DNA of 64,000 nucleotides from Phyllobacterium sp. OV277 (GTDB lineage: Bacteria; Pseudomonadota; Alphaproteobacteria; Rhizobiales; Rhizobiaceae), in contig NZ_FNIY01000002.1 in assembly GCF_900104355.1 (NCBI RefSeq), forward strand, positions 744,001 to 808,000. Direction: 5' to 3'. The position numbers and the translations under genes were made by a program. Each line of letters starts with the position of its first letter. Position 1 is the first letter of the stretch. Of the stretch, positions 1 through 64,000 are shown in pieces. The notes beneath the pieces are model-generated. The model had not been told where the DNA came from. It made no database searches and saw only the letters and a list, made by a program, of their open reading frames with translations.

Positions 1-239
1 CGATCAGCTGCCGCGCCAGTGATGAGAACGAGCAGCAAGGATGGAGCAAACTGTACGAGCCCGACCAGTCCAAGATCGAAGGGATCGCGCGTCAGATCAT
101 AAATCTGCCAGCCCACAGACACGCTGATAATCTGGATCGCAAAGGACCCGAAGAAGCGGGACAGCCAGTAACGGGTGAAGGACGAATGGCGAAAAGCGGC
201 GTAGCGATCGTGTACCGCATTCGTTTCAGGGAGGGTCAT
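1..239 (-). CDS. MFS transporter, N-terminal part (cut by window edge)
   Basis: The reverse strand reads open from an ATG at 239 to the window edge, giving about 79 residues that start MTLPETNAVHDRYAAFRHSS. After a short cytoplasmic N-terminus, the pattern RYWLSRFFGSFAIQIISVSV, then GWQIYDLTRDPFDLGLVG, then a second hydrophobic helix fits the first two membrane helices of the MFS_3/EntS-like exporters, where a WxIYxLTxxPxxLGLVGL segment follows helix 1. The substrate cannot be told from this fragment. It lies downstream of aqpZ on the same strand, but a good terminator separates them, so it probably has its own promoter in the 97 bp between its start and that hairpin. Confidence 0.72.
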   Translation of the reverse strand, partial: MTLPETNAVHDRYAAFRHSSFTRYWLSRFFGSFAIQIISVSVGWQIYDLTRDPFDLGLVGLVQFAPSLLLVLITGAAAD

Positions 240-335
240 TCGATGAAAGGCTCCGGAATTTGGAGACTTCTTCTAGAGCAATTTTCAGCAAAAAGGGATA
301 AATAAATGTGAAATATTATGTCGTTGTGAGAGCGC

Positions 336-363
336 AAAAATTGGGCCGGAAGAACCGGCCCAA
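336..363 (-). terminator. Rho-independent terminator of aqpZ
   Basis: Perfect 9-bp stem (341-349 with 355-363), 5-nt loop, followed on the reverse strand by five T residues (336-340). It lies 25 bp past the aqpZ stop codon and is oriented for that gene. Confidence 0.85.
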
Positions 364-387
364 ATTATTCGTGAATGGATTGGATGC

Positions 388-1077
388 TCAGTCTTTACCG
401 AGAAGCGCCTTCCAGATGATCGCGCCAACAACGGCACCAACAAGTGGAGCAACCCAGAAAAGCCAGAGCTGGCTGAGTGCGGCCGTCTGGGCAAACAAGG
501 CGACGCCGGTAGACCGGGCCGGATTAACAGAGGTATTCGTCACCGGAATGGACACCAGATGGATCAGGGTCAGTCCCAGACCAATGGCAATCGGGGCAAA
601 GCCCGCCGGAACGGATGATGACGTTGCTCCAAGGATGATGATGATGAAGAAGGCTGTGAAGACAACTTCAGCAATCAGGGCGGCGGTCAGTCCAAACCCA
701 CCTGGAGAAAGTTCACCATAACCATTGGAAGCAAAGCCTTTGACACCGGCAAAATCCGCCTTGCCCGAGGCTATCAGGTAGAGCACCGCAGCAGCGGCGA
801 TAGCGCCGATAACCTGTGCGATCCAGTAAGGGATAAGATCCTTGAAGTCGAAGCGTCCCGCTACGGCAAGGCCAAGCGAAACAGCGGGATTGAAGTGGCC
901 GCCGGAGATACCGCCGACCGCATATGCCATGGTTAGAACCGTAAGACCAAACGCAAAGGCAACACCGAGAAAGCCAATGCCAAGGGCTGGAAATCCAGCG
1001 GCAAGTACGGCACTGCCGCAACCGCCAAGGACGAGCCAGAATGTACCGAAGAATTCGGCTGACAGTTTATTGAGCAT
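388..1077 (-). CDS. aqpZ: Aquaporin Z, water channel
   Basis: Six-helix MIP channel of 229 residues, the usual AqpZ length, for rapid water flow across the inner membrane. Both half-helix signatures are present: NPA at residues 63-65 and NPAR at 185-188. The selectivity filter reads Phe43, His173, Thr182 and Arg188, the combination of water-selective AqpZ rather than the glycerol facilitators, which lack the His. It is transcribed alone and followed by a clear terminator. A weak sigma-70-like promoter (TTGAAT, then TATAGT at long spacing) may lie in the 258 bp upstream; I do not annotate it. Assignment is firm at family level. Confidence 0.93.
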
Positions 1078-1335
1078 GGAAACCCCCTAGATAAAGTGCT
1101 TGCCGGAACTGCCCGACTCACAACTATAAGTTATTCCCGTTTTCAAAATTCAACAATAACGTTCAATTGTACCTCCGGGGATGCTGTTGTTCACCCGATG
1201 AAATACCTTCTGCGCAATGAATACTTGGTTTGGTCATTGCCAAAATGGAGTCGGCTTTGATTCCCACAAAAGCAGCTACCTCTTGCCCGAGCGCACGCCA
1301 ATCGCTACATGTCGCGTGATTATCAGGAGAAACCT

Positions 1336-1626
1336 ATGCTCGCTCTTATCCGCACGATTGATCTGGCCCTCGATATCTACACCTGGATTCTGATTGCCAG
1401 TGCGATCTTCTCATGGCTCTACGCATTCAACGTGATCAATTCGAGCAACCGGTTTGTCGCTTCAATTGGCGAATTTCTCTACCGGGTGACGGAGCCTGCC
1501 TTGCGTCCTATCCGGCGCTTCCTGCCCGATCTGGGTGGCATTGACATATCCCCGATCATCCTGCTGCTGATTATCTTTTTCCTTCGCCAGTTTCTGTGGA
1601 CCACAATCGCGCCGCTTCTGGTTTAA
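1336..1626 (+). CDS. YggT family membrane protein
   Basis: Small integral membrane protein of 96 residues with two hydrophobic segments (about 3-25 and 66-90) around the family-typical stretch [20 protein letters not shown], which matches the YggT/YlmG consensus (EPxLxPIRRxxPxxGGxDxSP). I chose ATG 1336 because CAGGAGA lies just before it; an upstream in-frame start at 1309 has no such site. YggT proteins are linked to cell shape, division or osmotic tolerance in bacteria and plastids, but no biochemical activity is settled. The DUF167 gene overlaps its 3' end, the classical yggT-yggU pairing. Confidence 0.86.
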
Positions 1627-1952
1627 CCGCAGCGTTGAGCACGGCTTTCTTTCGCAAGGAGCGTGACGGTATCACGCTCTTTGTCAGGCTGACGCCAAAG
1701 TCAGCCCGCGACGGGATTGAAGGTGTTGAAGAAACGGGTGACGGGCGCGCCCATCTGAAAGCCCGTGTGCGGGCGGTGCCGGAAGATGGAAAAGCCAATG
1801 CGGCGCTGGAAAAGCTGCTGGCGAAATCGCTTGGAATAGCGGCGCGCGATGTTTCTATTGGCGCAGGCGCCACATCACGGCTGAAACAGGTCAAGATATC
1901 GGGCGATCCGGAAGCGTTGGCTTTACAGCTCGAAACACTGGGATCGCCCTGA
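1596..1952 (+). CDS. DUF167 family protein (YggU-like)
   Basis: Protein of up to 118 residues carrying the DUF167 core: a basic beta-strand ([17 protein letters not shown]), then [24 protein letters not shown] and a C-terminal KxKQVKI-type strand. The family is small, cytosolic and of unknown function. The longest start is a GTG at 1596, overlapping yggT by 31 nt; a TTG at 1635, nine nt after the yggT stop, is also possible and would remove the non-conserved N-terminus. The overlap implies translational coupling with yggT. It converges on ppa, with only 5 bp between the stop codons. Confidence 0.8.
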
Positions 1953-1957
1953 TATAA

Positions 1958-2494
1958 TCAGGCCTTCTTGGCGTTGTGACGCTCAATGGCTTCAGTGATC
2001 AGTTTGCGGGCCGCATCTTCATCACCCCAATCACCAATCTTCACCCATTTGCCGGGTTCCAGATCCTTGTAGTGTTCGAAGAAGTGCTGAATCTGCTTCA
2101 GTGTAATCTCAGGCAGGTCCGTGTAGTTGTGGACCTTCTCATAACGCAGGGTCAGGTGCGGTGAAGGCACGGCGATGATCTTCTCATCCTGTCCCTTATT
2201 GTCTTCCATGACGAGAACGCCAATGGGACGCACGTTGATCACGCTGGTTGGCATCAGGGCGCGGGTGTTGCAGATCAGCACGTCAATCGGATCGCCGTCA
2301 TCCGACAGGGTGTGCGGAACAAAACCGTAATTGCCCGGATAGGTCATCGGGGTGTGCAGGAACCGGTCGACAAACAATGCGCCGGAATCCTTGTCGAGTT
2401 CGTACTTGATCGGTTGACCGCCGACTGGAACCTCGATGATGACGTTGACATCTTCAGGGGGATTATTGCCGACCGAAATGGCATCAATGCGCAT
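1958..2494 (-). CDS. ppa: Inorganic pyrophosphatase (family I)
   Basis: Soluble 178-residue enzyme hydrolysing pyrophosphate to two phosphates, which pulls biosynthetic reactions such as tRNA charging and DNA synthesis forward. Visible family I features are the N-terminal [19 protein letters not shown] segment (substrate-binding Glu and Lys), the [12 protein letters not shown] motif and the metal-binding DGDPIDVLI signature with its three Asp residues. Length matches the bacterial hexameric enzymes (about 175). It stands alone on the minus strand. The 221 bp upstream, toward the acetyltransferase gene, shows only a short GACGCAA/TTGCGTC hairpin (2546-2562). Confidence 0.95.
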
Positions 2495-2715
2495 ATTTTC
2501 AGAGTCCTTGTTGGTTTGGGAGTGCTGTAAAGATTTTTACGCGGTGACGCAAGAATTGCGTCGCATATCTACGTCCCGAAAACAGAGGGGCAGGTCCAAT
2601 TGAATGAAATAAGTGCAGACAAGGCCGCAAAATCACAGACATAACAAGAAATATTGTGTCGCAGGCACCAAAGAGGCCTGTTCCATAAAACCAGAGATTT
2701 TCGAATAATGGGCAA

Positions 2716-3222
2716 CTAGCTCCAGACGAAAGCGACTTTCTTCAACGTCTTTCCTTCGAAACATTCAACGCCTTCGGCCACATCCTTGCCACCCGCGTTC
2801 TGATAGAAGTTGATCGCGAGATCATTGTCTTCAAGAGCCCAGACAACCATGCCCTTAAGGCCCTGATCGACAAGGCTGCGGCGCGAAGCGCCGAGCAGGC
2901 GCGTCCCGAGGCCCAATCCCTGATATTCAGGGCGGATGTAAAGCTCGTAGACTTCACCTTTTTGTGGCAACTGGCGCGCCCTGTTTGGTCCCAGCGTGGC
3001 ATAGCCCGCAACCACGCCGCCAATATCGGCGACGAGAATCTGTGTGGAGCGGCGAATGGCTCTCGCCCACCAGTCCGCGCCGCGACGGTGCAGCATGGTG
3101 TTCAGCGAACGATGGGGGATGATGCCTCTGTAGGCGCCCTGCCAGGCAGCCAGATGCACAGCGGAGATTTCGCCCGCATCGGCCAGTTCAGCTCGTCTGA
3201 TCTCGGTCACATGGGTGTTCAT
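2716..3222 (-). CDS. GNAT family N-acetyltransferase
   Basis: Protein of 168 residues with a complete GNAT fold: N-terminal IRRAELADAGEISAVH, the strand-4 segment GEVYELYIRPEYQGLGLGTRL that contains the acetyl-CoA pyrophosphate loop (Q-x-x-G-x-G), and the C-terminal VVWALEDNDLAINFYQNAG, equivalent to the NxxAxxFYxxxGF motif. Probably an acetyltransferase acting on a small molecule or protein N-terminus; the substrate cannot be inferred. It is a single gene between ppa and typA, both also on the minus strand but separated by more than 120 bp each side. Confidence 0.82.
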   Translation of the reverse strand: MNTHVTEIRRAELADAGEISAVHLAAWQGAYRGIIPHRSLNTMLHRRGADWWARAIRRSTQILVADIGGVVAGYATLGPNRARQLPQKGEVYELYIRPEYQGLGLGTRLLGASRRSLVDQGLKGMVVWALEDNDLAINFYQNAGGKDVAEGVECFEGKTLKKVAFVWS

Positions 3223-3295
3223 GGTTTCTTAACCATAGACCCGTGCGCCGGGATTTCGCAACTGGGATTTAGAACGATTTTTTGTGTATTGCACC

Positions 3296-3323
3296 AAAAA
3301 GAAAAGCGGCGAAAATCGCCGCT
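3296..3323 (-). terminator. Rho-independent terminator of typA
   Basis: Perfect 8-bp stem (3305-3312 with 3316-3323), 3-nt loop, followed on the reverse strand by a T-rich run (complement of 3296-3304). It is 27 bp past the typA stop. Confidence 0.85.
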
Positions 3324-3349
3324 CTTCTGATCATTGAATGTGGATTGGC

Positions 3350-5179
3350 TTATGCGGCGCCAGCAGCCTTGTTGCTCTTTTCGAAACGCTTGCGCTCGTT
3401 CGGATCAAGGTACAGCTTGCGCAGACGAATGGACTTCGGCGTGACTTCAACCAGTTCGTCATCCTGAATCCACGACAAAGCGCGTTCCAGCGTCATGCGG
3501 ATCGGCGGTGTCAGCTTGACGGCTTCATCCTTGCCTGCGGCACGGATGTTGGTCAGCTTCTTGCCCTTGAGCACGTTGACTTCCAGATCGTTGTCACGGG
3601 AATGGATGCCGATAATCATGCCGGCATAAACCTTGACGCCAGCTTCGATAACCATCGGACCGCGATCTTCCAAGTTCCACATGGCGAAGGCAACAGACTC
3701 GCCCTGATCGTTGGAGATCAGAACGCCATTGTTACGCCCTGCGATTTCGCCCTTGAAAGGTTCGTAAGCGCGGAACAAGCGGTTCATGATGGCAGTGCCG
3801 CGTGTATCGGTCAGAAGCTCCGACTGATAGCCGATGAGGCCACGCGTCGGTGCGTAGAAAACCATGCGGACGCGATTGCCGCCGGATGGGCGAAGCTCGA
3901 CCATTTCTGCTTTGCGCTCGGACATCTTCTGCACAACCGTGCCTGAATATTCCTCGTCAACGTCGATCAGCACTTCTTCGATTGGCTCAAGCAGGTCGCC
4001 ATTTTCGTCCTTCGTCATGACAACGCGGGGACGCGAAACACCAAGCTCGAAACCTTCACGGCGCATATTCTCGATGAGAACGGCAAGCTGCAATTCGCCG
4101 CGGCCCGATACAAAGAACGAATCCTTGTCGCCTGACTCTTCAACCTTCAGCGCTACGTTGCCTTCGGCTTCCTTGAAGAGGCGGTCACGAATAACGCGGC
4201 TGGTGACCTTGTCACCTTCGGTTCCGGCCAATGGCGAATCATTGACGATGAAGGACATGGTGACTGTCGGCGGATCGATTGGCTGCGCATGCAGAGGCTC
4301 GGAAACCTCGGTGGCGCAGAATGTGTCGGCAACAGTGCCCTTCTGCAGACCGGCGATGGCAATGATGTCGCCCGCATGGGCTTCTTCGATTGGCTGACGC
4401 TCAATACCACGGAATGCGAGGATTTTTGAGATACGGCCGGTTTCAAGCTGCGTGCCGTCGCCGTGCAGAACCTTGACCTGCTGGTTGGACTTGACGGTAC
4501 CGGAATGGATGCGGCCGGTGATGATGCGGCCGAGGAACGGATCGGCTTCAAGGATCGTGCCGATCATCTTGAATGCGCCTTCACCGACGGTCGGGGCAGG
4601 CACATGGTCAAGAACCATGTCGAACAGGGCGGACAGGCCCTGATCCTGCGGACCTTCCGGGTTGCGTGCCATCCAGCCATTGCGGCCTGAACCGTAAAGG
4701 ATCGGGAAGTCGAGCTGTTCGTCAGTTGCGTCGAGAGCAGCAAAAAGGTCGAAGACTTCGTTGACGACTTCTTCGTGGCGCGCATCAGGGCGATCGATCT
4801 TGTTGATCGCAACGATCGGGCGCAGGCCAACCTTGAGGGCCTTGCCGACAACGAATTTGGTCTGTGGCATCGGGCCTTCGGCAGCGTCGACGAGAACGAT
4901 CGCGCCGTCCACCATGCTCAGGATACGCTCGACTTCACCACCGAAATCGGCGTGGCCTGGTGTATCGACGATATTGATGCGTGCATCCTTCCAGACGACC
5001 GAAGTGGCCTTGGCGAGAATCGTGATCCCGCGTTCCTTTTCGATGTCGTTCGAATCCATCATGCGTTCGGCAACGCGCTGGTTGTCACGGAAACTGCCGG
5101 ACTGTTTCAGAAGTTCGTCGACAAGCGTGGTTTTGCCATGGTCGACGTGTGCGATGATCGCGATGTTGCGCAGTTTCAT
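3350..5179 (-). CDS. typA: Translational GTPase TypA/BipA
   Basis: 609-residue ribosome-associated GTPase of the EF-G-like superfamily, involved in 50S subunit maturation and in growth under cold or other stress. The G domain is complete: HVDHGKTT (residues 11-18), a switch region with ERGITI, DTPGHADFGGEV and NKIDRPDAR; C-terminal domains III, V and the BipA-specific domain follow (for example TPIRMTLERALSWIQDDELVEVTP). The reading frame extends upstream to 5410, but MKLRNIAIIAHVDHGKTT is where family members begin and an AAAAGAGAAA site precedes ATG 5179. Between this start and mgtE lies a hairpin with 8-bp arms (5297-5319), possibly in the typA 5' leader. Confidence 0.96.
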   Translation of the reverse strand: MKLRNIAIIAHVDHGKTTLVDELLKQSGSFRDNQRVAERMMDSNDIEKERGITILAKATSVVWKDARINIVDTPGHADFGGEVERILSMVDGAIVLVDAAEGPMPQTKFVVGKALKVGLRPIVAINKIDRPDARHEEVVNEVFDLFAALDATDEQLDFPILYGSGRNGWMARNPEGPQDQGLSALFDMVLDHVPAPTVGEGAFKMIGTILEADPFLGRIITGRIHSGTVKSNQQVKVLHGDGTQLETGRISKILAFRGIERQPIEEAHAGDIIAIAGLQKGTVADTFCATEVSEPLHAQPIDPPTVTMSFIVNDSPLAGTEGDKVTSRVIRDRLFKEAEGNVALKVEESGDKDSFFVSGRGELQLAVLIENMRREGFELGVSRPRVVMTKDENGDLLEPIEEVLIDVDEEYSGTVVQKMSERKAEMVELRPSGGNRVRMVFYAPTRGLIGYQSELLTDTRGTAIMNRLFRAYEPFKGEIAGRNNGVLISNDQGESVAFAMWNLEDRGPMVIEAGVKVYAGMIIGIHSRDNDLEVNVLKGKKLTNIRAAGKDEAVKLTPPIRMTLERALSWIQDDELVEVTPKSIRLRKLYLDPNERKRFEKSNKAAGAA

Positions 5180-5341
5180 GAGTTTCTCTTTTGGAGGATT
5201 GTGGACGCTCACATGCTGGCGCCGCTTTGCATTTGCGCGCTCCATACATGTTTTTTCGCAAATGCGAAAGGGGGGATACGCTTTTGGCTGACCCTTGCCT
5301 GCATTACAGCTATGCAGGCGTGACGGCTCTCGGACGGTATT

Positions 5342-5373
5342 AAGCGCGGCAAATCCGGGAAGATGCCGCGCTT
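5342..5373 (-). terminator. Hairpin at the end of mgtE, probable terminator
   Basis: A perfect 10-bp stem (5342-5351 with 5364-5373) and 12-nt loop begins 2 bp after the mgtE stop. The following reverse-strand tract (AATACC) is poor in T, so intrinsic termination may be weak, or the stem may mainly protect the mRNA end. Confidence 0.5.
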
Positions 5374-5375
5374 TG

Positions 5376-6761
5376 TCAGAGAAGAGTGCCCGAAAGGAAG
5401 ACGAGCGCAATCGAGAAATAGATCACCAGCCCTGTTACATCGACCAGCGTGGCCACAAACGGTGCCGATGCGCTGGCAGGATCGAAGCCGATCTTTTGCA
5501 GGATAAAGGGCAGCATGGACCCGACAAGTGAGCCGAAGGTCACGATACCGATCAGGGCTGCACCGACAGTGGCGGCAATCAGCATCCAGTGCGGGCCGTA
5601 ATTATAAAGGCCGACCATCTGCCACGTGGTGATGCGGATAACGCCGATGACGCCGAGGAAAGAGCCGAGCACCATGCCTGTGGGCAGTTCGCGCAGAGCA
5701 ACCCGCCACCAATCCTTCAGGCGCAGTTCCTGCAGCGCCAATGCGCGGATCAACAGCGATGTGGCCTGCGAACCGGAATTACCACCGGAACTCATGATCA
5801 GCGGGATGAACAGGGTCAGGACAACAGCCTTTTCCAGTTCGCCTTCGAAATATTGCATGGCGCTGGCGGTCAGCATCTCGCTGAGAAACAGCACGCCGAG
5901 CCAACCGGCCCGCTTGCGCAGCATCTGCACGAAGCTGATCTGCATATAGGGCTTGTTCAGCGCCTCCATACCACCGAACTTCAAGGTGTCTTCGGTCATT
6001 TCCTGTGTCATGGCGTCGATCACATCATCGACGGTAACGATACCGATGATGTGATTGTCGTCATTGACCACGGGAACGGCGAGCAGATCGTGCTTGCGGA
6101 AGAGCCGGGCAACATCCTCCTGATCGGTCAGCGGGCCAACCGTTACCGGGGCAACGTCGCGGCCAACGCTCATGATGGAATCATCAGGCTCGCTGGTGAT
6201 CAGACGGCGCAATGCGACAGCCCGCAACAGACCTTTGGTCTTTGCGTCAGTTACATAGATTGCATAGATCGTTTCGCGGGACCGTTCGACTTCGCGAATG
6301 TGCTGCAGCGTTGCGGCAACATTCCAGTCGCCGGGCACGCTGACAAATTCGGTGGTCATCAGACTGCCTGCCGTATGGGGCGGATAGTGCAGCAGCTTGC
6401 GCAGCGCAGCCTTGGTTTCCTGCCCGAGGCTCGAGGCAAGGCGGATACGGGTTTCGTCATCGAACTGCTGGAAAATATCAGTAACGCGGTCGGCTGACAT
6501 GGCGTCAAGCAGCTCACGCGCAATAGGTGCTGGAAGCTCGGCAATAATCTCGGCAGACGAGTGCAGTTCCGGCTGATCGAGGATCAAAACCGCGTGATCT
6601 CTTGGCATTTCAGCGAGAATGCCGACGGCATCCTCGACATCGAGTTCGTTGAGCAGTTCAACAGCATCAGCGGCCTGCATGGCGGCAAGCTGCTCTGCTA
6701 CATTGGATGCCTGTGCCAATTCGGCATTGACTGCATCCTTATTCAAGCGAAGGTCGTTCAT
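5376..6761 (-). CDS. mgtE: Magnesium transporter MgtE
   Basis: 461-residue Mg2+ channel of the inner membrane. The order of domains is typical: an N-terminal superhelical MgtE_N domain (roughly 20-140), a pair of CBS domains (about 140-265; note VPVVNDDNHIIGIVTVDDVIDA) that sense cytosolic Mg2+, a connecting helix, and five C-terminal membrane helices from about residue 290 with the pore segment PLIMSSGGNSGSQATSLLIRAL. Length matches Thermus MgtE (about 450). The gene is transcribed alone and ends at a long hairpin. The leader upstream of the start can fold so as to hide the ribosome binding site (see separate entry), which would suit control by Mg2+ level. Confidence 0.95.
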   Translation of the reverse strand: MNDLRLNKDAVNAELAQASNVAEQLAAMQAADAVELLNELDVEDAVGILAEMPRDHAVLILDQPELHSSAEIIAELPAPIARELLDAMSADRVTDIFQQFDDETRIRLASSLGQETKAALRKLLHYPPHTAGSLMTTEFVSVPGDWNVAATLQHIREVERSRETIYAIYVTDAKTKGLLRAVALRRLITSEPDDSIMSVGRDVAPVTVGPLTDQEDVARLFRKHDLLAVPVVNDDNHIIGIVTVDDVIDAMTQEMTEDTLKFGGMEALNKPYMQISFVQMLRKRAGWLGVLFLSEMLTASAMQYFEGELEKAVVLTLFIPLIMSSGGNSGSQATSLLIRALALQELRLKDWWRVALRELPTGMVLGSFLGVIGVIRITTWQMVGLYNYGPHWMLIAATVGAALIGIVTFGSLVGSMLPFILQKIGFDPASASAPFVATLVDVTGLVIYFSIALVFLSGTLL

Positions 6762-6764
6762 TTT

Positions 6765-6890
6765 AGCTCGCCTTTCTGTCGATCCGCCGTCACGGCTGAT
6801 CGGGGCGAGCTGATCTCTTAGAATCAGGCCACGATCGCCGATGACGGCGCAAACAATCGACTATGACTGTCGTCGTTGGGCATAAGAGAT
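6765..6890 (-). promoter_or_regulatory. Structured 5' leader of mgtE, candidate Mg2+-responsive element
   Basis: Read on the minus strand, the 130 bp before mgtE contain two helices. The first pairs 6883-6890 with 6813-6820 (8 bp) and encloses a smaller hairpin (cgccg/cggcg, 6836-6849). Directly next to it, 6804-6811 pairs perfectly with 6765-6772 (8 bp) and encloses a nested CGATC/GATCG and GCCG/CGGC stem. The second helix takes up the AGGCGAG that serves as ribosome binding site three bases before the ATG. The pairing is seen in the sequence; a riboswitch role is inference. I do not recognise the M-box (ykoK) or yybP-ykoY consensus. Confidence 0.5.
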
Positions 6891-7043
6891 AGACTCCGGT
6901 TTGGTGATACGCGGCCGAAATTTCCCGGTCGCGTGCTGCCATTTGGTCCCCTCCACGGGGAAAGTCAACCCCCGGGAAATTATGCCGCAGGGTGCCGAAT
7001 TGCTGGCGTTTTGACAGGCTCAATCAGAAGAGCGTTTGCCGCC

Positions 7044-9485
7044 TCACGCCTTCACTTTTGCGTTTAGCGGATCGTAGAGCGGCTCAAGGTGAATCTTGGC
7101 GGGGAAGCGTTCATTGGCGACGATCAGTTCATAGGTTCCTTCGGTCAAAAAGCTGTCGGTTACACCATCAGTATGACGGACATAACCGAAGCCAATGGGC
7201 TTGCCGATTGTGTAACCGAAACCGCCACTGGTAAGGTACCCAACCGTCTCGCCATTGCGCAGGATCGTCTCGCGTCCCAGAAGCACCACATCCTCATTGG
7301 CAACAGTGAAACCGACAAGGCGTTTCTTGAGAGGTGCAGCCTGAATAGTCTGGCTGGCCTTCCGGCCCAAGAACTCCGTGTCCTTGCGCAATTTGACCGC
7401 CCAGCCTAGCCCGGCCTCGAAGGGCGAGTCATTGGGCGTGATATCAGAACCCCAGGCACGGTAACCTTTTTCCAACCGCAGCGATTCCAGCGCACGATAT
7501 CCGACGGGTGCAATACCGAATTCTTCGCCTGCCTGCATCAGGGCATCGAAGACCGTGCCAGTGGCGGCAATCGGAATATGCAGTTCCCAGCCAAGCTCGC
7601 CGACATAGGTCACACGCAGGGCGCGAACTGTCGCTCCAGCTATCTTGATCTCTCTGACATGGCCGAAAGGAAAGGCACTGTTGCTGACATCGGTATCCGT
7701 GACGCGCGACAGGACATCACGCGCCTTTGGACCCATGAGCGAAAGCGTGCCGAAATGCTCGGTGATATCAACGAGGCGTGCATCCAGCCCCTCACCGATA
7801 TGTTCCTTGATCCAGGCAAAGTCATGGGTGCGAAAGCCCGTGCCGGTGACGATATAGAACTTGTCTTCGGCAAGTCGCGCAACGGTGAGATCGCATTCAA
7901 TGCCGCCGCGGGTGTTGAGAAGCTGCGTATAGGTCAACCGCCCGACGGGCTTTGCAACATCATTGGCGCAGATGTAATCAAGCGCCTTTTGCGCGTCCTT
8001 GCCTGTCAGTTCATATTTGGCGAAGGAGGACTGGTCGAAAATGCCGGCCTTTTCCCGCACCAGCGTATGTTCCTTGCCAACCTGATCGAACCAGTTCTGA
8101 CGACCCATGGAATAAATATCGACAGGCTCCGTACCATCGGGTGCAAACCAGTTGGGGCGTTCCCAGCCGAGTTTCGATCCAAAGACCGCGCCGTGTTTCT
8201 TCAGGCGATCATAGAGCGGTGAGACAATGGCTGGACGCCCGGATGTGTACTCCTCGTGCGGAAAGCCAATCGTGTAGTGTTTGCCATAGGCTTCCAATGT
8301 GCGGTCAAGCACCCAGTCACGGTCGCGATACAGATTGGAAAAGCGCCTGATATCGACAGTCCACAGATCAAGCGGTGCTTCGCCATCGATGACCCATTGG
8401 GCCAGCACCCAGCCTGCGCCGCCGCCTGAGGCAATACCAAAGGCGTTAAAGCCCGCGCCGACAAACATATTCGAGCACTCAGGCGCACGACCGAGAATGA
8501 AATTACCATCTGGCGTAAAGCTCTCCGGGCCGTTGATCATCTGCTTGACGCCGATGGTTTCAAGCGCGGGAATGCGCTCCATCGCCTGCATCATATGCTG
8601 TTCAAAATGATCGAAATCATCATCGAACAAGCGAAACTGCCAATCGTCAGGCACATTGCCAGTCACCCATCCCTGCGGATTGGGTTCGTAGCCGCCCATG
8701 ACCAGACCGCCAACCTCTTCCTTGAAATAGGTGCGCCTGTCAGGATCGCGGATGGTCGGTGCGTCTGACGACAGACCGTCGATCTTTTCGGTGATGATAT
8801 ATTGGTGTTTTACAGGTTGAAGTGGCACATTGATGCCTGCCATAGCACCGACTTGCCTTGCCCATTGGCCCGCGCAATTGACCACTTTTTCGCAAGCGAT
8901 GTCACCCTGATCAGTCTTGACCTTGATGATACGCTCGCCATCCATCTCGAACCCGGTGACACGGATATTTTCGATGAGTTTCGCGCCGTTCATACGCGCG
9001 CCGCGTGCCAGCGATTGCGTGATATCCGAAGGGCTCGCCTGCCCGTCCGTCGGCAGCCAGCTTGCACCGACCAGATCATCGACCCGCATCAACGGCCACA
9101 TGGCCTTGACCTCCTGCGGCGAAAGAAGGTGCATCTCCATGCCAAAACTACCCGCTGTGGTCGCCAGACGGCGAAACTCGGTCCAGCGGTCCTGATTGGT
9201 GGCAAGGCGCAGGCAACCGGTCATTTTCCAGCCCGTCGCCAGACCGGTTTCCTCATCAAGACGTTTGTAAAGATCAACCGAATATTTCAGGACGCGGGTA
9301 ATGGATGCGGAGGAGCGCAGCTGACCAACAAGGCCCGCCGCGTGCCAGGTGGAGCCCGATGTCAACTGTCCCTGCTCAAGCAGAATGACATCCGCCTTGT
9401 GGTCTTTTGCAAGATGATAGGCCGTCGAACAGCCGATGATGCCGCCGCCGATAACAACGATCTGGGCGTGACTGGGCAGGGTCAT
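7044..9485 (-). CDS. Dimethylglycine/sarcosine dehydrogenase-like flavoprotein with GcvT domain
   Basis: 813-residue two-part enzyme. The N-terminal half is a D-amino-acid-oxidase-type FAD domain: dinucleotide motif GGGIIG at 13-18 and TSGSTWHAAGLVGQLRSS, whose His48 is the site of covalent FAD attachment in dimethylglycine and sarcosine dehydrogenases. The C-terminal half (about 430-800) is an aminomethyltransferase (GcvT) domain that binds tetrahydrofolate and takes the methyl group as 5,10-methylene-THF. The expected reaction is oxidative N-demethylation of dimethylglycine, sarcosine or a related N-methyl amine in the cytosol; electrons would go to ETF or oxygen. Its ATG overlaps the stop of the upstream phosphotransferase by 4 nt, so the two proteins should be made together. 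The exact substrate is open. Confidence 0.85.
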   Translation of the reverse strand: MTLPSHAQIVVIGGGIIGCSTAYHLAKDHKADVILLEQGQLTSGSTWHAAGLVGQLRSSASITRVLKYSVDLYKRLDEETGLATGWKMTGCLRLATNQDRWTEFRRLATTAGSFGMEMHLLSPQEVKAMWPLMRVDDLVGASWLPTDGQASPSDITQSLARGARMNGAKLIENIRVTGFEMDGERIIKVKTDQGDIACEKVVNCAGQWARQVGAMAGINVPLQPVKHQYIITEKIDGLSSDAPTIRDPDRRTYFKEEVGGLVMGGYEPNPQGWVTGNVPDDWQFRLFDDDFDHFEQHMMQAMERIPALETIGVKQMINGPESFTPDGNFILGRAPECSNMFVGAGFNAFGIASGGGAGWVLAQWVIDGEAPLDLWTVDIRRFSNLYRDRDWVLDRTLEAYGKHYTIGFPHEEYTSGRPAIVSPLYDRLKKHGAVFGSKLGWERPNWFAPDGTEPVDIYSMGRQNWFDQVGKEHTLVREKAGIFDQSSFAKYELTGKDAQKALDYICANDVAKPVGRLTYTQLLNTRGGIECDLTVARLAEDKFYIVTGTGFRTHDFAWIKEHIGEGLDARLVDITEHFGTLSLMGPKARDVLSRVTDTDVSNSAFPFGHVREIKIAGATVRALRVTYVGELGWELHIPIAATGTVFDALMQAGEEFGIAPVGYRALESLRLEKGYRAWGSDITPNDSPFEAGLGWAVKLRKDTEFLGRKASQTIQAAPLKKRLVGFTVANEDVVLLGRETILRNGETVGYLTSGGFGYTIGKPIGFGYVRHTDGVTDSFLTEGTYELIVANERFPAKIHLEPLYDPLNAKVKA

Positions 9486-10378
9486 GATTTGCTTCCATAT
9501 GTGGTTCGAAACCGGTCCAGCGCTTGTTCCAGACGCTCCAGATTTTCATGGGTGTAGGCGACGTAATCGACGCCGGGTGCATTGAGATACAGCTCCGACA
9601 CCATGCCCCACATGGCTTCGCGCAGCAGTGAAGCGCATTGCATCGCCGCGTGGGCGCGCTTCAGCGCGTGGTCGGGAGAGGCCTGGAAATAGGCTGCCAG
9701 CAAGGCTTCCGATTCTTCTTCCGTCAGACCGCAATTGGACGCGATACCGGCAAGATCGAACATGGCGGTGGAAAAACCGGCATATTCAAAGTCGATCAAC
9801 CACAGCCGTTCGCCATCATCGAGAATATTGGCGGGCAGAAGATCATTGTGGCCGAAGATGATCGGGAGTGGCTTTTGCACAGCCTCCATCTCGGCCGCAA
9901 TGGCAAGGTAATCTTCCAGATGATCAACCATACGGCTTTTGCCCGTTTTAAGCGTGCGGGCGTAGTCGCGGATGACGTGAAACACCCAGAACATGAATCC
10001 GGGGCCGGTGATGTGATCGGGCATTGCCGTGTGAAATTGCCGGATCAGGGTGGCGACACCGGCGATGTTGTCGCGCACATCCTGTGCATCAAAGGTTTTT
10101 GCGCCCAGAAATGCCGATACCATTATGCCGCCATCGGCGTAAAACAATTCGGGTGCAAATCCCGCGCTATGTGCGGCCTTCGCCGTCATGGCCTCGCGGT
10201 CGCGAAAGACGTGGTGGAAGGGATAATCCTTGCCAAACCGCACCACATATTTGCGGTGCTGATCTTCGACGACATAGCTCTCATTGCTGATCCCGCCCTT
10301 GAGCAGCGTCACGCTGATATTGCCATGCCACAGGGGCAAGGCAGCAATTCGGGCTTCGCTGGTCTGGGTCTGCGTCAT
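9482..10378 (-). CDS. Choline/ethanolamine-kinase-like phosphotransferase
   Basis: 298-residue protein of the APH/choline kinase superfamily. Visible are an N-terminal nucleotide loop region (GGISNESYVV), the catalytic loop FGHNDLLPANIL (His177, Asp179, Asn184) and the metal-binding Asp196 in WLIDFEYAG, the signature of choline, ethanolamine and thiamine kinases. Probably phosphorylates a small amino alcohol. It is translationally coupled to the DMGDH-like gene (ATGA overlap) and divergent from a DeoR repressor, so a role in uptake or breakdown of an N-methylated compound is likely but unproven. I use ATG 10378; the frame can be extended to a TTG at 10426, but a hairpin lies in that stretch. 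Confidence 0.8.
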   Translation of the reverse strand: MTQTQTSEARIAALPLWHGNISVTLLKGGISNESYVVEDQHRKYVVRFGKDYPFHHVFRDREAMTAKAAHSAGFAPELFYADGGIMVSAFLGAKTFDAQDVRDNIAGVATLIRQFHTAMPDHITGPGFMFWVFHVIRDYARTLKTGKSRMVDHLEDYLAIAAEMEAVQKPLPIIFGHNDLLPANILDDGERLWLIDFEYAGFSTAMFDLAGIASNCGLTEEESEALLAAYFQASPDHALKRAHAAMQCASLLREAMWGMVSELYLNAPGVDYVAYTHENLERLEQALDRFRTTYGSKS

Positions 10379-10397
10379 CGGGCAATCCAGAAAACGA

Positions 10398-10446
10398 GCA
10401 CCCGCCTTGGGTGCCCTATATGGCAAATCTCATCTGCATGACCTCC
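10398..10446 (-). promoter_or_regulatory. Leader peptide plus terminator-like hairpin ahead of the phosphotransferase gene
   Basis: On the minus strand a perfect GGAGGT (10441-10446) is followed 7 bases later by ATG 10433 and a tiny frame, MRFAI, stopping at 10416 (a second in-frame ATG at 10439 would give MQMRFAI). One base after the stop begins a GC-rich hairpin (stem 10398-10403 with 10409-10414, loop 5) followed by TCGTTTTC. The real gene starts 20 bases further on with a poor ribosome binding site. The layout resembles an attenuator, although the peptide has no run of one amino acid. Confidence 0.42.
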
Positions 10447-10468
10447 GTTGTCAATCCGCCTTTGTGAG

Positions 10469-10509
10469 TTTTTGTGGTTTTTATGACTGTTTTATAAATT
10501 TTTTGTGGT
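10469..10509. promoter_or_regulatory. Direct TTTTTGTGGT repeats, candidate DeoR-family operator
   Basis: The sequence TTTTTGTGGT occurs at about 10469-10478 and again at 10500-10509, about three helical turns apart, in the space between the divergent phosphotransferase and DeoR genes. A degenerate TTTGTGAG sits just before the first copy. DeoR/GlpR-type repressors often bind such T-rich repeats, so these are plausible operators for both directions. Confidence 0.4.
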
Positions 10510-10553
10510 ATCAATGTTTGCATGTGCGCAGATATGCACGATTGATGAGGTGT

Positions 10554-11330
10554 ATGATGGGTTCCAAACGGCGTGGCGAGATTACGAAAGTGCTGCAGGA
10601 TGAGGGCACAATCTCGATCTCGGATCTGGCGAACAGGCTCGGCGTTTCGCTTGAGACGATACGGCGCGATGTAAAACCTTTGACTGATGAAGGGGTTATC
10701 GTGCGCACCCATGGTGCCGTTGGTTTGCCGCAGCATCTCGGCGAAGCGCCGTTTGAACGACGCATGCGCGAGAATGCCGGTGCCAAGCGGGCAATCGCCC
10801 GGCATGTCGCAGGTACAATCAGCAATGGTGACTCGATCATGCTGGATACGGGCACGACCACCAGCTTTCTTGCTCGGGAATTGTTGCAGTATCGCAATCT
10901 GACGGTTGTCACCAATTCATCCGATATTGCCCGTACTTTGGCGACGGTGAATGGCAACAAGGTATTCATGGCCGGAGGTGAATTGCGCAGTGACAATGGC
11001 GCTGCCTTCGGTGCCCTGGCCATCGATTTTATCAGCCGGTTCAATGTCGCCCATTCCATCATTTCCATCGGCGCCATCGATGCGACACATGGGTTGATGG
11101 ATTACAATCTTGAGGAAGCGGAGTTCGCGCGCATGGTTCTGTCGCGGGGTGAACGCTCGGTTGTCGTATCGGATGCTTCGAAGTTCGGCCGTCAGGGACT
11201 TGTTCAGGTCTGCGATTTTACCGGTTTTGATGAACTGGTGACTGATTCACCGCCGCCTGACGATGTTCTTCAGTCGCTCAGCCGAGCGGGGGCGAGGGTG
11301 AGGGTGAGTATTGCCGGAAACGAGGCCTGA
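10554..11330 (+). CDS. DeoR/GlpR family transcriptional regulator
   Basis: 258-residue repressor with an N-terminal DeoR helix-turn-helix (GTISISDLANRLGVSLETIRRDVKPL, about 18-43) and a C-terminal DeoRC sensor domain with the phosphosugar-binding features LDTGTTTSFLARELLQ and VVTNS. DeoR proteins usually respond to phosphorylated metabolites, which fits the phosphotransferase encoded on the opposite strand. GATGAGG precedes two adjacent ATGs (10554 and 10557); I use the first, though spacing slightly favours the second. Its most probable targets are its own gene and the divergent phosphotransferase-DMGDH operon. Confidence 0.88.
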   Translation: MMGSKRRGEITKVLQDEGTISISDLANRLGVSLETIRRDVKPLTDEGVIVRTHGAVGLPQHLGEAPFERRMRENAGAKRAIARHVAGTISNGDSIMLDTGTTTSFLARELLQYRNLTVVTNSSDIARTLATVNGNKVFMAGGELRSDNGAAFGALAIDFISRFNVAHSIISIGAIDATHGLMDYNLEEAEFARMVLSRGERSVVVSDASKFGRQGLVQVCDFTGFDELVTDSPPPDDVLQSLSRAGARVRVSIAGNEA

Positions 11331-11394
11331 CAAGAATCGGGTGGCAGACCGATTCCAGAGAGATAGAATCGCGCGCATGAGTCGGGAGAAGACC

Positions 11395-11964
11395 ATGACA
11401 AAGACCTTGCGCTACAGACATATTCAGACACCGATTGGCCCCATGATCGCCATGGCTGGTGATGAAGGGCTTTCACTGCTTGAATTCTCCGATCGGCCAG
11501 CCCTGCCGGCAGAATTGACAGAACTTGAGCAGCGCTATGGCTATACCATTGTGCCGGGGGATCATTCTTATCTTGACCAGGTTGATGAAGAGATCACTGC
11601 CTATTTTGCCGGTGAGCTGACGCGGTTTGAAACGCCGTTGTTTCTGCCAGCCACACCATTCCAGCGCACCATCTGGTCGATGCTTATTGATATCCCCTAC
11701 GGCGAAACGCGCACTTATGGCGGGATGGCCAGAGCGTTGGGTAAACCGAACTCAAGCCGCGCAGTCGGTGGTGCAAATGGCCAGAACCGCATCGCCATTG
11801 TTGTTCCCTGCCATCGTATCATTGGTGCGGATGGGTCATTGACCGGTTATGGCGGCGGGCAACCGCGCAAACGTTTTCTGCTTGATCTGGAACATCGGAT
11901 TACCGCGCAGGCATCGGAGAAGCCGGTGTTTCACCCGATCACGGCGCAGGGCAGTTTCCTCTAG
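11395..11964 (+). CDS. ogt: Methylated-DNA--protein-cysteine methyltransferase
   Basis: 189-residue suicide DNA repair protein that moves the alkyl group from O6-alkylguanine to its own cysteine. The active-site motif PCHR is present with Cys139, preceded by the helix-turn-helix DNA-binding segment (YGETRTYGGMARALGKPNSSRAVGGANGQN) with its arginine finger, and followed by GADGSLTGYGGG. There is no AdaA regulatory domain, so Ogt rather than Ada. GGGAGAAG directly before ATG 11395 supports this start over the longer frame from 11311. It follows the DeoR gene by 64 bp and converges on the MocR gene; the two stop codons overlap in one CTAG. Confidence 0.92.
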   Translation: MTKTLRYRHIQTPIGPMIAMAGDEGLSLLEFSDRPALPAELTELEQRYGYTIVPGDHSYLDQVDEEITAYFAGELTRFETPLFLPATPFQRTIWSMLIDIPYGETRTYGGMARALGKPNSSRAVGGANGQNRIAIVVPCHRIIGADGSLTGYGGGQPRKRFLLDLEHRITAQASEKPVFHPITAQGSFL

Positions 11965-13346
11965 ACAATAATTCCCGTGGCAAAGCGCGGTTCGTGCAGC
12001 AGCCGGTCAAGCAGAACGAGGGCCTGTTCCAGCCTGCCTCTGTCCGGCGCAGCGCCAAGTGACAACCTGATAGCTTCGGGGGTTGCAGGGGCGATGCTGA
12101 AAGCCGACGCCGGGACAATGCCAATGCCGGAACGGCGGGCAAGCGCGGAGAATTCCGCGGCACTCCACTGAACAGGTACATCAAGCCATAGATGATGACC
12201 TGCCGGATGCGCGGAAAAATGCCAATTCTTCAGCACTTTTCTGGCGATGATCTGTCTGGCCTGACTTTCCTCGCGGATTGCATGTGCAATCCCATAGAGG
12301 CTGCCGTCGTTGATCCAGGCTGTGGCAACCGCCATCAGCAATGGCGATGCGGTCGGGTTACTGGCGCGAAGGCTTGATGCGAGCTTCAGTACATCCAGTG
12401 ATGAGGGGCAAACCACATAGGCAACACGCAGCGCAGGCGTTGCACATTTGGAGAGTGTGGCAATGTGCCAGGTGATATCGGGGGCTATCGAAGCAATGGC
12501 GGGCAGGGGTGTGTCGAGAAGTTCCGCATAAGGATCATCCTCGATAATCATGACATCGTGGCGTTGAGCGATACTGACGATGATTTGGCGGCGCGACGCA
12601 GGCATCATTATGGTCGTTGGGTTGTCGATGGATGGACAGAGGTAAATTGCTTTCGGCTTCAGTGTTTTGCAGCAGCTTTCAAACACGTCCGGAATAATAC
12701 CGTTCCGGTCCATGGCGAGCGGATGAATGGGAATATCAAGCGCCGAACAGACGGATTTCAGCCCCGGATAGGTCAGTGTTCCCGCGCAAATGGAGCCGCG
12801 GGCAGCAACAAGGCTGCAAATGGCAAAGAGTGCGCTTTGGGCACCACCGGCCACGAGTAGCCGGTCCGCCGAGGGCGCTTCACCGAAACGCGGTGCCAGC
12901 CATTTTGTCCCGGCGGCGCGTGCAGCCTCTGTACCGGTGCTTTCCTGATAGCTGAGGAAGTGGCTCGATGCGCCGTTGAGGACGTGGCTTACCCCCTCGA
13001 TCAGATGATTGTGGAGGTCGGCTTCCGGTGGCTGTGGTGGGATGATCATGGTCAGGTCCAGATCCGTCAGCAGGGAGGCCATCCCAAGTGCCGGTTGCGT
13101 CAACGAACCTTTGATGGTGGTGCCCGAACCGACTTTCGCTTCGATGAGATCAAGGCGATGCGCTTCGGTCATCGCCCGTGTGACGGTGGTCAGATCAATT
13201 CCGAGCTGTCTTGCAATCTCGCGCTGGGGTGGGAGGGCATCCCCCGGTTTCAAAACGCCCGAGTTGATGTCGGCGACCAGCGCATCGACAATCCCTTGGT
13301 GCTTGTAGCGGGAACTGGTGGCAATACGGGGCTTCCAAACGGTCAT
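11961..13346 (-). CDS. MocR-type (GntR-aminotransferase) transcriptional regulator
   Basis: 461-residue fusion of an N-terminal GntR winged helix (about 12-80: GDALPPQREIARQLGIDLTTVTRAM) with a fold-type I aminotransferase domain. The PLP-binding lysine is in HIATLSKCATPALRVAYVV and the PLP-phosphate/Asn and Asp ligands are in CPSIDNPTTIMM and IIEDDPYAELLD. Members such as PdxR, GabR and TauR sense a PLP adduct of an amine or amino acid. The ligand here is unknown. The gene diverges from a DUF983 gene across a 198-bp gap with five copies of one TTGTATGS motif, its likely binding sites. Confidence 0.9.
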   Translation of the reverse strand: MTVWKPRIATSSRYKHQGIVDALVADINSGVLKPGDALPPQREIARQLGIDLTTVTRAMTEAHRLDLIEAKVGSGTTIKGSLTQPALGMASLLTDLDLTMIIPPQPPEADLHNHLIEGVSHVLNGASSHFLSYQESTGTEAARAAGTKWLAPRFGEAPSADRLLVAGGAQSALFAICSLVAARGSICAGTLTYPGLKSVCSALDIPIHPLAMDRNGIIPDVFESCCKTLKPKAIYLCPSIDNPTTIMMPASRRQIIVSIAQRHDVMIIEDDPYAELLDTPLPAIASIAPDITWHIATLSKCATPALRVAYVVCPSSLDVLKLASSLRASNPTASPLLMAVATAWINDGSLYGIAHAIREESQARQIIARKVLKNWHFSAHPAGHHLWLDVPVQWSAAEFSALARRSGIGIVPASAFSIAPATPEAIRLSLGAAPDRGRLEQALVLLDRLLHEPRFATGIIV

Positions 13347-13356
13347 GTCAGGCTCT

Positions 13357-13517
13357 TTGTATGGTTACAACCCATACAATTACCCAGACTTTCTCGCGCT
13401 AACAAGGACAAATATGCCATGTGACAAACGGTCATGCTTGCATAAATGCATACAATCCTTATATTTCCATCAGATAGTATGTTTATTGTATGCTAATAAT
13501 ATAAATTATCCATACAA
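13357..13517. promoter_or_regulatory. Cluster of five TTGTATGS half-sites, probable MocR operators
   Basis: Between the divergent MocR and DUF983 genes the octamer occurs at 13357-13364 (+), 13372-13379 (-), 13448-13455 (-), 13486-13493 (+) and 13510-13517 (-). The first two form a perfect palindrome, TTGTATGG-N7-CCATACAA. Five exact or near-exact copies within 161 bp of AT-rich DNA is far from chance, and the position fits autoregulation and control of the divergent gene. Confidence 0.68.
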
Positions 13518-13544
13518 TAAATCCATCTTGGAAAGGCAATAGCC

Positions 13545-13937
13545 ATGTCACAGACAGGCCACTACCACGCAACAGACAATCCAATGAAAACTGGCATCCT
13601 CGGGCGCTGTCCGCAATGTCAGCAAGGACGGCTGTTCCATGGTTTCCTCAAGCTGGCACCGTCCTGCGAAGTTTGCGGGCTCGATTATTCATTTGCCGAT
13701 CCAGCGGATGGCCCAGCTTTCTTCGCCATGACCATCGTCGCGGTTCCGGCCATGTTGTTCGCCCTGTGGTTGCAGACAACCTATGAAGTTTCCATCTGGG
13801 TGCATCTGTTCACGACGCTGCCGCTGACCCTGTTCGGCAGTCTTATCCTGCTGCGACCGCTGAAGGGCTGGCTGGTCTGCTCACAATATTTCCATAAGGC
13901 TGAGGAAGGCCGTCTGGTACGCAAGGGCGAACAGTAA
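13545..13937 (+). CDS. DUF983 family zinc-ribbon membrane protein
   Basis: 130-residue protein with the DUF983 layout: a four-cysteine zinc ribbon (GRCPQCQQGRLFHGFLKLAP then CEVCGLDYSF), the conserved DPADGPAFFAM, and two membrane helices (about 58-75 and 82-103). The family is common in alphaproteobacteria, often near cytochrome oxidase assembly genes, but its function is not established. A GGAAAGG site lies about 8 bp before ATG 13545. It diverges from the MocR gene and probably falls under its control. Confidence 0.85.
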   Translation: MSQTGHYHATDNPMKTGILGRCPQCQQGRLFHGFLKLAPSCEVCGLDYSFADPADGPAFFAMTIVAVPAMLFALWLQTTYEVSIWVHLFTTLPLTLFGSLILLRPLKGWLVCSQYFHKAEEGRLVRKGEQ

Positions 13938-13943
13938 GAGAGA

Positions 13944-13968
13944 ACCCGGACGATGATATCATCCGGGT
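13944..13968 (-). terminator. Probable terminator between DUF983 and SDR genes
   Basis: Stem ACCCGG/CCGGGT (13944-13949 with 13963-13968) enclosing an internal palindrome GATGATATCATC. On the reverse strand it is followed by TTCTCTCTT, so it may end the SDR transcript, and it could also act in the other direction. Confidence 0.5.
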
Positions 13969-13981
13969 GAGTTCCAATCGA

Positions 13982-14722
13982 TCAGGCGTTGGCACCGCCA
14001 TCAATGGTCAGCGAAGCGCCGTTGATGAAACGGCCTTCTTCGCCGGCGAGAAAAGCGACAAGACCGGCAATGTCCTTCGCCTGCCCAAAACGTGGAATGG
14101 CCATGCGGGCGCGCTGGCCTTCAGCGTGATCACCATTGGCGGGATTCATATCCGTATCAGTTGAGCCCGGATGAACAATATTGGCGGTGATTTCCCTCGG
14201 GCCAAGATCGCGCGCCAGCGCTTTGGTCAGGCCGATCAGCGCGGCCTTGCTGGTTGAATAGGCGAGAAGGCCGGGAAACGGCACGATTTCCGCCAGATTG
14301 CTGCCGATGCTGATAATCCGCCCACCCACGGGCATGTGTGCTACGGCGGCCTTTGCGGCAACGAAGCTTGCACGAACATGGATCGACATCACGCGGTCGA
14401 ATTCTTCCAGATCCAGCACATCGACCGTATCCATTGAATAGACCCCGGCGCTGTTCACAAGAATGTCCAGTCGGCCAAGTTTGGCGTGGGCTTCATTGAC
14501 CGCGCTTTCCACTGCTTTTGCATCGAGATTATCGGCCTTGATGGCGATGGCGCGACGGCCGAGCTTCTCGATGGCCTTGACTGTGTCATCCGCCTTGGCC
14601 GGGGCGCTGGTGTAGGTAATGGCAATATCTGCACCATCTTCCGCGAGTTTGAGGGCAATGGCTGCTCCGATACCGCGACTACCGCCGGTGACAAAGGCAA
14701 CTTTATTGGAGAGACGAGACAT
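13982..14722 (-). CDS. SDR family oxidoreductase
   Basis: 246-residue classical short-chain dehydrogenase. It has the NADP(H)-binding TGGSRGIG (about residues 12-19), the NSAG motif (LVNSAGVYS), the catalytic Ser in SIGSN and the YSTSK catalytic Tyr/Lys, then PGSTDTDMNP and a C-terminal NGASLTIDGGANA, typical of 3-ketoacyl-ACP-reductase-like members. The substrate is unknown. I start at ATG 14722 (AAAGGAAAAC before it), not at the longer frame from 14785, which would run through an operator. It diverges from a TetR gene with a shared twin operator, so it is very likely the target of that repressor. Confidence 0.88.
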   Translation of the reverse strand: MSRLSNKVAFVTGGSRGIGAAIALKLAEDGADIAITYTSAPAKADDTVKAIEKLGRRAIAIKADNLDAKAVESAVNEAHAKLGRLDILVNSAGVYSMDTVDVLDLEEFDRVMSIHVRASFVAAKAAVAHMPVGGRIISIGSNLAEIVPFPGLLAYSTSKAALIGLTKALARDLGPREITANIVHPGSTDTDMNPANGDHAEGQRARMAIPRFGQAKDIAGLVAFLAGEEGRFINGASLTIDGGANA

Positions 14723-14736
14723 CCGTTTTCCTTTTA

Positions 14737-14809
14737 TGTAACGGTTGATACATAAAGGCATGCCACCCTTGCGCCGCAACGTCAAGTGATTTATGTATTG
14801 ATTGTTACA
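14737..14809. promoter_or_regulatory. Twin TGTAAC-N4-GATACA operators of the TetR regulator
   Basis: Two 16-bp imperfect palindromes of the same type lie in the 101-bp divergent gap: TGTAACGGTTGATACA at 14737-14752 and TGTATTGATTGTTACA at 14794-14809. The second is the first in reverse orientation with two changes. Each sits just ahead of one of the two divergent genes. Confidence 0.68.
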
Positions 14810-14823
14810 AAAAGGAGTTTGTC

Positions 14824-15429
14824 ATGTCGCCAAAAGGCCGCCCACGCGCATTTGACAGGGATGCAGCTCTTATCCGTGCCATGGAACTCTTCTGGGCCAA
14901 GGGTTATGAAGGCGCATCGATGGCAATGCTCACCGAGGCGATGGGGATCAATTCTCCCAGCCTTTACGCCTGTTTTGGCAGCAAGGCCGAACTTTTCAAA
15001 GAGGCTGTTTCGGTCTATCGCAGCCGGGTGGGCCACGACATATGGAATGCTCTGCCCGAAGCCAAAACGGCGCGGGAGGGATTTCATAATTTCCTGAAGG
15101 AAACCGCCATTTCTTACACCCGGCCTGATCAACCGCAGGGTTGTCTCATTGTGCTTGGGGCTTTGCATGGTTTAAGCGAAGATGATCCCATTGGGGAACT
15201 GCTCCGGGATAACCGCCGGGAGAATGTCACCAAACTGAAGACGCGGCTGGAGCAGGGCGTAGCGGATGGGGAGCTTAATGCTGCCACGGATTGTCAGAAC
15301 ATCGCGGAATTCTATGCGACGGTGCAGCATGGCATGTCGATCACAGCGCGCGACGGTGCAACACTCGATGGTTTGATGCGAACCGCCGATGCGGCAATGG
15401 CCGCATGGGACGGGCTTACTGCCGCCTGA
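14824..15429 (+). CDS. TetR/AcrR family transcriptional regulator
   Basis: 201-residue repressor with an N-terminal TetR helix-turn-helix (FDRDAALIRAMELFWAKGYEGASMAMLTEAMGINSPSLYACFGSKAELFKEAV, quoted here by its ends FDRDAAL and ELFKEAV, residues about 9-60) and a variable helical ligand-binding domain of the TetR_C_11 type. AAAGGAG lies 6 bp before ATG 14824. The divergent SDR gene and the paired operator make a simple sensor-enzyme module, perhaps for an aldehyde, quinone or xenobiotic. Confidence 0.9.
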   Translation: MSPKGRPRAFDRDAALIRAMELFWAKGYEGASMAMLTEAMGINSPSLYACFGSKAELFKEAVSVYRSRVGHDIWNALPEAKTAREGFHNFLKETAISYTRPDQPQGCLIVLGALHGLSEDDPIGELLRDNRRENVTKLKTRLEQGVADGELNAATDCQNIAEFYATVQHGMSITARDGATLDGLMRTADAAMAAWDGLTAA

Positions 15430-15434
15430 AAACA

Positions 15435-15461
15435 AAAACGGGCGGCAGAGCCACCCGTTTT
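15435..15461 (-). terminator. Terminator between tetR and rpsP (probably bidirectional)
   Basis: Stem 15435-15445 with 15451-15461 (11 bp with one G-U pair on the minus strand), 5-nt loop, then TGTTTTC on the reverse strand. It lies 25 bp past the rpsP stop and 6 bp past the tetR stop. Confidence 0.75.
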
Positions 15462-15485
15462 GCAGTCAATGGATGAAGCCGCTTA

Positions 15486-15947
15486 TTAGCTGGCAGCTTC
15501 TTCAGATGGTGCTTCTTCTGCAGGAGCGGCAGCAGCTTCAGCAGCAGCGGCCTTGGCAGCTTCTTCAGCAGCCTTTGCAGCTTCTGCTTCAGCAATAATT
15601 TTTGCCTTTGCATCTTCTTCAGCCTGCTTGGCCATAGCAACGCGTTCCTGAGCCTTCTTGCCCGGAAGAGCCTTTTCAGGGTTGTTGCGTGTGTCGCGCT
15701 TGGCAATGCCAGCCTGATCGAGGAAGCGCAGAACGCGGTCTGTTGGCTGTGCGCCATGGCCGATCCAATACTGGATGCGGTCAGCATCGAGCTTTACGCG
15801 GTCGCCGTCCTTGGGAAGCATTGGGTTCCATGCGCCAACGGTTTCGATGAAACGACCATCACGCGGTGCACGAACGTCAGCGATAACGACGTGGTAGTAA
15901 GGGCGCTTCTTGGAGCCGGCACGTGCCAGGCGGATTTTCAGTGACAT
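15486..15947 (-). CDS. rpsP: 30S ribosomal protein S16
   Basis: Primary 16S-binding protein of the small subunit. The first 85 or so residues are the conserved S16 core ([21 protein letters not shown], then [26 protein letters not shown]). At 153 residues it is almost twice the E. coli length: the rest is an Ala/Glu/Lys-rich helical tail (about 100-153), a known feature of Rhizobiales S16. Chorismate mutase and ffh lie upstream on the same strand with gaps of 17 and 2 bp, so ffh, chorismate mutase and rpsP probably form one transcript. Confidence 0.96.
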
Positions 15948-15964
15948 GGGGTATTCTCCTGTTG

Positions 15965-16273
15965 TTAGTTCGCGGCGTTTTCTTTGGCCGCAGTTGTTTC
16001 GTGATGTCTGATCACTTCCTTGACGATGAAGTTCAGAAACTTCTCGGCAAAATCGGGGTCGAGGTCAGCCGACTGGGCGAGCGAGCGCAGACGTTCAACC
16101 TGTAGTTTTTCACGCGCGGGATCGGCAGCGGCGAGGCCATTCCTGGCCTTGAGCACACCCACGGCTTTCGTGCAGCGGAAACGCTCCGCCAGCATGTGGA
16201 TCAGCGCCGCATCGATATTGTCGATGGAAGCGCGCAGTTCGAGCAATTCTTTTGGCAGGGAGGAAGACGTCAT
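15965..16273 (-). CDS. Chorismate mutase (AroQ class)
   Basis: 102-residue all-helical protein that should convert chorismate to prephenate for phenylalanine and tyrosine synthesis. The AroQ pattern is visible: [31 protein letters not shown] with catalytic Arg and Lys positions, then [13 protein letters not shown] and a C-terminal helix [11 protein letters not shown]. It is a free-standing cytosolic mutase of normal length. It lies 2 bp after ffh, an arrangement I recall in related genera, where the ffh-chorismate mutase-rpsP order is conserved. Confidence 0.9.
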
Positions 16274-16275
16274 GA

Positions 16276-17856
16276 TTATCCCTTCTTCTTCGGCAGGCCG
16301 GGAAGCCCACCACCAAGGCCGGGCAAGCGGGGGAGGCCGCCTCCCATACCACCACCGAGACCACCCGGAAGACCGGGCAAACCACCGCCCTTGCCGAAGC
16401 CTGCGGCTTCCGCCTGCTTCTGCAGGGCTTCAAGCTGTTTCGGGTCCATCTTGGAAAGGTCGGGCATGCCGCCCATACCACCCAGTCCGCCCATACCACC
16501 AAGGCCCATCTTGGCGCCGATGCCGCCCATCATCTGTTTCATGATGCCGCCTTTGCCCTTGCCGCCCATCGCCTTCATCATATCCGCCATCTGACGGTGC
16601 ATTTTGAGAAGCTTGTTGATGTCGGCGGCATTGGTGCCGGAGCCCTTGGCAATGCGCTGCTTGCGCGAATGTTTCAGCATATCAGGATTGGTGCGCTCGG
16701 CTGCTGTCATCGAGGAGATGATAGCGAGCTGGCGCTTGAAGATGGAATCATCAAGACCGGCCGCGGCCATCTGATCCTTCATCTTGCCCATGCCGGGCAT
16801 CATGCCCATGATACCGCCCATGCCGCCGAGCTTCTGCATCTGGCCGATCTGGTCAGCCAGATCGTTGAGATCGAACTTGCCTGATTGCATTTTCTTGGCC
16901 ATCGCCGCGGCTTTTTCCGCGTCAATGTTTTCGGCAGCTTTTTCAACGAGCGAAACAATATCGCCCATGCCGAGAATGCGGTCAGCGATACGCCGTGGGT
17001 AGAACTCCTCCAGCGCATCCATCTTTTCGCCGGTGGCGATCAGCTTGATCGGCTTACCGGTAACAGCGCGCATCGAAAGGGCGGCACCGCCGCGACCATC
17101 GCCGTCCATACGTGTCAGGACAAGACCGGTGATGCCGACGCGCTCATCGAAGGAGCGCGCAAGATTGACGGCGTCCTGACCGGTCAGAGCATCGGCAACG
17201 AGAAGGATTTCGTGCGGGTTGGCCTTTTTCTTGATGTCGGCCATTTCGACCATCAAGGGCTCATCAATGTGCGTGCGGCCCGCCGTATCAAGGATGACCA
17301 CATCATGGCCGCCGAGCTTGGCTGCCTGTACGGCGCGCGCGGCGATCTCAACCGGCGTCTGGCCAGCAATGATCGGCAGCGTATCAACGCCGGTCTGTAC
17401 ACCAAGCTGGCGCAATTGTTCCTGTGCGGCTGGACGGCGCGTATCAAGCGACGCCATCAGCACTTTCTTCTTCGACCGTTCGGTCAGGCGCTTGCCGATC
17501 TTGCCCGTAGTGGTGGTCTTACCCGAACCCTGCAGACCAACCATCATGATGACAACGGGAGCCGGGGCATTCAGATCAATGGTGACGCCTTCGGCGCCGA
17601 GCATGTCGACCAGTTCATCATGAACGATCTTGACGACCATCTGGCCGGGCTTGATGCTTTTGAGGACTTCCGCGCCGACGGCTTTGGCACGCACCTTGTC
17701 GGTGAACGAGCGAACCACATCAAGGGCAACGTCAGCTTCGATAAGTGCCCGGCGCACTTCGCGCAAAGCTGCCGCGACGTCGGCATCCGACAACGCGCCA
17801 CGGCCGGTCAGGCCATTCAAAATCGAACCTAGTCGTTCCTGTAAGCTCTCAAACAT
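16276..17856 (-). CDS. ffh: Signal recognition particle protein Ffh
   Basis: 526-residue SRP54 GTPase that binds signal sequences on the ribosome and delivers membrane proteins to FtsY with the 4.5S RNA. It has the N domain (ALSDADVAAALREVRRALIEADVAL), the G domain (GLQGSGKTTTTGK; DTAGRTHIDE; TRMDGDGRGGAALS) and a methionine-rich M domain. The last 110 residues are a Gly/Met/Lys-rich low-complexity tail (GGMGGLGGMGG, GLPGLPGG), longer than in E. coli. MFESLQERLG at ATG 17856 is the family start; the frame extends to 17940 but without support. An independent promoter-terminator unit lies just upstream. Confidence 0.96.
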   Translation of the reverse strand: MFESLQERLGSILNGLTGRGALSDADVAAALREVRRALIEADVALDVVRSFTDKVRAKAVGAEVLKSIKPGQMVVKIVHDELVDMLGAEGVTIDLNAPAPVVIMMVGLQGSGKTTTTGKIGKRLTERSKKKVLMASLDTRRPAAQEQLRQLGVQTGVDTLPIIAGQTPVEIAARAVQAAKLGGHDVVILDTAGRTHIDEPLMVEMADIKKKANPHEILLVADALTGQDAVNLARSFDERVGITGLVLTRMDGDGRGGAALSMRAVTGKPIKLIATGEKMDALEEFYPRRIADRILGMGDIVSLVEKAAENIDAEKAAAMAKKMQSGKFDLNDLADQIGQMQKLGGMGGIMGMMPGMGKMKDQMAAAGLDDSIFKRQLAIISSMTAAERTNPDMLKHSRKQRIAKGSGTNAADINKLLKMHRQMADMMKAMGGKGKGGIMKQMMGGIGAKMGLGGMGGLGGMGGMPDLSKMDPKQLEALQKQAEAAGFGKGGGLPGLPGGLGGGMGGGLPRLPGLGGGLPGLPKKKG

Positions 17857-17943
17857 CCGTTTTCCTCTATCTTCCGGGGAACTGTTTCCCTGAAAGGTAA
17901 GCATCCTCCGCGCCAAAGCCCATACCCAAACGGGGCTCAAAGC

Positions 17944-18053
17944 AAAAATGCACCCGAGGGCGCATCGCGCTGTCGGGTGTTGACCTCCGGGATCATCAGA
18001 CCCTTGCGGGGTCCCGGTCGGCTGCTCGGAGTTGGAACTCGTCGCGGATTGAT
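17944..18053 (-). ncRNA. Candidate small RNA (promoter to terminator, no ORF) upstream of ffh
   Basis: On the minus strand, a promoter at 18060-18088 and an intrinsic terminator (stem 17973-17979 with 17951-17957, then CATTTTT) bound a stretch of about 110 nt. Its interior folds well: GAGTT/AACTC, then a nested hairpin with GACC/GGTC, CGGGA/TCCCG and ACCC/GGGT arms. No ORF of note is present. The start point is estimated from the -10 position. It lacks the SRP RNA core (GGAAGGAAGCAGCC), and I cannot name the family. An ffh leader with an attenuator, or a terminator for brnA, is the alternative. Confidence 0.45.
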
Positions 18054-18059
18054 GGGCGG

Positions 18060-18088
18060 CTTAAACAGGAAATATGGTGATGAGTCAA
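18060..18088 (-). promoter_or_regulatory. Sigma-70-type promoter of the candidate small RNA
   Basis: Minus-strand CTTGACT with TTGACT at 18083-18088, a 17-bp spacer and TTTAAG at 18060-18065. The CTTGAC box is the usual alphaproteobacterial -35. Confidence 0.5.
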
Positions 18089-18099
18089 GGTGGACGCAG

Positions 18100-18492
18100 T
18101 TACGCGCGCTTTTTCAACCCTGCTGCTTTGCGCAGGACATCATCAATACGGCTCTGCCAACCGGGGCCGCTCGAACGGAAATAATCAACCACATCCGGGC
18201 TGAGGCGAAGGGAGACCGGAGTTTTTGTACTATCCGCAAGTGGTCGACCGGGCTTGCGCCTGCTCAACTCGGTGATGAGGACAGTGTCCGGATCGTCCAA
18301 AGCCGCTTTGGTAAGCGCTGCATCTTCTTCGACGCTAAGAGACTCGGCATAAGCCTTCGCGGCGGCGATGGCTTCCTCGCGGGTCTTTTGCTTGTACGCT
18401 CTATGCGCCACAGTCATCGTTACCAATCCTGTTTCCTGATTGAAAACAATCGCGGTGCCGGACATGTCACGTTTCTGATTTGGCATATTCAT
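18100..18492 (-). CDS. brnA: BrnA-family antitoxin
   Basis: 130-residue protein whose C-terminal third matches BrnA antitoxins: RKPGRPLADSTKTPVSLRLSPDVVDYFRSSGPGWQSRIDDVLRKA in outline, a ribbon-helix-helix DNA-binding fold with the usual GRP and SLRLSPDVVDYFR signatures. The first 75 residues are variable and would wrap the toxin. It overlaps the 3' end of the brnT gene by 26 nt, the normal toxin-first order. BrnA normally neutralises BrnT and represses the operon. It is longer than the Brucella BrnA (about 95-100 residues), so a later start is possible, for example ATG 18465. Confidence 0.82.
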   Translation of the reverse strand: MNMPNQKRDMSGTAIVFNQETGLVTMTVAHRAYKQKTREEAIAAAKAYAESLSVEEDAALTKAALDDPDTVLITELSRRKPGRPLADSTKTPVSLRLSPDVVDYFRSSGPGWQSRIDDVLRKAAGLKKRA

Positions 18493-18742
18493 TCGCTTCC
18501 CTCTGAGATGCTCTACGCAGTGAGATAACGCGAATGGATGTTCCTCTCATTGTGTAGATAAGTGCGTAAAATTTACCTCCAAGTATGCCAATGGCGACGA
18601 TACGCTCTTCACCATAGATGTTTTGGTCTGCCAGCCACTCCATAGCGGTCTCAAACTCAAAATAGCGAACATCCTCAAAGGCCACGCCATGTTTGCGCAG
18701 ATTACGCTTAGCCTTTTCATTATTCCATTCGAACTTACGCAT
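18467..18742 (-). CDS. brnT: BrnT-family toxin (RelE-fold ribonuclease)
   Basis: 91-residue protein with the BrnT pattern: FEWNNEKAKRNLRKHGVAFEDV, then ERIVAIGILGGKFYALIYTMRG and the C-terminal IRVISLRRASQREANEY. In Brucella this RelE-like toxin stops translation by cleaving RNA. The ATG at 18742 gives the standard MRKFEW start; a TTG at 18760 would add six residues. A palindrome 24 bp upstream (18766-18787) probably is the autoregulatory operator. The surrounding DNA is AT-richer than the neighbouring genes, which suggests acquisition. Confidence 0.87.
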   Translation of the reverse strand: MRKFEWNNEKAKRNLRKHGVAFEDVRYFEFETAMEWLADQNIYGEERIVAIGILGGKFYALIYTMRGTSIRVISLRRASQREANEYAKSET

Positions 18743-18765
18743 GAAAGCCACTGCAGTCAATAATT

Positions 18766-18787
18766 ATTGTATATACAGAAATACAAT
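18766..18787. promoter_or_regulatory. Palindromic operator of the brnTA operon
   Basis: ATTGTAT-N8-ATACAAT, perfect 7-bp arms, 23 bp upstream of the brnT start and within the likely promoter. BrnA-type antitoxins repress their own promoter by binding such a site. Confidence 0.58.
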
Positions 18788-19077
18788 CTAATTTCCAAAA
18801 TTTGACTTAGCTTACCAGCGAAAATGCAAATGGCTTCTCATCAATAGGTCTAACCGCGCCGAATCAAACGCGGGAACGGAGCAACTCAGGATTGCATCCT
18901 GTGTGTCTGCACAGCGTTGACGAGAATCGTCGAATGAGTACGCGAAAGGGCAATATTCATCGAAAATGAAGAGAACGAGCCCAGTTTTGCCAAGTATTGC
19001 TCCATTCTGCCAGATGACAGAGTGCCAGAAAAATGGCAGATAGCATCAGGGACGATTAAACTTTTAAGGAGATTTCC
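18788..19077. other. Gap between brnT and the lytic transglycosylase gene
   Basis: No ORF or RNA gene seen. It holds an inverted repeat TCTGCCA/TGGCAGA (19006-19012 and 19034-19040) with a further TGCCAG in between, and a small GACGA/TCGTC hairpin near 18930. AAGGAG (19067-19072) is the ribosome binding site of the next gene, so its promoter should lie here. Confidence 0.45.
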
Positions 19078-19902
19078 ATGGCATTTGTTGCCAAAGGCAG
19101 ATTTTTTGCTGGTGTAGCGACCGCGCTTCTCGTGATGGCAGGAGCAGCTCAGGCAGCACCTCAGTGTGGCAACAATTCTGCTGGATTTCCGGCTTGGGTT
19201 GAACAGTTCAAACAGGAAGCCAAGTCGCAGGGTATCGGCGGCAGGGGGCTGGGTGCTCTCAACAACCTGACCTATTCAACCAAGACAATAGCGCTGGACC
19301 GCAATCAGAAGAGCTTCAAATACGCGCTCGACAAGTTCATGCAGGTGCGTGGTGCGCAGACGATCGTATCGCGTGGCAAGGCACTGAAAACCCAGAATGC
19401 GGCTCTCTTTGCCAGCATTGAGAAGCGCTATGGCGTGCCTGCTGGCCCGATCATTGCGATCTGGGGCATGGAGACGGGTTTTGGTGCTGTCCTTGGCAGC
19501 CAGCACACACTATCCGCAGTAGCGACGCTGGCTTATGATTGCCGCCGCAGCGAATATTTTCGTGAGCAGCTCTATGCGGCATTGAAGCTTGTCGATCACG
19601 GTGATCTGGCCCCCGATGCGCGCGGCGCGTTGCATGGTGAAATTGGCCAGACCCAGTTCATGCCCGCCAATGTTTTGAAATATGGTGTCGATGGTGATGG
19701 CAGCGGCCATATCGACATGGTCCGTTCCAAGGCTGACGCCTTGGCCTCCACGGCAAATTTCCTTGTTGGTCATGGCTGGCAGCGTGGTGCTGGATATCAG
19801 CCTGGGGAGCCCAGCTTCGCGGCAATTCAGGGATGGAATTCGGCCACTGTTTATCAGCAGGCCATTGCAATCATCGGCGCACAGATCGACGGCGGCAAGT
19901 AA
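19078..19902 (+). CDS. Secreted lytic murein transglycosylase (MltB-like)
   Basis: 274-residue periplasmic enzyme that cleaves the glycan strands of peptidoglycan. A signal peptide (hydrophobic core 10-22, cleavage near AAQAA-PQC) precedes an SLT_2 domain. The catalytic glutamate is in WGMETGFGAVLG, and GEIGQTQFMPANVLKYGVDGDGSGHIDM is the characteristic second motif of MltB enzymes. No C-terminal peptidoglycan-binding domain is present, which makes it shorter than E. coli MltB (361). There is no lipobox, so probably soluble. TTAAGGAG lies 6 bp before ATG 19078. It is followed by a terminator shared with the convergent gene. Confidence 0.9.
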   Translation: MAFVAKGRFFAGVATALLVMAGAAQAAPQCGNNSAGFPAWVEQFKQEAKSQGIGGRGLGALNNLTYSTKTIALDRNQKSFKYALDKFMQVRGAQTIVSRGKALKTQNAALFASIEKRYGVPAGPIIAIWGMETGFGAVLGSQHTLSAVATLAYDCRRSEYFREQLYAALKLVDHGDLAPDARGALHGEIGQTQFMPANVLKYGVDGDGSGHIDMVRSKADALASTANFLVGHGWQRGAGYQPGEPSFAAIQGWNSATVYQQAIAIIGAQIDGGK

Positions 19903-19928
19903 GGCTTTTCCACAATTGTAGTGAATTC

Positions 19929-19955
19929 AAAGGCCGGTGCTCAGCATCGGCCTTT
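19929..19955 (+). terminator. Bidirectional terminator after the lytic transglycosylase gene
   Basis: AAAGGCCG/CGGCCTTT stem with an additional TGC/GCA pair inside, then TTGTTT on the plus strand. It separates the convergent transglycosylase and NTF2-like genes. Confidence 0.8.
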
Positions 19956-19958
19956 TGT

Positions 19959-20369
19959 TTAAAATCCTTCGCAGGTCTCGCCAATGGCTCCCTGTGCGCT
20001 GGCGCTGATCTTGCCGTTGCGAAAACTGAATATTTCGCGGGAATAGGTGGTGTTGTCAGGAAACTCGTAACAAACGAACATCGTCAGTTTGCCATTTTCC
20101 ATTCCGCCAAGTCTGTGCTTGATCGTCGTGCCTTTTACAGCGTGTTCCCATTCGTCGAGGGAGCCGAGGAATTCGCGCTTGGTCTGCTCAATCTCCTGAT
20201 CTTCAAGCACGATTGTCGCGTCATCGGTGAGAAGGTCGGCAAATTCAGGCCTGTTTGCTGTATCGAGTGCCTTGTACCAGCGCTCGACAAGAACTTCAGG
20301 GTTGTCTTCGGCGAGCGAAGGCACCGCAAAGCTGAGAAGCAGCGCGAGAGCGATAGCCAGTTTCTGCAT
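19959..20369 (-). CDS. Exported NTF2-like (SnoaL-type) protein
   Basis: 136-residue protein with a clear signal peptide (MQKLAIALALLLSFAVPSLA, cleavage after residue 20). The mature part has the NTF2-like cone-fold pattern: an N-terminal helix VLVERWYKALDTANRPEFADLLTDDATIVLED, then alternating strands and the C-terminal REIFSFRNGKISA. Such proteins bind small ligands or act as scaffolds; no catalytic residue set is recognisable. Its stop is 3 bp before the bidirectional terminator and its start is 3 bp after the carbonic anhydrase stop, so the two are probably co-transcribed. Confidence 0.75.
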   Translation of the reverse strand: MQKLAIALALLLSFAVPSLAEDNPEVLVERWYKALDTANRPEFADLLTDDATIVLEDQEIEQTKREFLGSLDEWEHAVKGTTIKHRLGGMENGKLTMFVCYEFPDNTTYSREIFSFRNGKISASAQGAIGETCEGF

Positions 20370-20372
20370 AGA

Positions 20373-21041
20373 CTATTGGCCCGGTTGCAGGTCGACCGAT
20401 TCCGGATCAGGTCTCAAGAAATCCCCGGTTTCAGGGTTCATAACCCAAAGCTCCCCGGTGGAAATATCGAACCATGCGCCGTGTAGGGTAATGCGACCCT
20501 TCTTTTCCAGAATATCGACACAGGGGAAGCTGCGCAGGTTCCGGAGGGAATAGCGAATGGAAATGCGCTCCAGTGCAGTCTGGCGCTCAAATGGCGTCAT
20601 GAGTTCATTGGCGGCGACGGCTTCGGCTGCCGGAGCAACGAGGCTCATCCATTTGCCAATAAAATCACCGGGGGAGAGAGGCTTGCTTTCCGTATCCAGT
20701 GCCGCCTTGATGCCGCCGCAGCGTCCATGGCCCAGAACAACTATGTTCTTCACTTTCAGACTTTGTACGGCAAATTCCAGCGCTGCCGACGTGGAGTGAT
20801 ATTCACCATCCGGCGCATAGGGCGGCACAAGATTAGCCACATTGCGGATAACGAAAATCTCGCCGGGACTGGTGTCGAAGATGATTTCCGGGGCGGCACG
20901 CGAGTCGCAACAGGCGATAACGAGCGTTTCGGGGGTCTGGCCCTGTTCGGCCAACTGACGATAGCGCATGGTTTCATTGGCATAACGCTGTGCCATGAAG
21001 TTGCGATAACCGGTGAGCAGTTTCTCAGGAAGCATGGTCAT
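20373..21041 (-). CDS. Beta-class carbonic anhydrase
   Basis: 222-residue cytosolic zinc enzyme interconverting CO2 and bicarbonate. The zinc and dyad residues are in place: Cys44-x-Asp46-x-Arg48 in ACCDSR, His105 and Cys108 in GHGRCGG. Spacing and length match the bacterial clade of beta enzymes. It is followed 3 bp later by the exported NTF2-like gene. A 170-bp gap separates it from pdxY upstream on the same strand. Confidence 0.94.
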   Translation of the reverse strand: MTMLPEKLLTGYRNFMAQRYANETMRYRQLAEQGQTPETLVIACCDSRAAPEIIFDTSPGEIFVIRNVANLVPPYAPDGEYHSTSAALEFAVQSLKVKNIVVLGHGRCGGIKAALDTESKPLSPGDFIGKWMSLVAPAAEAVAANELMTPFERQTALERISIRYSLRNLRSFPCVDILEKKGRITLHGAWFDISTGELWVMNPETGDFLRPDPESVDLQPGQ

Positions 21042-21211
21042 GATGGTGCATTAATCCCGATTGAAGGGAAGATCAATTGGTCTTGTGCCAGTTTGCACGG
21101 AGCTCAAATGCGAGATTCCAGAATAGGACAGTTTTGCGGTGTGTCACTGAAATTGCAGCAAAAGCCCCGTGTCGAAACCGCGCAGGACGATTGCGGCAAT
21201 CGCCGATCTGG

Positions 21212-22096
21212 TCAGGCACGGATGCCTTTGCTTGGATGAACGAGGTGGCGCATCTGGATCATGGCCATCGGGCTGGAGAGGCTGGATGCATCCGCTTCGA
21301 GCATCAATTCATCCGCGCCGCGCTTTGCCGAGCGCGCCATGATCTCAAAGACCGAGGCGGTGGTTCGCTGCAGTATCTGCTCGTGATCAAGACCCGCCAG
21401 CATACGGGCAAGGAACAGTGCGGAGGTCAGATCGCCAAGCCCGTTGGTCGGGCCGTTTACAAGGCGATGCTCGGCAAGCATGGCGAAAGAATGCGTGACC
21501 AGTAGATTGCCGGTGCCGCCGGCAAGCATGGGATGGGCGGATGTCACCAGCATTGTTCCGGGACCCGCATGAAGGGCAGCCTGCATGATCGCCTTGTTGT
21601 CAGGCAGATCAGCACCGGCGAGCCAGGCAAGTTCAAAACGGTTTGGCGTCGAAATATCAGCCAGTGGCATAAGCTCATCGCGAATGCCGATTGCTGTTGC
21701 TTCAGGAACATAGAGCCCTTTTGTATCACCTATGACGGGGTCACAGAGGTAGAGCACATCCTTGTTCTGGCTTTTGATCTTCTTGATCAGGCGGGCGACC
21801 GATGCAGCCTGCGCGGCATTGCCGAGATAACCGGTCATGACGGCCCGCACTTCACCCAGCCATGGCGCACGCTCCAGATCGGCAATCAGATCATCGAACT
21901 GCTGCGGCTCGGGCACAATGCGCTTGGCCGGTCCATGTCCCGGGTGCCAGGGCAGGATAACGGTTGGGACGGCCCAGACGGGATGCCCAAGGGTTTCAAG
22001 AGCAAACACCGCTGCGCGGTTGCCGACAGAACCACGCACGACATGGCTTGAAATGACGATGACAGCATTGGAGGAAGGAGCAACGGAACCGGTCAT
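21212..22096 (-). CDS. pdxY: Pyridoxal kinase
   Basis: 294-residue ribokinase-like enzyme phosphorylating pyridoxal (and related B6 vitamers) to PLP in the salvage pathway. Family features: N-terminal VIVISSHVVRGSVGNRAAVFALETLGHPVWAVPTV outline with the SHVVRGSVG substrate loop, CDPVIGDTKGLYV, TPNRFELAWLAG and the C-terminal anion-hole region GLGDLTSALFLARML. In PdxK/PdxY the usual motif is GTGDL; here it reads GLGDL, while the catalytic Asp remains. Cytosolic. The DUF gene at 22145-22405 lies 48 bp upstream on the same strand. Confidence 0.9.
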   Translation of the reverse strand: MTGSVAPSSNAVIVISSHVVRGSVGNRAAVFALETLGHPVWAVPTVILPWHPGHGPAKRIVPEPQQFDDLIADLERAPWLGEVRAVMTGYLGNAAQAASVARLIKKIKSQNKDVLYLCDPVIGDTKGLYVPEATAIGIRDELMPLADISTPNRFELAWLAGADLPDNKAIMQAALHAGPGTMLVTSAHPMLAGGTGNLLVTHSFAMLAEHRLVNGPTNGLGDLTSALFLARMLAGLDHEQILQRTTASVFEIMARSAKRGADELMLEADASSLSSPMAMIQMRHLVHPSKGIRA

Positions 22097-22144
22097 GAAA
22101 ATACTCGTAAAAGAGTTCGGAAAAGCGGGGATGAGTTCGGAGAC

Positions 22145-22405
22145 TCAGCTTTTGCCGGTGATGGAACTGATCAACCAGATAAACATGGCTATCAACACAA
22201 GCAATCCCAGAACCCGGCCAATGCGCGTTCCCCATATCTCGATCGGATCGGCAGCATCAGCATCTTCAGCAGTAAAATGCCCCTTGGTCCTGTTAACAGT
22301 CCGCTCAACCGCCGACTTGCCGCCGGGATTGGTCTCGCGGCTGATGCGCTCCAGAATCCGCTTCGATTCTGTTACAGTCTGACGCTCTTTGTCATTTGCA
22401 GCCAT
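22145..22405 (-). CDS. Small membrane protein of unknown function
   Basis: 86 residues: a charged N-terminal two thirds (MAANDKERQTVTESKRILER, rich in Lys, Arg and Glu) and one C-terminal membrane helix (about 64-83, VLGLLVLIAMFIWLISSI). The topology suggests a tail-anchored inner membrane protein. I do not recognise a named domain; close relatives in Rhizobiales are annotated as hypothetical. AAGCGGA precedes ATG 22405; the frame extends upstream to 22549 but that part overlaps the lemA promoter region. It diverges from the lemA operon. Confidence 0.65.
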   Translation of the reverse strand: MAANDKERQTVTESKRILERISRETNPGGKSAVERTVNRTKGHFTAEDADAADPIEIWGTRIGRVLGLLVLIAMFIWLISSITGKS

Positions 22406-22543
22406 GGCGATTCCGCTTGATCCTTGTTGCAAGGCAGCATAGCGCTTTGCCAGTTCCTTTTGCAGCAAAAAATGGCTACGCTCGGACTGCTTCGTTCCAA
22501 AATGACCAGTTGGTCGGGAAAATGAGTAATGAGGAGAGGGTTT

Positions 22544-23164
22544 ATGCAAAAAATGACGTCTTCGACCGGCTTTTTGCCACGCAATGTCTTTTCGGTTCTG
22601 GCTCTCGTCGTCCTCGTGCCTTTGCTGTCCGCATGCGGTTTCAATACGATTCCGACCAATGAAGAGCAGGCCAAGGCCGCATGGAGCGAAGTGCTGAACC
22701 AGTATCAGCGCCGCGCAGACCTGATCCCCAACCTGGTTGAAACCGTCAAAGGTTATGCGGCTCAGGAAAAAGATGTGCTGACGTCAGTGGTCGAAGCGCG
22801 TGCCAAGGCGACCTCTATACAGGTGACGCCCGATACGCTGAAAGACCCCAATGCCTTCAAGGCATTTCAGGACAATCAGGCCAATTTGTCCGGCGCCCTG
22901 TCGCGGCTTCTGGCTGTGGTCGAAAACTATCCTGATCTGAAATCCAATCAGAACTTCCTCGCCTTGCAGTCACAGCTGGAAGGCACTGAAAACCGCATAG
23001 CGGTGGCCCGCCGTGATTATATCGAAGCGGTGCGCGTCTATAATACATCGCTCCGGACCATGCCGACGATCATCTGGACATGGATCTGGTATACGAACAG
23101 TCAGCCTTATCAGACATTCACAGTTGACGATTCCGTCAAGCAGACGCCTCAAGTCAAATTCTAG
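22544..23164 (+). CDS. lemA: LemA family lipoprotein
   Basis: 206-residue LemA protein. A lipobox (VPLLSAC, Cys about residue 31) predicts attachment to a membrane through a lipid anchor; the rest is a helical bundle with the family motifs AWSEVLNQYQRRADLIPNLVETVKGYAAQE and ENRIAVARRDYIEAVRVYNTSLRTMP in outline. GGAGAG 5 bp before ATG 22544 sets the start. LemA is usually encoded with TPM-domain proteins, as here, and this trio is thought to act in envelope maintenance; its molecular function is not known. Confidence 0.9.
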   Translation: MQKMTSSTGFLPRNVFSVLALVVLVPLLSACGFNTIPTNEEQAKAAWSEVLNQYQRRADLIPNLVETVKGYAAQEKDVLTSVVEARAKATSIQVTPDTLKDPNAFKAFQDNQANLSGALSRLLAVVENYPDLKSNQNFLALQSQLEGTENRIAVARRDYIEAVRVYNTSLRTMPTIIWTWIWYTNSQPYQTFTVDDSVKQTPQVKF

Positions 23165-23224
23165 GCTTTCAGAATGCGCACCAAGCGCCAAAGCGCTGAT
23201 ATAGCCGTACGAGATCCTTTGCTG

Positions 23225-24043
23225 ATGAGGATTTCGTATGGTCTGCTTTTGACAGTAACGCTGCTCGGGCTGTTTCTGGGTCATGCCTTTGCGGCGGACC
23301 TTCCTGCGCTCACGGGACGGGTGGTGGACGGCGCAAATGTCATCGACGCAGCGACCCGCGATGCGATCACCCAGAAACTGGCGGCATTCGAGGCAAAATC
23401 GTCGGATCAGGTGGTTGTGGTCACTGTGCCAAGTCTTGATGGCGAGGCGATCGAGCCCTATTCCAACCGGCTCTACCGTGCTTGGGCGCTTGGTCAGAAG
23501 CAGGAAAACAATGGCGTGCTTCTCGTCGTGGCACCCAATGATCGCAAGGTACGCATTGAGGTGGGCTATGGACTGGAAGGGACGCTGACGGACCTTCTGT
23601 CAAAACTTATCATCGAGAATGCAATAATCCCCGGCTTTCGCTCAGGGGATTATTCCGGGGGGATCGCGCGCGGCGTGGACGATATTCTGAAAGTGCTTTC
23701 GGGAGATGCAGCCGAACTTGAAGCGCGCGCAAAGCGGAATATCAAGGATGAATCCTCTAATATTGACTGGTTCGGGGTCGTCTTCATCTCGATCTGGGTC
23801 ATTATTTTCTTCGGCGGTTTCGGCATGGCTATCCTGGCGCCTGTCTTCGGCCAGAAGATTGGCCCCGGTCGCTACAGATGGCTTGGCATGGACATTGACA
23901 CGCGATCATCGGGCTCTGGTGGTGGTTCCGGTGGAGGGTGGTCGTCGGGCGGCGGCGGATGGTCTTCCGGTGGCGGTGGAGGCGGCGGCTTTTCGGGTGG
24001 AGGTGGTTCCTCCGGCGGCGGCGGTGCATCGGGAGGCTGGTAG
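23225..24043 (+). CDS. TPM domain protein with signal peptide and Gly/Ser-rich tail
   Basis: 272-residue protein. A signal peptide (cleavage near AFA-ADLP, residues 21-24) is followed by a TPM domain (about 30-165: LTGRVVDGANVIDAATRDAI, NNGVLLVVAPNDRKVRIEVGYGLEG, FRSGDYSGGIARGVDDI), one membrane helix (about 180-205) and a tail of about 45 residues made almost only of Gly, Ser and Trp. This is the YgcG/MET-type architecture, with the TPM domain outside the cytoplasm. Start choice is uncertain: an ATG at 23174 would lengthen the n-region by 17 residues. Middle gene of the lemA operon. Confidence 0.86.
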   Translation: MRISYGLLLTVTLLGLFLGHAFAADLPALTGRVVDGANVIDAATRDAITQKLAAFEAKSSDQVVVVTVPSLDGEAIEPYSNRLYRAWALGQKQENNGVLLVVAPNDRKVRIEVGYGLEGTLTDLLSKLIIENAIIPGFRSGDYSGGIARGVDDILKVLSGDAAELEARAKRNIKDESSNIDWFGVVFISIWVIIFFGGFGMAILAPVFGQKIGPGRYRWLGMDIDTRSSGSGGGSGGGWSSGGGGWSSGGGGGGGFSGGGGSSGGGGASGGW

Positions 24044-24051
24044 GAGAGAGC

Positions 24052-24684
24052 ATGTCAGTGATGAATGATGATGATCATGCCCGTATTGCCGCAGCGATCC
24101 GCGATGCAGAGAGCCGGACGAGCGGCGAAATCTATGCGGTACTCGCCCGCAGCAGCGACAGCTATTTCTTCGTTGCCGGTTTTGCCGTTACGGTTGGGAT
24201 TCTTATTGCAGCCATCATCGTAGCGCTGGCGGCCCATTGGTACTGGTTTACCATCTCATTGCCGCTCTTTGGTCTGGCGATCCTTGCAGCCTTCGCGACT
24301 GCCATTTTACTGCTCTGGCTCATACCCGGCCTCAGCCTGCGGTTTGTTCCCAAGCGTATTCTCTACCAGCGCGCGCATCTCAATGCGGTCCAGCAGTTTC
24401 TGACGCGCAATGTGCACCTCACCGAAAAGCGCACGGGCATCCTGCTGTTTGTATCGCTGGCGGAGCGTTATGCGGAGGTTGTGGCCGATGCCGGTATCAA
24501 TGCAAAAGTTGCTCAGGAAGAATGGAACGGCATTGTCACAATCCTGACAGATCATGCGGCGCAAGATGACCATGCTTCCGGTTTTCTCAAGGCCATTCAG
24601 CAAGCGGGGCGGCTGCTGGAAACACACTTTCCAGCAGGTCCCGATAACGTCAACGAACTCGATGACCATTTGGTCGAATTGTAA
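24052..24684 (+). CDS. TPM domain membrane protein (second copy)
   Basis: 210-residue protein with an N-terminal half TPM motif (DDDHARIAAAIRDAESRTSGEIYAVLARSSD), two membrane helices (about 40-65 and 70-95) and the rest of the TPM domain after them (RTGILLFVSLAERYAEVVADAGINAKV). It is the cytoplasmic counterpart of the upstream exported TPM protein and has no signal peptide. GGAGAGAG lies just before ATG 24052, 8 bp after the preceding stop. Such pairs always seem to travel with lemA. Confidence 0.84.
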   Translation: MSVMNDDDHARIAAAIRDAESRTSGEIYAVLARSSDSYFFVAGFAVTVGILIAAIIVALAAHWYWFTISLPLFGLAILAAFATAILLLWLIPGLSLRFVPKRILYQRAHLNAVQQFLTRNVHLTEKRTGILLFVSLAERYAEVVADAGINAKVAQEEWNGIVTILTDHAAQDDHASGFLKAIQQAGRLLETHFPAGPDNVNELDDHLVEL

Positions 24685-24790
24685 CCTGCGCAATGTCATG
24701 CGAATTTTACGTCTGGCGTGCAGTTTGCGGTCGAAAATACAATTTCAGTGGCTATGATCAGCCAAAATGCCGGTTCAGGGAGAGATTCTG

Positions 24791-27700
24791 ATGGCTTCAA
24801 CGAAAAAATCGGGCGCAAAAGCCGCTCCGAAGTCAAAAGCAGTAAAAGCCACGAAAGAAAAGAAGCAAGCACCCGGTTTGTTTGAGGATCTGCTGTTTGC
24901 CCGCGCTCCGGCAGAAGACCTCGCAGATTATGATGCTGGTGCCTTGACGGCGTCAGCCAAGCTTGCCGAAGCGGCCCTGAAACAGTTCAAAACGGGCAAG
25001 CCGCTGATTGATCTTTCCGATGGCAACGCTGTTTACCGCGATGGCAGGCCGATCACCGTTGTCACCCTCATCAACGATAACATGCCTTTCCTGCTCGACT
25101 CGGTCCTCGGCGAGATCAGCGAACGGGTCAGTTCCGTCTATCTGGTCCTGCATCCGGTGATGGATGTGGACAAGAAAAGCGGCTCGGTTATCGGCGCGGC
25201 AGGTCCGGATAAGCCCGGCAAGGACGAAGCTCGCGTCTCCGTGATGCAGATTCATGTGCCCGCTCTGGATGCTCCCGCACGCGAAATCCTCGTGGAGGCT
25301 TTGACTACCTTGCTTCGGCATGTGCGTGAGGCGGTCAATGACCGCGCTGCCATGGTCGCTCGTCTCGATGATGCCATCGAAACCTACAGGACTGGCAAAA
25401 CGCCCATGAAGAAAGCGGCTGCCGAAGAAGCGGTCGAATTTCTGGAATGGCTGCGCGACAATAATTTTACCTTCCTCGGCGTTCGCGAGTACGACTATCA
25501 GGGGGATAATAGTCAGGGTGAACTGGAACGGTCGGGTAAAACCGGCCTTGGCATCCTGCGCGATCCGGATGTCCGCGTGCTCAAACGTGGCAATCAGGGC
25601 GTGACGACCACGCCGCAGATCATTGCGTTCCTCACGGGTCCCGAGCCGCTGATCGTCACCAAGGCAAATACCAAGTCGCTGGTGCATCGCCGCGGCTATA
25701 TGGATTATATCGGCGTCAAGACATATGACGCGCAGGGCAAGGTGAGCGGCGAATTGCGCTTCGTTGGACTGTTCACCTCAGGAGCCTATACGCGCTCCGT
25801 GCTGAAAATCCCCTATCTCAGGTCAAAGACGGAAGCGGTTATCAGCCGTCTCGGCTTCAACCGCGAGGATCACTCGGGCAAACAGCTGATCAAGGTTCTC
25901 GAGAGCTATCCACGCGATGATCTTTTCCAGATCGACGTCAAGACATTGACCCGCAATGCCGAAATCATTCTGGCACTTGGCGAGCGTCCGCGCGTGCGCG
26001 TGCTGCCGCGCATTGATCCGTTTGGCCGGTTTGCCTCGATCATCGTTTATGTTCCGCGTGAGCGTTATGATTCCATCGTGCGTGAGAAGATGGGTTCCTA
26101 TTTCGCGGCCGTCTATGAGGGACATGTTTCTGCCTATTACCCGGCGTTCCCCGAGGGCAATCTGGCCCGCGTTCATTTCATCATCGGCCATGCGGATAAT
26201 GATTTTCCGAAAGTCAAACGGGAGGCTCTGGAAGAGACCGTTCGTTCCATTGTTCGCACCTGGGAAGATGCGGTGGCTGAAGTTGGCGATCGCAGCGGCC
26301 TTGCCGAGTTTTCGTCACTTGCTGCGGCATTCCCGGATTCCTACCGCGAAAACTTTTCGCCGGATGAGGCGCTGGTTGATGCCAGCCGTATTGCCGGACT
26401 GTCGCGTACCAATCCGCTATTCGTTGATTTTTATCGCCACCGGACAGACGGTCCCAATGCCGCATCGCTGAAAATCTATCATTATGGCTCGGCTGTTGCC
26501 CTGTCCCAGCGCGTGCCGCTGCTTGAGAATATGGGTTTCCGTGTCATCAGCGAGCAGACCTTTGCCCTTCCCGCTGCAGATGGAAGCCCGCTCTTCGTGC
26601 ATGACATGGAATTGGTCAGCACATCGGGCTCGCCGATTGACCTCAGGGACAATGGCGATCTGTTCGAAGATGTGTTCCGCAATATCTGGGGCGGCGCTTC
26701 CGATAATGATGGCTACAACGCACTTGCGCTAACGGGGCAATTGACGGCACGCCAGATCATCATCCTGCGCGCCTATGGCCGCTATCTGCAACAGGCGGGT
26801 ATTCCCTATTCGCAGGATTTTATCGCAATAGCGCTTAATCGTTATCCTGAGATTGCCAAGCAATTGTTCGGTCTGTTTGAACAGAGACTTGATCCGAAAA
26901 AGGGTGCAACGGCTCAGTCCGAGCGCAAGCAGGCAACAATCCGCGCTACGATTGAAGAGGCGCTTCAAGGTGTTCCAAGTCTTGATGATGACCGCATCCT
27001 GCGTCGCTTCCTCAACCTGATCGAATCGACCCTGCGCACCAACGCCTTTGCACCGGAGGAAGATGGCAGCGAGCGTGTGACGCTGGCCTTCAAGCTTGAT
27101 CCACGGGCACTTGATGATCTGCCGGAGCCACGGCCCTATCGCGAAATCTTTGTCTATGGTCCTGAGGTCGAGGGCGTACACCTGCGCTTTGGCCCTGTTG
27201 CCCGTGGCGGATTGCGCTGGTCGGATCGTGCGCAGGATTACCGCACAGAAGTGCTGGGTCTGGTGAAGGCACAGCAGGTCAAGAACGCTGTTATCGTGCC
27301 TGTTGGTGCCAAGGGCGGCTTCTACCCGAAACGCCTGCCAACCGGCGGCGACCGCAATGTAATCTTTGAAGCGGGCCGTTCCGCCTACATCACGTTCATC
27401 GCAACGCTGCTATCGGTTACCGACAATCTGCACGGTGAAACGGTTGTGCCACCTGATAATATCCTGCGGCTCGATGGTGACGATCCCTATTTCGTCGTTG
27501 CTGCTGACAAGGGCACCGCGACCTTCTCCGATACGGCCAATGCCATTAGTCAGGCACATGATTTCTGGCTGGATGACGCGTTTGCATCGGGTGGCTCTGC
27601 AGGCTACGACCACAAGAAGATGGGCATTACCGCCCGTGGTGCATGGGAGGCCGTGAAGCGGCATTTCCGCGAAATCGGTACGGATATCCAGAAAGTGCCT

Positions 27701-29584
27701 TTCGTGGCTGTGGGCGTCGGCGATATGTCCGGCGACGTCTTCGGCAACGGCATGTTGCTTTCGCCGCAGACAAAATTGGTGGCGGCATTCGATCACCGCG
27801 ATATCTTTATTGATCCGGAACCCGACGTCAAAGCCAGCCTGAAAGAGCGGCAGCGACTGTTCAATCTGCCGCGTTCCAGCTGGCAGGACTATGACAAGTC
27901 GAAGATTTCGGCAGGCGGCGGGGTGTTTTCCCGTTCGCAGAAGTCGATCACGCTGTCGAAAGAAGCTGCCAAGGTGATTGGTCTTGCCAAGACCACGGCA
28001 ACACCATTTGAGATCATGACAGCGATCCTGAAAGCGCCTGTTGATCTCCTGTGGTTCGGCGGTATCGGCACCTATATCCGTTCAAGCTTTGAGAATGATG
28101 CGGAAGTTGGCGACCGCGCCAATGATGCGATCCGTATTACCGGACTGGATGTGCGGGCAAAAGTCATTGGCGAAGGTGCCAATCTCGGCGTCACTCAAAA
28201 AGCGCGTATCGAATTTGGTCTTGCTGGCGGACGCTGCAATTCGGACGCTATCGATAATTCGGCCGGTGTGAACACATCCGACGTCGAGGTCAACATCAAG
28301 ATTGCGCTGGCGCAGGCCATGCGTTCCGGAAAATTGCAGCGCGACAAGCGCGACAAACTTCTGGAGTCGATGACCGACGAGGTTGGCGATCTTGTCCTGC
28401 GGAACAATTACCTGCAAACGCTGGCGCTCTCGCTTGCCCAGCGCCGTGGCTTGGCGGATCTTGCCTATCAGGCACGATTCATGAGTGATCTCGAAGCGCG
28501 CAAGCTGCTCAATCGCAAGGTTGAAACTTTGCCTGATGATAAGGTGCTGGCGGAACGTCAGGCCGATGGCATTGCTCTCAGCCGCGCGGAACTCGGTGTC
28601 CTGCTCGCCTATGCCAAGATCGTTCTGTTGGATCAGTTGCTGGCGAGCAATCTGCCTGATGATCCTTATCTCGAACGGGAACTGCTTGATTATTTCCCGC
28701 GTCAGATGAAGGAAGGGTTTGGCGAGGAAATCCGCACCCATCGTCTGCGCCGCGAAATCATCGCTACACAGCTTGCCAATGACATTATCAACCGGGGTGG
28801 ACCAACCTTTGTCAGCCGTCTTTCCGACCTGACGGGGCAATCGGCATCCGACATCGTCCGGGCCTATGTCATCGTGCGTGACGGTTTTGAGGTTGATGCC
28901 CTGTTTGCCGACATTGATGCGCTCGATAATGCGCTGCCCGGTGATGTCCAGAATGGCCTCTACGCCAAGGTGGCGCAGATGCTGAACTGGACGACCGCAT
29001 GGGTGCTGCGCAACAGGACAGGTGGTGTGGGTCTGCAGGCGGCGATTGAAGAAATCAAGGGCGCGCGCAGTGCCTTGCAGCCGAAGCTGGAAAAGCTGCT
29101 GCCCGTATCCATGAGCAATCAGATCCGCGATGATACGGCAGTCTATGCGACGCAGGGCGCACCCGCACCGCTGGCAGCCCAGCTTGCCCGGTTGGAGATT
29201 GCGCCAATCATCCCTGATATCGCCGCAGTGGCGCAGCAGGCGGGCATTGATATTGCCAGTGCGGCCAAGGCCTATTTCGATATTTCCGAAGCCTTCCGCA
29301 TCGGACGCATCGAAGAGGCGGCACGCGGCGTTTCTGTCGCTGACTATTATGATGGTCTTGCACTTGCGCGGGCCACGGACCTCATATCGCAGGCACGCCG
29401 GGGCATTGCTGCTGCGGCGCTCAGCGAATATGGCAAGAAGCCCGATCCCGCCAAGGAGTGGCTCGCCGGGCGAGGCACACGGGTCGATGAAGTGCGTCAG
29501 CGTATGGCAAACATTGTCGAGGGCGGTGATTTGACCGTATCACGCCTTGCCGTTGCCGCTGGATTGCTTTCCGATCTGTCCTAG
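24791..29584 (+). CDS. gdhB: NAD-specific glutamate dehydrogenase, giant (L_180) type
   Basis: 1597-residue enzyme that deaminates glutamate to 2-oxoglutarate and ammonia with NAD+, mainly for glutamate breakdown. The size and layout (long N-terminal regulatory region with ACT-like segments, catalytic domain about 790-1200, C-terminal helical domain) match the Bac_GDH family (PF05088) of Streptomyces, Pseudomonas and Caulobacter. The catalytic centre is GGLRWSDRAQDYRTEVLGLV, then VPVGAKGGFYPKRLP with the active lysine, and GVGDMSGDVFGNGML for NAD binding. The first 30 residues are a Lys/Ala-rich tail. GGGAGAGA precedes ATG 24791. Expressed as a single gene. Confidence 0.95.
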   Translation: MASTKKSGAKAAPKSKAVKATKEKKQAPGLFEDLLFARAPAEDLADYDAGALTASAKLAEAALKQFKTGKPLIDLSDGNAVYRDGRPITVVTLINDNMPFLLDSVLGEISERVSSVYLVLHPVMDVDKKSGSVIGAAGPDKPGKDEARVSVMQIHVPALDAPAREILVEALTTLLRHVREAVNDRAAMVARLDDAIETYRTGKTPMKKAAAEEAVEFLEWLRDNNFTFLGVREYDYQGDNSQGELERSGKTGLGILRDPDVRVLKRGNQGVTTTPQIIAFLTGPEPLIVTKANTKSLVHRRGYMDYIGVKTYDAQGKVSGELRFVGLFTSGAYTRSVLKIPYLRSKTEAVISRLGFNREDHSGKQLIKVLESYPRDDLFQIDVKTLTRNAEIILALGERPRVRVLPRIDPFGRFASIIVYVPRERYDSIVREKMGSYFAAVYEGHVSAYYPAFPEGNLARVHFIIGHADNDFPKVKREALEETVRSIVRTWEDAVAEVGDRSGLAEFSSLAAAFPDSYRENFSPDEALVDASRIAGLSRTNPLFVDFYRHRTDGPNAASLKIYHYGSAVALSQRVPLLENMGFRVISEQTFALPAADGSPLFVHDMELVSTSGSPIDLRDNGDLFEDVFRNIWGGASDNDGYNALALTGQLTARQIIILRAYGRYLQQAGIPYSQDFIAIALNRYPEIAKQLFGLFEQRLDPKKGATAQSERKQATIRATIEEALQGVPSLDDDRILRRFLNLIESTLRTNAFAPEEDGSERVTLAFKLDPRALDDLPEPRPYREIFVYGPEVEGVHLRFGPVARGGLRWSDRAQDYRTEVLGLVKAQQVKNAVIVPVGAKGGFYPKRLPTGGDRNVIFEAGRSAYITFIATLLSVTDNLHGETVVPPDNILRLDGDDPYFVVAADKGTATFSDTANAISQAHDFWLDDAFASGGSAGYDHKKMGITARGAWEAVKRHFREIGTDIQKVPFVAVGVGDMSGDVFGNGMLLSPQTKLVAAFDHRDIFIDPEPDVKASLKERQRLFNLPRSSWQDYDKSKISAGGGVFSRSQKSITLSKEAAKVIGLAKTTATPFEIMTAILKAPVDLLWFGGIGTYIRSSFENDAEVGDRANDAIRITGLDVRAKVIGEGANLGVTQKARIEFGLAGGRCNSDAIDNSAGVNTSDVEVNIKIALAQAMRSGKLQRDKRDKLLESMTDEVGDLVLRNNYLQTLALSLAQRRGLADLAYQARFMSDLEARKLLNRKVETLPDDKVLAERQADGIALSRAELGVLLAYAKIVLLDQLLASNLPDDPYLERELLDYFPRQMKEGFGEEIRTHRLRREIIATQLANDIINRGGPTFVSRLSDLTGQSASDIVRAYVIVRDGFEVDALFADIDALDNALPGDVQNGLYAKVAQMLNWTTAWVLRNRTGGVGLQAAIEEIKGARSALQPKLEKLLPVSMSNQIRDDTAVYATQGAPAPLAAQLARLEIAPIIPDIAAVAQQAGIDIASAAKAYFDISEAFRIGRIEEAARGVSVADYYDGLALARATDLISQARRGIAAAALSEYGKKPDPAKEWLAGRGTRVDEVRQRMANIVEGGDLTVSRLAVAAGLLSDLS

Positions 29585-29620
29585 ACAAATCAGGACATCG
29601 GATCAGGGGAAGGAAACGAA

Positions 29621-30988
29621 ATGGCTGCGTCTAAACGGGGCATCTGGGGATGGATGCTCTTCGACTGGGCGGCGCAGCCATTTTTTACCGTCGTTACGAC
29701 CTTTATTTTCGGTCCCTATTTCGTCGCGCGGATGGCTGATGATCCCGCCATTGGTCAGGCTGCCTGGGGCTATGGCATTGCCATATCCGGGCTTATCATC
29801 GCGGTGCTGTCGCCGGTCCTTGGTTCGATTGCCGACCAGTCCGGAGCGCGAAAGCCGTGGATCGGTTTCTTTGCCGTCATCCAGATCTTTGCCTTGTCGA
29901 TGCTGTGGTTTGCGGCGCCGGGTTCAAGCCTGATCGTGCCGCTGATCTTCTTTTCACTGGCATCGATTGCGGCTGAATTCTCCATCGTCTTCAACGATTC
30001 GATGATGCCCCGGCTTGTGCCGGAAAAGGATATAGGCCGCATCTCCAACATGGCGTGGGGCCTTGGTTATCTCGGCGGCATGATCGCGCTGATCTTTGTC
30101 GTTGCCTTCATGGCTGGTTCCCCTGAAACGGGAAAAACCATGCTCGGGTTAAATCCGATCCTCGGTCTTGATCCTGCGGCAGGAGAGGGAGATCGCGCGA
30201 CCGGCCCTCTGTCAGCTCTGTGGTATCTGGTTTTCGTGCTGCCCATGTTCTTATTCACGCCCGATAGCGCCAAGGGATTGCCTGTCGGCAAGGCGGTGCA
30301 TATGGGGATCGCCGAACTGAAATCCACTATTGGTGAGGTGCGGCAGCGTCCCGGAATTCTGCGCTTTCTCATTGCGCGGATGATCTATCAGGATGGTGTC
30401 AATGCACTGATTGCGCTTGGTGGGGCTTTCGCTGCAACCATGTTCGGCTGGGCGACAGCGGAGATCGGCATTTACGGCATCATCCTCAATGTCGTCGCGA
30501 TATTTGGCTGCCTTGCTGCGAGCTACCTCGACACCCGGATTGGATCAAAGGTGGTTGTGGTCATTTCACTGGTGCTTTTGACCATCGCGACAATCGGCAT
30601 CGTCTCGACTGGACCGGGCTACACGCTGTTCGGCCTTCTGCCGCTCAATGGCGCAGATACGGGTGGGTTGTTTGGAACGCCAGCGGAGAAAGCCTTCATC
30701 GTCTTCGGGCTTCTCATCGGTGTCGCCTTCGGGCCCGTGCAGGCGTCATCGCGCTCCTACATGGCGCGTAGTGTGTCAATCGATGAGGCTGGCCGCTATT
30801 TCGGTATCTATGCCCTTTCAGGGCGGGCAACGAGTTTTCTCGCGCCATTTGTGGTTGCAACAGTCACTGCGGTCAGTGGGTCGCCACGCCTTGGCATGGC
30901 GATGATCATTGTCTTTTTGCTGGCCGGACTGGCTGTTCTGTTGCGAACACCCTATCCGGCCGCAGTTCCGGTAAAACCTAGTGTCTGA
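29621..30988 (+). CDS. UMF1/Atg22-type MFS transporter
   Basis: 455-residue, 12-helix permease of the unknown-major-facilitator UMF1 family (Atg22-like): it opens with the typical [28 protein letters not shown] and contains [31 protein letters not shown] in outline, a conserved block of the family. Yeast Atg22 exports amino acids from the vacuole; bacterial substrates are not known. It follows the glutamate dehydrogenase gene by 36 bp, so co-transcription and a link to amino-acid efflux are possible. Its last codons overlap the 3' end of the convergent purH by 11 bp. Confidence 0.87.
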
Positions 30989-32594
30989 AGTGGCGCATGC
31001 CGGTGAACACCATGGCAATGCCATGTTCATCGGCAGCTGCGATAACGTCCTCATCCCGCATGGAACCACCCGGCTGAATAACGGCGGTTGCACCAGCAGC
31101 GACTGCTGACAGCAATCCATCGGCGAAGGGGAAGAACGCATCGGAAGCCACGACCGAACCCTTCGTCAGCGGTGCCGCCAATCCAGCGGCCTCGGCGGCG
31201 TCTTCGGCCTTGCGGGCGGCAATGCGGGCCGAATCAACGCGGCTCATCTGTCCAGCGCCGATGCCAACTGCTGCGCCGTCCTTTACATAGACAATGGCAT
31301 TGGATTTCACATGCTTGGCGATACGGAAAGCCAGCTTCAGATCAATCATTTCCTGTTCGGTCGGCGCGCGCTTGGTCACGACCTTGAGATCAAGATCGTC
31401 AACCACGCCGCTGTCACGCGACTGGACGAGAATGCCGCCGGCAACGGTTTTGGCAGTGATGCCGGATGCACGCGGATCAGGCAGGCCGCCGGTAACCAGC
31501 AGGCGCAGATTCTTCTTGGCGGCAACAATTGCCTGTGCTTCCGGCGTTGCATCGGGCCCTATGATGACTTCAGTGAAAGTCTTGACGATTTCCCCGGCGG
31601 CGTCTGCATCCAGTGTTTTGTTGAGCGCAACGATGCCACCGAAAGCCGACACGGGATCACAGGCCAGAGCCTTGAGATAAGCTTCCTTCAGCGTTGCTCC
31701 TTCAGCCACGCCGCATGGGTTGGCATGTTTGATGATGGCAACAGCCGCTGTGCGTGCGGGATCAAATTCGGCAACAAGCTCGAATGCCGCGTCCGTATCG
31801 TTGATGTTGTTGTAGGAAAGCTGCTTGCCCTGCAGCTGGGTTGCGGTGGCAACACCGGGGCGCTTTTCGCCTGTGAGGTAAAAGCCCGCTGACTGGTGCG
31901 GGTTCTCGCCATAGCGCATGACCGAGTGCAAATGACCGCCGATGGCCCGGCGTGAGGGTGTTTCGGTCATCAGCGCTTCGGCAAACCAGCCTGAGATGGC
32001 CGCATCATAGGTTGCCGTGCGGGCATAGGCCTTGGCGGCAAGACTCTGGCGGAATGAGTAAGGCAGCGATCCTTCGTGCTTGTCGAGCATGGCGATGACC
32101 ATCTCGTAGTCGCCGGTATCGGTGACGACACCGACATAGGCATGGTTCTTGGCAGCAGCGCGGATCATGGCCGGGCCACCAATGTCGATATTCTCGACGA
32201 TGTTGGCGTAGTCGGCGCCGGAATGGCGGACTTCTTCAAAGGGATAGAGGTTGATGACGGCAAGATCGATAGCGCCAATACCGTGAGCCTTCATCGCGTC
32301 GGCGTGTTCAGGATCATCACGCACCGCCAAAAGACCGCCATGCACCTTGGGATGCAGGGTTTTGACGCGGCCATCCATGATTTCAGGAAAATCGGTGATC
32401 TCCGAAACATCCGTGACCGGGATGCCTTCAGCCGCGATCGTCTTGGATGTGCCGCCCGTCGAGAGGATTTCAATGCCGTGCCGGTGCAGTGCATGGGCAA
32501 GCGCGGTAAGGCTTGTCTTGTCGGATACGGATATAAGCGCGCGCTTGACGGGATGAAGGTTCGGAGCGGGAATGGATTTTGCAGTGACGGCCAT
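30978..32594 (-). CDS. purH: Bifunctional AICAR transformylase/IMP cyclohydrolase
   Basis: 538-residue enzyme of the last two steps of IMP synthesis. The N-terminal MGS-like cyclohydrolase domain ([21 protein letters not shown], then [41 protein letters not shown]) is followed by the AICAR formyltransferase domain with its K-x-x-NPCG motif ([12 protein letters not shown]) and the C-terminal [31 protein letters not shown]. Length is normal (E. coli 529). Upstream on the same strand, 114 bp away, is the heparinase-like gene, a neighbour order found in other Rhizobiales. Confidence 0.97.
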
Positions 32595-32708
32595 GGGAGA
32601 ATTCGTCCTCAGCGGAAAAGTTTGGGGGATTTGGACAGCCGGTTAGCACAGGCTGTCTCAGAATCCTACTTCTGATCGCAGATTTGGAGGAATTGGGGCG
32701 CTTTTCCC

Positions 32709-34418
32709 CTAACCATAAGCGCCGAGGGCCGTCCGGGTGAATTGCCATTCGACCTCAGGCAGTTGCGACGCATTCAGCGAAAGCGTGATCTGACGGGTTT
32801 TGACCGGGCCACGGAAACCGGCAAAAAACAGCGAGTCTTCGATGAAGGGCTGGACGGTAGCGGAGAACATCCAGATATCGTCATTGTCCACCTGCAGAAT
32901 GATCAGGCCGTTATCATCGACGCTGATAATGACGGATGGATGAAGATGAAAACGGATAACCACGTTCTCACGGCCGGTTCCGCGCAGGGGGTTGCGGCCT
33001 GCGGCAAAGAAACTGTCTATGCCTTCAATGACACTGCCATTGTGCGACAGGACAATCTGGCGTTCGTGATAGATGCCGAATGGCCTGATATAGCCATTGT
33101 GGTTAGCGACAAAGCCGACGGCGCCCGGCCGTTCAATCCGCTCCACATTGACCTTTGTCGGCCCGGCAATGATCGGGGTGCCGATCATGGTGGAAAGACC
33201 GGAGGTCGCGCTGAAACGGCATGATGAGGTGTCGTTGAGTGTCGCGGTGGAATGGGCGGCTGTGGAGCGCGCGAGCGGGCGAAACTCTTCGGGGCCATAG
33301 CGGTCAACGCCAGCATTGACGACGTAGCGATTGCGCCCGGAGGACATTTCGAAGGAGAGGCAACCCGCATGGGCATCGCGCGATGCAGTCACCGGCGGTG
33401 CAAGTCCCGTATCGGCAATGATGGTGGTTGAATCCATCGACAGCCGCTCATAGCCGGAATGCACAGCGTGCGTCAGCGGCAGGCCGCCAATATCATCGTG
33501 ACGGAGTACAGCGATGACACGCTCCGGCATTGTTGCACCGACGCCGTTGAACAGGGCCAGATTGCCGTCGTGATGGCGGAAGAAGCGCAATGCGGGCAGC
33601 ATGCGTTCAATGGCTTCCATCAGCGCTTTCGGCGGCGCTTCCGTGCCGCTGGCATAGGTCTGGCGGAGCGGAAGAAGGTCAGCCAGAAGTTCAAGCACTG
33701 TCAGCGGATTGCGGGAAATATGTCCGCCATCCGGCAGGATCTGATGGACGAGTTCAAATTCGAGATTGCGGCGGGCGGAGCGGGCTGTATTCGATGACAC
33801 AGGCAGAGCCAGCGCGGCAAAGGCGAGGGCAATGCGGGCACGCAGTTTCTCTTCGCCATCATCCATGACAGCGGCCATGGTGCGGAGGTACCGCACTTGC
33901 GTGGCGAGTGAGCGCATGAACTGGCGGTAGGCGCGTAAATCCGCACCGGCCAGAATAAGGCTGGAATGCTGCAACCAAGCGATGATGCGTTGGGCCGTTA
34001 CTTCAGGCGTCCATGCGGGACCACCGATTGAGCGGCCATGGCTGGTAATCCAGTCGCTGAGCAGCGCGCGGGCATTGGCTGTTGCAAGCTCGGTGCCGGA
34101 GGCGCGCATATGGCGCAGCCAGCCGAAATTGTGCAGGGCGGCCTGCCAAGCGGCATTGGGTGGCTCGACGATGAAGGGAGAACGGCCGCCGGTTTCCACC
34201 ACCCGCCCGGCGAGGGCAAAGCGGCCATGATAAAACTCTTCGGCCAGTTGCGGATCGGCGGGTCGCAAATCCTGCGGGGCAATCAGCACGCGCTCCGGCG
34301 TGAAACCGGTAAAACGCCAGCGAAACAACGGTCCCATGCGCAAGCGTCTGCGGAAACGGCGCCACAATTGCGCAGTCGCAAGTCCCCACAATTGCGGTGT
34401 TTCGCTAAACGCGACCAT
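32709..34418 (-). CDS. Heparinase II/III family protein
   Basis: 569-residue protein with an N-terminal alpha/alpha-toroid region (about 1-290) and a C-terminal heparinase II/III beta-sandwich domain (about 300-560; DAHAGCLSFEMSSGRNRYVVNAGVDRYGPEEFRPLARSTAAHSTATLNDTSSCRF is the diagnostic block, here named by its ends). The His of AHSTATLND corresponds to a catalytic residue in polysaccharide lyases. There is no signal peptide, so it may act in the cytoplasm, and its substrate in Rhizobiales is unknown. It sits between rsmB and purH on the same strand. Confidence 0.85.
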   Translation of the reverse strand: MVAFSETPQLWGLATAQLWRRFRRRLRMGPLFRWRFTGFTPERVLIAPQDLRPADPQLAEEFYHGRFALAGRVVETGGRSPFIVEPPNAAWQAALHNFGWLRHMRASGTELATANARALLSDWITSHGRSIGGPAWTPEVTAQRIIAWLQHSSLILAGADLRAYRQFMRSLATQVRYLRTMAAVMDDGEEKLRARIALAFAALALPVSSNTARSARRNLEFELVHQILPDGGHISRNPLTVLELLADLLPLRQTYASGTEAPPKALMEAIERMLPALRFFRHHDGNLALFNGVGATMPERVIAVLRHDDIGGLPLTHAVHSGYERLSMDSTTIIADTGLAPPVTASRDAHAGCLSFEMSSGRNRYVVNAGVDRYGPEEFRPLARSTAAHSTATLNDTSSCRFSATSGLSTMIGTPIIAGPTKVNVERIERPGAVGFVANHNGYIRPFGIYHERQIVLSHNGSVIEGIDSFFAAGRNPLRGTGRENVVIRFHLHPSVIISVDDNGLIILQVDNDDIWMFSATVQPFIEDSLFFAGFRGPVKTRQITLSLNASQLPEVEWQFTRTALGAYG

Positions 34419-34603
34419 CTCGCGGCATTTCCTCGCTTCGCCGCGTTCCGGCGCACTTCAGTCTGCTTTCGCGTACATTCGCGAAACATGTCCCGCATGG
34501 CGGGATGTTGCTCCAGCACGCTGAAATCATTGCTCTGGTTTCAACCCATCGACGACAAACCGGGACTATGCAACCAAAACAGTTAAAATTTTAGTATTCG
34601 ATT

Positions 34604-35983
34604 TTAATCTTTCCGGCGAAACCGTGCCGCAAAGAAACCATCCATGCCCGAGAGGGCCGGGTCCTCATTGGAAAGGTCGGCAGGCGTGGAGCGCACGTAG
34701 CCCTCCGGGGTGATCAGTTCGCCCAGTCCGCCCACTTCATCCTTGTTGACCGGCAGCAATTCGATGGACGAATTCTTTGCCAAAAGATCATTGGCAACCT
34801 TTTCGCCTTCAAGCGGATCAAGCGAACAATTGGAGAAGACCACGACGCCACCGGGGCGGACGAGTGTGACCGCATGATCAAGCAGCTTGGCCTGAAGCGT
34901 TGCAAGCTTCTGGATATCAGCAGGTGATTTTGTCCACGGAACATCCGGATGACGCCGCACAGTGCCTGTTGACGAGCAAGGCGCATCGAGCAGAACCGCG
35001 TCGAAGAGTTCGGCAGGCGTGTAGGCGGCGAGATTGGCTTCCACGGTTTCGGCATCAAGCTGCAGACGTTCGAGGTTGGATCGCAGTCGCTTCAACCGGT
35101 TGGCGGAAAGGTCGAGAGCCGTGACCTTTGCTCCGGCCTGTGCCAATTGCGCTGTCTTGCCACCCGGTGCCGCACAAAGGTCGGCAACGCGCTTGCCCTT
35201 GATGTCGCCAAAGAGCTTGGCAGGCAGGCTTGCGGCGGTATCCTGCACCCACCAGTCACCCTCGGCAAAGCCGGGAAGACTGGTCAGCGCGCCGTCCACC
35301 TGAGCCATGCGTACCGAACCGGTTGGAAGGGCAACGCCGCCAAGGCGTTCCGCCCATTCCTGCGGATCGCCTTTGACCGTGAGATCAATGGGTGGCTCCT
35401 TGCTTTGTATCTCGAGGATCGCCTGCGTCTTTTCCTTGCCATAGGCGGCAATAAGACTGTCCTCGAACCACGCAGGTACATTGCTTGCAGCGGCGGCAAG
35501 CGTGTCTTTTTCGCGCGACAGACGGCGCAGAACTGCGTTGACCATGGAGGCAAAACGACGATTGCGCGGATCATTATTGGCGGCGGTCACAGCCAGATCG
35601 ACGGCCGCACGGTCAGGCAGATCGAGATAGAGCATCTGGGCTGCGGCCACATGCAGCAGATGGCGCAGGGCAACGGCATTTTCCGGTAATGGACGGTCAA
35701 TCAACTGGCCGATGATTGCTTCGATGGTGCCGCGATTGCGCAGGGCTGCACCAAGTATGGCGCGAACCAGCGAGCGGTCGCGGTCATCCAGCGCCATATA
35801 TTGCGGATGGCCGTTGCTGTTGTCGGTCAGGCCATCCAGCGACGTCTGCTTTTCAATCACCGCACCGAGCAACCGGGTCGCACATTGGCGCGCGGCCAGC
35901 CCCGGGCGGTCTTCAGCCTCATGGTAGTCTGACGCGTTGGCTTTCTTTCCGAATGGCCGTTTCCGCTCCTGTCCCACGCTCAT
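34604..35983 (-). CDS. rsmB: 16S rRNA (cytosine-C5) methyltransferase, RsmB type
   Basis: 459-residue protein with an N-terminal NusB-like domain (about 30-165) and a C-terminal SAM-dependent RNA methyltransferase domain (about 200-459). Visible are [22 protein letters not shown] (SAM binding) and the two catalytic cysteine motifs, [15 protein letters not shown] and [12 protein letters not shown]. RsmB makes m5C967 in 16S rRNA. ATG 35983 overlaps the htpX stop in ATGA, so translation should be coupled; another ATG at 35989 gives two more residues. Both genes are likely stress- and ribosome-quality related. Confidence 0.92.
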
Positions 35984-36945
35984 GCCCATGGGCCTTTGCG
36001 CGAGGAACCGTCACGGCCCCACGGGGAAGGCTCATCGTTTTCGGGTTCTTCCTGTGCCGGAGCAGCGGGCGTTGCCGTTGATTGTTCTGGAGCTGGGCGC
36101 TGGCGAAACTCGTCAACCATGGCCTCCAAGGCTGCAATACGGTTTTCCGTGCTCGGATGGGTCGAAAACAAATTGTCAGCTCCTTGGCCGCTCAGGGGAT
36201 TGATGATGAAAAGCGACGCGGAGGCCGGATTGCGCTCGGCTTCTTCATTGACGATCTGCTTTGCACCGCGCGCAATCTTGTTCAACGCCGATGCGAGCCA
36301 CAGGGGGTTGCCGCAAATTTCCGCACCGCGCCGGTCAGCGGAATATTCGCGCGTCCGGCTGATGGCCATCTGTACGATCATGGCGGCAAAGGGCGCAACG
36401 ATCATGGCAACGAGCGTGCCGATCATGCCAAGAGGATTATTGTTGCGGTTGCCGCCAAAGAACATGGCAAAATTGCCAAGCATGGAGATCGCTCCAGCAA
36501 GTGTGGCGGTGACGGTCATCGTCAGCGTATCCCTGTGTTCGACGTGAGCAAGCTCATGCGCCATGACAGCTGCGACTTCGTTGGGCGAAAGGCGATGCAA
36601 CAGGCCGGTTGATGCTGCAACAGCGGCGTTCTGCGGATTGCGCCCGGTGGCAAAAGCGTTCGGCTGATCATTTTCGATAAGATAGACGCGCGGCATGGGC
36701 AGGCCGGCGCGTGCAGCAAGGTCACGAACGATGCCGTAATATTCAGGAGCGTTGTTCTGGTCCACTTCAACGGCATTGTACATCCGCAGGACCATCTTGT
36801 CTGAGTTCCAGTAGCTGAAAAGGTTCATGCCTGTTGCAACAACGAGGGCAATCATCATGCCCGCCGTACCGCCAATGAGAAAGCCAACGCCCATAAACAA
36901 GGCGGTCATGAAGGCGAGCAGCATTCCAGTGCGCATGACATTCAT
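35980..36945 (-). CDS. htpX: Membrane metalloprotease HtpX
   Basis: 321-residue M48B zinc protease of the inner membrane that removes misfolded membrane proteins. The zinc motif is His130-Glu131-x-x-His134 in AHELAH; the third ligand is probably the Glu of [12 protein letters not shown]. Membrane helices lie at about 6-28, 30-45, 145-165 and 180-205. The C-terminal 45 residues are Pro/Glu-rich and variable. First gene of the htpX-rsmB pair. In many bacteria htpX is heat-shock controlled, but I see no convincing sigma-32 promoter here (upstream CTTGAT has no partner -10). Confidence 0.95.
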
Positions 36946-37060
36946 GGTTTCAATCTCCGCATTGTGAACATATCAGGTATCAAGATCATTCCTTTTGTTA
37001 GACATCTTCCGGTATATGATGGTGTTTCCTACAGCAAGCTTCAATGATGGACAGACCAGA

Positions 37061-37294
37061 ATGACCAGTAACCAGACATCAGGGACGCCGCAGGCCGACA
37101 ATACTGATCAAACGTCGCGCAAGCCTTTCGATCAACTGCCACCTGCTGCCCAGCGCGCATTGCTGGAAGCCGAGGCACGCCACAAGGCTGATCAGGAACA
37201 AGCCAGCCAGCCGCGGGAAATTGGCGGGCGCGGGGGCAAGGACCCAGCCCGTTTCGGCGATTGGGAAATCAAGGGACGGACCATCGATTTTTGA
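37061..37294 (+). CDS. DUF1674 protein, SdhAF4-like succinate dehydrogenase assembly factor
   Basis: 77-residue hydrophilic protein whose last 20 residues, GGKDPARFGDWEIKGRTIDF, match the DUF1674/SDHAF4 signature (GGxxPTRYGDWExKGxxxDF). In mitochondria SDHAF4 binds flavinylated SdhA before complex II assembly; the bacterial homologues are inferred to do the same. The N-terminal half is disordered. I use ATG 37061, 22 codons inside the longer frame. It lies between the divergent htpX and the convergent MATE gene. Confidence 0.8.
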   Translation: MTSNQTSGTPQADNTDQTSRKPFDQLPPAAQRALLEAEARHKADQEQASQPREIGGRGGKDPARFGDWEIKGRTIDF

Positions 37295-37313
37295 TTTGGT
37301 GGCACTTATTTGC

Positions 37314-38714
37314 CTAATGCCTGATAATCTCAATGCCCAGTTTTTCCCGGCGCAGCCAGCGGCTCATCAGCAATAGAGCGGCGGCGGCCAGGCCGGAAAG
37401 CAGGCCGAGCCAGATCCCCGCACCTTCCATTTTCAGCCAGAAGCCGAAAGCGACCGACAGCGGCAGACCGATGCCCCAATAGGCAATCGCTGCATAGATC
37501 ATCGGTATGGTTGTATCATGCAGGCCGCGCAACATGCCGCTGGCAACGGCCTGTGCTCCATCAAAAATCTGGAAAAGCGCGGCAAAGGCCAGAAAGGTCA
37601 CGGCAAGCGAAACAACAGGCGCATTGGCCGGATCATTGATATCAATGAATGCACGGATCAGCTGCAATGGAACGATGAGCATGAGCAGTGCCGTGAGCAC
37701 CATAAAGCCGGTACCTGCTGCAAATGCCACCCATCCCGCACGTTTGATGCCTTCCTTATCCTGTGCACCATAGGCGCGGCCGATGCGGACCGTTGCCGCC
37801 TGGCCGAATCCCAATGGCACCATGAAGGCTATCGAGGCGATCTGGATAGCGATGGCGTGGGCGGCCAGCGAATCCGGCCCAATAATACCCATCAGGAAGG
37901 CTGCGGCGTTGAAAATGGTCACTTCGAAACTTAGGATCGCGGCGATAGGCAAGCCGAGGCGCAGTAGTTCGCCATAGCGCGCCCAGTCTGCGCGCCAGAA
38001 GCGGCCGAACAGGTGGTACCGGCGAAATTGCCGATCCCGCAAAACGACAATGACCAGACCGATGAACATGAGGGCAGAGGAAAGCGTTGTGGCAATGCCC
38101 GAACCGACAATGCCGAGCTTCGGGAAACCGAGATTGCCAAAAATCAGGCACCAATTGGCGAAGGCGTTGAACAGAACGGCAAGAATGGCAATGACCAGCG
38201 CCCAGCCCGGACGTTGCAGAGCGGCGATAAATGAGCGAACCACGATATAGCAATAGAAGGGCAGCGCCGCCCATTGCAGCGCCCGCACATAGGCACCCGC
38301 TTCGGCGGCAAGCGCCGGGTCCTGTCCCATGGCTGTCAGAATAGTCTGTGTGTTCCAGAGCATGAACCAGATGGGAATGGAGATCGTGACGGCAATCCAA
38401 AGACCCTGCCGCACGGTCCGGCGGATTTCGCGAACGGTGTATTTATTGCGGCCAAGCTCGCGCGACATCATCGGAGATGTCGCGAGCATGAGACCCAGGC
38501 CGAAGATCATCGGGACATAATAAAGGTTGGTGCCAAGCGCTCCGGCAGCCAGCGTGTGCGGGCCCACCCAGCCCATCATCATGACATCAGTTGCCGTCAT
38601 GGCCGTTTGGGCCAGATTGGTCAGAATCATCGGCCAGCCCAAGGCCAGCATCGCAATAATTTCTTCACGCCATGCACGCTTCGGTGCTGCGTTTGGGGTC
38701 GATAGGGCGGACAT
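37314..38714 (-). CDS. MATE family efflux transporter (NorM-like)
   Basis: 466-residue, 12-helix cation-coupled drug/metabolite antiporter. The two pseudo-repeats begin with MILTNLAQTAMTATDVMMMGWVG and (second half) GLPIAAILSFEVTIFNAAAFLMG; PLGFGQAATVRIGRAYGA and IPMIYAAIAYWGIGLPLS are conserved NorM-type blocks. Start ATG 38714 fits the family; 26 upstream codons in the same frame are unlikely. The gene stands alone, convergent with the SdhAF4-like gene (19 bp between stops). Confidence 0.92.
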   Translation of the reverse strand: MSALSTPNAAPKRAWREEIIAMLALGWPMILTNLAQTAMTATDVMMMGWVGPHTLAAGALGTNLYYVPMIFGLGLMLATSPMMSRELGRNKYTVREIRRTVRQGLWIAVTISIPIWFMLWNTQTILTAMGQDPALAAEAGAYVRALQWAALPFYCYIVVRSFIAALQRPGWALVIAILAVLFNAFANWCLIFGNLGFPKLGIVGSGIATTLSSALMFIGLVIVVLRDRQFRRYHLFGRFWRADWARYGELLRLGLPIAAILSFEVTIFNAAAFLMGIIGPDSLAAHAIAIQIASIAFMVPLGFGQAATVRIGRAYGAQDKEGIKRAGWVAFAAGTGFMVLTALLMLIVPLQLIRAFIDINDPANAPVVSLAVTFLAFAALFQIFDGAQAVASGMLRGLHDTTIPMIYAAIAYWGIGLPLSVAFGFWLKMEGAGIWLGLLSGLAAAALLLMSRWLRREKLGIEIIRH

Positions 38715-38873
38715 TATGAGTCTTTCCGAGGAAAATTGCCTTTGATAAAGGCAAAGTGCACCATTTTCAGGCAGAAATCTTGGTATCACCAATTTTGGAA
38801 AGAGAAAAGTATTCGCAGATACAATCTGTCGTTGGTTTCACTTCGATCTTCCGTTGACTACAATTATCGCATA

Positions 38874-38902
38874 TTGACATTTCGTAATTTAAAAAATACA
38901 GT
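38874..38902 (+). promoter_or_regulatory. Sigma-70 promoter of the toxin-antitoxin operon
   Basis: TTGACA (38874-38879), a 17-bp spacer and TACAGT (38897-38902) directly upstream of the toxin ATG at 38907. The -10 box lies only 4 bp from the ATG, so the mRNA would be leaderless or nearly so, unless a TTGACT slightly upstream (38854-38859) is the real -35. Confidence 0.5.
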
Positions 38903-38906
38903 TTTA

Positions 38907-39221
38907 ATGCGAATTAAGCAGACTGATACCTATCGGGTATGGGAACGAAAACTTAGGGACGATAGAGCGAAAGCAGCAATTGCTGCTCGCTTATTTCGCT
39001 TGGTCAATAGTTTGATTGGTGACGTTTCATCGGTGAGCGAGGGCGTCTACGAATTGCGAATTCACTACGGACCTGGTTATCGGGTTTATTTCAAGCAATG
39101 CAGCGCGGAGCTTGTGATTTTATTGTGCGGTGGAAATAAGCGTACGCAGCAGCGGGACATACGCAAAGCGAAACTACTGGCCGCTGAATGGAAAAGTGAC
39201 AATGGCAACGAAGCTCTATGA
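38907..39221 (+). CDS. RelE/HigB-like toxin (HI1419 family)
   Basis: 104-residue protein of the phage-Gp49/HigB branch of the RelE superfamily: TYRVWERKLRDDRAKAAIAARLFRLVNSLIGDVSSVSEGVYELRIHYGPGYRVYFKQ in outline, ending with LLCGGNKRTQQRDIRKAKLLA. The WxxxLRDxxAKxxIxxRL and ELRIHYGPGYRVYF blocks define the upstrm_HI1419 family. It is expected to be a ribosome-dependent mRNase. The antitoxin gene overlaps it by 20 nt. The local DNA is AT-rich, suggesting an acquired module. Confidence 0.88.
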   Translation: MRIKQTDTYRVWERKLRDDRAKAAIAARLFRLVNSLIGDVSSVSEGVYELRIHYGPGYRVYFKQCSAELVILLCGGNKRTQQRDIRKAKLLAAEWKSDNGNEAL

Positions 39222-39489
39222 CTACGATCCGGCTGATGCTTTGAAATCGGATGACGCAGTAGAGGTGTTTCTGGCTGATGCGTTCGAAACGGGTGATGCC
39301 GGTTATATCGCCAAGGCTTTGGGTCTTGTAGCGCGCGCCAAAGGCATGACCAAAATTGCGCGGCAAACGGGTTTGGCGCGTGAGCAGCTCTATCGTTCAT
39401 TAAGCGAAAACGGAAACCCGACGCTTGAAACAACAATAGCGGTTATGAAGGCAGTAGGCTTTCAGATCACGGGAAAACGCGCTGCATAA
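39202..39489 (+). CDS. HigA-like antitoxin (HI1420 family)
   Basis: 95-residue helix-turn-helix protein: YDPADALKSDDAVEVFLADAFETGDAGYIAKALGLVARAKGMTKIARQTGLAREQLYRSLSENGNPTLETTIAVMKAVG in outline, named here by its family blocks (FLADAFETGD, KALGLVARAKGM, ARQTGLAREQLYRSLSE). These match the dnstrm_HI1420 antitoxins. It neutralises the upstream toxin and should repress the operon. ATG 39202 lies inside the toxin gene, so translation is coupled. Confidence 0.88.
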   Translation: MATKLYDYDPADALKSDDAVEVFLADAFETGDAGYIAKALGLVARAKGMTKIARQTGLAREQLYRSLSENGNPTLETTIAVMKAVGFQITGKRAA

Positions 39490-39490
39490 A

Positions 39491-39518
39491 TGGAAAGGGC
39501 CACCCCGAAGGGTGACCC
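39491..39518 (-). terminator. UUCG-tetraloop terminator of the small minus-strand unit
   Basis: On the minus strand, a 9-bp stem (39510-39518 with 39497-39505, one G-U pair) closed by a UUCG loop and followed by TTTCC. UUCG-capped stems are especially stable. On the plus strand the loop would be CGAA and the tail GTAATT, so the minus orientation is favoured. Confidence 0.65.
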
Positions 39519-39583
39519 CGTAATTCCGTCTGGCACAAAGCTGTCGTTTGGCCTTCTTACCCGGCGCGAGCCAGGGCGCTTAT

Positions 39584-39652
39584 TCAACGGAGAGATGATC
39601 CCCGATGGAAAGCATCAGACGCCTTGTGGCAGGTTGCGAAATCACGAGACAT
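39584..39652 (-). CDS. Candidate 22-residue small protein with a near-perfect ribosome binding site
   Basis: ATG 39652 opens a 22-codon frame (starting MSRDFATCHKASDAFHRGSS, ending LR). Its Shine-Dalgarno is AAAAGGAGGTGATC (39655-39668), complementary to almost the whole 16S rRNA 3' end, with 7 bases between AGGAGG and ATG. A second, overlapping frame (ATG at 39612, 11 codons) is seen. It lies between a sigma-32-like promoter and a strong terminator, so a transcript of about 190 nt is predicted. I recognise no homologue. It could be a true microprotein or a translated small RNA. Confidence 0.48.
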   Translation of the reverse strand: MSRDFATCHKASDAFHRGSSLR

Positions 39653-39689
39653 CAGATCACCTCCTTTTCATTCGTTGAACACAAGTTGA

Positions 39690-39718
39690 GAATGGGGTGT
39701 GTTGCGGGAAGTTTCAAG
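39690..39718 (-). promoter_or_regulatory. Sigma-32 (RpoH)-like promoter
   Basis: Minus-strand CTTGAAA (39712-39718), 14 bp, CCCCATTC (39690-39697). This differs from the E. coli sigma-32 consensus (CTTGAAA, 11-15 bp, CCCCATnT) at one position and equals CTTGAA-N17-CCATTC in the rhizobial notation. The predicted start lies about 30 bp before the 22-codon ORF. Confidence 0.6.
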
Positions 39719-39842
39719 AGAAAATTTTCAACCGCCATTTTTTGCTGCCTGTGAAAGTGCGTTGCCAGCGTGGAGCGAAGCGCATAGTTTCGGCCAAATC
39801 TCCGACACTGGTGTTTCGGAGCGTGATTGTTGGAGTTATTGA

Positions 39843-41108
39843 ATGGCGGCACAAGAGAGCGCGGCGCGGATCATCCGCACAGTGATAAACATGATGGAGC
39901 CGCAATTTGCCGTCGAATTATGGAATGGCGAACGTATTGGTGAAACAGATGGTCCGGTGCTTGCCATCAATGATCCGATGGCAGTGCGCCGCCTGGCGCT
40001 GAAACCCAATATCGGGTCGATCGTTGAACTGTGGATCTCAGGCCAGATCGATGTGAAGAACGGCACGCTGTTCGATCTCGTCGAGCGTGGTCCCAAAGGC
40101 AAATTCAAGCAGAAGCTGAAAACCCTGCCAAAATGGCAATTGCTGAAAGATGTCCCCGCATTGCTGCTGGGCGGTCGTGGGATGGATGCCTCCGGTCTCG
40201 ATGGCAAAAATCCGTTCGTCAGTGGTTCGAACAAGGAAGCAATTACCCATCACTATGATGTGTCGAATGCTTTCTATCAGCTCTTCCTTGATGATCGGAT
40301 GGTCTATACCTGCGCCTATTTCAAGGACTGGGCCAACAGCATCGATCAGGCGCAGGCTGACAAGCTGGATTTGATCTGTCGTAAGCTGCGGCTGCAGCCG
40401 GGAGATCGGCTTCTCGATATTGGCTGTGGCTGGGGCGCGATGCTGATCTATGCTGCCAAGCATTACGGCGTAACCGGTACAGGCGTGTCATTGTCTGAGG
40501 CACAAACGGCGCTGGCACGTGAACGCATCAAGGCGGAAGGTCTTGAAGACAAGATCACCATCCACGTCAAATCCTACGAGCATCTGGAAGGTCAATTCGA
40601 CAAGATTTCCTCCATCGGCATGTTCGAGGCGGTGGGCATCGCCCATTACGACACGTATTTCTCCAGCGTGCACCGTCTGCTGCGGCCGGGTGGGCTTTAT
40701 CTGCATCACGCAATCACCCGCCGTATGAAGCGCAACAAGAAGACGTTTGGCCGCAAGAGCGCCGAGCATCTTGCGCTGGTGAAGTATATTTTCCCGGGCG
40801 GTGAGCTTGATCATCTTGGCATGACCGTTGAAAACCTTGAGGGTTACGGTTTCGAGGTTCACGATGTGGAAAACCTGCGTGAGCATTATGGCAGGACCTG
40901 CCGTATCTGGGCGGATCGTCTGCATGCGCGGTTTGATGAAGCCATTGCCGAAGTCGGTGCGCCCAAGGCCCGGCTTTGGCTGCTTTACCTCACCGGCTGC
41001 GCGCTGGCCTTCGAGCGCGGAACCGTTCAGATCAACCAGACCCTTGCATCAAAGCGCAAGCGTGGGATTTCTGCGGTGCCACAGACAAGAGCCGATCTCT
41101 ATCGCTAG
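39843..41108 (+). CDS. cfa: Cyclopropane-fatty-acyl-phospholipid synthase family protein
   Basis: 421-residue SAM-dependent methyltransferase that adds a methylene or methyl group to unsaturated phospholipid acyl chains. The C-terminal domain (about 125-400) has ITHHYDVSNAFYQLFLDD, YTCAYFKDW, the SAM site LLDIGCGWGAMLIYAAKHYG, SLSEAQ and FDKISSIGMFEAVG, all typical of CFA synthases. The N-terminal 120 residues form the variable lipid-binding domain. The family also contains lipid methyltransferases of other specificity, so the exact product is not certain. A GGAG lies 9 bp before ATG 39843. Confidence 0.88.
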   Translation: MAAQESAARIIRTVINMMEPQFAVELWNGERIGETDGPVLAINDPMAVRRLALKPNIGSIVELWISGQIDVKNGTLFDLVERGPKGKFKQKLKTLPKWQLLKDVPALLLGGRGMDASGLDGKNPFVSGSNKEAITHHYDVSNAFYQLFLDDRMVYTCAYFKDWANSIDQAQADKLDLICRKLRLQPGDRLLDIGCGWGAMLIYAAKHYGVTGTGVSLSEAQTALARERIKAEGLEDKITIHVKSYEHLEGQFDKISSIGMFEAVGIAHYDTYFSSVHRLLRPGGLYLHHAITRRMKRNKKTFGRKSAEHLALVKYIFPGGELDHLGMTVENLEGYGFEVHDVENLREHYGRTCRIWADRLHARFDEAIAEVGAPKARLWLLYLTGCALAFERGTVQINQTLASKRKRGISAVPQTRADLYR

Positions 41109-41176
41109 AGATCGATTGCAATGGCGCTGTGTGGGGTTGGTGGGTCTGTTTGGACCGCTGCAGGACCATTCCTGCG

Positions 41177-41200
41177 CCCTTCGACAGGCTCAGGATGAGG
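41177..41200 (+). repeat. Intergenic repeat unit, copy 1
   Basis: CCCTTCGACAGGCTCAGGATGAGG, quoted in two parts as CCCTTCGACAGG and CTCAGGATGAGG. This TTCGACArGCTCAssAyGAGG type of sequence is a common dispersed intergenic repeat in Rhizobiales. It pairs with an inverted copy at 41281-41303. Confidence 0.65.
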
Positions 41201-41280
41201 GAGAGAGGGGACTGCAGGGAGCCAAGTTCTGCAACATTTGTGATCTGCAATCTCTGCGATGAGCGTTGCATCACTCAACT

Positions 41281-41303
41281 CCCTCGTGGTGAGCTTGTCG
41301 AAC
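41281..41303 (-). repeat. Intergenic repeat unit, copy 2 (inverted)
   Basis: The reverse complement reads GGTTCGACAAGC then TCACCACGAGGG, matching copy 1 at 17 of about 22 positions. The two copies face each other 80 bp apart between the convergent cfa and acs genes, so a transcript could form a long stem; a role in transcription termination or mRNA ends is possible. Confidence 0.62.
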
Positions 41304-41341
41304 CACGAACCACGAACCACACACGGTGTCTTTCAGCTTAA

Positions 41342-43294
41342 TCAGCCCTTTTTGTTCTGGCGGTTGGCGATCAGATCATCGACAACGGCTGGATCAGCAA
41401 GCGTCGAGGTATCGCCCAGTGAACCAAAATCGTCCTCGGCAATCTTGCGCAGGATGCGGCGCATGATCTTGCCGGAGCGCGTTTTGGGCAGGCCGGGCGC
41501 GAACTGGATTTTGTCGGGCGAGGCGATGGGGCCGATTTCCTTGCGGACATGCGCCACAAGCTCCTTGCGCAATTCGTCCGTGCCCTCAAGGCCCGCCATC
41601 AGCGTGACATAGCAATAGATGCCCTGTCCCTTGAGATCATGTGGATAGCCGACAACAGCTGCTTCCGAAACCGTGTCATGCGAGACGAGGGCCGACTCCA
41701 CCTCAGCGGTGCCCATGCGGTGACCCGATACGTTGAGCACGTCGTCAACCCGGCCGGTGATCCAGTAATAGCCATCCTTGTCACGGCGGCAGCCGTCACC
41801 GGTAAAATACTTGCCCTTATAGGTAGAGAAGTAAGCTTCGATGAAGCGCTTGTGATCGCCATAAAGCGTGCGCATCTGGCCGGGCCAGGAATCGGTGATG
41901 CAAAGATTGCCATCAGCGGCGCCTTCAAGCACATCGCCTTCATTGTCGACCAGCTGTGGCTGAACGCCAAAGAACGGCCGTGTGGCCGAACCGGGCTTGA
42001 GCGCAGTCGCACCGGGCAACGGTGTGATAAGAATACCGCCGGTTTCCGTCTGCCACCAGGTATCGACGATGGGGGAGCGTTTCTCACCGACCACCTGATA
42101 GTACCATTCCCATGCTTCCGGATTGATCGGCTCGCCGACCGAACCCAGAACACGCAGGGATTTGCGCGAGGTTTTCTTGACCGGCTCATCACCGGCACCC
42201 ATCAGAGCACGAAGTGCGGTAGGAGCGGTGTAGAAGATATTGACCTTGTGCTTGTCGATGACTTCCCAGAAGCGCGAATTGGTCGGATAGTTGGGAACAC
42301 CTTCGAACATCAGCGTGGTCGCGCCGTTGGCGAGCGGGCCATAGACAATGTAGGAGTGCCCCGTGACCCAGCCCACATCGGCCGTGCACCAGTAAATATC
42401 GCCGTCGTGATAATCGAAGACATATTGATGGGTCATCGAGGCATAGACGAGATAGCCGCCTGTTGTGTGCAAGACGCCCTTTGGCTTGCCCGTGGAACCG
42501 GAGGTGTAAAGGATGAAAAGCGGATCTTCCGCTTTCATCTTTTCCGGCTTGCACTCAGGCTTAACGCTGAGAATTTCCTCATGATACCAGAGGTCGCGGC
42601 CGGGCGCCCAGCTGGTCTTGCCGCCGGTGCGCCGGACGACCAGAACATTCTTCACCATCACATGGTGCTTGGCAGCGATGTCGATGGCCTTGTCGGTATT
42701 GTCCTTCAGCGGGATCGGTTTGCCACCGCGCATGCCCTCATCGGCGGTGAAGACAAAAGTGGATTCGCAATCGACGATGCGGCCTGCAAGAGCATCGGGT
42801 GAGAAGCCGCCGAAAACAACGGAATGAACAGCGCCAATACGCGCGCACGCCAGCATCGCATAGGTCGCTTCGACAATCATCGGCATATAGATTGTAACGC
42901 GGTCGCCTTTCTTCACGCCATGCTTTTTCAGCACATTGGCGAGGCGGCAGACCTGCTCGTACAGCTCGTTATAGGTGACCTTCTTGTCGAGATAGGGATT
43001 GTCGCCCTCCCAGATGATGGCGACCTGATCGCCGCGCTTCTTCAAATGGCGGTCGATGCAGTTGTAGGAGACGTTGGTCTGTCCATCCTCGAACCACTTG
43101 ATGGAAACCTTGCCTTCGAAGGAGGTGTTCTTGACCTTGGTGTAAGGCTTGAACCAGTCAATGCGCTTGCCGTACTTGCCCCAGAATTTCTCGGGGTCCT
43201 TGATGCTCTGTTTGTACCAGCTGAGATATGTTTCATTGTCGATAAGCGCGTTTTTCTTCGCGCTCGGCAGCACGGGATAGACCTTCTCGGACAT
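41342..43294 (-). CDS. acs: Acetyl-CoA synthetase (AMP-forming)
   Basis: 650-residue enzyme activating acetate to acetyl-CoA through acetyl-AMP. Core motifs: [19 protein letters not shown] (ATP-phosphate loop), the acetate-pocket WWQTETGG and [29 protein letters not shown] hinge region in outline, and the C-terminal [17 protein letters not shown], in which Lys609 is the conserved residue acetylated by Pat/GNAT enzymes and deacetylated by CobB. Length equals the E. coli enzyme (652). GGAGGAAATTG precedes ATG 43294. The gene is monocistronic. Confidence 0.97.
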
Positions 43295-43590
43295 CAATTT
43301 CCTCCAAATCTGAGCTGACGGGCCTCCACCCGGATGCCTCCCGCAGAGAGAGGCGCATGGCGTTCATTATCACCATGCAAATCACTGCGTAAATACAGCA
43401 AATGACCTTGAGGGAATGGCGTTCCGTCGCACACAATAAATGGCGCGTTGTAATATTGCGTTACATTTTGTTATGCGGACTGGTCCATTTTGGACACATT
43501 TTGCCTTAGACCGTCACTGCCTTGACCCGGGGAGGATAATTTCGGCGCGCCGAGTGGACGTGGAGCGTGCGCCTTATCAAGGACTGATGA
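43295..43590. other. Divergent gap between acs and the M15 peptidase gene
   Basis: 296 bp without a convincing ORF. It should hold both promoters. A small GTCC/GGAC hairpin is seen near 43481-43494. No operator stands out. Confidence 0.4.
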
Positions 43591-44133
43591 ATGACGATGT
43601 TACCCTTGCGCAGCGTTGTGTTTCGCGCAAAATCCGCCTTTCTGGCGGTCGCCCTTCTGGGGCTTGGTTCTACCATTCCCGCAACTGCCGGTACCCTGCC
43701 TGAACCAGCCAATCCATGGAAACGCCTTGGTGCGCATCTCTTTGACGAGGAGCATGCGCATCTGCTTGGCGATTCCCTGTTTGACAAGATCAACCCGCTG
43801 GTTCTCGCCGCCATGCCGCGTGGCAAAGCCTATATCCAATACAAGGCTCCCGCCAATTGTGTGCCGGAACGGCTGAAGAATGTTCTGAACCGGGTTTCGG
43901 CGACCTATGGTCCGATCACGGTGAATTCGACGGTGCGGTCACGCAACGGAAACCGCAAAGCAGGCGGGCGCGACAAGTCCTATCATCTGAGCTGTCAGGC
44001 CGTTGATTTCCGTGTGCATGGTCATGCGTCCGGGCTGCTGCAACAGCTATCGGGCAACAAGGACGTCGGCGGCTTCAAGCGTTATCCCGCAGGCTATTAC
44101 CACATTGATACTGGTCCGCGCCGCAGCTGGTAG
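43591..44133 (+). CDS. Secreted M15-type peptidase (YcbK/DUF882-like)
   Basis: 180-residue protein with a signal peptide (hydrophobic 14-30, cleavage near ATA-GTLP). The mature part has the Peptidase_M15_3 fold: STVRSRNGNRKAGGRDKSYHLSCQAVDFRVHG in outline, with zinc ligands His and Asp in SYHLSCQAVDF and the final His in YYHIDTG. Members are periplasmic DD- or LD-endo/carboxypeptidases that trim peptidoglycan stem peptides. It is divergent from acs and ends 9 bp before the yggS stop. Confidence 0.83.
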   Translation: MTMLPLRSVVFRAKSAFLAVALLGLGSTIPATAGTLPEPANPWKRLGAHLFDEEHAHLLGDSLFDKINPLVLAAMPRGKAYIQYKAPANCVPERLKNVLNRVSATYGPITVNSTVRSRNGNRKAGGRDKSYHLSCQAVDFRVHGHASGLLQQLSGNKDVGGFKRYPAGYYHIDTGPRRSW

Positions 44134-44142
44134 TTTGCGCGC

Positions 44143-44808
44143 CTAGGTTCGGCTGCCAAAAATCGCCGAGCCGACGCGCACGGACGTTGCACCGAAGCCC
44201 ACGGCAATCTCGTAATCGCCTGACATACCCATGGAAAGCTTTTCGACACCGGCCTCACGCGCGATCTTTTCCAGAAGGGCAAAGTGCGGGCCGGGGTTTT
44301 CATCGGCTGGGGGAATGCACATTAGGCCCGCGATGGTTAGATCGTGCACGTCGCGGCAGCGTTTGACAAAAGTAACGGCTTCCTTTGGCTCAATTCCGGC
44401 TTTCTGCGGCTCGGAACCGGTATTGACCTGCACATAGAGTTTGGGAAACCGGTTCTGCTTTTTCATTTCGCTGGCAAGCGCTGCGGCAATCTTTTCCCGA
44501 TCGACCGTTTCGATGACATCAAACAGCGCAACCGCGTCTTCACTCTTGTTTGATTGCAGCGGCCCGATGAGGTGAAGCTCAATACCCTCATAGTCGTTGC
44601 GCAAACCCGGCCATTTCGATTGTGCTTCCTGAACCCGGTTTTCGCCGAAAACCCGCTGTCCCGCATCCAGAACCGGGCGAATCTCGTCCGCGTCAAAGGT
44701 TTTAGATACGGCCACAAGCGTCACCGAGCCTTCCGGGCGATTGGCTCCCGCTTCAGCTTTCACAATGGCATTGCGAACGGCAAGAAGGTGTTCAACGGCG
44801 GTCGACAT
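44143..44808 (-). CDS. yggS: YggS/PROSC family PLP-binding protein
   Basis: 221-residue single-domain TIM-barrel protein that binds PLP and takes part in vitamin B6 and amino-acid homeostasis; it has no known enzyme activity. The PLP lysine is in TLVAVSKTFDADEI; other family blocks are FGENRVQEAQSKWP, LHLIGPLQSNKSEDA, VNTGSEPQKAGI and LSMGMSGDYEIAVGFGATSVRVGSAIFG in outline. I take ATG 44808 as start; the frame continues to 44877. It diverges from leuS. Confidence 0.93.
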   Translation of the reverse strand: MSTAVEHLLAVRNAIVKAEAGANRPEGSVTLVAVSKTFDADEIRPVLDAGQRVFGENRVQEAQSKWPGLRNDYEGIELHLIGPLQSNKSEDAVALFDVIETVDREKIAAALASEMKKQNRFPKLYVQVNTGSEPQKAGIEPKEAVTFVKRCRDVHDLTIAGLMCIPPADENPGPHFALLEKIAREAGVEKLSMGMSGDYEIAVGFGATSVRVGSAIFGSRT

Positions 44809-44927
44809 GGTAAAGCGTGTCCTTTTTGATGCAGTTTCGGGCAAACCCTCATTGTCAATGGTTGACGCTCTGGTCAATCCATGGTGAAGGTCCGCGCATC
44901 ACTATCCTTTGCAAGAGAATCCCGTTC

Positions 44928-47558
44928 ATGGCAACCGAACGATATAATCCCCGCGTAGCCGAGAAGCATTGGCAAAAGGTCTGGGACGAAGCCAAGCTCT
45001 TCGAAACCAGCAATGATGATCCGCGCGACCCCTATTATGTGCTTGAGATGTTCCCTTATCCATCAGGGCGCATCCATATCGGGCATGTGCGCAACTATGC
45101 CATGGGCGATGTGGTTGCCCGCTACAAGCGCGCCAAGGGTTTTAATGTTCTCCATCCGATGGGATGGGATGCATTCGGCATGCCTGCGGAAAACGCAGCG
45201 ATGCAGAACAAGGTTCATCCGAAGGAATGGACCTACCAGAACATTGCAACCATGCGCAGCCAGCTCAAATCCATGGGATTGTCACTCGACTGGTCGCGTG
45301 AATTTGCCACCTGCGATGTGGAATATTATCACCGCCAGCAGATGCTGTTCCTCGACTTTGTCGAAAAGGGTCTGGTGACGCGCAAATCCTCCAAGGTCAA
45401 TTGGGACCCGGAGGATATGACGGTGCTTGCCAATGAGCAGGTCATCGATGGTCGCGGCTGGCGGTCCGGTGCGCTGGTTGAGCAGCGCGAGTTGATACAA
45501 TGGTTCTTCAAGATCACTGATTTCAATGAGGAATTGCTGGGCGCCTTGGATGGTCTCGATCAATGGCCTGATAAGGTGCGGCTGATGCAGCGCAACTGGA
45601 TTGGCAAGTCCGAGGGCATGCTGATCCGCTGGGCGCTGGATGCCAAATCGCAAATTTCAGGTGAAACCGAGGTCGAAGTTTACACGACCCGTCCCGATAC
45701 GATCTTTGGTGCATCGTTCCTGGCCATTTCTGCCGATCATCCGCTCGCCAAAAAAGCAGCTGAAAACAATGCCGACCTCGCTGAGTTCAACGAGGAATGC
45801 CGCCGTGCGGGAACGTCATTGGCCGCATTGGAAACCGCTGAGAAGCGGGGCTTTGATACGGGCCTGCGCGTCAAGCATCCGTTCGATGACAGCTGGACAT
45901 TGCCTGTTTATGTCGCGAACTTCGTTCTGATGGATTACGGCACGGGCGCGATTTTCGGCTGCCCGTCCGGCGATCAGCGCGATCTGGATTTTGCCAACAA
46001 ATATGGTCTGCCCGTTGTGGCTGTGGTTATGCCCGAGGGCGATGACGCCGCGACGTTCCAGATCACCGAAACTGCTTATGTTGATGATGGCGTGATGATC
46101 AATTCACGCTTCCTCGATGGGTTGTCCCCCGCAGCAGCTTTTGACGAAGTGGCCAAACTGCTGGAGAAGCAGACTGTGGGTGGCCGTCCGCAGGGCGAGC
46201 GCAAGGTGAATTTCCGATTGCGTGACTGGGGTATTTCCCGTCAGCGTTATTGGGGCTGTCCGATTCCAATGATCCACTGCGATGATTGCGGTGTTGTTCC
46301 GGTTCCCAAAGCCGATCTGCCGGTCAAGCTGCCCGATGATGTGGAGTTTGACCGTCCGGGCAATCCGCTTGACCGTCATCCGACATGGCGGCATGTCAAT
46401 TGCCCGCAATGCGGCAAGGCTGCGCGCCGTGAAACCGATACGATGGATACCTTTGTTGATTCGTCCTGGTATTTTGCCCGGTTCACTGCACCGTGGGAAA
46501 ATGAGCCCACTGATCCGAAGGCGGCCAATCGCTGGCTGCCGGTTGATCAGTATATTGGCGGTATCGAACATGCGATCCTGCATCTGCTCTATTCCCGCTT
46601 CTTTACGCGGGCGATGAAAGTTGCAGGCCATCTCGATATCAGCGAGCCGTTCAAGGGCCTGTTCACGCAGGGCATGGTTGTGCACGAGACCTACCGGCTG
46701 GGTACAGGTGCCAATGGAAGCTGGGTCACGCCAGCCGAAGTGCGGCTTGACGAAAGCGGCGGCAAGCGCCGGGCATTTCTGATTGCCACTGGCGAAGAAA
46801 TCGAAATCGGCTCGATCGAAAAGATGTCGAAGTCGAAGAAGAACGTTGTCGACCCTGACGATATTATTGCGTCCTATGGTGCCGATACCGCCCGCTGGTT
46901 CATGTTGTCGGATTCTCCGCCCGAACGCGATGTCATCTGGACGGAAGCAGGCGCCGAAGGGGCACACCGCTTTGTTCAGCGTGTCTGGCGGTTGATTTCC
47001 GAAGCGGCTCCGGCATTGCAATCGGTGACTGGCGCTCCGGCGCTCGAAGGTGATGCAGCCACGATTTCCAAGACCGCCCACAGGACTGTCAAAGCCGTTG
47101 GCGAAGACATCGAAAAGCTGGCCTTCAATAAGGCTATTGCCCGTCTCTATGAACTGGTCAATGTTCTGGCCGTTCCATTGCAGAAAATTGCGGCTGGCGA
47201 AGCCGATGCGGCAACAATATCTGCCTGCCGCGAGGCGACAGATATGCTGATTGCCATGATCGCACCGATGATGCCGCATCTGGCTGAAGAGTGCTGGAAA
47301 GCGCTGAAAGGTGCTGATCTCGTCGCCGATCGCGCCTGGCCGCATTACAATGACGCGTTGATTGTCGAGAACACTGTAACAATGCCTGTGCAGATTAACG
47401 GCAAGAAGCGTGGTGATTTGACAATTGCCCGCGATGCGGATCAATTGACGGTCGAAAAGGCCGCTCTCGAACTTGATTTTGTCAAAGTGGCGTTGAACGG
47501 TAATCCACCGAAGAAAGTCATTGTCGTACCGCAGAGGATCATCAATGTTGTTGCCTGA
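44928..47558 (+). CDS. leuS: Leucyl-tRNA synthetase
   Basis: 876-residue class I synthetase. HIGH appears as [17 protein letters not shown], and KMSKS as [15 protein letters not shown]. The CP1 editing domain is present with [19 protein letters not shown] (Thr-rich editing pocket) and the zinc-ribbon-like segment [21 protein letters not shown] plus [27 protein letters not shown] in outline. MATERYNPR at ATG 44928 is the expected start. It overlaps the lptE start by 14 nt. Confidence 0.97.
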
Positions 47559-48126
47559 TCGTTTCCAGCCGATTTCCGGCTCCAAGCGTTTGCTGTCCGC
47601 GTGCGTTCTCGGTATGGCTCTGATCGCTGGCGGTTGCCAGGTTCGCCCGCTTTATTCCAACGCAAGCCCAACTGCTGGTGCAGGCGTCGGCGTAAGTGGA
47701 AGTGTGCAGTCAAAGCTGGCCACGATCAGTATTCCTGAAGTGGGTACGCGCGAAGCACAGCAGGTGCGCAACAATCTGATCTTCATGTTTAACCATGGAG
47801 CAGGACAACCTGCGAGTGCGGCCTATACATTGCAACTCAGTGTCGGTTATCAGGATTTGTCGCTTGCTCTTATCCAGAACGCAACGAACGACAAATCCGG
47901 CCAGCCGACAGCCGGTTCGATGCGCATGACAGGCAGCTATGTCCTGACACGTATTTCTGACGGTAAGGTCGTGGGCAAGGGAACGCGCCTCATCACGGCT
48001 GACTATGATGCTCCCAGACAGCGCTATGCTGTCCTTCGCGCCCAGCGTGATGCGATCAATCGGGCGGCGCGCGAAGTTGCCGAAGCGCTGAATCTCAGCG
48101 TCGCGCAGGACGTGTCCAAGCTATAA
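47545..48126 (+). CDS. lptE: LPS assembly lipoprotein LptE
   Basis: 193-residue outer-membrane lipoprotein that plugs LptD for lipopolysaccharide export. A signal peptide ends in a lipobox (LIAGGC, Cys about residue 32). The mature region has the weakly conserved LptE pattern (VRPLYS after the Cys, [19 protein letters not shown], and a C-terminal [23 protein letters not shown]). GAGG lies before ATG 47545, inside leuS, so the two are coupled; leuS-lptE is a conserved pair. In related genomes holA normally follows, which is not the case here. Confidence 0.88.
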
Positions 48127-48147
48127 ATCCATGGCGGGTGGTATTCC

Positions 48148-49308
48148 ATGCGTCTGACCTCCCTATCAGCGACCGGTTACCGGTCGCTGCAGTCGATCCG
48201 GTTGGATATTCGCCAGCTTGCACTTTTCATTGGCGAGAACGGCGTTGGCAAATCCAACCTTTACCGTGCCATGCAGATGATAAAGGCGGCGGCTGAAGGC
48301 ACGCTTTCCTATGAGATAGCCCGCGAAGGCGGCATGCAATCGGCGTTGTGGACCGGCAAACGCAAGCCGGGACCTGTGCGCATGATTTTTAGCGCTTCGT
48401 TTGACGATGACGAGGAAGCGATCCGGACCGGCCATGCGGTGCGAACGGGTTTTGCACCGAGTTACAGCATTGAAATCGGCTTGCGGCCTCCGGTGGCTGC
48501 AGGCTTTGCCTTTGAGCCGCAGATCAAGGAAGAGACCCTTACTATTGATTCCGGTCGCCGTCCCGTGGAGATGATGGGCCGCAAAGGGCCCGCTGTGTTT
48601 GCGCGTGACGATAGTGGGCGGAGAATCGAACATCCGGTACGGCTGCTTGACTCCGAGACGGCATTTTCGACGCTCGGCAATGCGGGGCGATATCCCGAGA
48701 TTGGAGATTTGCGTGCAACCATTCTCGGATGGCGGTTCTATCATGGTTTCCGCACGGATCGCGATTCGCCAATCCGCCAGCCTGCATTGGCGATCACAGC
48801 GCCCATGCTTGATGAAGACGGCAAGAACCTTGCCGCTGTTTTCGCAACATTGGTTCACATCCGTGAAGATACTGCTGATCTCGACCATTGTATTGCGTCA
48901 GCCCTTGGCGGTGCCGTGCTGGATGTGCCGGTTCCGGGTGAAACCGCGACATTTGGCTTGCAACTGCCGGAATTCCCGCAACGAATTTTTCGGCCGGAAG
49001 AATTATCTGATGGCCAAATACGGTTTCTCGCACTGGCGGGCGCGCTGCTTTCCTATCGCTTGCCGGGCCTCATTGCGCTGAACGAACCAGAAACCAGCCT
49101 GCATCCTTCCATGCTTCCCGCCTTGGCAGAGATGATCACGCGAGCGGCGGAACGGACACAGGTCTGGATCGTCACCCATTCGCGCATTCTTGCCGACGAG
49201 ATCGAGACCAGAACCGGTGCGCGCGCTCTTACAGTCGTGCGTGACAATGGGGCGACGACCATCAAAGGAATGCGGGTGTCTGGCAATTATGGGGATGAGG
49301 ACGAGTAG
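48148..49308 (+). CDS. AAA family ATPase (AAA_21/OLD-like)
   Basis: 386-residue SMC/OLD-type ATPase without a nuclease domain. Walker A is GENGVGKSN (29-37); the signature region is PEELSDGQIRFLALAGALL; Walker B is GLIALNEPETSLHPSM with a Glu in the catalytic place; a switch His lies in VWIVTHSRIL. The insert between the two halves (about 60-270) carries no recognised domain. Proteins of this kind are often annotated as predicted ATPases near DNA repair or defence genes, but no partner (TOPRIM, HNH, effector) is adjacent here. Start is 21 bp after lptE, so it may be read from the leuS promoter. Confidence 0.84.
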   Translation: MRLTSLSATGYRSLQSIRLDIRQLALFIGENGVGKSNLYRAMQMIKAAAEGTLSYEIAREGGMQSALWTGKRKPGPVRMIFSASFDDDEEAIRTGHAVRTGFAPSYSIEIGLRPPVAAGFAFEPQIKEETLTIDSGRRPVEMMGRKGPAVFARDDSGRRIEHPVRLLDSETAFSTLGNAGRYPEIGDLRATILGWRFYHGFRTDRDSPIRQPALAITAPMLDEDGKNLAAVFATLVHIREDTADLDHCIASALGGAVLDVPVPGETATFGLQLPEFPQRIFRPEELSDGQIRFLALAGALLSYRLPGLIALNEPETSLHPSMLPALAEMITRAAERTQVWIVTHSRILADEIETRTGARALTVVRDNGATTIKGMRVSGNYGDEDE

Positions 49309-49456
49309 GAGCCATTGCCCCTCTGTTTCCCTGCAAAAGCACTATCGGAAGAAATAATTTTCTCCTTGCGATGCAAACTTGGCAGATCGTAACTCTACAA
49401 TCCGGGCAGAGATGACCAAAGTTGGAACGAAATGTTTCAACAGGTCAGGATCACCC

Positions 49457-50464
49457 ATGTTCACCCGCCGTCATTTCCTTGCTGCAACGACTATTCTTGT
49501 CAGTCTCGGAACTTTCGCTTCCGCACAGGCGGAAGACCTTAAAATCACCATTGGATATCAGACAGTGGTCGAGCCTTCAAAAGTACCGCAGGCGGATGGT
49601 GTTTATGAAAAGACCGCCTCTGCGAAAATCGACTGGCGGAAATTCGATTCCGGTGCGGATGTGATCGCTGCCGTTGCCTCCGGCTCTGTCGATATTGGTT
49701 ATGTCGGATCAAGCCCGCTGGCCGCAGCCGCAAGCCGCGAGCTTCCCATCCAAACCATTCTCGTTGTCGGGCTTATCGGCGAATCGGAAGCGCTGGTTGC
49801 CCGTAATGGTTCTAATGTCAGCAAGATTGCCGATCTCAGTGGAAAGAAAGTGGCTGTGCCCTTTGTTTCAACCACCCATTATAGCCTGCTTGCCGCGTTG
49901 AAGCATGAGGGTGTCGATGCGAAATCAGTCAATATTCTCAACCTGCGCCCACCGGAAATTGCCGCCGCTTGGGAGCGCGGTGATATCGATGCGGCCTATG
50001 TGTGGGACCCGGCGCTTGGCCAGATCAGGACCACAGGAAAAATCATTGTCGATTCGTCTAAAGTTGCCGAGTGGGGTGCGCCAACATTTGATGCGTGGAT
50101 CGTTCGCACGGAGTTTGCGGAAGCACATCCGGATGCCGTGCGGGATTTCGTCAAAGTAACCGGCGCTGCCTATGCGGACTATCTGGCCAAGCCGGATGCG
50201 TGGTCGGCAACGTCAGCGCAAGCCGAAAAAATCAGCCGCCTGACCGGTGCCAAGGTCGATGAAATACCATTGCTGTTGAAAGGGTATGTCTTCCCGCCAT
50301 TGGCGGAACAGGCTTCCGCGAAGTTCCTCGGTGGCGACACGGTGAAAGCCATCGCAGCCACTTCGCAGTTTCTGAAAGAGCAGGGAAAGATCGATGCGGT
50401 TCTTCCTGATTATTCGAAATATGCAACGGTTAAGTTCGTGGAGGCGGCGCTCGCATCGAACTGA
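49457..50464 (+). CDS. tauA: Taurine/sulfonate ABC transporter, periplasmic binding protein
   Basis: 335-residue periplasmic protein with an RR-x-F signal peptide (MFTRRHFLAATTILVSLGTF, cleavage near AQA-EDL). The mature protein resembles TauA: KITIGYQTVVEPSKVPQAD, SGADVIAAVASGSVDIGYVGSSPLAAAASR in outline, and AAWERGDIDAAYVWDP. The first residues RR suggest a possible Tat pathway, though spacing is short. First gene of a tauABC set. A long imperfect hairpin (50487-50555) follows and probably stabilises its mRNA so that binding protein exceeds the membrane parts. Taurine as ligand is inferred. Confidence 0.88.
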   Translation: MFTRRHFLAATTILVSLGTFASAQAEDLKITIGYQTVVEPSKVPQADGVYEKTASAKIDWRKFDSGADVIAAVASGSVDIGYVGSSPLAAAASRELPIQTILVVGLIGESEALVARNGSNVSKIADLSGKKVAVPFVSTTHYSLLAALKHEGVDAKSVNILNLRPPEIAAAWERGDIDAAYVWDPALGQIRTTGKIIVDSSKVAEWGAPTFDAWIVRTEFAEAHPDAVRDFVKVTGAAYADYLAKPDAWSATSAQAEKISRLTGAKVDEIPLLLKGYVFPPLAEQASAKFLGGDTVKAIAATSQFLKEQGKIDAVLPDYSKYATVKFVEAALASN

Positions 50465-50486
50465 GTTCAAAACTTTATAGCGCGGG

Positions 50487-50555
50487 GGCGTTCGTGCGTC
50501 CTTTCCGGTTTTCGCGGGCCCCTCTCTCCCGGAAGCCGGAAAGGCCACGAGCGCC
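50487..50555 (+). promoter_or_regulatory. Long imperfect hairpin between tauA and tauB
   Basis: GGCG, TCGTG and CCTTTCCGG (50487-50508) pair with CCGGAAAGG, CACGA and CGCC (50536-50555): 18 paired bases with two small bulges and a 27-nt loop. Intercistronic stems of this kind protect the upstream mRNA from 3' exonucleases and give binding-protein excess in ABC operons. Confidence 0.6.
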
Positions 50556-50576
50556 GCCGTTCAACCGGTAGTAATT

Positions 50577-51350
50577 ATGGCACATCTCGTTCTTGATCAT
50601 GTTTCGGTCCATTATGATGGTCAGGCCCAACCTGCCGTTACGCAGGCAGGCATTTCCGTCAAATCAGGTGATTTCGTTGTGCTTGTTGGCCGCTCCGGTT
50701 GTGGCAAGACCACGCTGCTCAACACGGCTGCCGGTTTGATTTCGCCAACCGGCGGTACGGTGACGGTAGATGGGAAAAAAGTAACCGCGCCCGGTGCTGA
50801 TCGGGCCGTGGTGTTTCAGAACGATGCCCTGTTTCCCTGGCTGAGTGTCAGAGACAATGTCAGTTTCGCTCTCAAGCTGCGCGGTATACCCGCACAAGAA
50901 CGAGATGCTGTTGCCGCACGTCTGCTTGAACTGGTCAAGCTTGACGGCATCGGCGGAAAGGCAATTTGGGAATTGTCCGGCGGTATGCGCCAGAGGGTGG
51001 GCTTGGCGCGGGCACTGGCGGCGGAACCGGATTTTCTGCTGATGGATGAGCCGCTGGGCGCGCTCGATGCTTTGACGCGCGAACGGATGCAGACATTGCT
51101 TCTCGATATATGGACGGCCAACAATATCGGTGTTCTGATGGTCACGCATGGCATTGACGAGGCGTTGTTGCTGGCAACGCGCATCGTGGTTCTGGCGCCG
51201 GGGCCGGGCCGGGTTGTCAGGCAGATTGATGCCGGTTTCGGCCGTCGCTATGTCAGCGGTGAATCCGTCCGGTCGATCAAGGCTGATCCCGCGTTCAATC
51301 GGGCGCGAGCCGAACTTGAAGACTCAATCTTCGAAGGAGAGGCGGCATGA
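50577..51350 (+). CDS. tauB: Taurine/sulfonate ABC transporter, ATP-binding protein
   Basis: 257-residue cytoplasmic ATPase energising the importer. Walker A GRSGCGKTTLLNT, Q-loop VVFQNDALFPWLSV, signature LSGGMRQRVGLARALA, Walker [15 protein letters not shown] and switch His VTHGIDEALLLA are all present. The subtype (Ssu/Tau/NitT) is clear from length and the C-terminal GPGRVVRQID. It overlaps tauC by 4 nt (ATGA). Confidence 0.9.
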   Translation: MAHLVLDHVSVHYDGQAQPAVTQAGISVKSGDFVVLVGRSGCGKTTLLNTAAGLISPTGGTVTVDGKKVTAPGADRAVVFQNDALFPWLSVRDNVSFALKLRGIPAQERDAVAARLLELVKLDGIGGKAIWELSGGMRQRVGLARALAAEPDFLLMDEPLGALDALTRERMQTLLLDIWTANNIGVLMVTHGIDEALLLATRIVVLAPGPGRVVRQIDAGFGRRYVSGESVRSIKADPAFNRARAELEDSIFEGEAA

Positions 51351-52207
51351 CGCTCTCCGCAGAAACGAGCCGGGATATAGGCGATGCCGCCATTGTAAGC
51401 ACAGCGACACAGCCCGAAGTGAAGGCAGTGAAGCCTTCACCTGCAAGGACAGCCCGCATTGCAAGCGCAATCACTGTTCTCGGCCTGTTGCTCATCTGGA
51501 TCGTCTCGGCGCATTTCAAACTGGTTTCACCGGTCTTTCTGCCGTCGCCATCGGCAGTTTTGTGGAAGTTCTACAGCGTTTCAATAAACGGTTTCGTCGA
51601 TGCCACGCTCTGGCAGCATTTGCTCGCAAGCCTGCTGCGGGTGTTTGCGGCACTGTTGCTTGCGCTTGTTGTGGCCGTTCCGGCCGGTATTGCGATTGGT
51701 GTCAGCGCTATCGGGCGCGGCATTTTTGATCCGATCATTGAATTCATCAGGCCCATCCCGCCGCTCGCTTATCTGCCACTTGTGATTATCTGGTTTGGTA
51801 TCGGTGAACCGTCCAAGATTCTTGTGATTGCAATTGCCATGCTGGCGCCCATCGCGATTTCGACTGCGGCTGGTGTCAAGGGTGCTTCACTCGACCGGAT
51901 CAATGCGGCGCGTGCGCTTGGTGCCACGCGAGCACAGGTTGTCCGCCATGTGATCTTGCCTAACGCGCTGCCTTCCATTCTGACGGGGTTGCGTATCGCG
52001 CTTGGCGCCGGATGGTCGACATTGGTTGCGGCCGAACTGGTGGCGGCGACGCGTGGTCTTGGTTTCATGATCCAGTCAGCAGCGCAGTTTCTGGTAACGG
52101 ATGTCGTCATCATGGGAATCTTTGTTATCGCGATTGTCGCGTTCATTCTGGAAATCGGTATCAGACGGTTGGAACATTTACTGGTGCCTTGGGCAGGGCG
52201 GGAATAG
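51347..52207 (+). CDS. tauC: Taurine/sulfonate ABC transporter, permease
   Basis: 286-residue inner-membrane permease with six predicted helices after a 40-residue cytoplasmic N-terminus. The EAA coupling loop is AAGVKGASLDRINAARALGATRAQVVRHVILPNALPSILTGLRIALG in outline, which starts and ends as in SsuC/TauC. FIRPIPPLAYLPLVIIWFGIGEPSKI is the second conserved block. Coupled to tauB. A 220-bp gap with a palindrome follows before ssuA. Confidence 0.9.
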   Translation: MTLSAETSRDIGDAAIVSTATQPEVKAVKPSPARTARIASAITVLGLLLIWIVSAHFKLVSPVFLPSPSAVLWKFYSVSINGFVDATLWQHLLASLLRVFAALLLALVVAVPAGIAIGVSAIGRGIFDPIIEFIRPIPPLAYLPLVIIWFGIGEPSKILVIAIAMLAPIAISTAAGVKGASLDRINAARALGATRAQVVRHVILPNALPSILTGLRIALGAGWSTLVAAELVAATRGLGFMIQSAAQFLVTDVVIMGIFVIAIVAFILEIGIRRLEHLLVPWAGRE

Positions 52208-52313
52208 ATAACTCCCGCCGATGGGAAGGTTTTGCGTGAAACCGCCCGGCCTTTGCTTTGGCTTGCACAGCTGTAAGAAAACCAATCCGCATAGCCGTGA
52301 TTATACGAAATAA

Positions 52314-52331
52314 TATTTCTCTATAGAAATA
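52314..52331. promoter_or_regulatory. Perfect palindrome upstream of ssuA, candidate operator
   Basis: TATTTCT-CTAT-AGAAATA, 7-bp arms with a 4-bp centre, in an AT-rich patch 97 bp before the ssuA start. A LysR-type (CysB/Cbl/SsuR-like) or other sulfur regulator could bind here. No regulator gene lies in the sulfonate island itself. Confidence 0.42.
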
Positions 52332-52427
52332 GTCGAGTTTAATAGCATTGAGCCATTCCTGATTACGGGAAGGGCCGGTTGCTTCCATCAGCCAAGGTTC
52401 TCCCAAACCAAAGAATTGCGAGAACCC

Positions 52428-53384
52428 ATGCTCAATCTGACGCGCAGACTATTCGGTGCCCTTATGCTTGCGGCGACAGCCATGGCGGCAACGGCTTCCC
52501 ATGCCGCTGAACCGCTGCAGGAATATAAAATCGGTTTCCAGAAAACGAGCCTGCCCGTTATCGCCCAGCAGCAAAAAGTCGTCGAAAAGGCTCTGGAGCC
52601 CAAGGGCATCAAGGTCAAATGGGTTGAATTCTCTGCCGGTCCGCCACTGGTTGAAGCACTGAATGTCGGCAGTATCAATGTAGGATGGGTTGGCGATGCG
52701 CCGCCGATCTTCGGACAATCGGCAGGTTCGGCGATTGTCTATGTCGCGGCGCTGCCATCCAACGGTAAAGGCGAGGCGATCTTCGTCAAACCCAATTCTT
52801 CCATCCAGTCGCTCGCTGATCTGAAAGGCAAAAAGATTGGCGTCGGCAAAGGAACCAGTGCGCATAATCTGCTCGTCGCAGCGCTGGAGAAGGCCAATAT
52901 CGGTTACGATGAAATCACTCCAGTTTACCTAAGCCCCGCCGATGCCGCTGCTGCTTTTGCCAGTGACAAGATCGATGCATGGGCTGTGTGGGACCCGTTC
53001 TTTGCCATTGCCGAGACGCGCTATCAGCCGCGCATTCTGGCGCGGTCCAGCGATGTGCTCAACGTCAACACCTACTTTCTGGCCAATCGCGATTTTGCAG
53101 CGGCACATCCTGATGTCGTAACGACAACCATCGGCGCGTTGAAGGAAGCGGCAAGTTGGGCTGAAGCCAACAAGGACAAGGTGGCGGCAGCGCTTCACGC
53201 CGTCACGGGCGTTCCGCTTGATGCGCAGACGATTGCCGCGAACCGTACCGTGTTCGGCATATTCCCGATCACTCCAGAGATCGTCGCGCATCAACAGGAA
53301 ACAGCAGACCGGTTCTTCAAGCTGAAGCTGATCCCCAACGCTATCAAGATTTCAGATGCCGTTTGGACGGCACCCGGTAACTGA
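52428..53384 (+). CDS. ssuA: Alkanesulfonate ABC transporter, periplasmic binding protein
   Basis: 318-residue periplasmic protein with a signal peptide ([20 protein letters not shown], cleavage near SHA-AEP). The mature part follows Ssu[58 protein letters not shown] in outline, [15 protein letters not shown] and [14 protein letters not shown] use ATG 52428 rather than the TTG at 52416. It opens the ssuA-ssuD-ssuC-ssuB operon (gaps 22, -4 and 9 bp). Confidence 0.92.
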
Positions 53385-53406
53385 ACGGAATAATTGGAAA
53401 CACGTC

Positions 53407-54576
53407 ATGACGCAGCCAGCAAACACCTCGCAAGCCCCGCTCGATTTCTTCTGGTTTATTCCCACCCATGGGGATGGAACCTATCTTGGTTCGGAGACCC
53501 AGCAGCGCCCGCCGGAGTTCGCGTATTTCAAAGAAATTGCGCAGGCCGTGGATCGGCTGGGCTTTCCCGGCGTGCTGCTACCGACCGGCCAGAGTTGCGA
53601 AGATTCGTGGATCACCGCGACGGGCCTTGCCGCCCATACGGAGCGACTGAAATTTTTAGTGGCATTGCGTCCGGGCATCGTCTCGCCGGTGTTTGCTGCC
53701 CGTCAGACTGCGGCGCTCGACCGGCTCAGTAATGGCCGTCTGCTGCTTAATGTGGTCGTTGGCGGCAACCCGACAGAACTGGCTGGTGATGGCGTTTTCC
53801 TGCCGCATGACCAGCGGTATGAACAGGCTGCCGAATTCCTGAAAATCTGGCAGGGGCTGGTCACTGGCGAGACTGTCAATTTCGAAGGCAAACACTACCG
53901 GGTTCAGGGTGGGCGGCTGGACCTGTTGCCGGTGCAGACCCCGCCGCCGCTCTACTTTGGTGGTTCGTCCGATGCCGGTCAGGATTTGGCGGCTGAACAG
54001 GTGGATATGTATTTGACCTGGGGCGAGCCTGTCGCTCAGGTCGCCGAGAAGATCGGGCGAGCCCGCAAGAAGGCGGCGCTGAAAGGTCGCAAGCTGCGGT
54101 TCGGTATCCGGCTGCATTTCATCGTTCGCGAGACCGAAGACGAGGCATGGGCTGCGGCAGACAGGCTGATCAGCCGTGTGACCGATTCCCAGATCGAGAT
54201 TGCACAGCAACGTTTTCTAAAAGAGATGGATTCCGTTGGCCAGCGCCGCATGGCGGAACTGCATGGCGGCCGCCGTGACAAGCTGCTTGTTGGGCCTAAC
54301 CTGTGGGCCGGTGTCGGGCTGGTGCGCGGCGGCGCTGGTACGGCGCTGGTCGGGAGCCCGGAAAGCATTGTAGCGCGTATCCGCGAATATCAGGATGTGG
54401 GTATCGATACGATCATCGGTTCCGGTTATCCGCATCTGGAAGAGGCTTACCGCGTGGCAGAGCTGCTATTCCCGAAGCTGGGATTGGGTGGCCGGAAAAG
54501 CACACTGCATCAAAACATCGCCAATGAATTTGCCGTTGGTTTCCACGGGGAAAAACGATTGCAGGCCTCCTCATGA
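53407..54576 (+). CDS. ssuD: FMNH2-dependent alkanesulfonate monooxygenase
   Basis: 389-residue luciferase-family enzyme that splits C1-C10 alkanesulfonates into aldehyde and sulfite with FMNH2 and O2 (E. coli SsuD 381). It begins with the usual [19 protein letters not shown], where the His is an active-site residue; further blocks are [11 protein letters not shown] (active-site Cys), [45 protein letters not shown] in outline, and a C-terminal [19 protein letters not shown]. No ssuE flavin reductase is in the window, so reduced FMN must come from elsewhere. Overlaps ssuC by 4 nt. Confidence 0.95.
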
Positions 54577-55352
54577 GCAGGGCGCTGCAATCCATCGGCC
54601 GCAGCGCCATAGGCTGGCTTTTGCCAGCCCTGTTGCTGGTTGGTTGGGAAATCGCATCCCGCGCCGGTCTTATCTCGGCCAATGTCCTGCCTGCGCCCTC
54701 AGCGGTTGGCAGTGCATTCTGGAAGCTGCTTCTCTCTGGCGAACTCCTTGAGAATATCCGCATATCGACCCTGCGTGCCCTTAGCGGCTTTGTTGTTGGC
54801 GGCGCTATCGGCTTTGGCCTCGGTCTTGCCAATGGTCTTTCGGCGCTCAGCCGGGGGCTGACCGATACCACCATCCAGATGATCCGCAATATTCCGCATC
54901 TTGCGCTCATTCCACTGGTCATTTTGTGGTTTGGTATTGATGAGGAAGCAAAGCTGTTTCTGGTCGCGCTTGGTGTGTTCTTTCCGATCTATATCAACAC
55001 GCTGCTCGGCATTCAGGGTGTTGATCCGCAACTGGTCGAAATGGGTCGCATATACGGCATGTCGCGCTCGCAACTGTTTGTGCGGGTTATTCTTCCGGGC
55101 GCCTTGCCCTCCATCTTTGTCGGACTGCGCTATGCGCTCGGGATCATGTGGCTGACACTGATCGTTGCGGAAACCATCTCGGCATCGTCAGGCCTTGGCT
55201 ATATGGCGATGCAGGCACGGGAATTCCTGCTCATCGATGTGGTTGTCCTGTCGATCCTGATCTACGCGCTTCTCGGGAAACTCGCCGATGCATTGGCACG
55301 TTATCTTGAGCGGCTTTCCCTGCAATGGCATCCCGCCTTTCAAAACGCGTGA
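54573..55352 (+). CDS. ssuC: Alkanesulfonate ABC transporter, permease
   Basis: 259-residue six-helix permease. The coupling loop is [46 protein letters not shown] in outline, and the helix pair [27 protein letters not shown] is typical of SsuC. Translationally coupled to ssuD through ATGA and followed 9 bp later by ssuB. Confidence 0.93.
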
Positions 55353-55361
55353 GGAATGACG

Positions 55362-56168
55362 ATGACCGCAGCCACCATTACTGCCCTCCGATCTTTTGCC
55401 GATACCACGGCGCGCGTGACCGTGCCGTCACGGGAGCGCAAGCTCGCCTTTTCGTTCCGTAACGTTACCAAACAGTTCGGCGATAAGACTGTACTGCAGG
55501 GTATTGATCTCGATGTTCATGACGGTCAGTTCGTTGCCATTATCGGCAAGAGCGGTTGCGGCAAGAGCACCTTGCTGCGGCTTCTGGCAGGTCTTGATAA
55601 GCCGACATCGGGCGAACTTGTGCATGGCGCGGAAACGAAGGACCAGAAGCCCACCCGCATCATGTTTCAGGAGCCAAGACTGCTGCCATGGGCGCGGGTC
55701 GGTGCCAATGTGGATGTCGGGTTGACCGGTATCGCCAAGGGAAGAGAAGTTCGTCAGAAGAGCCTCGATATCCTTGCGGAAGTTGGGCTTGCTGATCGCA
55801 GTGAGGAATGGCCTTCTGTGCTATCAGGTGGTCAGCGCCAGCGCGTGGCGCTTGCCCGTGCTCTGGTGGGGCATCCCAGCATTCTCGCGCTGGATGAACC
55901 GCTCGGCGCGCTTGATGCGCTAACGCGGATCGAGATGCAGCAATTGCTCGAACGTATCTGGCTGAGCAAGAAGTTTACGGCAGTTCTGGTCACGCATGAT
56001 GTGGCGGAAGCGGTTTCTTTGGCAGATCGTGTTGTTGTGATTGACAGTGGCCGCATTGCGCTTGATCTGGCGATCCCGGTAGAACGACCGCGCCGCCATG
56101 CATCGCCGGAACTTGCATTCTTTGAACGACAGATTTTGGATCAGCTTTACAAGCAAAAAGCGCCTTGA
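55362..56168 (+). CDS. ssuB: Alkanesulfonate ABC transporter, ATP-binding protein
   Basis: 268-residue ATPase with Walker [20 protein letters not shown]-loop [14 protein letters not shown], signature [16 protein letters not shown], Walker [16 protein letters not shown] and switch His [13 protein letters not shown]. Two ATGs lie close together (55356 and 55362); the GAGGA at 55351-55355 leaves proper spacing only for the second. The first 25 residues are non-conserved. Confidence 0.93.
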
Positions 56169-56218
56169 AGTCGAGCGGTTTGCGATAGACAATTCAGCCG
56201 CATGCGGAGACCCTGATC

Positions 56219-57229
56219 ATGAGCGCCCTGCCCAAAACCGATAGCCTGCCTACACTTGATTTCCGCCGTTATCGCGATTCTGAGCAACGGGAAGATTTCT
56301 TTGAGGATTTGCGGCATGCCGCACGAACCTACGGCTTCTTTTATCTGAGCGGTCACGGCGTTTCCGAGCAGTTGCAACGGGACATCGTTGCTATTTCCAA
56401 GCGATTCTTTGCCTTGCCCGAGGCGGATAAGATTGCGGTTGAAATGGTCAATTCCCCGCATTTTCGCGGCTATACCCGTGCAGGTTGGGAGCGGACCAAG
56501 GGGCAAGCCGACTGGCGCGAACAGTTTGACGTGGGTGCAGAGCGCGTAATCGTCAAACAGGACGCAACAACGCCTCCATGGTCACGGTTGCAGGGTCCCA
56601 ATCAATGGACTGATGCACTGCCTGATCTGAAATCCATTGTGCTGGAATGGCAGAGCGAGTTGACTCGCGTCGCCATCGAACTGCTACAGGCATTTGCCAC
56701 GGCGCTAGGTCAGGATCAGGATGTGTTCAAACCCATCTATGAAAAAGCGCCGAACCAGCACCTGAAAATCATCCGTTATCCCGGTCGCGACGCCACAGGC
56801 AGCGATCAGGGCGTCGGGGCGCATAAGGATAGTGGTTTTCTAACGTTGCTCCTGCAGGATGTGCAGGGTGGTTTGCAGGTGGAGAAGGATGGCGGCTGGA
56901 TTGATGCGACGCCGGTTCCCGGCACGTTCGTTATCAATATTGGTGAAATTCTTGAGCTTGCCTCAAATGGTTATCTGAAGGCGACCGTGCACCGGGTTGT
57001 CACGCCGCCATCCGGTAAGGATAGGTTGTCAGTGGCGTTCTTCTTTGGCGCGGATCTCAATGCGAATGTGCCGCTTTTGAAGCTGCCTGATGATCTTGCG
57101 CAGGAAGCGGGTGGGGCCGATGCGGACCCTGATAATCCTCTGTTCCGGGAAGTCGGGCGCAACTATCTCAAGGGGCGTCTGCGTTCGCATCCTGATGTGG
57201 CAGAGCGCCACCATTCTGATCTGTTGTAA
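56219..57229 (+). CDS. Isopenicillin N synthase-like 2-oxoglutarate/Fe(II) oxygenase
   Basis: 336-residue non-haem iron oxygenase. It has the N-terminal DIOX_N domain (TLDFRRYRDSEQREDFFEDLRHAARTYGFFYLSGHGV in outline) and the 2OG-Fe(II) domain with the facial triad His202-x-Asp204 (GAHKDSGFLTLL) and His258 (ATVHRVV), plus Arg269 in the RLSV motif that binds 2-oxoglutarate. It is unrelated in sequence to TauD, but it lies 50 bp downstream of ssuB in the same direction, so it may oxidise an organosulfur or organosulfonate compound. Function not known; fold and cofactors are well supported. Confidence 0.88.
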   Translation: MSALPKTDSLPTLDFRRYRDSEQREDFFEDLRHAARTYGFFYLSGHGVSEQLQRDIVAISKRFFALPEADKIAVEMVNSPHFRGYTRAGWERTKGQADWREQFDVGAERVIVKQDATTPPWSRLQGPNQWTDALPDLKSIVLEWQSELTRVAIELLQAFATALGQDQDVFKPIYEKAPNQHLKIIRYPGRDATGSDQGVGAHKDSGFLTLLLQDVQGGLQVEKDGGWIDATPVPGTFVINIGEILELASNGYLKATVHRVVTPPSGKDRLSVAFFFGADLNANVPLLKLPDDLAQEAGGADADPDNPLFREVGRNYLKGRLRSHPDVAERHHSDLL

Positions 57230-57251
57230 GAGCTAATCCTCTCGCAGAAAC

Positions 57252-57280
57252 AAAAAACCCGCCGGGTTTGAACCGGCGGG
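57252..57280 (-). terminator. Strong terminator of fsa, possibly bidirectional
   Basis: Perfect 8-bp GC stem (57258-57265 with 57273-57280), 7-nt loop, then six T residues on the reverse strand (57252-57257). It lies 27 bp past the fsa stop. On the plus strand CGATTTTC follows, so it may also end the ssu transcript. Confidence 0.88.
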
Positions 57281-57306
57281 CGATTTTCTAAAGAAATTTC
57301 GTCGAA

Positions 57307-57960
57307 TCAGGCGATCTTCTGACCGGTCTTCGCCCAATCGGCGAGGAAGGTTTCAAGACCCTTGTCCGTCAGCGGATGCTTGACGAGCGACTTGAGCGTT
57401 GCCGGTGGGATGGTGGCAACGTCAGCGCCGATCAGAGCAGCTTCCTTGACGTGGTTGACCGTGCGGATCGAAGCAGCAAGGATTTCGGTCTTGTAATCGT
57501 AATTGTCATAGATCGTGCGGATTTCTGCGATCAGGTCCATGCCGTTGATGCCCATGTCATCGATGCGGCCAATGAATGGCGAGATGAATGTCGCGCCAGC
57601 CTTGGCAGCAAGCAGCGCCTGTGTCGCAGAGAAGCACAATGTCACGTTGACCATGTGGCCATCTGACGTGAGTGCCTTACAAGCCTTCAAACCGTCGAGC
57701 GTCAGTGGAACCTTGATGCAGATGTTCTTGGCAATCTTCGAAAGAACTGCTGCTTCTTTCATCATCTGTTCGTATTCGGTCGCGGCAACTTCAGCCGAAA
57801 CGGGGCCATCAACAATGCTGCAAATCTCTTTGGTGACTTCCAGGATACTGCGGCCGGATTTCAGGATCAGCGACGGGTTGGTGGTTACGCCGTCAAGCAG
57901 TCCAAGATCGTTCAGTTCACGGATATCTTTCACATCGGCAGTATCAACGAAAAATTTCAT
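57307..57960 (-). CDS. fsa: Fructose-6-phosphate aldolase/transaldolase, short type
   Basis: 217-residue TIM-barrel enzyme of the FSA/TalC subfamily. Landmarks are [32 protein letters not shown] in outline, the Schiff-base lysine in [40 protein letters not shown] in outline, and [27 protein letters not shown]. These short enzymes act either as fructose-6-phosphate aldolases or as transaldolases in the pentose phosphate pathway; a Rhizobiales enzyme in this synteny is usually called transaldolase. GGAGGA precedes ATG 57960. It diverges from priA. Confidence 0.92.
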
Positions 57961-58051
57961 TGGAGCAGTCCTCCTTAAATGGGGCTAAAGGGATGGTGTC
58001 CCGGAAAAGTGGCTTTTCTTTAACTGAAAGCCGCGCCAAGGTCACGAGGTT

Positions 58052-60235
58052 ATGACGCAAGATTCGCCTTCCGTGCAAAAAATAGTTCCAGTGCTCGTGC
58101 CCATGCCGGCAGCGAAGCCCTATAGCTATGCCGTGCCTGATGGAATGGAAGTCAAAGCGGGCTCAATTGTTCGTGTTCCTTTGGGGCCGCGTGAGGTTGC
58201 GGGCATTGTGACCGAAGGCTCGACCGATTCGATTGATGCGAAAAAGCTCAGGCCAATTTCCGAGCTTTTCGATTGCCCGCCCGTTGATAATGACATGATG
58301 CGCTTCATGCGCTGGGCTGCCGATTATACGATTTCGCCGCCGGGTATGGTGGCGCGGATGGTTCTGCGGGTTCCCGCTGCCTTTGATCCGGAGCCACCGG
58401 TGCCGGGCTTGCGTTTTTCTGGCCAGCAGCCTGAACGGATGACCGGTGCGCGCTCACGCGTGCTTGAACTGGCGGGCGACGGCCTTGCATGGACACGCAC
58501 TGGCCTTGCCCATGCGGCGGGGGTTTCGGCAACGGTAATTGACGGGCTTTCAGCACAGGGCGTGTTTGAAGAAGTCATGATTCCGGCGCGTCCCGTCGTT
58601 GCGCCGCCTGATCCTGACTATGCGCCTGCCGAACTCTCCGGTGATCAGTCCGATGCGGCAAAGCAATTGGTGGATGCGGTTTCAGCAGGTGGTTTCTCAG
58701 TCTCCCTGCTCGATGGCGTGACAGGTTCCGGTAAGACGGAAGTCTATTTTGAAGCGGTGGCCAAGGCGATCGAGCAGGGCAAGCAGGTGCTCATCCTTCT
58801 TCCCGAAATCGCGCTGACGCAGCAGTTTCTGGAGCGATTCCACGACCGGTTTGGTTCTAAGCCCGCGGAGTGGCATTCCGATCTTGCACCAAAAACGCGC
58901 GAACGTGTCTGGCGGCAGGTGATGGAAGGTCAGGTGCGCGTTGTTGCAGGTGCCCGCTCGGCGCTTTTCCTGCCGTTTCAGGAGCTAGGCCTCATCATCG
59001 TCGACGAAGAACACGATCCTGCTTACAAGCAGGAAGACCGTGTTTTCTATAATGCGCGTGATATGGCGGTGGTTCGCGGACATATCGGCAGTTTTCCCGT
59101 CATTCTCGCCTCGGCAACTCCATCCGTTGAAAGTCAGGTCAATGCGCTGCAGGGGCGCTACACCCGCATCCGTTTGACAGGACGTTACGCGGAAGCGGCG
59201 ATGCCTGATCTGAAGGCCATCGATATGCGCCGGTCACCACCACGACCGGGCGGGTTCCTGTCTCCCGCACTGGTTGAGGCAATGAACCAGACATTGCAAC
59301 GCAAGGAACAGTCGCTGCTGTTTCTCAACCGCCGCGGTTATGCTCCGTTGACGCTATGCCGGGTATGCGGGCATCGTTTTCAATGTCCATGCTGTTCAAG
59401 CTGGCTGGTCGAGCACCGGTTTCGCGGTCAACTCGTCTGCCATCAATGCGGCCATCACGAGCCCCGGCCAGAGGCTTGCCCATCCTGCGGAACGCTGGAT
59501 CATCTTGTTGCATGTGGCCCCGGTGTGGAGCGTATAGCCGAGGAGGCAGAAAAGACCTTTCCCGATGCGCGGATCATTGTCCTGTCTTCGGATTTGATGG
59601 GTGTAAAGCGATTGCGGCTGGAGCTTGATGCAATTGCACGCGGTGAGGCGGATATTGTCATCGGCACGCAGCTTGTCGCCAAGGGCCACAATTTCCCCAA
59701 CATGACGCTGGTTGGCGTTGTCGATGCGGATCTGGGGCTTGCCAACGGCGACCCTCGGGCTGCGGAGCGGACGTTCCAACTGCTCAGTCAGGTGACAGGA
59801 CGGGCCGGTCGTACGGGCAAAAAGAGCCTTGGCCTGCTGCAAACGTATCAGCCTGATCATCCTGTTATGCGCGCGATTGTATCTGGCGATGCGGAAGCGT
59901 TTTATGCGCGTGAAATAGAAGAGCGGGAAAGATCGGGCCTGCCGCCCTATGGACGGCTTGGCGCGCTTATCATTTCAGCGGGCACGCGGGCGGAAGCGGA
60001 GAACCACGCACGGGCATTGCGCCGCGCCGCGCCGCACTCACCTGAAATCAATGTGCTTGGTCCAGCCGAGGCGCCGCTGGCTCTCATCCGCGGGCGGCAT
60101 CGCTTTCGGCTTTTGATTCACGGAACACGCAAGGCCGATATCCAGAACTTCATTCGCGCGATATTGAGCGCCGGACCAAAAGAGCGTGGATCAGTGCGCG
60201 TGCAGATTGATATCGACCCGCAAAGCTTTCTATAA
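58052..60235 (+). CDS. priA: Primosomal protein N' (PriA), replication restart helicase
   Basis: 727-residue 3'-5' DNA helicase that reloads the replisome at stalled forks. Order: N-terminal 3'-DNA-binding domain (VPVLVPMPAAKPYSYAVP), winged helix, helicase core with Walker A DGVTGSGKTEVYF and the DEEH box IIVDEEHDPAYKQEDR, the eight-cysteine zinc region (CRVCGHRFQCPCCSSWL, CHQCGHHEPRPEACPSCG), and motif VI LSQVTGRAGRTGKKSLG. Length matches E. coli PriA (732). Start at ATG 58052 lies 91 bp from the divergent fsa. A small membrane-protein gene follows 39 bp later. Confidence 0.96.
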   Translation: MTQDSPSVQKIVPVLVPMPAAKPYSYAVPDGMEVKAGSIVRVPLGPREVAGIVTEGSTDSIDAKKLRPISELFDCPPVDNDMMRFMRWAADYTISPPGMVARMVLRVPAAFDPEPPVPGLRFSGQQPERMTGARSRVLELAGDGLAWTRTGLAHAAGVSATVIDGLSAQGVFEEVMIPARPVVAPPDPDYAPAELSGDQSDAAKQLVDAVSAGGFSVSLLDGVTGSGKTEVYFEAVAKAIEQGKQVLILLPEIALTQQFLERFHDRFGSKPAEWHSDLAPKTRERVWRQVMEGQVRVVAGARSALFLPFQELGLIIVDEEHDPAYKQEDRVFYNARDMAVVRGHIGSFPVILASATPSVESQVNALQGRYTRIRLTGRYAEAAMPDLKAIDMRRSPPRPGGFLSPALVEAMNQTLQRKEQSLLFLNRRGYAPLTLCRVCGHRFQCPCCSSWLVEHRFRGQLVCHQCGHHEPRPEACPSCGTLDHLVACGPGVERIAEEAEKTFPDARIIVLSSDLMGVKRLRLELDAIARGEADIVIGTQLVAKGHNFPNMTLVGVVDADLGLANGDPRAAERTFQLLSQVTGRAGRTGKKSLGLLQTYQPDHPVMRAIVSGDAEAFYAREIEERERSGLPPYGRLGALIISAGTRAEAENHARALRRAAPHSPEINVLGPAEAPLALIRGRHRFRLLIHGTRKADIQNFIRAILSAGPKERGSVRVQIDIDPQSFL

Positions 60236-60274
60236 GCAAACAGCGGAAATGGTTAACGCGATGAGGGCGGAAGA

Positions 60275-60667
60275 ATGATGGAATTGTATTGGCCAGCCAG
60301 TCAAGGCGAGTGGATCGCCTGGAGTTCTGCCGCTGTCACCGTTGTCTTTGGTCTGATCATGTTTTTTGCGCCGCGCATCGCTTTCAGGATTTTGCGCCTG
60401 CAAACCGTGCCTGCCCATCCTGAAGCCTTGTCCGAAGCGCGCGCCACCATGGCGGGTTTCTATCTGGGGCTGGGAATTTGCGCACTTGTCTTTGCACAGC
60501 CCTTCCTGTGGATCGCGCTTGGCGCGTCCTGGGGCTTCACTGTTTTTGGCCGCCTGATCTCGATGATGTCCGATCGCGGCAATACGCTTTACAACTGGAT
60601 TTCCGTCCTGATTGAACTGGCACTGGCGGCAGGCCCATTGGCATTCGCCTTCGGCTTTATCGCCTAG
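60275..60667 (+). CDS. Small four-helix membrane protein of unknown function
   Basis: 130-residue hydrophobic protein with four predicted membrane helices (about 13-33, 55-75, 76-95 and 105-128). It is regularly found between priA and the atp genes in Rhizobiales. From memory, an Agrobacterium relative is named as a phage infection protein family, but I cannot verify that here. Start ATG 60275 (GGAAGA before it) may be replaced by the adjacent ATG 60278. Probably co-transcribed with priA rather than with atpH, from which 244 bp separates it. Confidence 0.68.
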   Translation: MMELYWPASQGEWIAWSSAAVTVVFGLIMFFAPRIAFRILRLQTVPAHPEALSEARATMAGFYLGLGICALVFAQPFLWIALGASWGFTVFGRLISMMSDRGNTLYNWISVLIELALAAGPLAFAFGFIA

Positions 60668-60911
60668 TTCTTGCGGCTAATAGTTGAGTGGCAAATTCAT
60701 AAAACCACTGCTGCGGCAATTCTGACGCCAGTTTTCGCGGATTCGCGTGTTGCGACTCCTGCTTCTCTATGCTAGACGGCATTCAAATCTCGTCGGGGGA
60801 CAGTTTCAAGGTTGTTTCCGCGGCGATAAAAAATCAATAATGCCAAAGATTTGACCGAAAATTCCTTTTGGTTTCCCGATTTTTGGCTTCAACGCAGAGA
60901 GCTTGTCGTTC

Positions 60912-63001
<2,090 letters not shown>

Positions 63002-63021
63002 ACCACTGACGGGATGAACGG

Positions 63022-63900
63022 ATGCCTTCGTTAAAGGATCTGAGAAACCGGATCGCCTCGGTCAAGGCGACGCAGAAAATCACCAAGGCGATGCAAATGG
63101 TCGCCGCGGCGAAGCTGCGTCGTGCGCAGGAAGCTGCGGAAGCCGCGCGTCCCTATTCACAGCGCATGGCCGCAGTTCTGGCCAACATCGCCGCCAATGT
63201 CGATGGTGACGATGCGCCTATTCTGATGAGCGGAACCGGTAAGGACGATGTGCATTTGCTCGTCGTCTGCACGTCGGAGCGTGGTCTTTGCGGCGGTTTC
63301 AACTCGCAGATCGTTCGTCTGGCACGTGAACATGCGCGCCGCCTTCTCGCCGATGGCAAGACGATCAAGATCATCACTGTTGGCAAGAAGGGCGCAGACA
63401 TACTGCGCCGCGATCTTAGCAAGCAGATAATCGAGCATGTTGATCTGCGCGAAGTAAAGCAGGTTGGTTTTGTTAACGCCGATCAGATCGGCCACAAGAT
63501 CATTGCCCTTTACAATGAAGGTGCATTCGACGTCGCCACTTTGTTCTATTCAGAATTCAAGTCGGTGATTTCGCAGATTCCAACTGCACAGCAGCTGATC
63601 CCGGCCAGCGCCATTGGCGATGCTGAACCGGAAACAGCAGGCGATGCGGTTTATGAATATGAGCCAGATCCGGCCGCCATCCTCGGCGATCTGATCCCGC
63701 GTAATATTTCCGTCCAGGTTTTCCGCGCTCTCCTTGAAAACGCGGCATCGGAACAGGGTGCGCGCATGTCCGCCATGGACAACGCAACCCGCAATGCCGG
63801 TGACATGATCAACAAGTTGACAATGTCGTACAACCGTCAGCGTCAGGCTCAGATCACCAAAGAACTGATTGAAATCATTTCGGGCGCGGAAGCGCTCTAA
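63022..63900 (+). CDS. atpG: ATP synthase F1 subunit gamma
   Basis: 292-residue central rotor shaft. Long N-terminal coiled-coil helix [36 protein letters not shown] in outline, Rossmann-like middle part ([17 protein letters not shown]) and the C-terminal helix with the signature [28 protein letters not shown] in outline. It follows atpA by 20 bp and precedes atpD by 18 bp. Confidence 0.97.
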
Positions 63901-63918
63901 TCGCGAAGGTAAGGATCG

Positions 63919-64000
63919 ATGGCAAAAGCAGCGACCCCGAAAACACCCGCAGCCGCCAAGGCAGCTGCACCCAAGGTAGCGGCTGCAAAAGCAGTTGCAC
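63919..64000 (+). CDS. atpD: ATP synthase F1 subunit beta, N-terminal fragment
   Basis: Only the first 27 codons are in the window (MAKAATPKTPAAAKAAAPKV, then AAAKAVA). This Ala/Lys/Pro-rich lead-in is not part of the catalytic fold; such extensions are known at the N-terminus of Rhizobiales beta subunits. Position 18 bp after atpG and the AAGGATCG before ATG 63919 support the call. The conserved domain lies beyond the window. Confidence 0.85.
   Translation, partial: MAKAATPKTPAAAKAAAPKVAAAKAVA

Follow-up and report, generated by a model that had tools for sequence, protein, structure and literature searches.

The minus strand of a 353-bp intergenic space in Phyllobacterium sp. OV277 appears to carry a complete small gene within about 230 bp. 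An initial annotation proposed that it encodes either a stress microprotein made on heat shock or a translated small RNA that titrates ribosomes. This raises the question as to which product, the peptide or the RNA, selection has maintained at this locus.

Layout and promoter of a small minus-strand gene

The window that we analyzed is a whole stretch of 64,000 nucleotides of this genome. Within it, the element sits between a convergent antitoxin gene (39130-39489, plus strand) and a divergent cfa gene (39843-41108, plus strand), and the space between these flanking open reading frames (39490-39842) has the length originally given. Four ordered signals had been described on the minus strand at 39491-39718, and all of them are present in that order and at the correct coordinates (Table 1). 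The ATG lies seven bases past AGGAGG and opens a 22-codon frame that runs to TGA, as had been read, and a terminator scan recovered the same 9-bp stem with its UUCG loop (arms 39518-39510 and 39505-39497, loop TTCG, minus strand). The Shine-Dalgarno sequence (SD), at first delimited as 39668-39655 (minus strand) and described as a 14-base match to the anti-SD, is indeed strong but shorter than claimed: its contiguous complement is 13 nt when measured against the alphaproteobacterial 16S 3' end ...GGATCACCTCCTTTCT of a Bradyrhizobium-type relative from another family (L297), and the first A of the original match stands opposite a C. A 16-base pattern for this rRNA 3' end, sought in nine genomes, matched one of them, which was not among the six Phyllobacterium assemblies covered.

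The signals had also been judged unlikely to come together by chance. This holds for the SD core and the promoter pattern, both of which are rare: AAAGGAGGTGATC occurs once in the whole 5.33-Mb genome, and CTTGAA-N14-16-CCCCAT has a single match in the window, where 0.03 would be expected, and three matches genome-wide, with none for the backward controls. It does not hold for the terminator hairpin, which is not significant alone because shuffled sequences yield 0.9 such hairpins against the one found. No tRNA or tmRNA was detected within the window, the 22-amino-acid (aa) frame had no Pfam match, and an Rfam search of 36000-43000 at E values up to 1 returned no family besides CC2171. Taken together, the sequence and its conservation within the genus support a discrete small gene with a promoter, a strong SD, a short frame, and a terminator. 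We infer that its transcription starts at about 39681-39685 (minus strand).

Table 1. Features of the small gene, in window coordinates.
Feature	Coordinates	Strand	Basis or remark
-35 box CTTGAAA, RpoH-like	39718-39712	-	Sequence read; CTTG conserved upstream of the SD
Spacer between -35 and -10 boxes, 14 nt	Between 39712 and 39697	-	
-10 box CCCCATTC, RpoH-like	39697-39690	-	Sequence read, conservation, pattern count
Conserved 5' UTR motif GTGTTCAACGAA	39671-39682	-	Alignment of 16 of 22 Phyllobacterium rows; relatives
Extended SD AAAGGAGGTGATC, 13 nt complementary to the 16S 3' end	39655-39667	-	
sORF, ATG at 39652, 22 codons, MSRDFATCHKASDAFHRGSSLR, TGA at 39586-39584	39584-39652	-	
Anti-SD mimic GGGATCATCTCTC at the end of the sORF, can pair with the SD	39590-39602	-	
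3' UTR	39519-39583	-	Predicted partner of ORF codons 3-14 and predicted breaker of the SD:mimic pairing
Intrinsic terminator, 9-bp stem, UUCG loop, short T tract	39494-39518	-	
RF01867 (CC2171) match, whole model 1-159	39497-39677	-	Rfam, under the gathering score

For comparison, we assembled 293 rows (loci), from which five with an ORF longer than 40 aa (L097, L138, L170, L183, and L227) were removed before counting. Clade groups were defined by the first residues of the peptide and not by taxonomy. The 22 Phyllobacterium rows represent 20 genomes, two of them present twice, and the collection includes four identical pairs (L001/L056, L003/L114, L028/L082, and L118/L292); counts overstate independence because the rows are kin.

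The sigma-32 consensus for the -10 box is CCCCATNT, and CCCCATTC has one miss against it, in agreement with the earlier description of a sigma-32 promoter one base off the Escherichia coli consensus. CTTG stands 50 bases before the SD in all 22 Phyllobacterium rows and 48 to 52 bases before it in 51 of the 57 other Rhizobiaceae-type rows, usually as CTTGC; the chance of meeting CTTG anywhere within that upstream stretch is 10 to 12%. Counted anywhere in the stretch, it was present in 28/63 MSHC, 23/45 MSS-other, 19/38 other, 11/31 Sphingomonadales (in these mostly at other positions), 3/19 Rhodobacterales, and 0/13 Bradyrhizobium rows. The 16 Phyllobacterium loci that were aligned (of the 22 rows) share invariant CTTGAA and CCATTC boxes around a variable spacer. 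Across the 22 genus rows, the sigma-32 consensus matched at a mean of 11.9 of 14 positions against 7.9 in shuffles (standard deviation, 0.87), the RpoH1 consensus at 9.95 of 13 (shuffles, 7.5), the RpoH2 consensus at 8.2 of 13 (shuffles, 7.35), and the sigma-70 consensus at 8.05 of 12 (shuffles, 7.2). No E. coli-type sigma-70 promoter was found in 39400-39900.

The RpoH-type assignment is thus backed by conservation within the genus and by CTTGAA-N17-CCATAT at one of the two HSP20 genes in this genome. The groES gene of this genome has CTTGAC-N17-CTATCT, and the second HSP20 gene has no clear such pair at N17 spacing. Excerpts of published work give the rhizobial consensuses as CTTGAA-N15-16-CCTATAT for RpoH1 and CTTGCC-N15-16-CCTATCT for RpoH2 (PMC4843759) and describe an overlap of sigma-H with sigma-70 motifs in Sinorhizobium (PMC3616915). 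Bradyrhizobium promoters fit sigma-70 (10.5/12) and RpoH1 (10.5/13) equally, and the boxes of other clades are weaker or equally sigma-70-like. Judged from these motifs, RpoH control is likely in Phyllobacterium and is not a trait of the whole family.

Distribution and relatives of the element

Conservation in close relatives had been set as a check on the annotation, and it was found within the genus: blastn gave matches in 19 of 19 other Phyllobacterium genomes, in 5 of 15 genomes from other genera of the family, and in 0 of 24 genomes from the rest of the order. Across the order, 105 of 249 genomes contain the pattern GAAAGGAGGTGATCNNRTG, at 106 places in all, and its backward controls gave no match. 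AAAGGAGGTGATCNNRTGTC, allowing at most one mismatch, was present in 118 of 199 family genomes (119 places), with the backward control positive in 4 genomes, and was absent at one mismatch from the other 81. It seems likely that whole genera of the family have lost the element or diverged. Several of the family genomes without it are near-complete at 5 to 7 Mb, and others are small, at 1 to 1.6 Mb. A scan of titled contigs found at least 117 stretches; among the 80 matches listed, one, which has a long ORF, was clearly outside Alphaproteobacteria (L097, Candidatus Nealsonbacteria), and a few were unclassified.

Two genomes have additional sites. One member of the order (G393) has three GAAAGGAGGTGATC sites (contigs C126, C216, and C297), two of them without a start codon at the usual position. 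The second site of another genome (L227 in G446) has the same extended SD before a different ORF of 77 aa, which by eye looks like a small DNA-binding protein.

The genomic neighborhood is also conserved within the genus. In all 22 Phyllobacterium rows, cfa adjoins the element upstream in opposite orientation, and an in-frame synteny query for a MATE gene was positive in 22 of 22 rows. Among the 57 other Rhizobiaceae-type rows, cfa lies near the element in 16 (13 upstream and 3 downstream). The acs gene, 1.7 kb away beyond cfa in the window, is near the element in 31/57 Rhizobiaceae-type, 7/63 MSHC, 4/45 MSS-other, 2/38 other, and 2/22 Phyllobacterium rows, with differing flank lengths. This neighborhood supports vertical descent of the element within Rhizobiaceae; beyond that family, descent is judged from sequence.

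The Rfam match was to RF01867 (CC2171), at 32.7 bits and an E value of 0.00039, which is under the 75-bit gathering score. The alignment spans model positions 1-159, from the GAAAGGAGGUGAUC block through the terminal hairpin, uncut. The same model matched seven of seven loci tried (Bradyrhizobium, Dinoroseobacter, Sphingomonas, Mesorhizobium, Brevundimonas, another Phyllobacterium, and one more), five of which also scored under the cut-off; the Bradyrhizobium and Dinoroseobacter loci scored 43.6 and 40.0, respectively. Across the class, it matched 61 of 289 genomes, 9 of them above the cut-off, and in the named control genomes it matched 1 of 14, which was Caulobacter. CC2171, of Caulobacter, is typed by Rfam as an sRNA, whereas the element shows a conserved reading frame. 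According to excerpts of the respective reports, Rfam 15 added one covarying pair for CC2171 (PMC11701678), and MH_s33 of Mesorhizobium huakuii, assigned to RF01867 by its authors, measures 215 nt by RNA-seq (PMC5596092).

Among our rows, the Bradyrhizobium loci encode VSxxKRCHLAGIAR, 14 aa with a GTG start, and the Rhodobacterales loci encode VSRxxLExGVGT..., 18 aa. In a Bradyrhizobium-type genome, the SD (L204) complements the 16S end (L297) over 17 nt. Hahn et al. (2017, RNA Biol 14:1353) reportedly described rreB of Bradyrhizobium as a 165-nt mRNA with a 17-nt SD and a 14-aa frame starting with GTG, and rreR of the Rhodobacter-Roseobacter group as encoding 18 aa. Both reportedly bind 30S subunits and are weakly translated, with an effect of the start codon on RNA stability, and both were reportedly defined by at least 16 nt of complementarity to the 16S 3' end. 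Our 14-aa and 18-aa loci fit these descriptions.

Like rreB and rreR, the element seems to form its own small transcript with an extended SD directly before a tiny ORF, and its SD stands at a fixed short distance before an ATG or GTG sORF of at most a few tens of codons. It differs in its 13-nt SD match, which is under 16 nt, its ATG, its 22 codons, and its RpoH-like promoter. One covariance model matches all of the kinds tried, and acs recurs near the element in Rhizobiaceae-type and MSHC-type rows, whereas no neighbor in common with Bradyrhizobium or Rhodobacterales emerged; the element is probably of the same descent as the alphaproteobacterial CC2171/rreB-type small mRNAs. It is a relative of a known kind of small mRNA or sRNA, outside both of the formal cut-offs tested. 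The initial annotation had included neither this relation nor the anti-SD copy in the ORF described below. Excerpted literature on Bradyrhizobium and Sinorhizobium small genes, Caulobacter translation, and Staphylococcus extended SDs did not describe the element, and a literature search on rreB and 16S-mimic wording, with the text of Hahn et al. outside its scope, returned nothing on the anti-SD copy.

Reading frame and peptide

Start-codon counts in most rows are biased because the searches demanded RTG. One search was blind to the start codon and left out sites with A at base 22, to exclude rRNA. Its matches lay in 63 of 150 genomes, and 64 of the 67 places had RTG at the fixed position. Frame 0 is 14 to 31 codons long in 194 of 196 representatives (5-95% range, 18 to 27), one of the two exceptions being L102, which is cut by the locus end; adding back the five dropped long-ORF rows gives 194 of 201. 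Frames of this length occur in 44/196 representatives at +1, in 32/196 at +2, and in 28% of shuffles. One frame avoids early stops and has its stop near one place, and it therefore behaves like a translated frame.

The amino acids appear to be far less constrained. The pN/pS ratio of the sORF was 0.95 in Phyllobacterium (10 distinct ORFs), 0.96 in Rhizobiaceae (20), 0.87 in Rhodobacterales (19), 1.34 in Sphingomonadales (24), and 1.65 in Bradyrhizobium (8), with lower bootstrap bounds of 0.56 to 0.98 across the five clades. In 21-codon windows of neighboring genes, the median was 0.06 for cfa (maximum, 0.33; 18 windows), 0.17 for acs (maximum, 0.80; 30 windows), and 0.12 for the antitoxin gene (maximum, 1.15; 5 windows). 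Because an antitoxin window reached 1.15, one short window can mislead, five clades less so. Codon position 3 showed no excess of change (permutation P values of 0.44 to 0.89, eight sets). The proposed stress microprotein fares poorly in this codon-substitution analysis, in which no clade gave evidence of purifying selection on amino acids. These comparisons suggest that selection keeps ribosome binding and RNA folding, and not a tiny protein.

A copy of the 16S 3' end within the ORF and the explanations weighed

The last third of the ORF often copies the 16S 3' end, for example, as GGATCnnnGCCTCC (WILAS codons, at many loci). In six groups, 148 of 169 representatives pair the SD with the ORF end better than shuffles do on average (6/6 Phyllobacterium, 29/34 Rhizobiaceae-type, 39/51 MSHC-type, 30/33 other, 38/39 MSS-other, and 6/6 Bradyrhizobium), and the copy was not above shuffles in Sphingomonadales (8/14) or Rhodobacterales (5/12). 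Scrambled SDs paired equally well in 0.8 to 15% of trials for the six groups named first and in about 23% for Sphingomonadales and Rhodobacterales. Of 257 distinct ORFs, 78 contain GGATC, compared with 17.0 in shuffles (maximum, 26). The base that precedes this GGATC can form a Watson-Crick pair with the post-SD spacer base in 41 of 71 cases, against a permuted mean of 22.7 and a maximum of 35 in 10,000 permutations; with near-identical rows collapsed, the count is 24 of 45.

The register of this pairing is preserved in part of the collection. In 31 ungapped 25-codon ORFs from two groups, 84% of cells pair, and the share is 26 to 51% at slides of 1 to 5 and 66% at a slide of -6; the register is absent from 13 other 25-codon ORFs (39%). 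For 19 chosen Rhizobiaceae relatives, RNAalifold pairs the SD with the mimic unprompted, and sliding the partner in this alignment lowers pairing from 93% to 26 to 50%. Covariation in the SD helix is weak in the 19-row alignment (62 of 500 shuffles reach it) and unproven because the helix varies too little. Changes on both sides are seen in 18 of 53 consensus pairs, nearly all off the SD helix and mainly in the 3' half. By eye, L113, L029, and other MSHC-type loci have a second GAGG just past the anti-SD copy, which might fold with the copy into a small hairpin and be an alternative partner for it.

Folding predictions assign a role to the 3' UTR as well. For the RNA of the window, predicted SD:mimic pairing is 0.97 in the 5' UTR plus ORF and 0.13 at full length (0.44 with slightly different ends). 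The start codon is predicted to be 78% open at full length; the SD is not simply free, because just 39% of it is unpaired. Across six Phyllobacterium representatives, the mean paired share of the SD goes from 0.93 to 0.65 at full length, with L018 and L019 remaining paired (0.79 and 0.69). Shuffling the middle of the 3' UTR gave SD:ORF pairing of 0.82 versus 0.27 for the native sequence in Phyllobacterium (6/6), 0.43 versus 0.09 in Rhizobiaceae-type (18 of the 20 scored, out of 33), 0.44 versus 0.15 in MSHC (15 of the 20 scored, out of 49), and 0.42 versus 0.12 in Sphingomonadales (10/14) representatives. Two mixed groups showed the effect in about half (9 of the 20 scored, out of 30, and 10 of the 20 scored, out of 38), and there was none in Bradyrhizobium (0/6) or Rhodobacterales (0/12).

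With 45 nt after the stop, SD:ORF pairing was above the shuffle mean in 12/21 Rhizobiaceae-type, 13/39 MSHC, 15/30 other, 12/27 MSS-other, 0/4 Sphingomonadales, 4/10 Rhodobacterales, 3/3 Phyllobacterium, and 6/6 Bradyrhizobium representatives. Within the genus, compensatory changes are absent from the helix between ORF and 3' UTR, part of which is disrupted in two species. In these models, the 3' UTR is predicted to break the SD:mimic pairing of Phyllobacterium and of three further groups, an effect that is not predicted for Bradyrhizobium or Rhodobacterales. We also considered an RNA thermometer and rejected it, as SD:mimic pairing is near constant from 20 to 48°C (0.99 to 0.95 in the short RNA and 0.07 to 0.18 in the full-length RNA).

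We consider it probable that the element is a translated, self-regulated, structured small mRNA or sRNA of CC2171/rreB descent, with the peptide as a by-product. A stress microprotein gene, whose 22-aa peptide would itself be active and made on heat shock, would account for the strong SD, the start codon at a fixed place, the unbroken short frame in many clades, and the similarity of the peptide within one genus. We nevertheless regard it as quite improbable given a pN/pS near 1 in five clades, well above the cfa and acs medians, third codon positions that are not more variable, and peptides that share little across clades past their first residues. Somewhat less improbable, yet still unlikely, is a base-pairing sRNA with an incidental frame, whose SD-like and anti-SD-like stretches would bind 16S rRNA or mRNAs in trans. 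The sRNA typing of CC2171 and the two-sided changes in the 3' half among the 19 Rhizobiaceae relatives speak for it, as does the use of an anti-SD motif by the Caulobacter sRNAs SisA-D, reported in an excerpted study (PMC12559287); an untranslated RNA, however, would need neither a start codon held at constant spacing from the SD nor the absence of early stops from frame 0 alone.

That the signals came together by chance, or that the locus is a remnant without expression, might be argued from the terminator hairpin, which alone is not above chance, and from the family genomes without a match at one mismatch. This explanation is extremely improbable in the face of matches throughout the genus, a family-wide count far above that of the backward control, and promoter boxes that are conserved around a variable spacer. 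The translated small RNA that the annotation had offered as its alternative fits best. Our best reading disfavors the microprotein and favors a translated, structured, self-regulating small RNA.

If this translated small RNA works as we envisage, a stand-alone small gene would give rise to a structured RNA of about 190 nt, and 30S subunits would load at its SD and translate the short frame, leaving the peptide as a by-product. The anti-SD copy in the ORF could conceal the SD, and passing ribosomes or the ORF-pairing 3' UTR would undo the SD:mimic pairing, so that the RNA would respond to ribosome supply. With less support, an RpoH-type sigma factor may make the RNA, which may bind or sense free 30S subunits in stress. 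A more ambitious proposal, which we offer tentatively and consider rather doubtful as a whole, is a ribosome-supply sensor across Alphaproteobacteria: the SD and the copy of the 16S 3' end would lie in one RNA, the 3' UTR would compete for pairing with the ORF, refolding would be coupled to translation and to 30S binding, the peptide would be irrelevant, and a heat shock sigma factor would fire the gene in Phyllobacterium. If the SD, the anti-SD copy, and the 3' UTR do compete in this way, they would make a simple RNA that gauges the supply of free small subunits, possibly under heat shock control. The analysis links an RNA filed as an sRNA (CC2171) with the separately described small mRNAs rreB and rreR, and it offers a testable reason for why a tiny frame lasts long while its amino acids drift.

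A comparable arrangement exists in type I toxin mRNAs, in which an internal anti-SD stretch holds the SD and refolding or translation opens it. Excerpts of a report on such mRNAs with metastable folds describe an SD concealed by the structure of the mRNA itself (PMC6733600). The element differs in that its hiding stretch lies inside a short ORF with unconstrained amino acids, and it bears no sign of a toxin.

A two-gene unit at 38823-39489 (plus strand) converges on the small RNA. It comprises genes for a Gp49-like protein (PF05973, whose 23.8 bits fall slightly short of the 23.9 required) and for an HI1420-type addiction-module antidote protein (PF21716); of the 22 Phyllobacterium rows, 15 and 16, respectively, have these genes close to the element.
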